This document shows, piece by piece, positions 1 to 51,012 of a DNA stretch of 51,012 nt (position 1 is its first letter; the number at the start of each line of letters is the position of its first letter). The translations under genes were made by a program, and so were the position numbers. The notes below the pieces were generated by a model that made no database searches, was not told the origin of the DNA, and saw only the letters and a program-made list of their open reading frames with translations. The stretch is from assembly GCA_022821275.1 (NCBI GenBank), contig JAJEDY010000092.1, positions 1 through 51,012 on the forward strand, read 5' to 3'. This DNA is from Candidatus Latescibacterota bacterium. GTDB taxonomy: Bacteria; Latescibacterota; UBA2968.

Positions 1-636
1 CGCACCGAATACGACGGAACCATCACCGTCCTCATCGACAGCTTTGAGGGCAAACCTCTCAACGCCCCCAACGACGTCACCTCGCATTCCGATGGCAGTA
101 TATGGTTCACCGATCCGGGATACGGCATCATGCTCGACTACGAAGGCCACATTGCCGATGCCGAACTGCCCACCAATGTCTATCGCATCGATCCCACCAC
201 CGGAAATACCACAGTCGTTGCCGACGATTTTGTGCGCCCCAATGGACTGTGTTTCTCACCCGACGAAAAAATTCTCTACATCACCGATACCGGGTCCTCT
301 CACGGATTGGGCGGTCCCGCGCATATTCGCGCATTTGATGTCGAAAATGGCAGCCTCAAAAACAGTCGCATCTTTGCCGACATGGCACCCGGATTCGCCG
401 ATGGCATTCGCTGCGACATTGACGGCAACCTGTGGAGCAGTTCGGGCTGGGGTAACCCCGAAGATAACGGCGTCAAAATTTTCGCGCCCGATGGCGACCT
501 CATTGGAAAAATTCACCTGCCCGAAGTGTGTTCCAACCTCTGCTTTGGCGGACAAAAGAAAAACCGCCTCTTCATGACCGGCGGCATGTGTTTATACTCA
601 GTGTATCTCGAAGCCAAAGGCGCGCAGAGGCCGTAA
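1..636 (+). CDS. SMP-30/gluconolactonase-like beta-propeller hydrolase (5' partial)
   Basis: The frame is open from the first base of the window to the TAA at 634-636, giving 211 visible codons; the N-terminus lies outside. The visible part carries hallmarks of the SMP-30/gluconolactonase/LRE family: an Asn-rich NAPNDV segment followed by DGSIWFTDPGYG, then RPNGLCFSPDEK and later FADGIRCDIDGNLW, where Asn and Asp side chains normally bind the divalent metal. Members hydrolyse sugar lactones or related esters. The substrate cannot be told from sequence. It is followed after 27 bp by a small membrane protein and a sodium:solute symporter, so uptake and breakdown of a sugar-like compound is a reasonable inference. 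Confidence 0.85.
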   Translation, partial: RTEYDGTITVLIDSFEGKPLNAPNDVTSHSDGSIWFTDPGYGIMLDYEGHIADAELPTNVYRIDPTTGNTTVVADDFVRPNGLCFSPDEKILYITDTGSSHGLGGPAHIRAFDVENGSLKNSRIFADMAPGFADGIRCDIDGNLWSSSGWGNPEDNGVKIFAPDGDLIGKIHLPEVCSNLCFGGQKKNRLFMTGGMCLYSVYLEAKGAQRP

Positions 637-663
637 TCTATAAAAATAAAAAGGATAACATCC

Positions 664-879
664 ATGTCACAAAAAACAAAAATCTGGCCCCTGAGTATTT
701 TGCTCGTCCTGCTAATTCTATTTTTTAATACCTGGATGTGGGACAACGACGAACTGATCCTGGGATTGCCAATCAATTTGCTTTACCACATCGGCCTGTG
801 CGTCCTGACCACACTCTCTATGCTCGTGATTGTACGTCTGGCATGGCCTCATCATTTAGATGCGGAGGATCGGGAATGA
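664..879 (+). CDS. DUF3311-type small membrane protein, partner of the following symporter
   Basis: A 71-residue protein with two hydrophobic helices (about residues 10-27 and 38-62) separated by a short polar loop, ending in a charged tail. Size, the two-helix layout, the GLPINLLYHIG segment between the helices and the position directly before a sodium:solute symporter match the DUF3311 family. Its TGA overlaps the symporter ATG (ATGA at 876-879), so the two are probably translationally coupled. Family members are thought to be accessory subunits of SSS transporters; that role is inferred from context. Confidence 0.75.
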   Translation: MSQKTKIWPLSILLVLLILFFNTWMWDNDELILGLPINLLYHIGLCVLTTLSMLVIVRLAWPHHLDAEDRE

Positions 880-2321
880 TTATTGCGGTTGTCGCAATTT
901 ATCTGGGCCTGGTTATCGTGGTTGGCACTCTGGGACATCGGCTGTTTCGCAACACCGCAGAAGACTACTTTGTCGCAAGCCGAACCATTGGTCCTGTAGT
1001 CTTGCTGATGACACTGCTGGGCACCAATCTAACGGCATTTACAATGCTCGGAGCATCCGGAGAAGCCTATCGCCTGGGAATTATCGTTTTCGGTCTTATG
1101 GGCGCAAGTTCGTCCATTCTAATTCCATTTCTCTTTTATTATCTCGGCACAAAAAGCTGGTGGTTGGGCAAACGGTTTTCCTATGTCACCCAAATCCAGA
1201 TGATCCGGGACCGCTATACATCCCCTGCACTGGGAACGCTCTTATTTGTCGTCGTAGTGTTGTTGATGCTGCCCTACATCCTGATAGGAGTCAAAGGCGG
1301 GGGCGATGCGCTCGCGGCAATCACGCGCGGTGAGTGGCCGAGTTGGGCAGGCAGCTTGCTCGTATGTGGCGTAACATTTCTGTACGTAACCTATGGCGGG
1401 ATGCGAAGTACAGCCTGGGCAAATACCTTTCAAACAACAGTATTTATTCTCGTAGGCATCGTTGCCTATCTCGTCATCATGGATCACTACGGCGGGATCG
1501 GCGAGGCTATGGCAACGCTGCGCGATACACACCCAGAATTTGTGGTTTTTGGCAGCGGCTCTTATACCGTATTCAAAATGCTCTCCTATCTCCTGCTACC
1601 CATTAGTGTCGCGGCATTTCCCCATATTTACGGCCATTGGCTCTCCGCCCGAACCGCGCGATCATTTCAAACGCCCATCGTATTCTATCCCCTGTGTATC
1701 GCCGCCGTATGGGTACCCAGTGTCACCCTCGGAATGGTCGGTCGCATCGATTTCACGGCACCACTGAGTGGCCCTATACTGATTGAATTAATACTGGCAC
1801 ATACGGGCGGCGTACTGGCAGGATGCCTGGCGGCAGGTGTTTTTGCAGCAATTATGTCTTCCCTCGACTCTCAAACCCTTGCCCTGGGCGCGATGTTTAC
1901 CGAAGATATTGTGCGATTTTACGGTTTTGACAATCAGTTATCCGAAAAACAGCAAGTCTTATTCGGACGCCTATTTGTCGCTGCATTCCTCGTACTGGCC
2001 TTTGTCGCGTCGCTATTTACAACGCGGTCAATTTTTGAACTCGGCGCATGGTCACTCACGGGTTTCGCGGGATTGGTACCCATATTCGTCGGCGCGCTGT
2101 ACTGGAAACGCAGCACAAAGCAGGGCGCAACCGCGGCAATCCTGAGTGTAATTGGTCTATGGCTATTTTTTTATGCAGATTCCCTGAACGCAGAAGGCGC
2201 TTACAGCATTGGTGGAACCGGCTTAATCCCCGCCGGCATTATCGTCCCTGTTTCCGCGCTCATTCTCATCCTCGTATCTTTCGCCACCACACCACCTCGC
2301 AATGCAGATCGATTCTTTTAA
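876..2321 (+). CDS. Sodium:solute symporter (SSS family)
   Basis: A 481-residue polytopic inner-membrane protein. The sequence begins MIIAVVAIYLGLVIVVGTL and continues with the SSS hallmark of a membrane segment followed by AEDYFVASRTIGP, then an Ala/Thr-rich helix 2 (LLGTNLTAFTMLG), and later AAGVFAAIMSSLDSQTLALG, the region that forms part of the second sodium site in SSS proteins. The frame is open further upstream, but the ATG at 876 is preferred: it follows GGAGG at 864-868 and overlaps the stop of the small partner gene. The substrate is unknown; the neighbouring lactonase suggests a sugar acid or related carbohydrate derivative. Confidence 0.88.
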   Translation: MIIAVVAIYLGLVIVVGTLGHRLFRNTAEDYFVASRTIGPVVLLMTLLGTNLTAFTMLGASGEAYRLGIIVFGLMGASSSILIPFLFYYLGTKSWWLGKRFSYVTQIQMIRDRYTSPALGTLLFVVVVLLMLPYILIGVKGGGDALAAITRGEWPSWAGSLLVCGVTFLYVTYGGMRSTAWANTFQTTVFILVGIVAYLVIMDHYGGIGEAMATLRDTHPEFVVFGSGSYTVFKMLSYLLLPISVAAFPHIYGHWLSARTARSFQTPIVFYPLCIAAVWVPSVTLGMVGRIDFTAPLSGPILIELILAHTGGVLAGCLAAGVFAAIMSSLDSQTLALGAMFTEDIVRFYGFDNQLSEKQQVLFGRLFVAAFLVLAFVASLFTTRSIFELGAWSLTGFAGLVPIFVGALYWKRSTKQGATAAILSVIGLWLFFYADSLNAEGAYSIGGTGLIPAGIIVPVSALILILVSFATTPPRNADRFF

Positions 2322-2367
2322 ATTAGAGGTATAGTACGCCCCCGTGCCCACTCGGCCCAGCAACACA

Positions 2368-2397
2368 ACAGGACATCTCTATAGAGAAATGTCCTGT
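2368..2397. terminator. Bidirectional hairpin terminator between convergent genes
   Basis: ACAGGACAT at 2368-2376 is the exact reverse complement of ATGTCCTGT at 2389-2397. After one mismatch the stem continues with TCT/AGA around a four-base loop. It lies between the stop of the symporter (2321) and the stop of the minus-strand enolase gene (2404), and pyrimidine-rich sequence follows on the plus side, as expected for a shared terminator. Confidence 0.75.
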
Positions 2398-2403
2398 TTC
2401 CTC

Positions 2404-3627
2404 TTATTCCACAAATGGTCCCTCCTCTTCGAGCCGTTTGTGAACGCGCTCAAAGTCGGAAGATTCGCCTCTGACGAGGCGTTCGCAATGAATACCGCGC
2501 AACGCGCCTTCCTCAAAACCAGTGAGATTTTGAACATTGGGTTCGCCACGGGTATAATACTTGCGTCCGTAAGGCAGATGGAGCACGCCAATAACATCGA
2601 GTTTGGGAATATGTTCGCGCTGGGCGGCCTGCTTGAACTTTTCCTCATCGACTTCAACGCCAAGCCCTGCGCCTTCGGGCACGCGGCAAAAGCCCTCGGT
2701 CGGCAGCAGTTGCGATGTGGTAATATCGTCTTCGTATTGATCATCAAGGGTAATAATATGCGCGGTTGCCGTGGGCAGGACCGCCGCCTGATGCAACGTA
2801 AAAGCCTTCATCAGGGTATTGCCCGATTGCTGAAGAAGCGTCTGGATATTGGCCTGACCGTATGCAAATCCCTTTCGCATGGTCTCGCCAATGCGACCGC
2901 CAATCATATAAATATCAGCAGTGCCGTGTAAGACCTCCTGCATACCGCCGAGTTGGGGATTGTGCATGATAAGCGGCAGTTGCGTTTTTTGTCTCAGCGT
3001 ACGCCAGCCATCGATATCGGCCCAGGGCAGCGGGTCTTCAATAAAACCGACCACCGGATAATTGCGTTCGAGTTCGGCAACAATGGGAAGCACAACACCC
3101 ATCGTGCGGTTGTGGTTGAAATCCCAGTGCAGCTTAAAACCCTCTGGCGCAACCTCGGCAGCGGCTCGCGTTTGTTCAATAACATCATAGCGTGCGTCGG
3201 AATGCATTTTGAAAATGCGATACCCCTGATCGACAGCGCGCTGGATTTCTTCGGCAAACACTTCGGACGAGCAGGGCCGCGTCCAGGCCGCCGCGGGCAC
3301 CGCATCTCTCACCTTTTGCCCCAGGAGCTTATAGGCAGGCACCTCGAGGTACTTGCCCATGACATCGTAGAGCGCCATGCCAAGAGCCATATGAAAATTG
3401 TTGTGCAAAAAGTCAAAGGGATTGCGCCCAATTAGCGGCTCGATTTCCTCAGACGCAATCGCAGAGCTGTCTTCGTAATCGCCATAGCCAATCAGCCCAT
3501 TATCCGTATGGATTTTGACCACCACATGCTGATCGATATCATACATGCGCGTGCGCCCGTGGTGGTTGTCGTAGCGTTTTGCCAAAGGCATCGCAATGGG
3601 AATGACTTCAATATCGGTGATTTTCAT
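2404..3627 (-). CDS. Enolase-superfamily protein (mandelate racemase / muconate lactonizing type), atypical active site
   Basis: A 407-residue protein with the N-terminal capping domain (MKITDIEVIPIAMPL to about residue 110) and the beta/alpha barrel of the mandelate racemase group. Visible metal-ligand candidates are D169 (HWDFNHNR) and E197 (GFIEDPLP). The base motif normally written KxK reads K140-M-H142, and the third ligand position reads H222-N223 rather than Glu/Asp, so the chemistry may differ from a standard dehydratase or racemase. It is preceded by AGGAGG and by a TTGACA-N17-CATTAT promoter at 3660-3688. It faces the symporter operon convergently. Substrate unknown; probably an acid-sugar or related carboxylate. 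Confidence 0.85.
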   Translation of the reverse strand: MKITDIEVIPIAMPLAKRYDNHHGRTRMYDIDQHVVVKIHTDNGLIGYGDYEDSSAIASEEIEPLIGRNPFDFLHNNFHMALGMALYDVMGKYLEVPAYKLLGQKVRDAVPAAAWTRPCSSEVFAEEIQRAVDQGYRIFKMHSDARYDVIEQTRAAAEVAPEGFKLHWDFNHNRTMGVVLPIVAELERNYPVVGFIEDPLPWADIDGWRTLRQKTQLPLIMHNPQLGGMQEVLHGTADIYMIGGRIGETMRKGFAYGQANIQTLLQQSGNTLMKAFTLHQAAVLPTATAHIITLDDQYEDDITTSQLLPTEGFCRVPEGAGLGVEVDEEKFKQAAQREHIPKLDVIGVLHLPYGRKYYTRGEPNVQNLTGFEEGALRGIHCERLVRGESSDFERVHKRLEEEGPFVE

Positions 3628-3659
3628 CTTAGCCTCCTATATGTGGGGATTGATAGTAC

Positions 3660-3688
3660 ATAATGAATGCAAGAAAATTTACTGTCAA
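3660..3688 (-). promoter_or_regulatory. Sigma-70-like promoter of the enolase-superfamily gene
   Basis: On the minus strand TTGACA (3688-3683) is followed after 17 bases by CATTAT (3665-3660), about 33 bp upstream of the ATG at 3627. The spacing is optimal and no other gene lies between. Confidence 0.65.
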
Positions 3689-3799
3689 GTACTTACATGC
3701 CGCCCTATCTTGATCGCTTGAATCTCTTTGTGCGATGATGTATGTTAGAGAGGTAAGGGACTGGCTGGCCGGGCTGACCACTAACCACTGGAGCAAACA

Positions 3800-4594
3800 A
3801 TGCACCTGATTGCCAGGACAGCAGACGATTTTCGCCAGTTTTGGAATGGCGAGCGAAATTTTCTTATCCATGCTGCGTTGTTCAAATTTGAAATGCCACT
3901 CGTTTCCGCCGAAGAAGTTATAGATATTTTGCGGCGCGATTCCGAAGCGCGCATTCAATTTTTAGATGACAGCTTGAGCGATGCAGAGCAAAATAATCTG
4001 GTCGAAAAATTTAAGGCTGCACCCATAGAAAAAGCCGTCGAAATGCCGATTAGTCTGGCGCATTTTCATCTGCAAAACTTTTATGGCGCGGGACAATTTC
4101 TCGAACACTTTCAAGAGTGTGTGATGATTCCCTGGCGCACCTTCCTGTCTCAACTCGGATTTACATGGCAAAGATGTTATCCCATTATATTTATCTCTGG
4201 AAAAGGGTGCCGTTCGACCTATCACGCAGACTCTTCGCATGTCCTCGCGTGGCAAGTTTATGGGGAAAAACACTTTCACGGTTTTTTAGAACCGGAAAAA
4301 CGCGAACCTGTTAAAAAACTCGTGGAAGATCGAACGGGCGTCACGCGCATTGATATCCCCCAAATAGATCCAGCAGATATTTTGACCTATGACATGCAAC
4401 CCGGCGATTTGCTGTGGAACCAGTTATTAACGCCCCACTGGGTTGATGCGGGCGAAGATGAAGTCGCCATGAGCTTTAATATTTCTCATGGTGGAGTCGC
4501 CTATCGCGGTGAATTTTGTCCAAACGAACAGGTATTGCGCCAATACTGGGAAAAAAATCCAAAAAATGCGTGGCTGGTCGATGTGAGGTACTGA
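3800..4594 (+). CDS. Cupin/JmjC-like Fe(II)/2-oxoglutarate-dependent oxygenase
   Basis: A 264-residue soluble protein. The C-terminal half has a double-stranded beta-helix pattern: STYHADSSHVLAWQVYGEKHF contains an HxD facial-triad candidate, and LQPGDLLWNQ-like sequence (residues about 210-220) leads to TPHWVDAG with the distal His. This pattern fits cupin_8/JmjC-type hydroxylases, which oxidise proteins, small molecules or RNA with Fe(II) and 2-oxoglutarate. The N-terminal 120 residues are helical and not recognised. The ATG at 3800 follows GGAG with suitable spacing. The metallophosphatase gene starts 56 bp downstream. The substrate cannot be predicted. Confidence 0.7.
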   Translation: MHLIARTADDFRQFWNGERNFLIHAALFKFEMPLVSAEEVIDILRRDSEARIQFLDDSLSDAEQNNLVEKFKAAPIEKAVEMPISLAHFHLQNFYGAGQFLEHFQECVMIPWRTFLSQLGFTWQRCYPIIFISGKGCRSTYHADSSHVLAWQVYGEKHFHGFLEPEKREPVKKLVEDRTGVTRIDIPQIDPADILTYDMQPGDLLWNQLLTPHWVDAGEDEVAMSFNISHGGVAYRGEFCPNEQVLRQYWEKNPKNAWLVDVRY

Positions 4595-4650
4595 CCGTGA
4601 TTTCTTTTGGGATTTTTATGCCTTCTGTGGCTATTTAAACTGGATAATCC

Positions 4651-5472
4651 ATGCGCGTTTTTGCCATTTCTGATTTGCACATCGATTACAAGGAAAACCA
4701 TCGGTGGGTGCAACGGCTTTCCAATTGCGATTTCACCAATGATGTGGTGATTGTGGCCGGAGATATAACCGACCGCGCCGTCTCGATGCGCGATACCCTA
4801 TGCGAACTGAAGCAAAAATTTGCACGCGTTTTTTTTGTACCGGGCAATCACGATTTGTGGGTGAGGCCCAATGAGCGATGTGACTCGTTGGAAAAATTCC
4901 ACGCACTTATGGCTTTGTGCAACGTGTTGGACATAGAAACCTCGTGGGCGCAATTGCCAGGTGTACAAATTGTACCGCTTTTGTCGTGGTATGAAAAACC
5001 CGAAGAAAGTACCGACAGTTTGTACGTGCCCCAGGAAGGAGAAGACACAGCCTTACACATGTGGGCGGACAACCGTCTGATTCGCTGGACCGAGGGTGAG
5101 CGATCCATTGCGCGCTATATGCTCGCCCAAAATACCGCGCCTGTTCAGGGCGATGGGCCAGTCATTACCTTTAGCCACTTTTTGCCCAGACGGGAGTTGA
5201 TCTTTGGCAGGTCCCATTCCGCTCCCCGCCCGCGCCCATTGACGAGCGCGTCGAATTTCAATTTCAGTCGGGTAGCTGGCACAAGGGCCTTAGATCGCCT
5301 ATTGCGAAAACTCGGTTCATCGATTCACATATACGGTCATCAGCATCGCAATCGGTGTCGAGAAATTGAGGGTGTAACGTATGTTTCTCATTGTCTGGGC
5401 TATCAGCGCGAGAGACAATTGGGAGTGGTATGTGGGATGGACGAGGGGCCTCGGTTGGTGTGGGAAACCTGA
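4651..5472 (+). CDS. Calcineurin-like metallophosphoesterase
   Basis: A 273-residue protein with the complete metallophosphoesterase motif set: D8-L-H10 in the first strand, G37-D38-x-x-D, G65-N66-H67-D68, a later HFLPRR segment with a conserved His, and GHQH near the C-terminus (IYGHQHRN). These residues bind two metal ions. The family includes phosphodiesterases, nucleotidases and protein phosphatases; nothing here fixes the substrate. No signal peptide is visible, so it is probably cytoplasmic. It is followed after about 20 bp by an isochorismatase-like hydrolase in the same direction. Confidence 0.88.
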   Translation: MRVFAISDLHIDYKENHRWVQRLSNCDFTNDVVIVAGDITDRAVSMRDTLCELKQKFARVFFVPGNHDLWVRPNERCDSLEKFHALMALCNVLDIETSWAQLPGVQIVPLLSWYEKPEESTDSLYVPQEGEDTALHMWADNRLIRWTEGERSIARYMLAQNTAPVQGDGPVITFSHFLPRRELIFGRSHSAPRPRPLTSASNFNFSRVAGTRALDRLLRKLGSSIHIYGHQHRNRCREIEGVTYVSHCLGYQRERQLGVVCGMDEGPRLVWET

Positions 5473-5492
5473 TTTTTGATATGGAGGGCACG

Positions 5493-6233
5493 ATGAATCT
5501 AACCGTGCAGCATCAGTCCTTATTGTGGGATGACAGTGAACACACGGTTTGGGAAACAATAACAGAACGCGTCTATTGGCCTCCCGAGCAAACAGTCCTG
5601 TTGTTATGCGATGTGTGGAACAACCACTGGTGTCGCGGTGCGGTCGAGCGATTAGAAGCGATGATTCCCCGCATGAACGCCGTTGTGCAAAGCGCGCGAA
5701 AGCAAGGCGTGACCATTATTCACGCCCCCTCGAACACACTCGATGCTTATGCCAATACACCTGCGCGAAGACGGGTACTGGATGTCCCATCTGTTGAACC
5801 CCCTGAAAATTTGGATCTCGCTGATCCCCCACTGCCAATCGACGATTCTGATGGCGGATCAGATACAGGCGAAGACCCTAAAAAAATCAACACACAGGTC
5901 TGGACGCGGCAACACGCGGGGATAGATATTGATCAGGAACGGGATATTATTTCCGATCAGGGGCACGAAATTTACAGCTATATGCAGCATCGAGAAATCG
6001 ACAAAATGCTCATCATGGGTGTACATACCAACATGTGCGTATTGCATCGCACGTTTGCAATCAAACAAATGACGCGCTGGGGCATCCAGGTCGCGCTCAT
6101 TCGAGATTTGACCGATGCGATGTACAACCCCGCAAAGCCGCCTTATGTCAGCCATGAAGCGGGCACGCAATTGGTAATCTCATTTATCGAAAAATTCTGG
6201 TGCCCAACAATTTTAAGCAACGATTTGCTATGA
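5493..6233 (+). CDS. Isochorismatase-family cysteine hydrolase
   Basis: A 246-residue protein of the isochorismatase-like fold (nicotinamidase, N-carbamoylsarcosine amidase and relatives). The Asp of the triad is D40 in VLLLCDVWNNHWC and the nucleophile is C182 in GVHTNMCVLHRT, preceded by the characteristic turn after strand 4. An in-frame ATG exists at 5481, but the ATG at 5493 is preferred because GGAGGG stands just before it (4 bases away). It ends in an ATGA overlap with an in-frame ATG of the next gene. Likely hydrolyses an amide or a vinyl ether; substrate unknown. It sits between a phosphatase and a sulfatase in a catabolic run. Confidence 0.85.
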   Translation: MNLTVQHQSLLWDDSEHTVWETITERVYWPPEQTVLLLCDVWNNHWCRGAVERLEAMIPRMNAVVQSARKQGVTIIHAPSNTLDAYANTPARRRVLDVPSVEPPENLDLADPPLPIDDSDGGSDTGEDPKKINTQVWTRQHAGIDIDQERDIISDQGHEIYSYMQHREIDKMLIMGVHTNMCVLHRTFAIKQMTRWGIQVALIRDLTDAMYNPAKPPYVSHEAGTQLVISFIEKFWCPTILSNDLL

Positions 6234-6241
6234 GGTATGCG

Positions 6242-7678
6242 ATGACTAAACGGCCCAATATTGTATTTATAACGACAGACCATTTGCGGTATGATACGCT
6301 GGGATGTACGGGGGATCGCGTCATACAAACGCCTGCGATTGACGCCTTATCTGAAAGGAGCACGCGATTCTCAAACTGCTTTGTACAAAACCCCGTATGT
6401 TCTCCGTCGCGGGCGACATTTATGACCGGGCGTTATCCCAAAAATCACGGCGTAAAATGGAATGGGTCAAAGCTCAACGAAAATGAAATTACAATGGTAG
6501 AGGCGTTCAAAAACCAGGGCTATACAACCGCCAGCGTGGGCAAACACGGCATTGGGCAGCAGCGTTTTCGGGAAAAACTCGACCACATGGACGCTGTGGG
6601 AATACGGCGGGGATGGAAAGAGCGTGCAGATGGAAATTATACAGTCACCGATCCCAATCAATTTGAACAATATGTTCGCGACCGGGGATACGAATATAAA
6701 ACGGGATACGCCCTGCCCAATTTTCGCAAAAACCTCGGCGCCGTGCCATCCGATCTCCCCGAAGATTGCCACATCGATACCTATGTGGGAATGAAAAGCA
6801 TTGAATACCTCGAAAGCCTGGAAACGAGCAATCCCTTTTTCTTATGGGTAGGATTCTACGGGCCGCACCATCCCTATGTCCCTTCAGGGCGCTTTGCAAA
6901 TATGTACGATCCCAATGCGATGCCACCCTTTCAGCGCACGGAAAACGACATTGCAAAAAAACCGCCCGAATACAGTTTGTATTTCAAAGCAGAACACCAC
7001 AAATATCGCGGATTTGACCAGGCTCCCGACGAGACATTCCGCAAGATGAAGGCGGCGTATTACGGCATGGTATCTCAAATTGACCGCCAGGTGGGCCTGA
7101 TCGTCGAGACATTAAAAAAAAAAGGCGTGGCGGATGAGACCATCGTGATCTTTCTATCGGACCACGGTGAATTTTTAGGCGATCACGGTATCCCGGCCAA
7201 AGCGCCATTTCTCCTCGACTGCATGTTACATATACCGTGTTTTATTGCCGTGCCCGGTCGTGCCGGCAGCGACTGCGATGCCCTGACCGAAACCGTAGAT
7301 CTATTTCCCACAATCGCGCAGCTATCGGGTTTTGACGCGCCCGAATGCGTGCAGGGCATGGATTTATCGCCGTTGATGAACGGTGAACAATCGAAAATAC
7401 GAGACGTAATTTTTGCCGAAGCAGTCGATAAACGCTGCATACGCACGCGAGAATGGAAATATATTCACTACCCGGCAAAAAATTACGGCGAGTTGTATAA
7501 TCTAATCGACGATCCCTTTGAATTAGACAATTTATACGACGCCCAACCGAAAAAAAGGGAAGAAATGAAGCGGACTTTTTACGCCCACATGGATGCAACC
7601 GAAGATTTCATCCATCCGAAGTATGATCGCTTTACCGCCAAACAGGGTGAGCCTGTGACACACTATATGACCTGGTGA
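6242..7678 (+). CDS. Formylglycine-dependent sulfatase (arylsulfatase/choline-sulfatase type)
   Basis: A 478-residue sulfatase. TKRPNIVFITTDHLRYDTLG supplies the N-terminal metal-binding Asp, and VCSPSRATFMTGRYP contains the CxPSR signature, with C53 being the residue oxidised to formylglycine. Downstream, FFLWVGFYGPHHPY and VIFLSDHGEFLGDHG contain the other metal and sulfate-binding residues. An ATG at 6230 overlaps the preceding stop, but 6242 is chosen because GAGG lies 6 bases before it and the family usually begins close to the PNIV strand. No signal peptide is visible, so this enzyme may act inside the cell. Directly followed by a TauE/SafE anion exporter. Confidence 0.9.
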   Translation: MTKRPNIVFITTDHLRYDTLGCTGDRVIQTPAIDALSERSTRFSNCFVQNPVCSPSRATFMTGRYPKNHGVKWNGSKLNENEITMVEAFKNQGYTTASVGKHGIGQQRFREKLDHMDAVGIRRGWKERADGNYTVTDPNQFEQYVRDRGYEYKTGYALPNFRKNLGAVPSDLPEDCHIDTYVGMKSIEYLESLETSNPFFLWVGFYGPHHPYVPSGRFANMYDPNAMPPFQRTENDIAKKPPEYSLYFKAEHHKYRGFDQAPDETFRKMKAAYYGMVSQIDRQVGLIVETLKKKGVADETIVIFLSDHGEFLGDHGIPAKAPFLLDCMLHIPCFIAVPGRAGSDCDALTETVDLFPTIAQLSGFDAPECVQGMDLSPLMNGEQSKIRDVIFAEAVDKRCIRTREWKYIHYPAKNYGELYNLIDDPFELDNLYDAQPKKREEMKRTFYAHMDATEDFIHPKYDRFTAKQGEPVTHYMTW

Positions 7679-7685
7679 TGAGTGC

Positions 7686-8423
7686 ATGGAGATAGCAGAT
7701 TGGTTCTTGATCGGGGCGGCGTGTATAACATCGATGATCGCGGCAGTTGGCGGCGTTGGTGGCGGCGTTGTCCTCATTGCGATTATGCCGGGTTTTCTCC
7801 CCGCTGCGGCGATTATTCCGGTTCACGGACTGGTGCAAATCGCCAGCAATTTGAGCCGCGCGCTCATTGGCCTCAAGCATACCGAATGGCGTCTTGTAGG
7901 GCAATACGCAATCGGAACAGTGATTGGCGCCGCATTGGGTTCTCGTTTTATTGCCGACTTAGAATGGGAAGTCATGCCCCTCTTTTTGGGCATTTTTATT
8001 TTGATCATTACGTGGATGCCCAAATTTTCTCGTGCGCCCGATTTACCCGCAAAATTTACACTTCTGGGTGCTTTTCAAACCGCTTTGTCCTTGTTTTTGG
8101 GTGTAAGTGGTCCGCTCAATATGCCATTTCTCTTGCGAGAAAACCTGCCCCGAGATCGCACGGTAATCACGCATTCGGTTCAGATGGCATCGAGCCATGC
8201 GATGAAAATTTTGACATTTGGGTTTTTGGGATTTGTCTTTGCACCGTATTGGAAATTGGTCGTTGGCATGATCGCCTCGGCATCTCTTGGGTCTTATCTG
8301 GGAACCCTGATTCGCGGGCGCGTGCCCGAGCACCATTTTCGCGTAATTTTAAGGTGGCTGGTAACACTGCTCGCCGTACGTATGATTTTGTATGTTCTAA
8401 GTGGTCATATAGGAGTTTTTTAG
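7686..8423 (+). CDS. TauE/SafE-family membrane transporter (sulfite/anion exporter type)
   Basis: A 245-residue protein with about seven to eight hydrophobic helices arranged as two similar halves: IGAACITSMIAAVGGVGGGVVLIA near the start and LGAFQTALSLFLGVSGPLNMPFLL in the middle both carry the Gly-rich signature of the TauE/SafE (formerly DUF81) family. It begins only 7 bp after the sulfatase stop. Members export sulfite, sulfoacetate or other anions; removal of sulfate or sulfite released by the sulfatase is a plausible inference. There is no strong ribosome-binding site, which suggests translation coupled to the sulfatase. Confidence 0.85.
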   Translation: MEIADWFLIGAACITSMIAAVGGVGGGVVLIAIMPGFLPAAAIIPVHGLVQIASNLSRALIGLKHTEWRLVGQYAIGTVIGAALGSRFIADLEWEVMPLFLGIFILIITWMPKFSRAPDLPAKFTLLGAFQTALSLFLGVSGPLNMPFLLRENLPRDRTVITHSVQMASSHAMKILTFGFLGFVFAPYWKLVVGMIASASLGSYLGTLIRGRVPEHHFRVILRWLVTLLAVRMILYVLSGHIGVF

Positions 8424-8708
8424 TATATTATACAGTCACTCTAAGCGAATGGGAACGGAGTCAAATAAACGGCCTGTCGCGCCCTTTATCCTGTCATTGT
8501 GGCATGGTTTTAGCCGCCACGCGCAACACAACGCCAGTATTCCAGTCTTTTTTTATACCGTAGAACTCATAGACAGCTATTTAATAAAACGCCACGAACT
8601 CACTTACCTCTACGTGGAAGCGATGGTAATGCCGGATTCCAAATTCCGAAAGTAGCGAAGGCATAAATCCATCAATCATTTCTGCTAAACTCAACATAGG
8701 GATAAAAC

Positions 8709-11700
8709 ATGCCAAACTCACCAATTGATTCCCTTGAAATACTCGCTGACGCACTTAAAGATAAGCGTCCATTAGTACTATTCGCAGGGCAAAGTCTCGA
8801 TTCTGCCCATAATGCCATACTTGATGCCCTCCTTGATCATTTTGGGTGCGAGGATCGCAATTCCGGCTGGTGCGCTGCACTCGAGTGGGGCATGAGTGCG
8901 ACCGACATGACGTGGCTTTCCGAACGGTTTGACCGAAGTGTGCCCTCCGACGCTGCCTCCTCCATCTTCGATGTTGCCTGGAGTGCGGTGTTCACCTCGT
9001 CCATAGACCCCCAATTTGCACGACGTTTTGAGACCAGAGGACGACAGCCCGAGTCGGTGCTTTCACAAGATACCTACGCAAGGGTGCCGCGCAGTCGCTC
9101 AAGGCCGCCGATCCACTATCTTTTTGGAAAGTCCAACGAAACAGTTGAGTATGCGCGAGCACCCCGAAATCATAGCGATCAGATGCGCCGCCTCAGCTTG
9201 CATGCAACGGCATTAGTAAACCGCATTGCAGAAACCGCGACAGCACACGGTTTGGTGATCATAGCGGGCTATGACCCAAGCGAAGATTGGATGCCAATAG
9301 ACTTCTTATTGCCACCGCTATTCAACCAGGCTGGTCCCAAGGTTCTATGGTTTGGCTATCCCGACAAGCTGGACTCGAGCCTCGCCAACGAGATGATTCA
9401 GCAAGGAACGCTCATTGCGACTGAAATGACTCTTGCAAGCGCAATAAACCAACTTGAAATTCGAGGAATACTTGATGTTATAGGGTCCGCTGCCCCAGAT
9501 GAGCCGGGTATGGTGTCGATCTCTGGGGATGTAGCATTAGATATCACACCGGCTCTACGGCTACGAGTAGAAGCTTCAGCGGCTATTGTTGATGACGGAT
9601 GGACAGAAGAGCCAGAGCCGTTGGGTGAATCCGAGTTAGACGATGCATTCCGCCGATTTCACAGCACGCTTGGTAATTTCAGATTGCTGGTAGAGGGTGT
9701 GGCACGCAGGTTTGCGGTGGAACGCGAATTCGAACAAACTCTTTGGGAGACAGTAATAAATAAGCTGGAGAGACTTGGGCAAGCCGACTCCGAAGATGTA
9801 GTCATCCTACATGGTCAGTCGGGCACAGGAAAAAGTATCGCGCTTGCAAGGCTGACTCGAAAGATACGTCGCGGACTACGTCTGCCCGTTGTAGTCGCGA
9901 CAAACCGAATACCGAATCATGCGGACCTTGAAGCGTTCTGTCTGGAATCTGAACGTTTGGGGGCAATGGCGACGATCTTGATCTGCGACTCCAGCCAACC
10001 CCCACAACGCTATGACGATTTAGGCTCCGCGTTGCGAAGTCTAGGTCGACGATTGCTCATAGTAGGGACTTGCTATCGGATGGAGCCCCATATTAGCGGT
10101 AAGTTAAATCGATTTGTCGAGGCACCCGCCAGCGTTTCACAGGCCGAGTTGTCCACGTTCAAGGAATTACTGAGCAATTTTGGGGATGATCTCTTGCCAA
10201 GCTACACCCCTCTCACTACTGACTCGATCTTCGCTCTGATATACCGCAGGTTGCCTGCTTCGCGTGAGCGCCTTGCCACAGGTGTGTCATCAGAAGCGAG
10301 AACTACCGAAAGTCTGGTGCGAGATAGGGCAAGGAATGTACCTCAACCATCTGCTGGGCTCTCTCCCATAGCGGAACAGTTGATAGAATTGGGCCTTGCC
10401 AGTCCCACCTCGCAGATATTTGAAGAGGATAAAAAACTCGCAGCTTTGGGTTTGGACGAGTCTGGACGACTAATTGACTACGTCATGGTGGCCGGACGAT
10501 TGAATTGTGCAGTGCCCGTTAATCTTATTTTTCGAGTGCTTAATCAGACAGGTGGACTGCACTTGGATCAAATCAGGTACCTCCTTGACGATCTCGATCT
10601 TTTCCGCTGGCGCGAGGATGAAGAAGGATCAGATTTTCTAATTTCGCCACGCATACAACTTGAGGCCGAACTTATATGCAAACGCAGGCTTACTCCAGAT
10701 CAGGAAATTGAGCGACTACTTGAGCTAATTAGCTATGTCAGACCAGGAGTCGACCAAAGCACTGAACGCTTGTTCTTGCTTGATCTGCTGTTCAAAATTG
10801 ATCGGAACGGGCCACGTAAAGAGGCATACCGATCTGGTTATCTACGATTTGCCGACGCACTTAAGCAGTTGCGGGAGCACAATAGAATATCTGATCCAGA
10901 TCTTGTTTTGCGCGAGTGCGTGTTCCGGAGACGGGCAGTTTTCCAATCACAAGGTGGTTGGGATGTCAATAGAACCGATGACAAACGATTTGCAATTTTA
11001 GATGAGGCTCGTGATACAATTGAAAAAACTTTGCGTCAAATCGACGATGAGAAAATTCCAGTATCCATAAGGACGAAACAAAGTCTTATTGCAGAACGTT
11101 CGGCGATATACGGATACCTTGCCGTCGAGCGTGCACAGTCCAGTACAGGAGAGGATTTTTGGTCCGACTATCTCGCAGCCAGGGTGGCAAGAGAGAAGGC
11201 TATTGGGCTTGGTAGGGACTATTACCCAATTGAAATTGCTCTTTGGACAGCGCGTGATGTTCTCCAGTTAAAAAAGGATAAACTATCAGATGTGCAACGT
11301 GCTGAACTATTAGCCGATCTGTACGCAACTATTGACGTTGCAGACGATATCTTTAGGGTAAAGGAACAGAACTCCGGAACACAGAGCGATTTGTATGCAG
11401 GTAGTGACCTGGACGAGGATTGGGTCTCCATAGATCAAAAAGCGAGGTATCTTGAGCGCCGCAGCCGTGTTGCATCCATTATGGACGATGCGAAGTTAAG
11501 TGATGAGACGCTTGCTGAGTTGGAAAGCGTCGCGCCCGCGGCAGCAACCTTCCTTATTGCAAAGCATCAAGCCGAACAGGTCTATATGAGCGAGCCGCCT
11601 TTCGATGACAAAACTCGCAGCATCGCAGCGAAATCGGCGGACTACATATCCAATCGAGTCAATTCAGGAATTGTGCTAGATGATCGCTGTCAACGGCTCT

Positions 11701-12203
11701 TGCTCCGATTACGGTGGGCGCATGCAACAGGGGAACGGTTAATGTTCAATCAACGTGGTCGCACACCTGTGGAAACCCGCCAAATTTTTGAACTTCGTAC
11801 GATCGTGAGTTCCCTTAATGAGCAAGCTGGTACCGACGCACACAGCCGGGAACGGTTTCTTGAAGCGGTATTATATTGGCTACTCAAAGATACGAACCGG
11901 GCCATTGAGCTTTGGCGGTCATTATCAAATGATACCGAATATGAGGATCGGTCAAGGGTGGTGCGTTGGCTCATAACTACGGATGAGAGTGGTTCCCCGC
12001 GCCAATTCCGAGGACGTGTAGAAAAAAGGGATGAGAGTGACTGGATTCGAGTAGAGGGTATCGAAAGGCCCATTAGGGTTCTAGCTCGCGATTTCCCAAA
12101 TGAAGATCTCTCCCAGGGTCAAGAACTGCGAGGATTTGGTATTGCCTTCAACTATATTGGACCCATTGCTGATCCACTCTCACGCTTGAGGCGCAGACGA
12201 TGA
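8709..12203 (+). CDS. Large SIR2-like / P-loop ATPase protein, putative anti-phage defence sensor
   Basis: A 1164-residue protein. Residues 20-220 follow the SIR2-like pattern of defence proteins: LVLFAGQSL (22-30), WSAVFTSSID (91-100), IHYLFG (135-140), GYDPSEDW (187-194) and KVLWFGY. Residues about 340-460 hold an ATPase with Walker A GQSGTGKS (369-376) and a Walker B-like TILICDS (D427). A helical and winged-helix-like stretch follows, then a long alpha-helical region (about 690-1080) that may be TPR-like, and a small beta-rich domain at about 1096-1164. This order resembles SIR2-STAND proteins such as Avs-type sensors. The Asn and His usually needed for NAD cleavage read S98 and F139. It overlaps a HEPN-like gene by 4 bp. 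Function is inferred. Confidence 0.75.
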   Translation: MPNSPIDSLEILADALKDKRPLVLFAGQSLDSAHNAILDALLDHFGCEDRNSGWCAALEWGMSATDMTWLSERFDRSVPSDAASSIFDVAWSAVFTSSIDPQFARRFETRGRQPESVLSQDTYARVPRSRSRPPIHYLFGKSNETVEYARAPRNHSDQMRRLSLHATALVNRIAETATAHGLVIIAGYDPSEDWMPIDFLLPPLFNQAGPKVLWFGYPDKLDSSLANEMIQQGTLIATEMTLASAINQLEIRGILDVIGSAAPDEPGMVSISGDVALDITPALRLRVEASAAIVDDGWTEEPEPLGESELDDAFRRFHSTLGNFRLLVEGVARRFAVEREFEQTLWETVINKLERLGQADSEDVVILHGQSGTGKSIALARLTRKIRRGLRLPVVVATNRIPNHADLEAFCLESERLGAMATILICDSSQPPQRYDDLGSALRSLGRRLLIVGTCYRMEPHISGKLNRFVEAPASVSQAELSTFKELLSNFGDDLLPSYTPLTTDSIFALIYRRLPASRERLATGVSSEARTTESLVRDRARNVPQPSAGLSPIAEQLIELGLASPTSQIFEEDKKLAALGLDESGRLIDYVMVAGRLNCAVPVNLIFRVLNQTGGLHLDQIRYLLDDLDLFRWREDEEGSDFLISPRIQLEAELICKRRLTPDQEIERLLELISYVRPGVDQSTERLFLLDLLFKIDRNGPRKEAYRSGYLRFADALKQLREHNRISDPDLVLRECVFRRRAVFQSQGGWDVNRTDDKRFAILDEARDTIEKTLRQIDDEKIPVSIRTKQSLIAERSAIYGYLAVERAQSSTGEDFWSDYLAARVAREKAIGLGRDYYPIEIALWTARDVLQLKKDKLSDVQRAELLADLYATIDVADDIFRVKEQNSGTQSDLYAGSDLDEDWVSIDQKARYLERRSRVASIMDDAKLSDETLAELESVAPAAATFLIAKHQAEQVYMSEPPFDDKTRSIAAKSADYISNRVNSGIVLDDRCQRLLLRLRWAHATGERLMFNQRGRTPVETRQIFELRTIVSSLNEQAGTDAHSRERFLEAVLYWLLKDTNRAIELWRSLSNDTEYEDRSRVVRWLITTDESGSPRQFRGRVEKRDESDWIRVEGIERPIRVLARDFPNEDLSQGQELRGFGIAFNYIGPIADPLSRLRRRR

Positions 12204-13102
12204 CGCCGATTGAATTGAGCAATTTGTACCAAAGACTTCGTACCCGCGTCTCAATCCACTGTCCGAATAGCTGCGATGAAATCTCACTACCTCTGCCATC
12301 TGATTTTGGTGATGAATTGGCATTTTATCGTTTGGTCATCTGGGGATATGCGCTCGTCAACGAAGCGGCAAAAATTCCACTTGAGTTTCTCACAAAATTA
12401 CCACCGCTGAAGTCCGACAATGCATTCCGCAACGAAATGACCACTTTGCGAACCTATGTGGCTCACAACTTGGACATTAGCAAGAAGCGAGATCAGAAGA
12501 CATATGTCTTCGTTCATCGTTGGTTCAAGTATGCGTGCGGCCGAGGAACGCCAGATAGTGCCGCCCATTACGGCGATTGCTGTACCTGCCTTGCCGACAA
12601 GCTTCAAGTGGTGCTCAATGGCGCAATTGAAGCCTGCGATCTGCTTGATGATCCAGAGGATGGTCCACGGCTTGTCACCGACCTCAAAGGGCGCATTGAT
12701 CTCGCCTGGGAAGCGCATCGCTTCGATCCGCTGGTTGAAAAGTGCGCTGCTCGATTGGGCAATCCAGGACTTGATCTACTGGCAATCCGTTCAAAGCATC
12801 TTGAGAAATGGCGCAGCGTGCTGTCCCAAGCTGATGAAAACGAACGTGAACGCGTCCTCGAACAGCGAATTGAAGCCGATATTCTGGAAGCCATCGGCGA
12901 TGCCCTCCCACAAATCATCCGTGAGAACTTGCAACGGGTTGCGACGAGCACCGATGCGACTGTCGCCGCGTTGCTCTTATTGCGCGAGACCCGGCGCATT
13001 AGCACAATGACACTACCGCAGATTGTCGAGCTTGTCAGTTCACATGTCCTGGATCATGTTAATTCCGAAGTCGAAGCAAATCCGGTTGATGACAGCAATT
13101 AA
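12200..13102 (+). CDS. Putative HEPN-domain protein paired with the SIR2-like ATPase
   Basis: A 300-residue soluble, largely helical protein without a named family that I recognise. LRTYVAHNLD contains R84-x4-H89, the arrangement of the HEPN ribonuclease motif, placed in a helix after FRNEM as in other HEPN domains; the position after Arg is Thr rather than the usual Asn or Asp. A Cys-rich loop (CGRGTPDSAAHYGDCCTC) follows. The C-terminal third is charged helices with Ala/Leu-rich segments. Its ATG overlaps the stop of the ATPase gene (ATGA, 12200-12203), implying coupled expression at matched levels. As a hypothesis, it is the RNA-cleaving effector or a regulator of the large protein. Confidence 0.6.
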   Translation: MTPIELSNLYQRLRTRVSIHCPNSCDEISLPLPSDFGDELAFYRLVIWGYALVNEAAKIPLEFLTKLPPLKSDNAFRNEMTTLRTYVAHNLDISKKRDQKTYVFVHRWFKYACGRGTPDSAAHYGDCCTCLADKLQVVLNGAIEACDLLDDPEDGPRLVTDLKGRIDLAWEAHRFDPLVEKCAARLGNPGLDLLAIRSKHLEKWRSVLSQADENERERVLEQRIEADILEAIGDALPQIIRENLQRVATSTDATVAALLLLRETRRISTMTLPQIVELVSSHVLDHVNSEVEANPVDDSN

Positions 13103-13153
13103 GCTAAATTCCTAAGCTCAAGTTCACACCTCGTCATAAGAAAAGGATCAACA

Positions 13154-14140
13154 ATGGGCGATGTTTTTCGCTGGGGCATTATCGGCCCCGGAAGTATTGC
13201 ACACAAATTCGCCACGGGATTGCGCGCGCTCGACGATGCACAACTCATAGCCGTGGGATCGCGCAGTCAGGATCGCGCCGATGCCTTTGCCGATACGTAT
13301 GATGTACCCAATCGCCACGCCTCTTATGAAGCACTCGCCGAAGATCCAGAAGTCGATGCGGTTTATGTGGCAACGCCTCACCCCTTTCACAAAGAGCACA
13401 GTATCCTATGCCTGGAAGCGGGCAAACCCGTGTTGTGTGAAAAACCATTTACAATCAACCAGCACGAAGCCAGAGAAGTCATCGAAGTTGCCCGCAGCGA
13501 AGGCGTGTTTTTGATGGAAGCCATGTGGACCCGATTTTTGCCCATCACCAAACACGTAAAGACGTGGATCACAGACGGCGCAATTGGCGAAGTGCGGATG
13601 TTATACGCCGATTTTGGATTTCGCGCCCGTCTCAATCCCAAAGGCCGCTTATTCGATCTCGCACTCGGCGGAGGTGGCCTGCTCGATATCGGAATCTACC
13701 CCATCTCCTATGCGTCCATGATCTTCGACACACAACCCGCCACCATTTCGAGCCAGGCGCATATTGGCGAAACCGGAATAGATGAACAGGCGGCTATGGT
13801 ATTTGGCTACGACCAGGGACAACTCGCATTGATCTCGTGCGGTGTGCGAATCAAGACCCCGCACGAGGCAAAAATCTTGGGCACAGATGGCATGATCACA
13901 GTACCGCGGTTTTGGGATGGACGCACTGCAATCCTATCCGCCGGCGACAAAGAGGAAGAAGTAACACTGGAATGTGCTGGCAATGGATACGAGTGTGAAG
14001 CCGCCGAAGTGGCGCGCTGCGTGAGAGCGGGCAAGCTGGAAAGCGATCTCATGTCTCACGACGATACACTTGCCAACATGCAGACGCTGGACGCGATTCG
14101 AGAACAATGGGGATTGAAATATCCGATGGAAAGGGAATAA
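13154..14140 (+). CDS. Gfo/Idh/MocA-family NAD(P)-dependent oxidoreductase
   Basis: A 328-residue protein. The N-terminal Rossmann fold starts with RWGIIGPGSIAHKFA (the dinucleotide loop GxGxxA), followed by DAVYVATPHPFHKEH and VLCEKPFTIN with the EKP motif whose Lys is catalytic. The C-terminal alpha/beta domain has GGGGLLDIGIYPISYA, where the Asp and the Tyr/His position face the sugar. The family oxidises or reduces sugars and related polyols. It is followed by an aldo/keto reductase 4 bp downstream, so the two probably act on the same carbohydrate. AAGGAT precedes the ATG. Confidence 0.9.
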   Translation: MGDVFRWGIIGPGSIAHKFATGLRALDDAQLIAVGSRSQDRADAFADTYDVPNRHASYEALAEDPEVDAVYVATPHPFHKEHSILCLEAGKPVLCEKPFTINQHEAREVIEVARSEGVFLMEAMWTRFLPITKHVKTWITDGAIGEVRMLYADFGFRARLNPKGRLFDLALGGGGLLDIGIYPISYASMIFDTQPATISSQAHIGETGIDEQAAMVFGYDQGQLALISCGVRIKTPHEAKILGTDGMITVPRFWDGRTAILSAGDKEEEVTLECAGNGYECEAAEVARCVRAGKLESDLMSHDDTLANMQTLDAIREQWGLKYPMERE

Positions 14141-14144
14141 TATT

Positions 14145-15113
14145 ATGCCAATGGAATACGGCACAATTGAAGGAATGAATAAAAAAATTTCGCGCATTTT
14201 GCAAGGTACAATGATGCTGCGCGAAGATCACCTGCAAGAATCATTTGACCTGTTAGACGGCGTATGGGCACTCGGCGTCAACGGCTTTGACGGAGCATAT
14301 ATTTACGGCGGCGGGCAGTGTGAGCGCGTTCTGGGCCAATGGCTCGACGAGCGCGGCCTGCACGACGAAGCCGTCATATTGACAAAGGGCGCACATCATA
14401 CTGGGAAAAAAAATAAAGTCACCCCGCCTGATATTACTGCAGACCTGACCACTTCTCTGGAGCGTTGTCGAACGAATTTTATCGACATCTACGTATTGCA
14501 CCGCGATGATCTCAATGTCGAAGTTGGCCCCATAGTAGAGATACTAAACGAACACAAAGCAGCGGGGCGAATCGGACTATTTGGCGGATCAAACTGGACC
14601 GTGCCGCGCATACGGGAAGCCAATGAATACGCATATAAGCACAATCTGGAGCCATTCACCGTGAGCAGCCCCAATTACAGCCTTGCAGAACAGGTAAAAG
14701 AACCCTGGAGAGGCTGTATCAGCATCAGTGGGCCCAACAACGAGGCGGACCGCGCGTGGTATGCAGAACAAAACATGCCCCTGTTTACCTGGTCGAGTCT
14801 CGCGCAGGGATTTTTCTCTGGCAGATTTACGCGCGAAACATTTGAAGACCACAAGGAAAACCTTCCCGGCTCTTGCGTTGAAGCCTATTGTTACGAACAA
14901 AATTTCAAACGTCTGGACCGCGCGGGAGAACTGGCAAAAGAAAAAGGGCTAACCGTACCACAAATCGCGCTGGCATTCAACCTGAATCAGCCCCTGAATC
15001 TCTTTTCATTAATCGGCGTATTCCATCCCGATGAATGCAAAGCCAATATCGAGGCTCTCAACTTGAAACTCACACAGGAAGAACTCGATTGGCTGGACTT
15101 AAAAAGCGAATAG
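14145..15113 (+). CDS. Aldo/keto reductase
   Basis: A 322-residue AKR-superfamily protein with the catalytic tetrad in order: D49 and Y54 (GFDGAYIYGGG), K81 (AVILTKGAH) and H119 (IYVLHRDDL). The C-terminal half contains GLFGGSNW and PLFTWSSLAQGFFSGRF, which shape the nicotinamide pocket. Uses NAD(P)H to reduce carbonyls, or the reverse. It forms an operon with the Gfo/Idh/MocA gene and ends in a terminator at 15140-15172. Substrate unknown. Confidence 0.88.
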   Translation: MPMEYGTIEGMNKKISRILQGTMMLREDHLQESFDLLDGVWALGVNGFDGAYIYGGGQCERVLGQWLDERGLHDEAVILTKGAHHTGKKNKVTPPDITADLTTSLERCRTNFIDIYVLHRDDLNVEVGPIVEILNEHKAAGRIGLFGGSNWTVPRIREANEYAYKHNLEPFTVSSPNYSLAEQVKEPWRGCISISGPNNEADRAWYAEQNMPLFTWSSLAQGFFSGRFTRETFEDHKENLPGSCVEAYCYEQNFKRLDRAGELAKEKGLTVPQIALAFNLNQPLNLFSLIGVFHPDECKANIEALNLKLTQEELDWLDLKSE

Positions 15114-15139
15114 ACGAATAGATTCGCCTGAAAAATAAC

Positions 15140-15172
15140 AAAGGCCGATGGACATTGCTCATCGGCCTTTTT
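15140..15172 (+). terminator. Rho-independent terminator
   Basis: AAAGGCCGAT (15140-15149) pairs perfectly with ATCGGCCTTT (15161-15170) across an 11-base loop and runs into T residues. It lies between the plus-strand aldo/keto reductase and the end of a convergent minus-strand gene, so it may serve both directions. Confidence 0.85.
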
Positions 15173-15194
15173 ATTAAACTGATATTGTACTACC

Positions 15195-15542
15195 TCAAAT
15201 CTTTTGCCGCGACCAACCGCGCTTGACCTCTGGCTGTCTGCGAAAACCCTTTTGCGGTTTGGTACCCGTTGCCCCCATAGCCTGTTGACGCTTGTGATGG
15301 CCTTCCCACTGGCGCTGTGCACGCTGACCGTCACTTGAAGACAGCCACGCATCCAATTTTTCTTTTGATACGCCCTTTTCCGTCACAATGCCTCCCTTTT
15401 GAAATGCCTGCCGCCTGCGCTTGCTTTCGCCCCGCGAGCATCCCAATTTTCGGGCCATGTGCTTGTCGTCTTCGCCAGCAGCCAAAAGATCTGCAAAGGT
15501 GCGAAAAAATGTTTCTGGGTCGTCAATCTGAAGATGAGCCAT
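15195..15542 (-). CDS. Small basic hypothetical protein
   Basis: A 115-residue, very basic protein that I do not recognise. The first half (LQIDDPETFFRTFADLLAAG, then MARKLGCSRGESKRRRQAF) looks like two or three helices that could form a small DNA- or RNA-binding fold; the second half is low in hydrophobics and rich in Lys, Arg and Gln and is probably disordered. AGGAGG stands at good spacing before the ATG, which supports it being a real gene. It is the last gene of the minus-strand series but is separated from the upstream aldo/keto reductase by about 160 bp. Confidence 0.65.
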   Translation of the reverse strand: MAHLQIDDPETFFRTFADLLAAGEDDKHMARKLGCSRGESKRRRQAFQKGGIVTEKGVSKEKLDAWLSSSDGQRAQRQWEGHHKRQQAMGATGTKPQKGFRRQPEVKRGWSRQKI

Positions 15543-15634
15543 GGGAACCTCCTGATTTTTTTTAACATAGCGTATCTAAAAAATGAGACAAGTAAAATTT
15601 GTTTCAAACAAAGGGGCAGACGTAAAACGTAAAA

Positions 15635-15697
15635 AGGTGAGAGGTCCCTCCTCACCTCCCTGCCTTTCATCTGTGTCCATCTGCGTCCATCTGCGGA
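15635..15697. repeat. Intergenic hairpin and three tandem 10-bp units
   Basis: AGGTGAG (15635-15641) pairs with CTCACCT (15651-15657). Just after it, three 10-bp units begin at 15668, 15678 and 15688, each starting CATCTG(T/C)G. The block lies between two minus-strand genes. No coding potential is evident. Confidence 0.5.
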
Positions 15698-15703
15698 TAC
15701 CTC

Positions 15704-16687
15704 TCACCTCATCCGCGACTCCGACATCCACATATCGGGATTATTGCCGAGTTTGTCTTTAACACCTTCTGTAATATCAGATAGGCGTTGCAGTATATCT
15801 TCCGACAATATGAGATCAACCGCAGGGAGATTCCATTGCACTTCATCGGGATTTCTCGCGCCCACCAGAAGCGATGTAATGCCGGGTTGTTGTAGTGCCC
15901 AGGCAAGGGCAATCTCTGCCATTGCGATACCTGCTTCATCGGCAACAGCGCGAATTTTTTTCAGCGCGTCAAACACTTCGGCTTCGCAGCCATCTTCACC
16001 GTGTCTGGCCATGGGGCGATCATCCGAAAACAGGCGGGTTCGCGCCAGACCATCTGGTACATCATCTGCAGACGCATAACGTCCGGTAAGCAACCCCTGC
16101 ATCAGTGGGCTATAGCATATCAGGCCAATATTATTTTTTAAACACATCGGCTGAATCTCGCGTTCAATAACGCGCCAGAGCAAGCTAAACGACAACTGAT
16201 TGGTGACAATATCGGCAACAGCGAGCAAGTCGCCCAGATCGCCACAGGCAAAATTGCAAACACCAATAGCCCGAATTTTTCCCTGATCGCGGAGACGCTG
16301 AAGCGCACTTGCGGTTTCTGCGATGGGAATATTGTGGTTGGGCCAGTGAATTTGGTACAAATCGATATAATCGGTTTGCAGACTTTTCAGGCTTTGTTCA
16401 CATGCTTTGGGCAAATCATCAGAAGAAAGATGACCGCCGCCAACTTTGGTGGCGATCACCGCATCTTGCCGCCGACCTTTGAGCCCCTGCCCCAGCACGC
16501 GCTCGGACTTACCATAGCCTTCTGCCGTATCGAAAAAGGTAATACCCGCATCGAGCGCGGCATGCACCGTGGCGATAGACACATCGTCGTCTTGCTCGCC
16601 CCAAACATCACCACCAGCAAAAGGCCAGCAACCCAGAGCTATAACAGAAACATCAATATCCGTGCCGGGAAGTTTGGTGTATTTCAC
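15704..16687 (-). CDS. Aldo/keto reductase (GTG start)
   Basis: A 327-residue AKR protein with tetrad D53 and Y58 (FFDTAEGYGKSE), K81 (VIATKVGGG) and H114 (DLYQIHWPNH). IRAIGVCNF and CYSPLMQGLLTGRY give the usual C-terminal half. The start is GTG, supported by AGGAGA a few bases upstream and by the conserved KYTKLPGTDIDVS beginning typical of the family. It begins 9 bp after the stop of the sulfatase gene upstream on the same strand, so the two are co-transcribed. Confidence 0.9.
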   Translation of the reverse strand: MKYTKLPGTDIDVSVIALGCWPFAGGDVWGEQDDDVSIATVHAALDAGITFFDTAEGYGKSERVLGQGLKGRRQDAVIATKVGGGHLSSDDLPKACEQSLKSLQTDYIDLYQIHWPNHNIPIAETASALQRLRDQGKIRAIGVCNFACGDLGDLLAVADIVTNQLSFSLLWRVIEREIQPMCLKNNIGLICYSPLMQGLLTGRYASADDVPDGLARTRLFSDDRPMARHGEDGCEAEVFDALKKIRAVADEAGIAMAEIALAWALQQPGITSLLVGARNPDEVQWNLPAVDLILSEDILQRLSDITEGVKDKLGNNPDMWMSESRMR

Positions 16688-16696
16688 GATTCTCTC

Positions 16697-18064
16697 CTAC
16701 CGATACCATGTACCTTCTAAATAACGCGCTGAGAGACGGCGAGACAATTCGCGCCGCACCTCTGGCTCCTGTTCGGCAATATTGTGTTCTTCCGTGGGAT
16801 CAGCGATCAAATCGTAGAGTTCCGTAACATCGTTGTAGTTCTCCACCAATTTGTACTCCCGCGTACGGATACACCTGAAATTTTGTATGCCACTCACGGT
16901 TTCCGTGCGGTGTTCCTCTGCTTCTCTGCGAAGCACCGCGCCAATTGATCGCGCATCGATATCCGAAAGCGGAGGCACGCCTGCGAGATCACAGATCGTG
17001 GGATTCATGTCAATGAGTTCAACGAGCGCGTCGGATACGCGACCACCTTCAATACCGGGACCCGCAACAATAAGCGGAACGTGTACTGACGCTTCGTAAG
17101 GCACGCTTTTGGTGTACAAACCGTGATCGCCCAGCATTTCTCCGTGATCACTGGAAAAGATGACATACGTATTATCGGTCATCCCCCGCCGTTCCACTGC
17201 CGCGAGCATCTCGCCGATCTGATCGTCAATAACTTCAATTGCCGCGCAATATTGGCGTCGGGTCTCCGCGATTTTTTCCGGGGTCATATCTTTGATGCGA
17301 TCTTTTAAATACGCGGGTTTACCCGGCAAATTTGCAGGCGTAGCGGGTGGCATCTCCGCACCGCGGTACTTCTCTCCATATTCGGCTGGCGGATCAAAAG
17401 GATCGTGAGGCCCCACAAAGCTCACAAATAAATGCCAGGGAAAATCCCCGGGAATATTCTCAATCCATTCGACAGATCGCTGTCCAATATACACATCCTC
17501 AAAAGCCTCGGTGGGCAAAACCGAATCGTGACAGGAAGCGTGATAACCCTCTTTGGAGCGACGGGTATAATCATCGACAAAAGCACCGAGCAACCCTCTT
17601 TCCTCCAAAAAGTGGTTATAAGGACCCTGCGGTGTTTTGGAATGCCCAGCGTGCATTTTGCCCTCGCATTCGACCGGATGGGTAAAGCCCCACATATACG
17701 TAGCTGGTCTATCGCCATCGCGCCCATTATACCCGTCGGGTTTGGCCAGATCGAGCTTGCCTACACACCCCACGTAATAATTGTAATCGCGCAATTGCTG
17801 GTAATAAGTCGGTTGGCTGCGAGGCAAGAAGCAATTGTTCCCAACGCAACCGAGGCGCGAGGGCTGCATGCCAGAAGCCAGAGCAATGCGCGAAGGCGCG
17901 CAAACCGGACAATTTGTCGTGCATTGGGTAAAATGCACCCCCTGCTTTGCCAGACGGTCAATATTGGGCGTGCGAACAAAATCAGCACCTGCACAGCCCA
18001 TATAATCAAAACGATGCTGGTCGTCCATGATAAAGAGGATATTGGGTCGATCTGTCTGCGGCAT
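16697..18064 (-). CDS. Formylglycine-dependent sulfatase
   Basis: A 455-residue sulfatase. RPNILFIMDDQHRFDYMG carries the metal-binding aspartates and CPVCAPSRIALASGMQP the CxPSR signature, with C55 as the residue converted to formylglycine. VIFSSDHGEMLGDHGLYTK is the second conserved metal-site segment. No signal peptide is seen. The start ATG follows GGAG at 7 bases. It is the second sulfatase in the window and differs clearly from the one at 6242-7678. It is flanked by RraA upstream and an aldo/keto reductase downstream, suggesting breakdown of a sulfated sugar or polyol. Confidence 0.9.
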   Translation of the reverse strand: MPQTDRPNILFIMDDQHRFDYMGCAGADFVRTPNIDRLAKQGVHFTQCTTNCPVCAPSRIALASGMQPSRLGCVGNNCFLPRSQPTYYQQLRDYNYYVGCVGKLDLAKPDGYNGRDGDRPATYMWGFTHPVECEGKMHAGHSKTPQGPYNHFLEERGLLGAFVDDYTRRSKEGYHASCHDSVLPTEAFEDVYIGQRSVEWIENIPGDFPWHLFVSFVGPHDPFDPPAEYGEKYRGAEMPPATPANLPGKPAYLKDRIKDMTPEKIAETRRQYCAAIEVIDDQIGEMLAAVERRGMTDNTYVIFSSDHGEMLGDHGLYTKSVPYEASVHVPLIVAGPGIEGGRVSDALVELIDMNPTICDLAGVPPLSDIDARSIGAVLRREAEEHRTETVSGIQNFRCIRTREYKLVENYNDVTELYDLIADPTEEHNIAEQEPEVRRELSRRLSARYLEGTWYR

Positions 18065-18098
18065 ATTTTGTCTCCATAGTGTGAGGTTGTATTGCAGG

Positions 18099-18596
18099 TC
18101 AATCCTGCGCGTCTAACAAATCTCGCGTGGCGATCAAAATACCGTCTTCATCGGCGTAGAGATAATCGCCCGGAAGAAAGGCGACACCGGCAAAAGCAAG
18201 AGGCGTATTTTGGCGGCCCTTGCCTTCTTTTCGGCTGCGGCGCGGCACAGCAAAGCGCGCTTTGACGCCTATTTCAATTTGTGCAAGTTCAGACACATCG
18301 CGCACACCGCCATTTATGACAATCCCCGACCAGCCATTGTCACTGGCGATTTCAGCGACCATATCCCCCAAAAGCGCGCACCACGTTGAGCCTTCGCCAT
18401 CGACGACGAGAACCCTCCCCTCTCCCGGTGTTTCGAGTATCTCGCGCACGAGCACATTGTCTTCGTGAACCTTGACCGTGGCAATCGGGCCGCAAAATGA
18501 CGTGACACCGCCATAATCATTAAATATCGGTTCGGCAACTTGAAGTGCTGGATCGGTTTCGTGTTCATCGCACAAATCAGTGGTTTTGAAATCCAT
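18099..18596 (-). CDS. rraA: RraA-family protein (RraA / 4-hydroxy-4-methyl-2-oxoglutarate aldolase type)
   Basis: A 165-residue protein, the usual length for RraA. It begins with the family-typical TTDLCDE, then FNDYGG, GRVLVVDGEGSTWCALLGDMVAEIA and NGWSGIVINGGVRDV, which includes the Arg-Asp pair that binds substrate and metal in the aldolases of this fold. E. coli RraA inhibits RNase E, while related proteins cleave 4-hydroxy-4-methyl-2-oxoglutarate or decarboxylate oxaloacetate. In this catabolic setting an aldolase-type role is as likely as RNA-decay control. Confidence 0.85.
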   Translation of the reverse strand: MDFKTTDLCDEHETDPALQVAEPIFNDYGGVTSFCGPIATVKVHEDNVLVREILETPGEGRVLVVDGEGSTWCALLGDMVAEIASDNGWSGIVINGGVRDVSELAQIEIGVKARFAVPRRSRKEGKGRQNTPLAFAGVAFLPGDYLYADEDGILIATRDLLDAQD

Positions 18597-18704
18597 TAAT
18601 CACCTCGTAAATATTTTTAACAGCGTATCTACATTTTTACGTCCCCTATAATTGCGCCCCAAAAGCAACTTGTCAAAGAAAAAAAGGGCCAAACTAGAAC
18701 CCGT

Positions 18705-19073
18705 CTATTTCCTATTTTTTAACATTGAGATAAAGTAGTCAACATTGCTTTGATATTTATTTTTTGAACCTGGATAAACCAGATCAGATTCTATACCAAG
18801 CGCTGCCATTTTTTCTTTTAAAGCAACACCAAACTGCACGTGATGCACTTTCCAACCACGGGCAGTCTGTCCTTCTGGCACAGGGTCTTTCGGTGACATT
18901 CTATAGCTCATATAAATAGCGGGATCGTCCTTTGAGATCAAATCAAGCGCCGAAATCTCGCTTACGCGATTCTGATATTCTTCCTGGGTCGTTGCGCCTA
19001 ATGTCTGATAAAAATCAAAGACGTTCCGCTCGTGGGGGCCGTACTTGTAATTTCCAAAAGAGTGGCGTCTCAT
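18705..19073 (-). pseudogene. Internally deleted alpha/beta hydrolase (esterase) remnant
   Basis: A 122-codon frame with a good ribosome-binding site (AGAGGAG) and an intact start. The first 25 residues (NYKYGPHERNVFDFYQ) resemble the beginning of BD-FAE-like esterases, while everything from ISALDLISKDDPAIYMSY onward, through ARGWKVHHVQFGVALKEK to DLVYPGS, resembles their last 90 residues. The centre, which should hold the HGGG oxyanion loop and the nucleophilic Ser in GxSxG, is absent. The simplest explanation is an in-frame internal deletion of roughly half the gene. It could still make a short inactive protein. Confidence 0.6.
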
Positions 19074-19122
19074 ATTCGATCTCCTCTGTGGTTCTGACAG
19101 GGATTTATTTTAGCAGGCGAGA

Positions 19123-20115
19123 TCAAACCCACTCAAATACCACACCCAACACTTCTCTCGGATTATCGGCGAGCATATCGTAGATAGTCTGGCAATCGGC
19201 GGGATTGGCGACATGGGTAATCAAATCTTCGATGGGCAACTTGCCCTCAGCCATCAAACGCAAAATTAGCTCGCGATCTCTGCCCTTGCTCCACGGATAA
19301 TAAATATGGTCATTATCCGGCGTCTTGGGCTGATGCGCGCCCAGAATCGTGATCTCGCGCAAGTGAATCTCGGGCAAAAAACTCACTTCCACGGTCCCCC
19401 GCGGAGACCCCAGCGCGACCAGGCGGCCACCCAGCCGCGGCAAAGTCAGCGCCATGGGATAAACCGCGGGAATACCCGTCGCTTCGATGACCAGATCGAC
19501 ACCATCGCCCACGCAATGCTCGCGCACCACTTCGGCGACATCCCCTGCAGTATTGGGATTGATACAAACATCTGCCCCCCTGTCCCTCGCTTTCCCCAAC
19601 CGAAAATCATCCAGATCAATCGCAATAACCGGGAACGCGCCAGCCAACCGCGCAAAGGTCGCTGCCAATTGCCCCACAATGCCCATACCAGTAATAGCCA
19701 CAACCTCACCCAATTCTGGACGCCCAACCCGATGCCCGTGCATGGCAATAGCACACATAACCATAAAAGCCGCCGACCTGGGCGAAACACCCTCGGGCAC
19801 TCTAAAAAAATTCCCACTTATGACCGCGTGACTGGTGTGATTGCCCTGCGCGGCAATGCGATCACCTGATTCTATTCCCTTCACATCTTTCCCCACCTCG
19901 AGCACCACACCCGTATTGCAATATCCCGTTGGTCGGGGAAAGGTTCTCGCACGCGACGGCTCACCGCCATAAGCATAATTGTAAATTTCCGTGCCAACGC
20001 TCACAGCAGTATAATCATTCTGCACCAAAACACCATTGTCTGGCACACGCGGCAGATCAAAGTCCTCTAATTCAATCCGCCGGACATCTGTACATATTAA
20101 TCGTTGTGCTTTCAC
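19123..20115 (-). CDS. Medium-chain (MDR) alcohol/sugar dehydrogenase-like oxidoreductase
   Basis: A 330-residue MDR-superfamily protein. The GroES-like N-terminal domain includes YTAVSVGTEIYNYAYGG and GDRIAAQGNHTSH; the Rossmann domain includes VVAITGMGIVGQLAATFARL (GxGxxG) and an acidic DLDD after strand 2, suggesting NAD preference. The four structural-zinc Cys residues of classical ADHs are missing. An ATG lies two codons upstream (20121), but GAGGAG abuts that ATG directly, whereas the GTG at 20115 lies 6 bases from it and gives the family-typical MKAQRL start. Substrate unknown; likely a polyol or sugar derivative. Confidence 0.82.
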   Translation of the reverse strand: MKAQRLICTDVRRIELEDFDLPRVPDNGVLVQNDYTAVSVGTEIYNYAYGGEPSRARTFPRPTGYCNTGVVLEVGKDVKGIESGDRIAAQGNHTSHAVISGNFFRVPEGVSPRSAAFMVMCAIAMHGHRVGRPELGEVVAITGMGIVGQLAATFARLAGAFPVIAIDLDDFRLGKARDRGADVCINPNTAGDVAEVVREHCVGDGVDLVIEATGIPAVYPMALTLPRLGGRLVALGSPRGTVEVSFLPEIHLREITILGAHQPKTPDNDHIYYPWSKGRDRELILRLMAEGKLPIEDLITHVANPADCQTIYDMLADNPREVLGVVFEWV

Positions 20116-20212
20116 GACCATCTCCTCTGTGGAAGGGGTACAACTGGCCGTTTTCCAGACCAGTTCATCTACGATAGCAGTTGGGTGGGGTTCGTCTATT
20201 CGTCTATTCGTC

Positions 20213-21535
20213 TTACGGAGGATCCACAGGGACCTTTTGCTTTTTTTTAATCAGCGGATCGTACTTAAACCCCTTCGTTCCCTTTTTAAATTCCGCACGC
20301 GCTGCTTGCAACAGCTTTTTGTCCAAAATCAGATCAATAGCCGATCCTGCAAACACCTTTGCCGTTTGCAGAACTGCGCGCTCGGCATAAGGCATTATCG
20401 CCTGCGCGGTCATATCGCGGTGATGGCCCGGCGTGCCCTTTGTATAACACACCATCTGAAACCGACCCATAGGCGCCAGCCACGACACATTGTCTTCATC
20501 CGAAGACCCGCGCCCCTGTGACCCCTTCCCCTTTTTGACCTTTCCGTCAAATTCACCTTTGTATCCCAATTCCTTTACGCGTTCCTTATCCTTTTTAGAA
20601 GCACGCGGCGGACCGAATAATTTGAGATTTTGACGCACGGTTTCGCACATCACATCATTTGGCAAACGCGGGTACACCGCTGTAATCCGATTCCATTTCA
20701 TAGTCGTTTCCGTAGCCATCGCCGCACCCTTGGCGCATCTGGTCAATCGCTTGCGTACTTTATTCACCTGTTCACGATCCTTCCCCCGCACATAGTACCA
20801 CACCTTCGCATAAGCCGGAACCACATTGGGCGCATCTCCACCATCTCGTATCACGCAGTGGATACGCACATTTTCGGGAACGTGCTCGCGCAAATAATTC
20901 GCCGCAACATCCATCAACATCACCCCATCCAATGCACTGCGCCCATTGTGAGCACTCGCGCCGTGAGACGTCTTGCCAAAAAACTCATATACCAGCGAAT
21001 CCAGCGACGAACCGCCATAATTGCTGACACCCGTACCCGATCCCGGATGCCACGCCAGCACCGCATCCAAATCTCTAAACGCGCCATCGCGAGCCATATA
21101 CACCTTGCCAGCCAGCGTCTCTTCAGCCGGACAGCCGTAATAAATAATCTGACCGGATGACTTCAAATTTTCCAATACTGTCTTTGCAGCAACCGCACCT
21201 GCGGCCGGGGCAACGCCCAAAAGATTATGACCTCAGCCGTGGCCCCAGGTGCCCTCCTCGGCACCGCAATTGGGCAATGCGTCGTACTCCCCCAACATGC
21301 CAATAGTGGGTTTGCCCGTGCCCCAGATGGCGCGAAAAGCCGTTGGAATCTTTTTAAACGGAAATTCAATTTGAAATCCGTTCTCCTCCAAATACGCCGC
21401 CAAAGCCTTTGACGACTCGTATTCCTGAAACGGCCGCTCAGCCCAGCCGTGAATACTCCGCGACAAATTAAACGCCCGCTGCGATTGAGATTTCACAGCC
21501 TGATCCACCTGTGATTTTTTTGTTTTTGCATCCAT
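20213..21535 (-). CDS. M20-family amidohydrolase (AbgB-like) interrupted by an in-frame TGA at the metal-ligand Cys codon
   Basis: One continuous frame of 440 codons read through a TGA at 21235-21233 (codon 101). The N-terminal part ends LGEYDALPN...GTWGHG and the reading resumes GHNLLGVAPAAGAVAA. In AbgB/aminobenzoyl-glutamate hydrolases this motif is GHGCGHN, so TGA exactly replaces the Cys that coordinates the metal. The rest is intact: GCPAEET, LAWHPGSG, FFGKTSHGASAHNGRSALDG and TPGHHRDM. AGAGGAG precedes the ATG. Either the codon is read as selenocysteine, or a single substitution (TGC or TGT to TGA) has inactivated the gene, or it is a sequencing error. A serine hydrolase gene lies 13 bp upstream. 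Confidence 0.7.
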
Positions 21536-21548
21536 CTTTGGCTCCTCT

Positions 21549-22601
21549 CTATTCCTTTACCGCATTCACAATTCGCGCAATCACCTCATTCTGACTCCCG
21601 ATCTTATCCTGCTCTTCCCTGAACTGATCCCACAACCCTGGATTTTGCGCGATAACCAATCCCAGCCGCGGGCACATCCAGATATGTTTGGCACCAGCAC
21701 CCGATGCAGCAAAAGAGTCTCTCGGCGCATCTGCCCACTGCATCCCGCGATCATTACACCAGAATCCGTGTCCGTATTTCCAGTTCTCTTCGGGTTCGTT
21801 ATCCAGAATAAAATCATTCGTCACCGTTGCCTCGCGCAAGTAATTCTCCGGCGCGACCTGAACCCCATTCCAATTGCCGTAATTGACCCACAAATGTCCC
21901 ACCCGCAACTGATCTCGCAATGTGGTATGCACCTGTGTGTAATACCCAAAGATATTTAACCTCGCATTGTCCCATAAATCAAAATTAGAATGCGAATGCG
22001 TCCACATCCCGCCAATTGGATCGCGCAATTTTTCTTCTATCACTTTCCCACATCCCGGCGAACCCTCGGGATCATTTGCATCGTAACACCCGTAAATTTT
22101 AGCCATTGCGTGGGTGAGAATATTCATCCCATAAGTCTGATAGTGAAAAACCTTGCCGGGTTTCTCTCCCGGTTTCATATAACCAGACACATTGCATATC
22201 AAATGCCGAAAAGTAATATCGCGATCTTTTTCAAACGCATACCGCCCGGGTTTCGGACCTTCTTGCTCGCCCACATCCATCATCTCTGGATAGTAATCGA
22301 CGACTCTTTCATCTGGTGAAGCCAACTTTCCCTCCGCCACGACAATGCCCAAAAGCGTCGAATAATACGACTTTGCAGCAGACGCCTGAGAGGGTATCGA
22401 ATCAGCCGCAACACCTTGCCGCCACTCCGCCGCGAGATACCCATAACGCGCAATCCCCACCTGAAAGGACCTATCACCCGCCACCTCGCGCAACCACCTC
22501 TGTACCCGCGCGAGTTTCTCCGCGTCAAATCCGAGATCACCGGGCGGCCTCGTCTCCCATTCTGCTCCTGGAAATGTCACATCCATATTATTTATCTCCA
22601 T
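21549..22601 (-). CDS. Beta-lactamase-class-C-like serine hydrolase
   Basis: A 350-residue protein of the penicillin-binding/beta-lactamase fold. The nucleophile motif SxxK is S74-A-A-K77 within SQASAAKSYYSTLLG, and HYQTYGMNIL contains the Tyr/Asn pair of the second motif. A stretch near the C-terminus (FAASGAGAKHIWMCPRLGLVIAQN) fits the third strand motif. There is no signal peptide, so it is more likely a cytoplasmic esterase or amidase than a beta-lactamase. Its ATG shares one base with the TAA of the upstream enolase gene (TAATG), which indicates a tight operon. Confidence 0.82.
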   Translation of the reverse strand: MEINNMDVTFPGAEWETRPPGDLGFDAEKLARVQRWLREVAGDRSFQVGIARYGYLAAEWRQGVAADSIPSQASAAKSYYSTLLGIVVAEGKLASPDERVVDYYPEMMDVGEQEGPKPGRYAFEKDRDITFRHLICNVSGYMKPGEKPGKVFHYQTYGMNILTHAMAKIYGCYDANDPEGSPGCGKVIEEKLRDPIGGMWTHSHSNFDLWDNARLNIFGYYTQVHTTLRDQLRVGHLWVNYGNWNGVQVAPENYLREATVTNDFILDNEPEENWKYGHGFWCNDRGMQWADAPRDSFAASGAGAKHIWMCPRLGLVIAQNPGLWDQFREEQDKIGSQNEVIARIVNAVKE

Positions 22602-23728
22602 TACACTCTGAATCCATCTTCTCGTTTCACGCCCTCTTCAATCACACCTGCCTCGAGGTCAAACCCCGTACCCGGCGTATCTGGCACCATCAAACACCCA
22701 TCCTGCATCGTCCAGCCATCGAGCACAATGCCTGGCATATCTGCGGGGGCGGCTTCTTGAAGCGAAAAATGGGGAACAGAAGCGGCAAAATGCGCGTGGG
22801 CATAACGCTCGATCAAGCTCCCCCAGCAATGCGGCGCACACTGGCCCCCCCAGGGTTCGATCATCGCGGCAGTCTCGTGCCACCACGTAAGTCCCTTGGC
22901 GCGAAAATCGTGTTGCACCACATCGATCCATCCTTTTTTAACCATATCAAAATAGCTGGGCGGAGGAGGACCCGATTCTCCATCGGCGACGAGCGTATCG
23001 TATCCTCTTTCGGTAATAAATTGCTTAAAGTCCTCGTTAAAAGCCACATCTTCGGGAAACGGTTCTTCAAACCAGTAAATCCCCACATCTTCACAGCGCT
23101 CGAGGATATCTTTAGCAATATTGAGCGTCGTGCCATTATTCGCATCAACGAGTATTTTTGCATCTTCACCAGCGGCTTCTCGAACACTGTGAATAACCAG
23201 AACATCTCGATCCGTACCTTCTGTAACAGGCATCCAGCGCGCGCCGCGACCAATTTTAATTTTAAAATTTTTATACCCGTAATCGTGCCCTGTCTTGACT
23301 TCGTCCCGGAATATCTCCACAGCCTCCTCGTCCGAGGCACCCAGATCGTCGATATAAACCGACCCATCGTACAACTCGACCGCTCGAGATCCCCGAGCAC
23401 CTAAAAGTTTGTACAACGGCTGATCCGATAATTTTGCCACCAGATCCCACAAAGGCAAATCAATCACCGTTCCAGCTTCATTTGATCCCCCTGGCAATTC
23501 GAACACATCACCAACAGTTTTGCCCACCAATGACTCGGCTTCTTCCCGACCCAACCGCGACCACCCAACGCCAATAGCACCACTGTTTGTATGGATTCGC
23601 ACCACGGGATCCGTCACCATATTCCCGTGAACGCCAATCCGCGCATTGCGCCCAATCAGGCGGGGACGCTTAAACTTCATAACCACTTTTTCGATTCGAA
23701 CAATTTTTTCACCATGTAAATTCAGCAT
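22601..23728 (-). CDS. Mandelate racemase / muconate lactonizing enzyme-family protein
   Basis: A 375-residue enolase-superfamily protein with a standard active site: K156-I-K158 (FKIKIG), D195 (LVDANNGT), E221 in WFEEPFP and E251 in ADGES as metal ligands, and a later QHDFRAKG with a conserved His. These enzymes abstract the alpha proton of a carboxylate to racemise, dehydrate or cycloisomerise it. First gene of the minus-strand series; the promoter is at 23780-23808 and AGGAG precedes the ATG. It differs from the enolase-family gene at 2404-3627, which lacks the canonical base motif. Confidence 0.9.
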   Translation of the reverse strand: MLNLHGEKIVRIEKVVMKFKRPRLIGRNARIGVHGNMVTDPVVRIHTNSGAIGVGWSRLGREEAESLVGKTVGDVFELPGGSNEAGTVIDLPLWDLVAKLSDQPLYKLLGARGSRAVELYDGSVYIDDLGASDEEAVEIFRDEVKTGHDYGYKNFKIKIGRGARWMPVTEGTDRDVLVIHSVREAAGEDAKILVDANNGTTLNIAKDILERCEDVGIYWFEEPFPEDVAFNEDFKQFITERGYDTLVADGESGPPPPSYFDMVKKGWIDVVQHDFRAKGLTWWHETAAMIEPWGGQCAPHCWGSLIERYAHAHFAASVPHFSLQEAAPADMPGIVLDGWTMQDGCLMVPDTPGTGFDLEAGVIEEGVKREDGFRV

Positions 23729-23779
23729 AAAAACTCCTATTCTAAGTAAAGTGTCGCACAGGCGCGAAATACTATGCCT

Positions 23780-23808
23780 AAATTAGACTGCCCCTGACAT
23801 AATGTCAA
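23780..23808 (-). promoter_or_regulatory. Promoter of the enolase/hydrolase operon with a palindrome over the -35
   Basis: On the minus strand TTGACA (23808-23803) is followed by 17 bases and TAATTT (23785-23780), about 50 bp before the ATG at 23728. TGACAT-A-ATGTCA (23795-23807) is a perfect dyad that overlaps the -35 element, so a repressor could act there. Confidence 0.65.
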
Positions 23809-23914
23809 TTGCCAAAGAACCCTCTATCCGGCCACCGATCCCAAGGGGCTGGAGACTGGGTCTGGGGTCTGGTTGGTCTTGGCGGTGTACACACCTCTTA
23901 TATCTTGCGTTTGC

Positions 23915-23939
23915 GGGCGACCACAAGGATTGCCTCTAC
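23915..23939. repeat. Degenerate REP-like hairpin sequence
   Basis: GGGCGACCACAAGG followed by ATTGCCTCTAC has imperfect dyad symmetry (GGCGACC against GGATTGCC). It resembles a decayed copy of a short palindromic intergenic repeat. Only one copy is present in the window, so the assignment is weak. Confidence 0.25.
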
Positions 23940-23963
23940 ATTCTATTAACCCATTTTTTACCC

Positions 23964-23992
23964 TTGACGACTGCCACAAGATATAGTATTAT
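23964..23992 (+). promoter_or_regulatory. Strong sigma-70-like promoter upstream of smc (distal)
   Basis: TTGACG (23964-23969), 17-base spacer, TATTAT (23987-23992). It lies about 200 bp before the smc start with no gene between, so transcripts would have a long leader or a short RNA could be made here. Confidence 0.6.
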
Positions 23993-24100
23993 AGCGACGT
24001 ATAACAACCTTCCCCTCCACAAAATGTAGTTCCCCAAATCTCCCCGGGTTGCTGTTTATAAATGCAGTCCAAAAGTGCGTCCTCTATTTCCCCATTGAGT

Positions 24101-24130
24101 TTGACACACAGGTATTCTGGCCTGTATTAT
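24101..24130 (+). promoter_or_regulatory. Sigma-70-like promoter of smc (proximal)
   Basis: TTGACA (24101-24106), 18-base spacer, TATTAT (24125-24130) preceded by TG. It is about 60 bp before the smc start codon. Confidence 0.65.
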
Positions 24131-24190
24131 CATACCCCTTTGTTTTTTCGCGTCTTATGCTCTTAAAAGAATTCGAGTAGGAGGTTTTCA

Positions 24191-27100
24191 TTGCACCTGA
24201 CTCGTTTGCAAGCACTGGGTTTTAAGTCCTTTGCGCAAAAGCTCGACATGCCCCTCCAAAAAGGCATTACATGTGTTGTGGGTCCAAATGGCTGCGGCAA
24301 GTCCAATGTGGTCGATGCGCTGCGCTGGGCACTGGGCGAACAGCGCCCCCGGTCTTTGCGAAGCGGCAGCATGGGAGATGTAATTTTTTCCGGTACGCGC
24401 TCGCGCAAACCCCTCGGTATGGCCGAAGTATCGCTCACACTCGACAATTCCCAAAAAGTTTTGCCCACCGAATTTTCCGAAGTCACCATCACCCGCCGTT
24501 TGTTCCGATCCGGCGAAAGCGACTACCTGCTCAATAAAATTCCGTGTCGCCTGAAAGACATTCAAAACTTGCTGATGGACACCGGGCTGGGCACGCAGTC
24601 TTCCTATGTTATTGAACAGGGCATGGTGGATGAAATCATCAGCGACAATGCCGAAGAACGCCGCCGGTGCTTTGAAGAAGCCGCCGGTGTGACGCGGTAT
24701 AAAATTCGCCGGCGATCCGCGTGGAATAGGCTCATCGCTGTGCAACAAGACCTGCAGAGAATGGAAGATTGGCTCGGAGAAATCCAACGTCAGGTCGCAT
24801 CGCTACAACGGCAAGAGCGCAAAGCGAGGCTCTATAAAACACTATCAGATGAATTGCGCGACCTCGAAATCAAACTGGCGCGATTCCAGTACTTCGATCT
24901 GGCCGACCAATCTGGGCCACTGCGCGAGGAAATGGCCTTTCTCAAAGAAGATATCGAAATATCAGACACCGACATGACCACCCTCGAGGCCCAACTCGAA
25001 GAAATGCGCGCCGAACTAACCGATCAGGATCGCGCACTATCCGAGGCCAATATCGAGCTATCGCAACACGTCGAGCGCGTACATGGCAAAGACAGCGAAA
25101 TACTCGTCGCACGCGAAGAGTTACGCAATATTCACGCATTTTTAGAACGCGCCGAGTATCAGCAAAAATCGCTCACGGTGCGTCTTGACAACGCTCAAAA
25201 AGGCCAAAAAGCCGCCGAGGAAGGCGGACGTGAAGCCGATAAAAAACTCAAATCTGCAGAAGCGAAACTCGAAACGGAAACCGCCAAACTCGAAACGGAA
25301 ATCCGGGATCTGGACGCACAGCGCACGCAGGTCGATGCCCAAAAATCTCAGTTGATGGATCTATTGCGCCAAAATAGCGATCAGGGCAAGGGCCTCGAGC
25401 GCATGCAGGCTGAGCGCGAAGGCATTGTACAGCGAAAGTCGCGTTTGACGCAGGATATTGAGCGCGTAGCTGCACGCCGCCAGGAAGCTGACGAAACCGC
25501 CGTTCAGTCCGCAGAACAAATCGCCGCAGTTGAAAGTCAAATTACCCAACACACAAAAGAACGTCAACAACAGATCGCTGGTCGAGATCGCTGTATTGCC
25601 CAGCGCGATGAACAAACCGAATCGCGCAACCGCCTGCGCGCAAATATCGAAGCCGATCAGGCGCGGGTCGCCCTCCTTCAAAAACTGAGAGAAGGCTTTG
25701 AAGGCTATTCCAAAGGCGTGCGTGCACTGGCCGTGGACTCGCCTTTTTCCAATCGCATACAGGGCGTCGTCGCCGACATGGTCGATGTCAAACCAGAATA
25801 CGTCACCGCCATCGAAGCCGCGCTGGGGCGTGCACTGGAATGCTTGATCGTCAGCAATACCGACGACGCGCGTTGGGCCATTGATTTTCTCAGACAAGGA
25901 GAGCACGGCGCTGCCGCATTCTTACCCCTCGAACGCATCATCACTACCAATCTTAGCGAAGTACCCAAAGGAGAGGGAATTGTCGGCCTGGCAAGCGATC
26001 TGTTAAACCCAGAGCGCGATGTACACGGTGCCGTATCTGCGCTGTTGCGCCACACCCTGATTGTAAGCGATGCGCAAACCGCGATTGTTCACAGTGATGC
26101 CATGCATGACAAAGGCGTTGAGATTGTGACACTCAGCGGCGAAGTCTTTTCTGCAGATGGCACGGTATATGGCGGTGCAGATGCAACCTCAGAATCGGGC
26201 CTCATTGGTCGCCAGCAACAAATTGACGACCTCCAGTCGGCCATAGAATCCGCCCAAACCGCACGCTCAAACTGCGAAACACAACTGGCGCGCACGAACG
26301 AAACACTCGACAAACACCTCGCGCAAATCGAAACCTGCGATAACGCATTGGCCGATTTGCACAACCGTCGTGCGGGCCTTCAAAGAGATCGACAAAACGC
26401 CGAAACAGAAGCCAAACGCCAGGCTCAGGCCGTGACAGAACTCGATCAGGAGACTGCACAACTCGCACAGCGAGAAAGCGAATTGATGCATTTGATTTCC
26501 CAGGCAGAGGAGGCGCAAACAAAGCTCGATGCCAAACGCGAGACCCTCGAAGACGTGGTTCGCCGCGCAGATGAAGACTTGCGCGAAAAAGAAAACCAGC
26601 GGCGCGTACTTCAAGATGGCGTCGCTGCTGTGCGCGTGGAAATCGCCTCTTTGAAAGAACGCATCGAAAGCCTGGCACACGAAGCCGTGCGCCAGGGCAG
26701 AGAGCGCGAAGCCATTGCCCGCGAAATCGAGCGATTATCCGGCGAGGCCGATGAAAGCCAAAAACGCAAACGCGAACGCGAAGAAAGCATCGGAACTGCA
26801 TCGGGTGAACTGGAAGTCCTGCACAAGCAACAATCCCGTATTGAGCACAAACGCGATGCACAAGCGCACAGACAACACGAAATCCTGATGGCGGCACGCG
26901 CCATTGAAGAAAAGTTGCGGGACAAAAATCGCCACACAACAAAAAATCGCGAGCGTTTAAGCGAAATTCAAGTCGCCATGGCGCATATAAAAGAGCGCGG
27001 TGAAGGAATCATCGAACGTCTCAAACGCGATTACGAAGTCGATATTGTTGAACAGGGGCGTTTTCATGATCCCGAATTTAACGCGGATATGGCGGAAAAA

Positions 27101-27799
27101 AAGACCCACGAACTGCAAGAGCGTATGCGGCGCATGGGATCTGTCAACCTGGCGGCACTTGAAGAGTACGAAGTTCAAAAAGAACGTCTTGAATTTCTCA
27201 CGCATCAGCGCGACGACCTTTTGGAGGCCGAAGAAATCGTCAAACGCACCATCACGCGCATCGACCGCACGGCGCGCCAGCGCTTTCTCGATACCTTTGG
27301 CCGCATCCGAGAACACTTCCAGAACACATTCCAAGAATTTTTTGAAGGCGGTGAAGCCGATCTGACCATGCCCCCCGACGAAGATCCCCTCGAGGCGCCC
27401 ATCATCATCACAGCACGCCCCTGGGGCAAACGCCTTCAGAGCATTAACCTGCTTTCGGGCGGCGAACGCGCCCTGACAGCCATTGCCCTTCTCTTTGCAA
27501 TTTACCTGGTCAAACCCAGTCCCTTTTGCGTCCTCGACGAGGTCGATGCGCCCCTCGATGATGCCAATATCGCGCGCTTTGTAAAAGTCATCCAAAAATT
27601 CTCCAAACAGTCGCAATTCATCGTTGTCACCCACAACAAAGGGACGATGGAATATGGCGAAACCCTGCACGGCGTGACCATGGAAGAACCCGGCGTCTCC
27701 AGGCTCGTTTCCGTCAAAATGTCCAGCGATAGCGAAAACCAGGTCAATAGCGTTGCCTCGTTCTCCGAAGCCGTGGCGCAACCCGCAGATGACGATTGA
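24191..27799 (+). CDS. smc: Chromosome segregation protein SMC
   Basis: A 1202-residue SMC protein, normal for bacteria. The N-terminal ATPase half has GFKSFAQK and Walker A GPNGCGKSN (31-39); two long coiled-coil arms flank a hinge at roughly residues 510-650 (starting near FEGYSKGVRAL); the C-terminal half has the ABC signature LSGGERALTAIALLFA (1088 onward) and Walker B CVLDEVDAPLDD. It loads on DNA with ScpA/ScpB to organise and segregate chromosomes. The start is TTG, fixed by AGGAGG 6 bases upstream (24179-24184) and by the family-typical HLTRLQALGFKSF beginning. scpA and scpB are not in this window. Followed by a terminator. Confidence 0.97.
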   Translation: MHLTRLQALGFKSFAQKLDMPLQKGITCVVGPNGCGKSNVVDALRWALGEQRPRSLRSGSMGDVIFSGTRSRKPLGMAEVSLTLDNSQKVLPTEFSEVTITRRLFRSGESDYLLNKIPCRLKDIQNLLMDTGLGTQSSYVIEQGMVDEIISDNAEERRRCFEEAAGVTRYKIRRRSAWNRLIAVQQDLQRMEDWLGEIQRQVASLQRQERKARLYKTLSDELRDLEIKLARFQYFDLADQSGPLREEMAFLKEDIEISDTDMTTLEAQLEEMRAELTDQDRALSEANIELSQHVERVHGKDSEILVAREELRNIHAFLERAEYQQKSLTVRLDNAQKGQKAAEEGGREADKKLKSAEAKLETETAKLETEIRDLDAQRTQVDAQKSQLMDLLRQNSDQGKGLERMQAEREGIVQRKSRLTQDIERVAARRQEADETAVQSAEQIAAVESQITQHTKERQQQIAGRDRCIAQRDEQTESRNRLRANIEADQARVALLQKLREGFEGYSKGVRALAVDSPFSNRIQGVVADMVDVKPEYVTAIEAALGRALECLIVSNTDDARWAIDFLRQGEHGAAAFLPLERIITTNLSEVPKGEGIVGLASDLLNPERDVHGAVSALLRHTLIVSDAQTAIVHSDAMHDKGVEIVTLSGEVFSADGTVYGGADATSESGLIGRQQQIDDLQSAIESAQTARSNCETQLARTNETLDKHLAQIETCDNALADLHNRRAGLQRDRQNAETEAKRQAQAVTELDQETAQLAQRESELMHLISQAEEAQTKLDAKRETLEDVVRRADEDLREKENQRRVLQDGVAAVRVEIASLKERIESLAHEAVRQGREREAIAREIERLSGEADESQKRKREREESIGTASGELEVLHKQQSRIEHKRDAQAHRQHEILMAARAIEEKLRDKNRHTTKNRERLSEIQVAMAHIKERGEGIIERLKRDYEVDIVEQGRFHDPEFNADMAEKKTHELQERMRRMGSVNLAALEEYEVQKERLEFLTHQRDDLLEAEEIVKRTITRIDRTARQRFLDTFGRIREHFQNTFQEFFEGGEADLTMPPDEDPLEAPIIITARPWGKRLQSINLLSGGERALTAIALLFAIYLVKPSPFCVLDEVDAPLDDANIARFVKVIQKFSKQSQFIVVTHNKGTMEYGETLHGVTMEEPGVSRLVSVKMSSDSENQVNSVASFSEAVAQPADDD

Positions 27800-27818
27800 T
27801 CCCAACCTCGGGCAACAC

Positions 27819-27858
27819 AAAGGGCGGCGGTATAAACCGTCGCCCTTTTATTTTTTTC
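27819..27858 (+). terminator. Rho-independent terminator of smc
   Basis: AAAGGGCGGCGG (27819-27830) pairs with CCGTCGCCCTTT (27837-27848) with one G-T wobble around TATAAA, then TTTATTTTTT. A strong terminator 20 bp after the smc stop. Confidence 0.9.
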
Positions 27859-27915
27859 CCAATCGTGTATATTATTGGACAGATAGCCCTACCCGTACCC
27901 TATCTGGAGATTTGC

Positions 27916-28932
27916 ATGCAAAAGCGAGTACGAAGAACATATTTCGTCCCCCTGATTCTGCTTCTATTTTTTGCGTGTGGCCCACAGCCTGCCGAGATCA
28001 AGATTGCGACTTACAACATCTATTGGCTCGACGATGGCATTTCCAATGCGCGCCAGGAACGTCTGCAAACAGTTATAGACAAACTCAATGCAGACATCAT
28101 CGGCTTTCAGGAAATCCAATCAAAATCCGCGCTCGAGCGCATTTTGCCCGACGACTATACCATTGGTATGCTCGATGATCCCGAAGAACTCCAGGAACTC
28201 GCCATTGCCGTGCGCGAGCCATTTGAAATTACCGACCTCAAAATGGTCTTTCCCGAAAAAGTAAACGACCAGGCATTTCCCCGAAAACGCGATCTGCTCC
28301 AGGCTTATGTCGAGGGATATGGTCGCCGCTTGATTATTCTGGTTCACCACGCCAAATCGCGATCGGGCGGGCGCGACAAAACCAACCCGCGTCGAGAAGC
28401 CAGCGCGACCATGACCATGCGCTATCTCACCAGCCGCGTGAAATACGACCATATTGTATTGCTCGGCGACTTCAACGACAACCCCGACGACCGCTCGCTC
28501 AACATTCTCGAATCCGGCGATCCCGACGCGTTTCCCGGAATCGACCAGATCCCCGATGCATTCCTCTACAACACATCCGAAGCCTTATTAGATCGGGACT
28601 ATTGTTCTTATGGATACAATTATCTCTACGATGAAATCGAAAGCGATACCTTTGATCCCATGGTCCCGGGTGCGCGCGCAGAAAACAACAAATGGCGGGA
28701 CAAACCACACAATTTTGCCCGGGACGTCAAAGTCAAAGCAATCCTTTTCGACCAAATCCTCGTATCCCAAAACCTGAAAAATCACGTCCAATCATCGGGC
28801 ATTTTCACCCACGCTGAAGCCGTGAGGGGAACCCGCTCACGCATCCGCTTCTCCGGTGACGAAATCGTCTATGCCACACGCGGCGACTTTGCTTCGGATC
28901 ACGTGCCCGTGTGGACAATCTTAAAATTCTAA
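27916..28932 (+). CDS. Endonuclease/exonuclease/phosphatase-family lipoprotein
   Basis: A 338-residue protein. MQKRVRRTYFVPLILLLFFAC is a lipoprotein-type signal peptide ending in a lipobox-like FFAC, so the mature protein is probably anchored to a membrane on the periplasmic side. The body has the EEP motifs: KIATYNIYWLD, GFQEIQ (metal Glu), LVHHAKSRSGG, LLGDFNDNPDD and SDHVPVW (catalytic His). Such enzymes cleave phosphodiester bonds in DNA, RNA, lipids or inositol phosphates. The frame is open upstream, but the ATG at 27916 follows GGAG and gives a proper signal peptide, whereas longer versions would run through the smc terminator. Confidence 0.85.
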   Translation: MQKRVRRTYFVPLILLLFFACGPQPAEIKIATYNIYWLDDGISNARQERLQTVIDKLNADIIGFQEIQSKSALERILPDDYTIGMLDDPEELQELAIAVREPFEITDLKMVFPEKVNDQAFPRKRDLLQAYVEGYGRRLIILVHHAKSRSGGRDKTNPRREASATMTMRYLTSRVKYDHIVLLGDFNDNPDDRSLNILESGDPDAFPGIDQIPDAFLYNTSEALLDRDYCSYGYNYLYDEIESDTFDPMVPGARAENNKWRDKPHNFARDVKVKAILFDQILVSQNLKNHVQSSGIFTHAEAVRGTRSRIRFSGDEIVYATRGDFASDHVPVWTILKF

Positions 28933-28945
28933 ATTTTTTATTCCC

Positions 28946-29956
28946 ATGTCCGATCTCCTCGACACATTACAACGCCCCATCCGCGACCTGCGTATTTCGG
29001 TCACAGACAAATGCAATTTTCGCTGCCCCTATTGCATGCCCGCCGAGATTTTTGGCGAAAAGTACGAATTTCTTCCCAAAGCAGAAATCCTCACCTTTGA
29101 AGAAATCACTCGCCTCGCCAGAATTTTTGTCGATCTCGGCGTCACCAAAATTCGGATCACCGGCGGAGAACCTCTCCTGCGCCGAGACCTCGAAACCCTC
29201 ATCGCCAAACTGTCGCAGATCAATGGCGTACAAGACCTCACCCTCACCACCAATGGCTATCTCCTCGCCGACAAAGCGCAGCGCCTCAAAGACGCCGGCC
29301 TGCGCCGCCTCACCGTGAGCCTCGATGCAATTGACGACCAGACCTTTAATCTCATGAGCGGTCGCGCCCATGGCACCGAGCGCGTACTCGAAGGCATCCG
29401 CTCTGCTGAAAAAGCGGGCTTTCAGGCCATAAAAATCAACGCAGTCGTCCAAAAAGGCATTAACGATCACCTCGTTATCGACCTTGCCCAACACTTCCAC
29501 AACACGGGACACATCTTGCGATTTATCGAATTTATGGACGTGGGCAATCGCAACAACTGGAACATGGATCAGGTCGTGCCCGCTGCAGAAATTATCGATC
29601 GCATTCACACCGTCTTACCCCTCGAGCCCCTTGACCCCAACTACACAGGCGAAGTCGCAAAACGCTATCGCTATCTCGATGGCGGTGGTGAAATCGGCAT
29701 CATCGCCTCTGTCACGCAGCCCTTTTGTGGCGACTGCACGCGCGCGCGCTTATCTACTGACGGCAAGCTCTACACCTGCCTCTTCGCCTCAGAGGGAACA
29801 GACTTGCGCGATGCCCTGCGACAAGGCGCGTCCAGCGCTCATCTGCGCAACAAGATCACCTGGACCTGGCGTCGCCGCACAGACCGCTACTCCGAAATCC
29901 GCACGGATCACACCCCGGCAACGCACAAAATCGAAATGTATCAAATCGGGGGATGA
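28946..29956 (+). CDS. moaA: GTP 3',8-cyclase MoaA (molybdenum cofactor biosynthesis)
   Basis: A 336-residue radical SAM enzyme. DLRISVTDKCNFRCPYCMP holds the N-terminal CxxxCxxC cluster that cleaves S-adenosylmethionine, IRITGGEPLLRRDL binds SAM, and PFCGDCTRARLSTDGKLYTCLF holds the second [4Fe-4S] cluster that binds GTP. The C-terminus ends in the conserved Gly-Gly needed for activity. With MoaC it makes cyclic pyranopterin phosphate. No clear Shine-Dalgarno precedes the ATG, which lies 13 bp after the EEP gene, so translation may depend on read-through from that gene. Other moa genes are not nearby. Confidence 0.93.
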   Translation: MSDLLDTLQRPIRDLRISVTDKCNFRCPYCMPAEIFGEKYEFLPKAEILTFEEITRLARIFVDLGVTKIRITGGEPLLRRDLETLIAKLSQINGVQDLTLTTNGYLLADKAQRLKDAGLRRLTVSLDAIDDQTFNLMSGRAHGTERVLEGIRSAEKAGFQAIKINAVVQKGINDHLVIDLAQHFHNTGHILRFIEFMDVGNRNNWNMDQVVPAAEIIDRIHTVLPLEPLDPNYTGEVAKRYRYLDGGGEIGIIASVTQPFCGDCTRARLSTDGKLYTCLFASEGTDLRDALRQGASSAHLRNKITWTWRRRTDRYSEIRTDHTPATHKIEMYQIGG

Positions 29957-30008
29957 AGGAAGTGTGAAGGAGGAAGTCGCGTCCGCCCTGGGGTGGTGTT
30001 GAGTGGTT

Positions 30009-30050
30009 TTCTCACTTCTCACCTCTTACTTCTCACTTCTCTTCTTTTAC
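30009..30050. repeat. Pyrimidine-rich imperfect repeats of CTTCTCAC
   Basis: Between moaA and the siroheme reductase the plus strand repeats TTCTCAC/CTCTTAC units several times in about 40 bp. The promoter of the next gene begins just after it. Function unknown. Confidence 0.45.
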
Positions 30051-30052
30051 CC

Positions 30053-30080
30053 TTGACAAATCCCCATAATACACTAAGTT
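30053..30080 (+). promoter_or_regulatory. Promoter of the siroheme reductase gene
   Basis: TTGACA (30053-30058), 16-base spacer, TAAGTT (30075-30080), about 58 bp before the ATG at 30138. The -35 is consensus, the -10 weaker. Confidence 0.5.
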
Positions 30081-30137
30081 TCAAATTCATTTTTGATCAT
30101 GCTCAACCAAAAATCTCCTAACGACAGGTGATACATC

Positions 30138-32366
<2,229 letters not shown>

Positions 32367-32375
32367 AAGGTAATT

Positions 32376-32939
32376 ATGCCAACCCATAAAATCAGTGTCA
32401 AATTTTATCTCGATCAGGGGCACAATATCGCGCCTGAGACCTGGTTCAAAACCTTCAACAACTGGATTTCAGCACACAATGGGTCCGATGTGCTACTCGA
32501 TGCAGCCGATTACAGTCACGTACCCAATGGTCCCGTGACCCTGCTCATCGGTCACGAATACGACATCAGCATCGACGACACAGACGCAAAACGCGGCCTG
32601 CTCTACAACCGCAAACAACCCAACGGAGGTAATTTTGCTCAGCAATTGTCCTCAGCGGTTCGCGCAGCCTGCGCAATCTGCCAGCGTCTTGAAGCAGAAG
32701 AAGCGGTCGTTTTTCGAGGAAATGAACTCAGACTCATCCTCAACGACCGCCTCAATGCCCCCAATACCGAAAACACGCACAACGCCATAAATGACGACCT
32801 TCAGGCACTTTTACACCAACTTTACAACGGTTCAGAGGTGATTGCCGAACGCAGAAAAGATACCGGGCAACGATTCACCCTGGACATTCGCGCAGAGGGC
32901 GATTGGTCCGTTGCAAAACTCCTCGAAAATCTGTCCTAA
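32376..32939 (+). CDS. Conserved-looking small protein co-encoded with the siroheme reductase
   Basis: A 187-residue soluble protein that I do not recognise. It begins 9 bp after the reductase stop with AAAGG as ribosome-binding site, so the two are co-transcribed. The N-terminal half is mixed alpha/beta (KISVKFYLDQGHNIAPETWFKTFNNWI; later GPVTLLIGHEYDISIDD), followed by helices and a final beta-rich stretch. There are two Cys near residue 95 (AACAIC). A role linked to the reductase, such as folding, cofactor insertion or electron supply, is inferred from position only. Confidence 0.75.
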   Translation: MPTHKISVKFYLDQGHNIAPETWFKTFNNWISAHNGSDVLLDAADYSHVPNGPVTLLIGHEYDISIDDTDAKRGLLYNRKQPNGGNFAQQLSSAVRAACAICQRLEAEEAVVFRGNELRLILNDRLNAPNTENTHNAINDDLQALLHQLYNGSEVIAERRKDTGQRFTLDIRAEGDWSVAKLLENLS

Positions 32940-32993
32940 AAGTAAAAAAATCTTCTTTTTAGTACCTGCAATCATAATTTTAACTTACAATAC

Positions 32994-33034
32994 TTGACAA
33001 AGCCAACCAAATAAGTATATTTGGCAAAGCCAAC
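32994..33034 (+). promoter_or_regulatory. Ferredoxin promoter with overlapping inverted repeat and flanking direct repeats
   Basis: TTGACA (32994-32999), 16-base spacer, TATATT (33016-33021). CCAAATA-N4-TATTTGG (33007-33024) is a perfect inverted repeat covering the -10 element, and CAAAGCCAAC occurs at 32998-33007 and again at 33025-33034. A regulator binding here would block RNA polymerase. Confidence 0.6.
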
Positions 33035-33077
33035 GCCGGATGAGTTGGAACAATAGCAAAGGAAAGGAAAAATAAAA

Positions 33078-33341
33078 ATGGCCTATATTATCGCCGAGCC
33101 ATGCATTGATGTTATGGACAAGGCCTGTGTAGAAGTTTGTCCGGTGGACTGCATCTACGAACCCGACGCAACCGATTTGCCTGAAGATGAACGTCTCAAT
33201 ATGCTCTATATTCACCCCGAAGAATGCATTGACTGCGGAGCCTGTGAACCCGAATGCCCGGTTGAAGCGATCTTCGCCGAAGAAGACACGCCAGACGAAT
33301 GGTTGGATTACATCGAAATCAATGCAGTCGCCTTTGAATAG
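33078..33341 (+). CDS. fdxA: 7Fe ferredoxin (FdxA type)
   Basis: An 87-residue ferredoxin. The first half has [20 protein letters not shown], the spacing that binds a [3Fe-4S] cluster in FdxA-type proteins (with one Cys used for the other cluster), and the second half [17 protein letters not shown], a standard [4Fe-4S] motif. The protein starts with the family-typical [11 protein letters not shown]. Small acidic cytoplasmic electron carrier. It lies between the siroheme reductase and glutamate synthase operons and has its own promoter and terminator; it may supply electrons to the siroheme enzyme. Confidence 0.92.
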
Positions 33342-33365
33342 CATCTAACAAAACAACCGGTTTTC

Positions 33366-33400
33366 AAATGCCAGGACCGGATCGCGGTTCTGGCATTTTC
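33366..33400 (+). terminator. Terminator of the ferredoxin gene
   Basis: AAATGCCAGGACCG (33366-33379) pairs with CGGTTCTGGCATTT (33385-33398) with one G-T wobble and a five-base loop, ending in a short T run. It lies 25 bp after the ferredoxin stop and just before gltB. Confidence 0.75.
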
Positions 33401-33427
33401 GCGCCATGTGATTAAGGAACATTTTTT

Positions 33428-36400
33428 ATGGCATATCCTCGCAAGCACGGACTCTATAACCCCAAATACGAACGCGACGCCTGTGGCATTGGTTTTGTCG
33501 TGAATATCAAAGGCGAAAAATCCAACCAGATCGTCAAAATGGCCCTCGAATCCCTCGTCTGTCTCGACCACCGGGGCGCACGCGGTGCCGAAGACAACAC
33601 GGGCGATGGCGCTGGTGTTTTGATGCAAATTCCACATCGTTTCTTCAAACACGCCTGCAAGGGGATCGACATTGATCTGCCAGACCCCGGTCACTATGGT
33701 ATCGGCATGGTTTTTATGACCGATGACGAGGACCGATCCATCCGCCAAAAAACGCGTCAAATCATTGAGAATATCGTCCATGAAGAAGGGCAGGAAGTCC
33801 TCGGCTGGCGCAAAGTGCCCACAGACAACTTCTATCTGGGCCTCACCTCCAGATCCTGTGAACCCGTTGTGTGGCAAATTTTCATTGGTCGCAGTGCCGA
33901 CTTGTCCGATCCGACGGCATTTGAACGCAAACTCTACGTCATTCGCAAGCGCGCCACCAATACGATCCGCTATACCGAACACGACAAAAATTTTTACATC
34001 CCCAGCTTGTCGTCGCGCACCATAGTGTACAAAGGCATGCTCACGCCCATGCAGGTGCCCGAATTTTATCCCGAACTGCAAGATCACCGCATGGAAGCCG
34101 CGATTGTCCTCGTGCATTCCCGTTTTTCCACCAACACCTTTCCCTCCTGGGAACGGTCGCACCCCTATCGCTACCTCATTCACAACGGCGAAATCAACAC
34201 CCTGCGCGGAAATCAAAACTGGATGAAAACCCGACAGGCCATGCTGGCTTCAGAACTTTGGGGTGACGACATGCAAAAAATGTTCCCCATCCTCTACGAA
34301 GACGGGTCAGATTCCGCGATCTTTGACAACTGCTTTGAATTTCTGTCTCTATCTGGCCGCTCAATGGCCCACGCAGCCGTCATGATGATTCCCGAACCCT
34401 GGGAAAATCACGAAAGCATGACCCCCGAAAGGCGCGCCTTCTACGAATACCATTCCTGTCTCATGGAACCCTGGGATGGTCCCGCTTCTATTGGCTTTAC
34501 CGATGGCGAAATCGTGGGTGCCTGCCTCGACCGCAATGGCTTGCGTCCTTCGCGTTATTACGTCACCAAAGACGACCTGCTCATCCTCAGCTCTGAAGCG
34601 GGTGTCTGCGACTTGGAACCCGAGCGCATCGCTTACAAAGGCCGATTGCAACCCGGTCGAATTCTTCTCGTCGATACCAAAAAGGGCCGCATCATTTCCG
34701 ACGACGAAGTCAAACAGTCAATGGTCTCTGAACATCCCTACCAGCAGTGGCTCGACGACCATCTCATTTCACTTAAAAACCTGCCCGAGGTCGCGCCCAT
34801 TGCACCCCCCACAAATCACGCTGAAATACTCATGCGGCAACAGGCTTTTGGGTACACGTTCGAAGACCTTAAAATTTTTGTTGGCCCCATGTCCAAAATC
34901 GGACGCGATCCCGTCGGATCAATGGGCAACGACGCGCCATTGGCGGTATTGTCCAACAAACCACACCTGCTCTACAACTACTTCAAACAGCTCTTTGCCC
35001 AGGTGACCAATCCGCCTCTCGATCCCCTCAAAGAAGAGGTCATCACCTCGGCTGACGCCACCATTGGTCCAGAGCGCAATCTGCTTATTCCCGAACCCGA
35101 AAGTTGCAGACAAATCCATCTCGACACGCCCGTTTTGACCAATGAACAGCTCGAGCAATTGCGCGGCGTTGACCGCCCGGGGCTCAAAGCCACCACCATT
35201 TCCATGCTCTTTGACGTGGCCGATAGAGAAGCCGGCCTCGAAAAAGCCATGCACAAACTGTGTGCAGAAGCCGACAAAGCGATTGAAGACGGTTATACCA
35301 TTCTCATTCTTTCAGATCGCGGTATCGACAAAGACCACGCCCCCATTCCCGCGCTCCTGGCCATGAGCGGTCTCCACCACCACCTCATCCGAGAAGGTAC
35401 GCGCACCAAAGTCGGGATTGCCCTCGAAACAGGTGAACCCCGTGAAGTGCATCACTTCTGCTTGCTCATCGGCTACGGCGCTCAGGCGATCAATCCCTAT
35501 ATGGCTTATGAAAGCCTCGCCGATATGATCGCCGAAAAGCAATTGACCGGCATCGCCTACCGCGATGCGGTCAAAGGATATGTCAAATCCGCGACCAAAG
35601 GCGTAGTCAAAGTCATGGCAAAAATGGGCATCTCCACCATCAAGTCCTATCGAGGCGCTCAAATTTTTGAAGCAGTTGGCATTTCAAAAGACGTCATTGA
35701 CCAATACTTTACCTGGACGGATTCCCGCATAGACGGCATTGGCCTCGATGTCATTGCTCGAGAAGCCCTGATGCGGCATCGCGATGCGTATCCCGAAATT
35801 TCGGTCAATGGCAGCACCCTCGACGTCGGCGGGCACTTTCAGTGGCGGCAAGGTGGGGAATACCACCTCTTTAATCCCCTTACGATTCACAAGCTCCAGC
35901 ATGCCACGCGCACCAACGATTACGACGTGTACAAAGAATATGCCGTCCTCATCGACCAACAGGCCAAAAATCTGGCAACCCTGCGCGGTCTCCTGGACTT
36001 CAACTATGCCAGCGAACCCATTCCCATCGACGAAGTTGAACCCGTCGAAGCAATCACCAGGCGCTTTAAGTCCGGCGCAATGTCCTACGGATCGATATCT
36101 AAAGAAGCGCACGAAGCACTCGCCATCGCGATGAATCGTCTGGGAGGCAAAAGCAACACCGGCGAGGGCGGCGAAGACCCGGCGCGTTATACCCTCGAAC
36201 CCAATGGCGATTCCAAAAACAGCGCCATCAAACAAGTGGCTTCTGGACGCTTTGGCGTTACCAGCAATTATCTGGTCAATGCCAAAGAATTGCAGATCAA
36301 AATGGCGCAGGGCGCCAAGCCTGGCGAAGGCGGCGAATTGCCCGGCCAAAAAGTGTATCCGTGGATTGCCACGGTTCGGCACTCCACGCCGGGCGTAGAA

Positions 36401-38002
36401 CTCATCTCACCGCCGCCGCATCACGATATTTACTCCATCGAAGATCTGGCACAACTCATTCACGATCTCAAAAACGCCAACCACCATGCCAGGATTAACG
36501 TCAAACTCGTCGCAGAAATCAATGTCGGCATCGTCGCGGCGGGCGTATCCAAGGGCCACGGCGATGTGGTACTCATCTCCGGTCTCGATGGCGGCACCGG
36601 CGCATCGCCGCAAACCAGCATCAAACACGCCGGCCTGCCCTGGGAATTCGGCGTTGCCGAAACCCACCAGACCCTGGTGCTCAACAATCTGAGATCGCGC
36701 ATCGTAGTCGAAACCGACGGACAACTCAAAACCGGGCGCGATGTGATCATTGCAGCCCTGCTCGGCGCCGAAGAGTTTGGATTTGCCACCACAGCGCTCG
36801 TCGCCATGGGCTGCATCATGATGCGCGTTTGTCACCTCGATACCTGCCCTGTGGGTGTGGCTACGCAGCATCCCGAGCTACGCAAAAAGTTCATGGGTGA
36901 TCCCGACCAGGTCGTCAATTTCTTGCGTTTTATCGCACAGGACATGCGCGAAATAATGGCGCAACTCGGCGTGCGCACCATCGATGAACTCATTGGTCGC
37001 ACCGACCTGCTCCACCAGGCAAAAACCGATCACTGGAAAGCGAAATATCTGGATCTGTCTCCCATTCTCGAAAAACCAGACGCCGATCCCGAAATTGGCC
37101 GTTATTGTCAGATCGAACAGGATCACGGCCTCGAAAACGCGGTGGACAACCAGATCCTGCTCGACCTTTGCGAACCCGCCCTCAAAGATGGCAGCAAAGT
37201 TCACGCGAAATTCGACATCAAAAATACCAACCGCGTGGTCGGTACCATCCTCGGCAGCGAAATCACCCGCAGGTTCGGACCCGATGGCCTGCCCGAAGAT
37301 ACCGTTGACATCACCTTTGAGGGATCGGCCGGACAATCTTTTGCAGCCTTTACGCCGCCGGGCATCACCTTCCGCCTCGAAGGCGACGCCAATGACTACT
37401 TTGGCAAGGGACTGTGCGGCAGCAAACTGATAGTCTATCCGCGCAAGGGATCCACCTTCAAAGCCGAAGACAACATCATCATCGGCAACGTATCCTTCTA
37501 CGGTGCAACCAATGGCCAAGCCTTCATCCGCGGTCAGGCAGGCGAACGCTTCTGCGTGCGAAACTCGGGCGTTAGCGCAGTCGTCGAAGGCGTAGGCGAT
37601 CACGGTTGCGAGTATATGACGGGTGGGATGGCCGTCATTTTGGGCAAAACCGGGCGCAACTTTGCCGCTGGCATGTCCGGTGGTATTGCATATGTGCTCG
37701 ACGAAGACGGTGACTTCCACATACGCTGCAATCCCGAACTCGTCGATCTCGAACCCGTCCAAAACGACGAAGACATTGAAGAACTCAAAAGCATGATCAC
37801 CAAACACGCCGACTACACCGAGAGCAGCGTGGCGCAACACATCCTCGTCCATTGGGACGACATGTTGCCCAAATTTGTCAAAGTCTTCCCCAAGCCCTAC
37901 AAGCGCATTCTCTCTGCTTATGAAACCGCGCAACAAGAGGGTTTGAAAGGCGAAGATGCATGGCTCGAAGCATTTCGCCGTGGCGTAGAAGTTGAAGCTT
38001 GA
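33428..38002 (+). CDS. gltB: Glutamate synthase (NADPH-type), large subunit
   Basis: A 1524-residue protein, the full length of bacterial GltB. After an 18-residue propeptide comes C19-G-I-G-F, the N-terminal nucleophile of the glutaminase domain once processed. The glutaminase domain extends to about residue 430, then a linker domain, the FMN barrel ([35 protein letters not shown]), the [3Fe-4S] cysteines in [20 protein letters not shown] and the C-terminal beta-helix. It transfers the glutamine amide to 2-oxoglutarate. Its stop lies 14 bp before the gltD start. AAGGAA precedes the ATG. Confidence 0.97.
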
Positions 38003-38016
38003 GAAAAGGAGCACTT

Positions 38017-39510
38017 ATGGGAAAACCGACCGGATTCATGGAATTTCAGCGAGAACTTCCGGCCGATAGAGACCCCGCACAGCGCATCGCAGACTGGAAA
38101 GAATTTCACCACCATCACCCCGATGAAAAACTTCGTGAACAGGGTGCGCGGTGTATGGACTGCGGCATACCCTTTTGCCATACCGGTGTGCGCCTGCCCG
38201 AATCTACGCCCTTTCCTTCTGGATGTCCCATCAACAACCTCATTCCCGAGTGGAATGATCTCGTGTATCGCGGTCTATGGAAAGAAGCACTCGAGCGATT
38301 ACACAAGACCAACAACTTTCCCGAATTCACAGGTCGCGTATGTCCAGCCCCCTGCGAGGGGTCCTGCGTGCTGGGTATGACAGAACCAGCCGTCACCATC
38401 AAAAATATCGAAGTCTCCATCATCGACAAAGGCTGGGAAGAAGGCTGGGTCACGCCCGATATACCCGACAAGCGCACGGGCAAGCGCGTCGCTGTCGTGG
38501 GTTCAGGTCCCGCAGGACTCTCTTGCGCCGCACAACTCAACAAAGCCGGGCACAAAGTCACCGTGTACGAGCGCTCTGACCGCATTGGGGGACTGCTCAT
38601 GTACGGTATCCCTAACATGAAGCTCGACAAAAAAGAAGTTGTCCAACGCCGCATTGACCTCATGATCGAATCGGGTATCGAGTTTATCACCAATACCGAA
38701 ATTGGCACAGACCTTCCGGCAAAAGATCTCCTCAATGAATACGACGCGGTCGTGCTCTGCATTGGCGCACTCAAACCCCGCGACCTGCCCATCAAAGGCC
38801 GCGAACTCAACGGCATACATCAGGCCATTGAGTATTTGCACAAAAACACCAAAAGCCTGCTCGATTCCAATCTTGAAGACGGCAATTATATAAACGCCAA
38901 AGACAAACATGTGATCGTGCTCGGCGGCGGGGATACGGGAACCGACTGCGTGGGCACGGCGATGCGCCACGGTTGTAAAAGCCTGCACCAATTCGATATT
39001 ATTCCCGAACCGCCCAAAACGCGCACCGACAGCAACCCCTGGCCTCAAATGCCGCTCATTTTTAAAACGGACTATGGACAGGAGGAAGCCGCCGCCATTT
39101 TTGGCAGAGACCCACGTGAATATCTCATCAGCACCACGGAATTTATCGGAGATGAAAACGGCGCACTCAAAGCATTAAAAACCATGCAAGTGGAATGGGT
39201 ACCCGCAGAAAACGGCGCGCCATTCCGCGAAGTGCCCGGCACAGAAAGAGAATGGCCTGCCGATCTCGTTTTCCTATCCATGGGCTGGCTCGGTCCCGAA
39301 GATACCATTCTCGACGAACTCGAACTCGAACGCGACGAACGCTCCAATGCCAAAGCTGTCGAAGGCGAGTTCACCACCAGAATCCCCGGCCTCTTTGTCG
39401 CAGGTGATGTGCGTCGGGGCATGAGCCTCGTTGTCTTCGCCTTCGCAGAAGGTCGCGGCGCTGCCCGCGAAGCAGATCGCTACCTCATGGGATCGACCGA
39501 CCTGCCGTAA
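38017..39510 (+). CDS. gltD: Glutamate synthase, small subunit
   Basis: A 497-residue flavoprotein that passes electrons from NADPH to GltB. N-terminal cysteines for two [4Fe-4S] clusters are in [24 protein letters not shown] and [15 protein letters not shown]. The FAD Rossmann loop is [17 protein letters not shown], the NAD(P) loop is [15 protein letters not shown], and the C-terminal [11 protein letters not shown] closes the FAD site. A TTG at 37999 is in frame, but the ATG at 38017 is chosen because AGGAG precedes it and [13 protein letters not shown] is the family-typical start. Confidence 0.96.
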
Positions 39511-39527
39511 AAAAGGATCAGGATTTT

Positions 39528-39606
39528 CAGAGCCTGCACTGGAGAGATTCTATCCAGTGATTTAAGAATGAGCAGAGCCTGCACTGGAATGATTCTATCC
39601 AGTGAT
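39528..39606. repeat. Two tandem copies of a 34-bp hairpin sequence
   Basis: Copies at 39528-39561 and 39573-39606 (45 bp apart) differ at two positions. Each contains CACTGGA and TCCAGTG, which pair into a 7-bp stem. They follow the gltD stop and precede a separate strong terminator. Confidence 0.75.
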
Positions 39607-39629
39607 AAAAACGAATCAGACCACGGGAG

Positions 39630-39655
39630 GGCGCAGTTTGCACTGCGCCTTTTTT
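39630..39655 (+). terminator. Rho-independent terminator of gltBD
   Basis: GGCGCAGT (39630-39637) and ACTGCGCC (39642-39649) form a perfect stem with loop TTGC, followed by six T. It ends only 17 bp before the next start codon, so the downstream gene needs either read-through or a promoter inside this region. Confidence 0.85.
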
Positions 39656-39672
39656 GCGTAAAGGACACCACC

Positions 39673-40764
39673 ATGTCCCGTTATTGCATCATTCTATTTT
39701 TCAGCTTATTTACCGCATTTGAATCCCATGCATTTGACGATAAAATGCCAATGCAGGGAATTACCATTTCAACACACGGGGGTGGGCGAGACTGGGCGAG
39801 TGACGAAATGGTTTCAACATTGCGAGATATTAAAATTCTGGGGGCAAACTGGGTGGCGACCCATCCCTACGCGGGCATTTCGCAGGATGGATCGGTCAGG
39901 GTGAGGCGGTTTGAAGGTGCCAGTGACCCGGCTCCCGCACACTGGACGCGACCGATTGTTGAAGCCCACAAACGGGGATTGAAAATTTGCATCAAGCCCC
40001 ATCTGGCATACTGGCGGTCGGGATTTGAGTGGCGGGGCGAAATTGCGTTTCGCTCTGAGGAAGAATGGACGCGCTTCTGGGCAGATTATCGCGCCTGGAT
40101 TTTGGCCGTGGCCGAAGCCTGCAAAGATGCCGATGCATTTGTCGTAGGGACAGAATTGGACAAGACCTTGAATCACGAAGCCGAATGGCGCGCTCTGATA
40201 GCAGACGTGCGAAAAGTGTATAAAGGGCGGATCACCTATGCGGCGAATTGGACGGATTACACGCGCGTGCCATTCTGGGATGCCCTGGACGCGATCGGTA
40301 TTCAGGGCTATTTCCCGATAGCGAAAAACCAGAAGCCCACGGAGGCCGACCTCCGCAGTGGATGGAATCGTCTGGTAAAAGAATTGCGAGCTTATGCTAA
40401 AAAAATGAATCGCAACATCGTATTTACCGAATTGGGATACAACCAATCTTATAAAGCAGCATCAGAACCGTGGACATATCGCGTGGATGACGATGGCGCG
40501 CGCCCCTTACAGGAAATGTGCTGGCGCGTCGCGCTCGAAGCCATTGAAAACGAACCGCGTATCGCAGGCGCTCTCCTGTGGAAATGGTTCCCAAACCCGA
40601 GACCTTTTGGACGGGATTTCCAATTGGCGACATCGCGCATTATGCCCATCATTGCCGAGGCCTGGCAAGGACAGGTCCCCGTTATCACATTTGACGAAGA
40701 AGCATACCAACGGTGGCGTGAACAGCGTCGCCGCGGACGAGGCAGACGATCTAATCAAAACTAA
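39673..40764 (+). CDS. Secreted glycoside hydrolase, GH113-like
   Basis: A 363-residue protein. Residues 1-20 form a signal peptide (YCIILFFSLFTAFESHA, cleavage after A20), so it is exported. The mature part is a TIM barrel: GITISTHGGGRDWAS at strand 1, then VVGTELD with E161 as likely acid/base and VFTELGY with E253 as likely nucleophile, the spacing and sequence of GH113 beta-mannanase-like enzymes. LLWKWFPN near the end closes the barrel. It probably hydrolyses a beta-linked mannan or related polysaccharide. An in-frame extension to 39568 would read through the terminator and is rejected. The neighbouring minus-strand hydrolase ends 3 bp away. Confidence 0.8.
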   Translation: MSRYCIILFFSLFTAFESHAFDDKMPMQGITISTHGGGRDWASDEMVSTLRDIKILGANWVATHPYAGISQDGSVRVRRFEGASDPAPAHWTRPIVEAHKRGLKICIKPHLAYWRSGFEWRGEIAFRSEEEWTRFWADYRAWILAVAEACKDADAFVVGTELDKTLNHEAEWRALIADVRKVYKGRITYAANWTDYTRVPFWDALDAIGIQGYFPIAKNQKPTEADLRSGWNRLVKELRAYAKKMNRNIVFTELGYNQSYKAASEPWTYRVDDDGARPLQEMCWRVALEAIENEPRIAGALLWKWFPNPRPFGRDFQLATSRIMPIIAEAWQGQVPVITFDEEAYQRWREQRRRGRGRRSNQN

Positions 40765-40767
40765 CCA

Positions 40768-42084
40768 TCACAGCCGTCCGGCCAGTTCGAGAAATGTCTT
40801 CTCGGTCACTTCATTAATACCGACCCGAAACGGACCAGGACCAGCTTTGGTGTACGCATTCGCGCTATCAACCTCATACCCACCTTCGGGAATAAGCCCG
40901 TCCGTCGGCATGTAATTGCGCCCATCCTGACAATATCCCCAGGCTATGAGATTCGGATCATTGAGATAAGTTCTCAGCAAGGGGAGCCATTCGGCAACAA
41001 CCTCGTTGCCAAGCCACGCGATGGTGTGTTCCCCCGTCAGGCGAATAAGACCAACCGCCCAGGGCAAAAAACGCGCTGGCGGAATGCCAGAACCCAAACG
41101 CGCAACCCAGTACGCACCCAGATTTTGTTCCAGCTCTGCCTCGCCATTGGCAAGCGCTTCCCAATGAGCAAGAGGCGGAATCGCATCCATATCGCGTGGC
41201 GCCAGCGCAAATCCCGAAACGCAATTGAGATCCAATTCCAACAATTCACCGCCCACATCCATAGCCGAGAGAACATCATCCGCAAGCTGAGTACCCGTCG
41301 CAACAACATCCTCTGGCGTGGATTTGCGAAATGCGTCTGCCCCCGCGAGGCGGCGCGGTCGAATATTGCCGGCAAGCCCCTGAATAAACTGCGCGTGGGT
41401 ATTCGGTCCGAGGGATTCGACCAACCGATTGCGACACACCCCGGGAAAATCAGCAGAAATGCCATCCCAGGCAAAACCGTAAACCATCACCGGATGGCAT
41501 CCATAGTTAAACAGCACACAACGACCGTCTTCTGCGGACAGATCCAGCACCCAGAGATCCCGATTCATATATCCATCTGGATTTGGCCTCATCCCCATAC
41601 TGCCATCGGCACCCCGCCCGCGTCTGTTAATCCCAATCTCAGACGTGCCGCGATGCACGCAAACAGAAACTTCTCGCATATTCTCAATGGCCTCGACCAC
41701 CATCTTCACCGTGCGAGACAACAAATCAGCTTCATAAGCCTCGAGTTCTGCTGGTTTAGCCACAGTCGTCGCATACCCCTCAAACCCGGACATCGGCCCG
41801 CTGTGCGTATGTGAAAAATTGACAATAATCGCTTCAAAAGGAACACCCACTATCGCAGCCAACTCGCCGCGCAAGCGACTCGTCACATGCCATGTCATCC
41901 CGATCATATCAATCGAAATCCAGACCGTGCGATAACCTTTTTGATCCTCAATAACAACCGCCTGCGCGACCAGAGGATCGAGCACCTCAGACCCGGGTGA
42001 AAACCGCGGACCTCTCCCCCCCATTGGCAGCCCCAGCGGCGGCGTTGAATCAAACTGCGCCCAACCGGCTTTTGCTGTACGCAT
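40768..42084 (-). CDS. Neutral ceramidase-like (alkaline non-lysosomal ceramidase N-terminal domain) hydrolase
   Basis: A 438-residue protein similar to the N-terminal domain of neutral/alkaline ceramidases, a group that also contains many environmental hydrolases of unknown substrate. MRTAKAGWAQFDSTPPLGLPMGG resembles the family start, and IVNFSHTHSGPMSG supplies His residues used for zinc binding; FNYGCHPVMVYG is another conserved segment. No signal peptide is visible. The frame is open to 42219 but that would overlap the upstream gene; the ATG at 42084 with GAGAGG is preferred. It starts 16 bp after the PhyH-like gene stops, so they form an operon. Confidence 0.8.
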   Translation of the reverse strand: MRTAKAGWAQFDSTPPLGLPMGGRGPRFSPGSEVLDPLVAQAVVIEDQKGYRTVWISIDMIGMTWHVTSRLRGELAAIVGVPFEAIIVNFSHTHSGPMSGFEGYATTVAKPAELEAYEADLLSRTVKMVVEAIENMREVSVCVHRGTSEIGINRRGRGADGSMGMRPNPDGYMNRDLWVLDLSAEDGRCVLFNYGCHPVMVYGFAWDGISADFPGVCRNRLVESLGPNTHAQFIQGLAGNIRPRRLAGADAFRKSTPEDVVATGTQLADDVLSAMDVGGELLELDLNCVSGFALAPRDMDAIPPLAHWEALANGEAELEQNLGAYWVARLGSGIPPARFLPWAVGLIRLTGEHTIAWLGNEVVAEWLPLLRTYLNDPNLIAWGYCQDGRNYMPTDGLIPEGGYEVDSANAYTKAGPGPFRVGINEVTEKTFLELAGRL

Positions 42085-42100
42085 TGTGAACCTCTCTTTA

Positions 42101-42916
42101 TTAACCGACAGCCCCATAGCGAATCTCGTGATAATCGCTATCACTCGTAACCGGAACGGGTTTCCCCTCCAGAAATGCCCACTTTTCCACATCGCACGCC
42201 GAAGCGCGAACAAATCCATTGATATACGAACGCCGCGGCTTATCTGTCGTATTTGGTACCGAGCCGTGAACCGTATAAGACGTGAACATCACCACATCAC
42301 CCGGCATTGCCTCACAGGGCACAGCCGACGACACATCTATCTGTTCCTCAATTTCTCCCTTTGCATACCGCGCCACCTTCAAATTTCCCAATCTGTGACT
42401 GCCGGGAACAATGTGCAAACACCCATTGGCAACAGTCGCCTCATCCACCACAATAATAGTCTGCACATAATTATTCACCTGATCGCGAAAAGCAGGTGTA
42501 GGGCGGATATCCTGATGCCACGGGAACTGAATATCCCCCCCCGGCATCTTGAAATTAATCTGGTTGATATACTGCTTCAACGACGTACCGATCAACGGCT
42601 CTAACAGCGCGGGAAACTTCGCACTGTTCCGAATCTCCTCAAACGCAGGATGAATGAGAGAAGGCCACTGAACTTTTCGCAGATACTGAACAGCCTCTGG
42701 ACCAACCATCGGTCCGGGTGTCTGCAAGTGAATATGCACTTCGCGGTCTTTACCCTGAAGAATTGCATCGGGAAGGTCTGTCCGCGCAGCCAGTTCGAGA
42801 ATATAGTCGTATCCCTCACGCAAACGCGCAATCTCATCCCCATCAAACACGCCCCGCGCAACGTAGTATCCCCGCTCTCTAAATGCTCCGATTTCTTTTG
42901 CGTTCAGGGTCTTCAT
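42101..42916 (-). CDS. Phytanoyl-CoA dioxygenase (PhyH)-family Fe(II)/2-oxoglutarate oxygenase
   Basis: A 271-residue oxygenase. The iron ligands are H134 and D136 (FPWHQD) and H217 (TVHGSVPN), and an Arg at 228 or 229 would bind 2-oxoglutarate. NGCLHIVPGSHRLG is a family signature. It hydroxylates a small molecule; PhyH-type enzymes are numerous in this kind of genome and their substrates are mostly unknown. The downstream ceramidase-like gene is in the same operon. The N-terminal MKTLNAKEIGAFRERGYYV is typical. Confidence 0.9.
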   Translation of the reverse strand: MKTLNAKEIGAFRERGYYVARGVFDGDEIARLREGYDYILELAARTDLPDAILQGKDREVHIHLQTPGPMVGPEAVQYLRKVQWPSLIHPAFEEIRNSAKFPALLEPLIGTSLKQYINQINFKMPGGDIQFPWHQDIRPTPAFRDQVNNYVQTIIVVDEATVANGCLHIVPGSHRLGNLKVARYAKGEIEEQIDVSSAVPCEAMPGDVVMFTSYTVHGSVPNTTDKPRRSYINGFVRASACDVEKWAFLEGKPVPVTSDSDYHEIRYGAVG

Positions 42917-43044
42917 TTTATTTTCTCCATGTCGTTTTAACTACCGAATACACCTTATAAGCAGTATAATGGGTCAGTGGTCAGAAATCAAACCGGTTCT
43001 GAGATCAAATTTCCATTTCCCATAGAGAATAAGGAATCATTCGG

Positions 43045-43902
43045 ATGGAACTCATTATCAACTCCAAATTTTTCGCCCAGTATTCCGTGCCCGAACTCGG
43101 TGAAAAAGCGATAGAATTGGGCTATGACGGCATTGACCTGTGCGTGCGTCCGGGCCATCCCATTCACGCAGACAATGTAATTGAGGCATTGCCCAAAGCA
43201 GCCGAAATCTGGCGCAGTCAGGGCCTGATCTGCCCCATGATAACCGCGCCCGTGACACTCGTAGATCCAGAATCACCAGAAATAGAAAATTACTATACCG
43301 CTTGCGCCGAAGCCGAAATTCCCCGTCTCAAAATCGGATTCTGGAAATATCAGTCCGGCGATGATTACTGGCAGGTTGTGGATACAGCGCGAAGAGATTT
43401 AAAAAAAATTGTACGCCTGAGTGAAAGGTACGGCGTGCAGACATGCTATCAGATTCACAGCGGGCCTTGCCTGGGAAGCAACTGCGCGGGATTGATGCAC
43501 CTCATCAAAGACTTTGACCCACAATACGTGGGCGCGTACCCCGATTTCGGACATCTCCTACTGGATGGAGAAGACTGGGCAATGGGATTGGCGATGATTC
43601 GGGATTATATCTCAGTCGCGGGAATTAAGGATGCGTATTATCTACCGCAACCGGAAGGTCAAACGCCGCGCTATCGCCCCTGCTTCACAAAAGCAGGAGA
43701 AGGATGCGTAGATTGGCATCGCTGCCTGGGGCTATTGCACGAGATGGGATTTGACGGTCCTCTATCCGTCCACACCGAATACAAATTTGACGAAACCATC
43801 ATCCGTCAAGTCGGTTACGCGCAAACATCGCCTCCAAATTTGGAGGCATGGGCAAAAGAAGACGCGGATTATCTGCGGCGGATTTTAGAAAAAGTTAAAT
43901 AA
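43045..43902 (+). CDS. Sugar phosphate isomerase/epimerase-like TIM barrel (AP-endonuclease-2 superfamily)
   Basis: A 285-residue protein of the xylose-isomerase-like TIM-barrel superfamily. LGYDGIDLCVRPGHP at strand 2, the central YQIHSGP and GAYPDFGHLLLDG (Asp and His for metal binding), GIKDAYYLP and the final SVHTEYKF with a metal-binding Glu fit the family. These enzymes isomerise or epimerise sugars or dehydrate keto-inositols. AAGGAA precedes the ATG. Its last 8 bp overlap the 3' end of the convergent Nudix gene. Confidence 0.85.
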   Translation: MELIINSKFFAQYSVPELGEKAIELGYDGIDLCVRPGHPIHADNVIEALPKAAEIWRSQGLICPMITAPVTLVDPESPEIENYYTACAEAEIPRLKIGFWKYQSGDDYWQVVDTARRDLKKIVRLSERYGVQTCYQIHSGPCLGSNCAGLMHLIKDFDPQYVGAYPDFGHLLLDGEDWAMGLAMIRDYISVAGIKDAYYLPQPEGQTPRYRPCFTKAGEGCVDWHRCLGLLHEMGFDGPLSVHTEYKFDETIIRQVGYAQTSPPNLEAWAKEDADYLRRILEKVK

Positions 43903-44362
43903 ATGTGTGAAACACGACATCGTGATCGATCAACCGCTTGTTTTCATACGTAAATTTACCCGAAAAAAACGCATCCTGGTGCAACCACTTCAGAAAAATT
44001 TTATCGCCTTCCCAAAGATTGAGATCGAGAAGTTCTGAGTCATCAATCCATTTCAGGACCCCTTCACTCGAATCGATCAACTCACCCGTGAACCTCTCCG
44101 CGATAAACACAAAAGCCAACCAATCATTGACCCCATCAAATTTTGGAAACGTGAGCACCCCTCTCAAAGCGGGATTTTGAATCTGCAGGCCACTCTCTTC
44201 GCGCACCTCTCGAATCACGCATTCCTCAGGCGTCTCGCCCGCTTCCATCTTGCCACCCAGGCCATTCCATTTGCCTTCGTGTATGTCATTTTCCTTTTTC
44301 ACTCGGTGCAGCATCAGCGTTTTATTGCCATTTTTGACATAGCACAGGGTCGCATTGATCAT
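43895..44362 (-). CDS. Nudix hydrolase (MutT/8-oxo-dGTPase-like)
   Basis: A 155-residue protein with an intact Nudix box: GGKMEAGETPEECVIREV followed by REESGL, matching Gx5Ex7REUxEExGU. The N-terminal MINATLCYVKNGNKTLMLHRVKK and the C-terminal WIDDSELLDLNLWEGDKIFLKWL resemble the MTH1/MutT-like 8-oxo-dGTP pyrophosphatases. It cleaves nucleoside diphosphate derivatives and may cleanse oxidised nucleotides. AAGGAAACC precedes the ATG. Confidence 0.9.
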   Translation of the reverse strand: MINATLCYVKNGNKTLMLHRVKKENDIHEGKWNGLGGKMEAGETPEECVIREVREESGLQIQNPALRGVLTFPKFDGVNDWLAFVFIAERFTGELIDSSEGVLKWIDDSELLDLNLWEGDKIFLKWLHQDAFFSGKFTYENKRLIDHDVVFHTFI

Positions 44363-44411
44363 CGCGGTTTCCTTGATTAAATTAGCGCAGTTCCTGAGAA
44401 GGTGCCCTGCG

Positions 44412-44591
44412 TCACTCCTGCTGGGAATCTGCAGCGGATTCGCTGGCTCCGCGGCCAGCGGCCATGTTGCGGATCATCTGGGCCACATCGCCAAAGCCTT
44501 TGTAGGCGACGGCGATGACAATGCCGTAAAAGAGGACGCTAGCGGCGATAAAGACGTATTGCCAGAAGACTTTCCATGTTTCGACGTCCAT
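44412..44591 (-). CDS. 59-residue single-helix membrane protein, symporter accessory protein candidate
   Basis: A short gene starting 4 bp after the symporter stop, with GGAG at 7 bases upstream located inside the symporter's last codons. It encodes MDVETWKVFWQYVFIAASVL, then a continuing hydrophobic helix (to about residue 30) and a small-residue-rich polar tail ending DSQQE. Size, topology and position match the small accessory proteins found after SSS transporters. It shares the high GC of the symporter, so the two genes belong together. Function inferred from context. Confidence 0.75.
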   Translation of the reverse strand: MDVETWKVFWQYVFIAASVLFYGIVIAVAYKGFGDVAQMIRNMAAGRGASESAADSQQE

Positions 44592-44595
44592 TGCA

Positions 44596-46137
44596 CTACT
44601 CCATGTTGCTAAAGTCTAAAGGACGCGGCGGGTGCGAGCGCTGCGTGAGCGAGGCGACGACCAGCATGGCGAGGCCGCCCAAGACCAGGCTGGTAATGCC
44701 GACGAGGTTGGAGTTTTCGACCAACGGCAACAAAAACTCGGGCACCAGGTGCTGGTTTTCGGTCATAATCAGGAAGTTGAGCGGCACCAGCGCGCCCAGG
44801 ATCAGGGCGCAATAAGCGCCCGGGGTATTGGCCTTTCTCCAATACAACCCCAAGACCACAGTGCCGACGCAGCCAGCGAAATAGATGGTGCCGGTGACGT
44901 ACATAAAGCGGAAGGCCGTCTCGGGAAGCTGGTAGAGCGCGCCGAAAATCGCCAAGAAGGCAGCGAGGATGACGACGATGGCCCGGGTCCAGTAGATCTC
45001 GCGCTCACTCGACAGCCCGCCCCAGGTGCCGTCCGCCTCGCGCTCGCCGCTCGATTTGGCGAACATGGCCTTGATCGGCGAGACCACGTCACGGACGATG
45101 ACGCCACTCCAGGCCAGCAGATAGCTGTCGTGGGTGGACATGAAGGCCGCGAACATCCCGGCCATGAGCAGACCAGCGATGCCAATGGGCAGGATTTTGC
45201 CGAGCATCTCGGGCATAGCGTAGTGGGGATCGAGTTCGGGGTTGCCAAAATAGGCCAGCGCCGCGATGCCCCAAAACATCGGCACCATCGCCCGCCCCAT
45301 GACTGTGGCAGAGGAAATCCAGAACACGCGGCGTGCCACCTTGGGGCTTTCGGCACTCAGCGGCCGCATCATTTCGGGTTGCCAGACCACGCCGACCAAA
45401 CCGACGCAGAATAAAAATAAGATCATTGAGATGCCGTAGCCGGGATTGGCTATGGGGTCAAAGCCGACATCGCCTTTGTGGACTTGCACGGCCTGGACGA
45501 GATTGTCCCAACCGAGTTGCGGATGATTGAGAATGACGAATGTACCGAAGAAAAACCCCAGTGCCAGCAGCACGAACTGCGCGAAGTCCGTCAGCACCAC
45601 CGAGACCATGCCGCCCATCAGCGTATAGAAAACGACAATGAGCAACATGCCGATCATGACGTAGTTGACGTATTCCTTGTCGAGGCCAGTGAAGCCAACG
45701 ACGAATTTGCTGCCGAGGATGGGAAAAAGCCCCATGTTGAGGGTGCCGGCGAGGGTGAGGATGATGCCGCCGAGCAGGCGCACGCCGCGCGTGTACTTGA
45801 GTTCGTAGAATTCGGGCACGGTCATGACCTGCAAATGGCGCAGGCGGCTGACGATAAAGCCCGTGCGGCCGATGATCACGGTGGTAATCAATGCCATTAG
45901 GCCAAAGACAAAGGGCACAAAGCCGTACTTAAAGCCTTCCTCGGCCATGTACATGACCGTAACCAGCCCGAGACCGGTTGAGACCATCGTGGCGACGGCC
46001 ATGTGAATTTTGAGACCGCGGCCAGCGACGAGGAAGTCGGAGATGCCCTTGATAGCACCTCGCGCCAACGTGCCAGCGACGATGGTGCCGCCCACATAGA
46101 CGAGAACGATGGCATAGTCAATCCAACTCAGGTGCAT
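44596..46137 (-). CDS. Sodium:solute symporter (SSS family)
   Basis: A 513-residue polytopic membrane protein. LSWIDYAIVLVYVGGTIVAGTLARGAIKGISDFLVAGRGL is a standard SSS start (helix 1 and the loop before helix 2), and AGMFAAFMSTHDSYLLAWSGVIVRDVV holds the Ser/Thr residues of the second sodium site. The DNA is visibly richer in G and C than its neighbours, for example around 45000-45070, which suggests a different origin. CAGGAGC precedes the ATG. It is followed by a 59-residue partner. Substrate unknown. Confidence 0.9.
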   Translation of the reverse strand: MHLSWIDYAIVLVYVGGTIVAGTLARGAIKGISDFLVAGRGLKIHMAVATMVSTGLGLVTVMYMAEEGFKYGFVPFVFGLMALITTVIIGRTGFIVSRLRHLQVMTVPEFYELKYTRGVRLLGGIILTLAGTLNMGLFPILGSKFVVGFTGLDKEYVNYVMIGMLLIVVFYTLMGGMVSVVLTDFAQFVLLALGFFFGTFVILNHPQLGWDNLVQAVQVHKGDVGFDPIANPGYGISMILFLFCVGLVGVVWQPEMMRPLSAESPKVARRVFWISSATVMGRAMVPMFWGIAALAYFGNPELDPHYAMPEMLGKILPIGIAGLLMAGMFAAFMSTHDSYLLAWSGVIVRDVVSPIKAMFAKSSGEREADGTWGGLSSEREIYWTRAIVVILAAFLAIFGALYQLPETAFRFMYVTGTIYFAGCVGTVVLGLYWRKANTPGAYCALILGALVPLNFLIMTENQHLVPEFLLPLVENSNLVGITSLVLGGLAMLVVASLTQRSHPPRPLDFSNME

Positions 46138-46193
46138 GCGTGCTCCTGTGATAATCGCAGAGGGAAATCCAAACAGCCTACAAATTGAACAAC

Positions 46194-47525
46194 TTAGCTT
46201 ATAGCCCGCAACGCAGTCACAAAAGCACCTGCTATTCGGTCAGCCTGTTCTTCTGTTAAAATCAGTGGTGACGCCAGTGTAAAAACAGGCTCCGACCCGA
46301 CCATAACATGGCTCATCTTCCCGGTAATCACACCCGCGTCTCGAAGCGCGCCGCCAAACTTTTTCGTCCTCTCACCATCCAGTTCCGTCCCATCTTCATT
46401 TTGAAGCTCAACCGCGAGCATAAGCCCCAGGCCTCTAACTTCTTTGACGAGAGGCGATGACAGGTCTTTGAGTCGTGCCAACAAGTAAGCCCCCACAGCC
46501 TCCGAATTTTCCCACAGCCGTTCCCGGGTCAAAATCTCGATATTTGCCAGCGCAGCAGCACAACATGCGGGATGCCCGCCATACGTGGAAACCTGAGCAA
46601 ATTCCTTTCCCTCATCCGCCCCTCCCAAAAATGCCGACCATACCTTTTCGGTCACAGCGCATGCCCCCAGCGGCAGGTACCCGCTCGACACGCCCTTGGC
46701 AATCGTCATCACATCGGGCACAACATCCCAGTGTTCGGCAGCAAACAATTTCCCGGTCCGCCCAAACCCAGTAATCACCTCATCAAACATCAGCAAACAA
46801 CCATAGTGGTCGCACACCTCGCGCAGAGCGGGAAAATAATCGTCGGGCGGGACATGCACGCCACCGCCGCCAACAACGGGTTCCGCAAGAACAGCCGCGA
46901 CCGTATCGGGCCCCTCGCGTTCGATAACCCGCGCGATATCATCCGCTCCGTGGGCATCGGCAGTGGGCAACTCAACGTGAATAAATCCCGGTGCCAGAGG
47001 TTCAAACGGCGCTCGCCGCCTCACCTGCCCGGTCGCAGACATCGCCCCCATCGTAAAGCCGTGATAGCCCTTATACCGACAGATAATTTTAAAGCGACTT
47101 TCACCCGAATGCGTCGCCCTGCCGTATTGTCGCGCAACTTTAATCGCGGTTTCATTTGCCTCTGAACCGCTATTGACAAAATAGAAATGGTTGAGATCGC
47201 CCGGTGACAATTCCGCCAACCGTGCAGCGAGTCGCGCCGCGGGCACATTGATCTGCGTCATGGGATAAAACGGAAGTGTCTTCATCTGTTCGTAAACAGC
47301 TTCGACAATCTCATCCCGGCCATACCCCACATTGACATTCCATATCCCGCCATACGCATCGAGATACGTTTTCCCGTCCGAATCCGTGATTTCACACCCA
47401 TCTGCCGATACAATAACGAGTAAATCGTCTTCGCTCCTGCCCTCATATTGCATCAAAGGATGCCATACGTGATTCAAATCCTGCTTGCGAACATCGCGCA
47501 AATCAATAGAAGCAGCACTACTCAT
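46194..47525 (-). CDS. Class III aminotransferase (omega-amino acid:pyruvate type), PLP-dependent
   Basis: A 443-residue fold-type I aminotransferase. The PLP phosphate motif is NSGSEANE (118-125), the cofactor-ring Asp is in MFDEVITGFGRTGK (D248) and the Schiff-base Lys is K277 in TIAKGVSSGYLPLGA. HVWHPLMQY and the YGGIWNVNVGYG segment fit omega-aminotransferases that act on beta-alanine, gamma-aminobutyrate, taurine-like amines or diamino acids. The frame opens at 47570, but ATG 47525 has GGAG 8 bases upstream and gives the usual N-terminus. It stands 57 bp upstream of the GC-rich symporter on the same strand. Confidence 0.9.
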   Translation of the reverse strand: MSSAASIDLRDVRKQDLNHVWHPLMQYEGRSEDDLLVIVSADGCEITDSDGKTYLDAYGGIWNVNVGYGRDEIVEAVYEQMKTLPFYPMTQINVPAARLAARLAELSPGDLNHFYFVNSGSEANETAIKVARQYGRATHSGESRFKIICRYKGYHGFTMGAMSATGQVRRRAPFEPLAPGFIHVELPTADAHGADDIARVIEREGPDTVAAVLAEPVVGGGGVHVPPDDYFPALREVCDHYGCLLMFDEVITGFGRTGKLFAAEHWDVVPDVMTIAKGVSSGYLPLGACAVTEKVWSAFLGGADEGKEFAQVSTYGGHPACCAAALANIEILTRERLWENSEAVGAYLLARLKDLSSPLVKEVRGLGLMLAVELQNEDGTELDGERTKKFGGALRDAGVITGKMSHVMVGSEPVFTLASPLILTEEQADRIAGAFVTALRAIS

Positions 47526-47639
47526 TAGAGGTCTCCAATTTGAAAGGACATCTGGTCTTGTTTTTTTCAAAATTCTTTCTATACTTCATGTCGCCGTGTA
47601 GATCAGGAAGTTAATAGACAATTTGAAGTTGTAAAAGAA

Positions 47640-47673
47640 AAATCACCCGCGCCCATTTTGAGCGGGATGATTT
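47640..47673. terminator. Hairpin between accessory genes and aminotransferase
   Basis: AAATCACCCGC (47640-47650) pairs with GCGGGATGATTT (47662-47673) with one bulged base. Read on the minus strand it is followed by TTCTTTT, so it could terminate leftward transcription from the nuclease gene; on the plus strand it sits just before the ribosome-binding site of the small gene at 47687. Confidence 0.5.
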
Positions 47674-47686
47674 AAGGAGAACAACC

Positions 47687-47878
47687 ATGTCTGCCCCATC
47701 CCTTCTTTCTGAATTAGAAGAAAATATCAGTCGGTTGTCCCTGGACTATCAATTGCTCCTTATTGAGCGCGTGAGCCACCGAATACGAGAAAATATCTCT
47801 GACAAAACAGATGATGATGCACAGTTAAGCAAAATGGCCGCTGATCCCGAAATCCAAAGGGAACTTCAAAAAAATTAA
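47687..47878 (+). CDS. Small antitoxin-like protein, possibly frameshifted at its end
   Basis: A 63-residue protein with AAGGAG at good spacing. Two helices (LSELEENISRLSLDYQLLLIERVSHRIREN) are followed by an acidic linker and MAADPEIQRELQKN. The DPEIQREL ending is common in small antitoxins of type II toxin-antitoxin pairs, where it normally continues with more residues. Here it stops right after a run of seven A; a one-base shorter run would extend it as KIKELYKK. No toxin gene follows on the same strand: the next gene is convergent and ends 4 bp away. It may be an orphan or a decayed antitoxin. Confidence 0.55.
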   Translation: MSAPSLLSELEENISRLSLDYQLLLIERVSHRIRENISDKTDDDAQLSKMAADPEIQRELQKN

Positions 47879-47882
47879 GGAA

Positions 47883-48386
47883 TTATATAAAAAGCCTGTC
47901 AAATATCTCATATATAAATCTCATTTCCCTACATCTGCGTAAAATCTCCCAATTATTTTTCGTTTGTGGAATTTTTCTAATAGTTATGCTTTGTTGACCG
48001 AGTTTTTCAATAAATAAGGTCGGTACAAAATAGAAATTGATTTCCCGATCTCCGTTAGATGCAAGACTTTCTACCCCGACAATAATATCACAGGTTTCGG
48101 TGTTGTGGACATAGGTTTTCACGCCAGATTTGTACGTTCTATCTACACCACCGCGTCCTCCACTTGTAAAGGATATTGACTTTGACGGAGATACTGTTTT
48201 TACCTGAATCCGAATTACATCACGAGTTGCAATTTCTACCACAATATCATAAGTAGAATGTGGCAGGTCGACGCGAGAAGCGTTATACCCACGTTCAAGT
48301 AGTGCTGCTAACAACCGACTCTCGTTAGCAAATCCCTTTACTGAATCCAGCTTGCCTTTTTCAGCTCTGTCGTTTGTATCGCTCAT
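47883..48386 (-). CDS. PD-(D/E)XK nuclease-like protein (group I intron endonuclease type)
   Basis: A 167-residue protein. ESRLLAALLERGYNASRV supplies the first-helix Glu, and YDIVVEIATRDVIRIQVKT holds the Asp and the QxK-type core of the PD-(D/E)XK fold, as in group I intron homing endonucleases and the related PDDEXK_5 family. SGGRGGVDRTYKSGVKTYV and CDIIVGVES match the remaining strands of that family. A role in DNA cleavage is likely but the host element (intron, restriction or mobile DNA) is not visible. GGAG precedes the ATG. The region is AT-richer than the core genes. Confidence 0.7.
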   Translation of the reverse strand: MSDTNDRAEKGKLDSVKGFANESRLLAALLERGYNASRVDLPHSTYDIVVEIATRDVIRIQVKTVSPSKSISFTSGGRGGVDRTYKSGVKTYVHNTETCDIIVGVESLASNGDREINFYFVPTLFIEKLGQQSITIRKIPQTKNNWEILRRCREMRFIYEIFDRLFI

Positions 48387-48560
48387 TTCCGAAGCTCCAG
48401 AATATAATCGTCATTTATCTTGAGTTCTCCATTGAGGAATTTCATACAGTCAATGACGAGGGGATGAAACTGTAACCACGTAACCTCAGCCATATTTTTT
48501 TGTTTTAATCGCCAGTTTATGCACTATTGACTCTAAGCGTGTGTCCTGTTTCTTTCAAAG

Positions 48561-48587
48561 AAAAAAGACCAAATACTGCGATTTGGT
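48561..48587 (-). terminator. Rho-independent terminator on the minus strand
   Basis: ACCAAAT (48568-48574) and ATTTGGT (48581-48587) form a perfect 7-bp stem with a 6-base loop; on the minus strand it is followed by CTTTTTTC. It lies 6 bp after the stop of the Cys-rich gene at 48594-49340. Confidence 0.75.
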
Positions 48588-48593
48588 TACGGC

Positions 48594-49340
48594 TTAACCC
48601 AATCGTCGATATGCTTCTTCTGCCCATGTATCAAAACAGGGTACACTTCTACTATTATAAAGACCACTCTGTTGGTTGGGGTGATAGGGAGCGAACCACA
48701 GCACTTCTTTCCCATTCATTTGGATGAGATGATAATTACAGTGGTCACAGGCTGGATCAATCTCAATAGGCGTAGTAGATTGAGAAAATCCATACTCGAT
48801 AGCCCACTTTGCGTAAGCACCCTGAGTAATCATAATATCGGGATCAAGGATTTGTATTTCTCCAGGGATATATCCACGACAATTTTCAAACAACCGGGCA
48901 GCTGATTGACGGCGTTGATTATAGTCCTCACAACATTTGGCACTGTTGGTATGTGCAAAATAGGGACATATATCCTTAAACCGTAAATTTGGGTCAAATT
49001 TTTTTAAAAAAATCCAAGCCAAATGGTGTGTGTGATACCAATGTCCGTTTCTTGGCAAACTTTCGGGGTTACAGTCGTTTTCTTCATAATGTCTTGTTGC
49101 TTCTATAGTGCGGGTTTGAGGATTTGGATCTCCACCACCTGGGTCAGAAGAAAAAAATAATATACGGGGTAGTGTGCTTTTCTTTTTGTCATACTTTTTC
49201 TCATACTCTGACCCCACATAGGCTTCTTTGGCCTCGACAAAATTATGGCAAAAAAGACGGCAAGAATTGGCGAAATGGCAACGAAAACCAAAAGCAGAAA
49301 TGCCATTGGCGTAATAGTAAGTCTTCAGTTCCTGAATCAT
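48594..49340 (-). CDS. Cys-rich protein with weak uracil-DNA glycosylase resemblance
   Basis: A 248-residue protein that I cannot place firmly. C21, C27 and C31 occur near the N-terminus and further pairs later (AKCCEDY, DPACDHCNYH), as if a metal or Fe-S cluster is bound. ILFFSSDPGGGDPNPQ in the first strand and LWFAPYHPNQQSGLYNSRSV near the end recall the first and last motifs of the uracil-DNA-glycosylase superfamily, and a His-rich helix (NGHWYHTHHLAW) lies between. AAGGAGAAC precedes the ATG. The evidence for the family is suggestive only. Confidence 0.6.
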   Translation of the reverse strand: MIQELKTYYYANGISAFGFRCHFANSCRLFCHNFVEAKEAYVGSEYEKKYDKKKSTLPRILFFSSDPGGGDPNPQTRTIEATRHYEENDCNPESLPRNGHWYHTHHLAWIFLKKFDPNLRFKDICPYFAHTNSAKCCEDYNQRRQSAARLFENCRGYIPGEIQILDPDIMITQGAYAKWAIEYGFSQSTTPIEIDPACDHCNYHLIQMNGKEVLWFAPYHPNQQSGLYNSRSVPCFDTWAEEAYRRLG

Positions 49341-49379
49341 TTGTTCTCCTTCCCATAGGATCGACCTTTTTCTTGAGGA

Positions 49380-49394
49380 TTATGTAGAATAGTG
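49380..49394. repeat. 15-bp direct repeat, left copy
   Basis: TTATGTAGAATAGTG occurs identically here and at 49833-49847. The two copies flank the 115-residue gene at 49423-49770. Confidence 0.6.
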
Positions 49395-49422
49395 ACCACA
49401 CTGGATATGGAGGCAGAAATAG

Positions 49423-49770
49423 TTAGTCAGAACCTGAAAGAGCAACAGCAGAAGCGACCGCATCTAATACCTTCTGTGCGTATTCCATTGCTCTTTCCCG
49501 AGGAACAAGAACCGGACCAGGACCAGCCGACCCTGGAGGAGCAAACTGTTTGGACACGACGAATTCGCCGTATCCAACAGCGCCATCCCGAAGCATTTGA
49601 CCAATCTCGCGTGCCTGCTCAATAGTCAATACGTGAACCTGAGTATGATTCTTGAATGCAGGCAATTCAAGCGTAGTCAGCTCAAAACGAATTTTTACTT
49701 CTGGTTCTGTCTCGATTTGTGCAGAGATGTCATCAAGCTGATACACTATTTGAGATTCACTGTTAGACAT
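49423..49770 (-). CDS. Hypothetical protein, 115 residues
   Basis: Not recognised. The start at 49770 (MSNSESQIVYQLDD) is chosen because AGGAG stands just upstream; a longer frame to 49851 has no such site and would run over the direct repeat. The N-terminal half has beta-strand character (VKIRFELTTLELPAF, VHVLTIEQA), then QFAPPGSAGPGPVLVP forms a Pro/Gly-rich linker, and the last 30 residues are a helix with many Ala. It is flanked by 15-bp direct repeats. No partner gene is evident. Confidence 0.55.
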   Translation of the reverse strand: MSNSESQIVYQLDDISAQIETEPEVKIRFELTTLELPAFKNHTQVHVLTIEQAREIGQMLRDGAVGYGEFVVSKQFAPPGSAGPGPVLVPRERAMEYAQKVLDAVASAVALSGSD

Positions 49771-49832
49771 TGTGTAATCTCCTTTTTTTGGGTTTGTGTG
49801 GCTAAAGGGTGCCTCAATCATATAAAAGGGGG

Positions 49833-49847
49833 TTATGTAGAATAGTG
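49833..49847. repeat. 15-bp direct repeat, right copy
   Basis: Identical to 49380-49394 (TTATGTAGAATAGTG), 453 bp away. Confidence 0.6.
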
Positions 49848-49970
49848 CCAAAAAGCATTATGATCTCCCCAGTCTGTTCAGTTATGGTACGCTAACCCTT
49901 ACATTTCCTAAAAAACGGCTGTTTGCTTGGCCTGAATTTAGGTTCTGTAAACAAACCCTATGTTTAGTAG

Positions 49971-50102
49971 CATGAGACAGATACGGAATTCGGCATCAGC
50001 ATCGCTTTAGTGGATAGTGTAGAAGACCTCAATAAATGGCTTAATAATCCCATAGTGAACGCTCAAGAATTGATAGCGTCCTTATATTTCTGTAAAATGT
50101 AA
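49971..50102 (+). pseudogene. Decayed or truncated reading frame next to the IS element
   Basis: After in-frame TAG TAG the frame is open for 43 codons with protein-like sequence (TEFGISIALVDSVEDLNKW then LNNPIVNAQELIASLYF) and stops at 50100-50102, but has no start codon at its beginning. It is probably a fragment of a gene cut by the adjacent insertion sequence or otherwise decayed. The parent family is not recognised. The 120 bp before it (49852-49970) hold nothing I can identify. Confidence 0.4.
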
Positions 50103-50105
50103 AAA

Positions 50106-50180
50106 GTCACCGTAGCTCCGAGAAAAATGTTAAAATAGGGGTGACACGTATTCTAACCCCAACTTGGAGGCTACGATGAC
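50106..50180 (+). promoter_or_regulatory. Hairpin burying the ribosome-binding site and start codon of the transposase
   Basis: GTCACCGTAGCTCC (50106-50119) pairs with GGAGGCTACGATGAC (50166-50180) with one mismatch and one bulged G. The right arm contains the Shine-Dalgarno GGAGG (50166-50170) and the ATG (50176-50178). A smaller stem, GGGGT/ACCCC (50138-50142 with 50156-50160), is nested in the loop. In transcripts entering from outside, translation would be blocked. Confidence 0.6.
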
Positions 50181-51012
50181 TTACCCCAAAGATATTAAAA
50201 TTGCCGCGCCAGAGCAATTTGCACTTTTAAATGACCCTGATTTTCTCAATCAGGCTGTGACCCGCTTCCTCCAGCAGTTCCTCGAAGCGGAGATCACATC
50301 GTTTTTACAAGCAGACCCTTATGAGCGAACGGGCGATCGGACAGGCTACCGTAACGGATATAAACCTCGTATCGTCAAAACGCGCGTAGGCCGTATCGAA
50401 TTGAGCGTGCCTCAAGATCGGGAAGGGCGATTTCGCAGTGAGTTATTCTCACGCTTTCAGCGCCGTGAAAAAGCGCTCATACTTGCGCTTCAAGAAGCAT
50501 ACTTACAAGGGGTCTCCACACGCAAAGTCACAAAGATCACAGAAGCCTTGTGTGTGACCTCCTTTTCAATGTCTCAGGTCTCACAGCTTTGTCAAGACCT
50601 GGATGAGGACATAAACGCATGGCGCGAGCGATCTCTTGACCAGGCATACCCTTATCTTCTTATTGATGCGACCTATCTCCACATCCGTTCTGGGGGCCAG
50701 GTCGCGTGTGAGGGTGTCTTAATCGTTTCTGGGATCGCAGAGAGTGGACATCGAGACATCCTATCCATAGATGTGGCGCACACTGAAACAGAAGCCACGT
50801 ATGCTGATCTGTTTAAAGACCTTAAAAAGCGTGGGTTAAAGGGCGTACAACTCGTCATATCAGACCACCACGAAGGCTTACAAAACGCGATCAAACGACA
50901 CTTTCAAGGCGCCGCTTGGCAGCATTGTCAAACCCATTTTCACCGAAACATCAAAGGCATCACACCGCCTAAGCACCAACGGGAGGTTGCCGAGGCACTC
51001 AAAGACGTTTTC
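50176..51012 (+). CDS. IS256-family (mutator-type) DDE transposase, 3' partial
   Basis: The frame runs from ATG 50176, preceded by GGAGG, to the window end (279 codons) and is cut there. It has the IS256 layout: an N-terminal helical DNA-binding part with ERTGDRTGYRNGYKPR, then GRIELSVPQDREGRF, SRFQRREKALILALQEAYLQGVSTRKV, and the catalytic domain with the first Asp in LLIDATYLHIR and the second in LVISDHHEGLQNAIKR; the Cys/His segment WQHCQTHFHRN follows. The catalytic Glu would lie beyond the edge. There is no frameshift, so the copy may be active. Confidence 0.93.
   Translation, partial: MTYPKDIKIAAPEQFALLNDPDFLNQAVTRFLQQFLEAEITSFLQADPYERTGDRTGYRNGYKPRIVKTRVGRIELSVPQDREGRFRSELFSRFQRREKALILALQEAYLQGVSTRKVTKITEALCVTSFSMSQVSQLCQDLDEDINAWRERSLDQAYPYLLIDATYLHIRSGGQVACEGVLIVSGIAESGHRDILSIDVAHTETEATYADLFKDLKKRGLKGVQLVISDHHEGLQNAIKRHFQGAAWQHCQTHFHRNIKGITPPKHQREVAEALKDVF

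Follow-up and report, generated by a model that had tools for sequence, protein, structure and literature searches.

HmrA of Staphylococcus aureus (PDB 3ram; MEROPS M20D) and PM20D2, the Xaa-Arg (beta-alanyl-lysine) dipeptidase (PDB 7yh4), share their fold and their metal-binding motif, GH-x-C-GHN, with the protein described here and are its best sequence and structure matches, with about 26% identity over the structure match; they carry Cys at the position where a lineage of Latescibacteria has an in-frame UGA that we read as selenocysteine (Sec). In CsAga, an N-alpha-acyl-glutamine aminoacylase (PDB 6slf; about 20% identity), two zinc ions are bridged by Cys-105 and additionally bound by His-107, His-168, His-370 and Glu-141 (PMC7209930), so that a bridging thiolate there stands against a predicted selenolate here. 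Sec bound to a catalytic metal, likewise decoded from UGA with a SECIS element, is known from formate dehydrogenase alpha and [NiFeSe] hydrogenase (PMC13188914); those proteins are redox enzymes that use Mo/W or Ni, whereas the M20 protein is a hydrolase for which we predict a dinuclear Zn-type site with Sec in the bridging position. A review of May 2026 counts 119 prokaryotic selenoprotein families or subfamilies, none of them named for M20 or amidohydrolase, and the nearest recognised hydrolase-type entries are UshA-like and MerB-like (PMC13188914). We found no Sec-containing M20 enzyme in the open literature, with most subscription papers and preprints lying outside the search. One paper that combines hippuricase (M20) and selenocysteine wording is unrelated and reports the absence of selenium genes (PMC5658510).

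The window analysed here, a contig of 51,012 nucleotides from a Candidatus Latescibacterota bacterium, encodes on its minus strand a single frame of 440 codons followed by TAA, with a TGA at codon 101 as the sole internal stop (Table 1). The preliminary description had reported this frame and had placed the TGA where AbgB-like enzymes have Cys in GHGCGHN, and frame and position are both borne out, the former by translation of the minus strand and the latter by the homologue alignment: the interruption reads W-G-H-G-[TGA]-G-H-N-L-L-G, and relatives carry the metal-ligand Cys there (GHG-Cys-GHN). The encoded protein matches TIGR01891 at 198.4 bits (cut-off 153.75), contains the Pfam M20 dimerisation domain and the M20 fold, and is labelled by NCBIfam (June 2026) only as a general amidohydrolase. 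Its nearest solved structures by sequence are HmrA (E 1.6e-40) and human PM20D2 (E 1.5e-37). The earlier label "AbgB-like" does not stand, as the match to an AbgB-type protein, the Klebsiella aminobenzoyl-glutamate utilization protein, is far weaker (E 1.4e-5); AbgB, the aminobenzoyl-glutamate hydrolase subunit, is thus rejected as the closest M20 relation. We conclude with high confidence that this is a selenoprotein gene and that its product is a dinuclear metallo-amidohydrolase of the M20D type (HmrA/PM20D2-like), with Sec specified by UGA 101 and the selenolate most likely bridging the metals; incorporation of selenium, the bridging, the substrate and amide hydrolysis itself are all inferred.

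Table 1. Positions of the M20 gene, its predicted functional elements and its neighbours in the window
Feature	Position	Strand	Basis or remark
Selenocysteine-containing M20D-type amidohydrolase, 440 aa (predicted)	20213..21535	-	ATG at 21535, TAA 20215-20213; orthologues; purifying selection either side of TGA
In-frame TGA, codon 101, predicted Sec at bridging metal-ligand Cys position	21233..21235	-	TGA in 23/23 close orthologues, TGC in L050; Cys in all other homologues
Predicted metal ligand His103	21227..21229	-	Invariant in 100 homologues; CsAga His-107 by spacing
First small conserved hairpin 3' of UGA, GGGC-GUU-GCCC	21208..21218	-	Stem unchanged in 23/23; variable loop (ACA in L014)
Putative bacterial SECIS hairpin, CGGCCGC-AGGU-GCGGUUG, 7-bp stem, 4-nt loop (A/G)GGU	21190..21207	-	32 nt after UGA; -9.3 to -11.4 kcal/mol
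Glu138 (predicted general base) and Glu139 (predicted metal ligand)	21119..21124	-	Invariant in 100 homologues; CsAga Glu-140/Glu-141
Predicted metal ligand His163	21047..21049	-	Invariant in 100 homologues; CsAga His-168
Predicted metal ligand His371	20423..20425	-	Invariant in 100 homologues; CsAga His-370
Zinc-type medium-chain dehydrogenase; conserved neighbour on the downstream side, perhaps in the same operon	19123..20121	-	Loci of the order with enough flank
Beta-lactamase-fold hydrolase, upstream neighbour	21549..22601	-	Adjacency not generally conserved

A search for orthologues across the order (21 genomes) and the phylum (64 genomes) returns close orthologues with one TGA from 23 genomes, the window's own included, at 72-98% protein identity. 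These span 8 genera and 3 families, and every one comes from a separate genome assembly, two of which are single-contig. Direct translation places the TGA at the same codon, with no other stop, in all 23 and reveals no unrelated disabling mutation in any relative, while dN/dS between pairs of orthologues is about 0.05-0.15 both upstream and downstream of it. The nearest orthologue without the TGA, L050, is 67% identical and has TGC (Cys) at codon 101, the exchange between TGA and Cys that had been proposed as a check; every other homologue has Cys in this otherwise invariant column. One of the homologue scans of genome contigs was seeded partly by a Cys-containing pattern and is therefore biased towards Cys forms. 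A tree of 61 proteins groups the Sec forms in one clade (support 100/98), with L050 as its sister and only Cys forms among the further outgroups. Since the Sec clade is nested among Cys forms, a single gain of Sec from Cys is the simplest history and the probable one; the alternative is that L050 reverted to Cys and its genome lost the sel genes.

The codons downstream of the UGA are constrained beyond what the protein requires of them. Pairwise codon identity over the 22 full-length orthologues averages 0.51 at the 198 degenerate codons that specify an invariant amino acid, and just 7 of these codons show no variation at all; six of them follow one another as informative codons within codons 107-114, a clustering that none of 20,000 permutations reaches, and the same six remain frozen when each lineage is represented by one sequence. 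In the Cys form L050 most of the frozen codons are changed and the SECIS-type pattern is lost. Two hairpins can be folded from the frozen region, GGGC-GUU-GCCC and, after it, CGGCCG(C/U)-(A/G)GGU-GCGGU(U/C)G, the second of which meets the published constraints on bacterial SECIS elements (loop of 3-9 nt, stem of 4-16 bp, G in the first two loop positions, 16-37 nt from the UGA, MFE <= -7.5; PMC13188914) in all 22 full-length orthologues. In a scan of all 310 testable codons, no other conserved hairpin of this type reaches a stem length of 6 bp. We argue that the second hairpin is the putative SECIS core, because the first has an ACA loop in the orthologue L014. The support for the hairpins consists of invariance and one-sided G-C/G-U changes: no compensatory double changes are found in them among the orthologues, and 60-nt RNA folds of the region gain no stability over shuffled sequence (z about 0). 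An Rfam scan of the window found no family.

All four components of the Sec pathway that the preliminary description had named as a check, selA, selB, selC and selD, are present in the window's genome: selA (584 bits) adjoins selB (388 bits), and tRNA-Sec (selC; 70 bits, anticodon UCA) lies about 100 bases after selD. This selD (L069, G000:C84:52601-53722) has an in-frame Sec-type TGA of its own, in the motif CGG-U-ASK, as another UGA-encoded Sec in these genomes. In several of them the selD TGA is followed by a hairpin with a GGU loop, and the M20 gene has (A/G)GGU; the selD loop lies closer to the UGA (about 20 nt) and has a different stem from that of the M20 hairpin. Of the 21 genomes of the order, 20 have selA above the cut-off and all 21 have selD. 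In G057, the genome of the Cys form L050, searches for selA, selD and tRNA-Sec found none, and that for selB gave only a match at the level of EF-Tu; this genome is 86% complete, so the absence is not absolute, although several separate absences are unlikely by chance. The sel genes were likewise not found in G027, which has only a distant Cys form, and they are present alongside a distant Cys form in G028. For one Sec form (G013, a fragmented MAG, 91% complete) we found neither selA nor selB, with selD and tRNA-Sec present. Another genome of the order, G006, has selA and selD but no Sec M20 orthologue, which indicates that this enzyme is not the only reason for keeping the sel system.

Residues Cys/Sec101, His103, Glu138, Glu139, His163 and His371 are invariant in an alignment of 100 homologues, and the TIGR01891-type ligand pattern, C/U-x-H, E-E, H and H, is present with Sec replacing Cys. 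In CsAga the corresponding ligands are Cys-105, His-107, Glu-141, His-168 and His-370, a match for the Sec101 site that rests on motif, order and spacing, not on a residue-by-residue alignment. An AlphaFold model (pLDDT 81, weaker in the loops beside the site) superimposes on HmrA with a TM score of 0.75 and on 6slf with 0.67, and also matches PM20D2. We infer, by homology only, that the two metals of the active site are most likely bridged by the selenolate; which metals they are is not shown.

The dehydrogenase downstream lies on the same strand as the M20 gene and is directly adjacent to it in the family of the window's genome and within about 1.4 kb in the sister family. An enolase-superfamily gene and smc hold their position in most loci of the order with enough flank; the remaining neighbours are variable and in one genome include an M19 dipeptidase and a solute symporter. 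This context suggests the catabolism of a dipeptide or an N-acyl amino acid, with the substrate itself not shown. At 18705-19073 (minus strand) lies the remnant of a BD-FAE-type alpha/beta hydrolase, of which only residues 57-71 and 221-325 are matched and the middle is missing; the relative L156 has an intact copy of 327 aa. In the close relative G015 (L156:4089-8608, compared with 21535-22601 of the window), two extra genes, one AAA-ATPase/nuclease-like and one weakly helicase-C-like, lie between the enolase-type, beta-lactamase-type and M20 genes, and the window is without both.

Several readings would do without selenium. A single change of TGC or TGT to TGA is enough to produce a recent pseudogene or a sequencing or assembly error, as the preliminary description had allowed, but the same TGA recurs in 23 genomes of 8 genera with no other lesion in any, and the gene is under purifying selection downstream of it; this alternative is effectively refuted, and we give it next to no weight. 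The other genes of the window use TGA as an ordinary stop (12 of the 27 ORFs counted), which rules out global UGA reassignment. The shared single TGA, the dN/dS values and these stops elsewhere together make a pseudogene, a sequencing error or a changed code very unlikely. Translation might also end at the UGA to leave a functional N-terminal piece of 100 residues, or restart to give a functional C-terminal piece, for which the ORF list does offer a TTG-initiated frame (20213-21220) downstream of the TGA; the break would then fall within the metal-binding motif, among residues that do not vary at the protein level, and L050, the Cys form, encodes a single uninterrupted chain of equal length, so that we consider a split or shortened product highly improbable. 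UGA readthrough occurs in bacteria generally, and in principle a suppressor or near-cognate tRNA could insert another residue at the codon (e.g., Trp, Cys or Gly), or the readthrough could be unspecific, without selenium in either case. Against this stand the normal use of TGA as a stop in the window, the SECIS-type constraint downstream of the UGA, the complete set of sel genes, and the fact that the Cys form has lost both hairpin and sel genes; we think this reading very unlikely.

A further possibility accepts the insertion of Sec but denies it the role of a simple bridging ligand: it may serve as a redox-sensitive switch or bind another metal, in a regulated or repurposed M20 protein. Redox proteins make up most known selenoproteins (PMC13188914), and there are no biochemical data on this protein; on the other hand, the remaining metal ligands do not vary, nor does either Glu, no resolving Cys is adjacent to the Sec (GHGUGHN), and the fold around the site is that of an ordinary M20 protein. 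We hold this to be unlikely, but it retains real weight.

The preferred reading remains that of a Sec-containing dinuclear hydrolase, and the Sec interpretation of the preliminary description is supported by the conserved UGA, the sel genes, the SECIS-type hairpin and the Cys orthologue L050, whose genome yielded no sel genes. None of the three refuting conditions set out there, checked directly or by proxy, overturns it. In the mechanism that we propose by analogy, SelB and tRNA-Sec would read UGA codon 101 as Sec, directed by the predicted SECIS hairpin with its loop starting 32 nt downstream. The Sec would replace the invariant Cys, zinc-bridging in CsAga, and its selenolate would most likely form the bridge between the active-site metals; a metal-bound water, activated by Glu138, would then cleave an amide bond in a dipeptide or N-acyl amino acid. 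With rather less assurance, although we favour the idea, we propose that this is the first hydrolytic selenoenzyme with Sec bridging a dinuclear metal centre, that selenium serves the electronics of the metal site and not redox chemistry, and that the Sec form arose once from Cys in Latescibacteria and has been maintained across families by selection.

A selenocysteine M20 gene of this kind would come out of standard annotation truncated or split, and the family adds to current selenoprotein catalogues, from which it is missing. Why selenium is used in place of sulfur is an open question to which the usual answer is redox chemistry. A Sec hydrolase and its natural Cys sister, at 67% identity and from a genome without detectable sel genes, would provide a direct pair with which to test the effect of selenium on a non-redox metal site.
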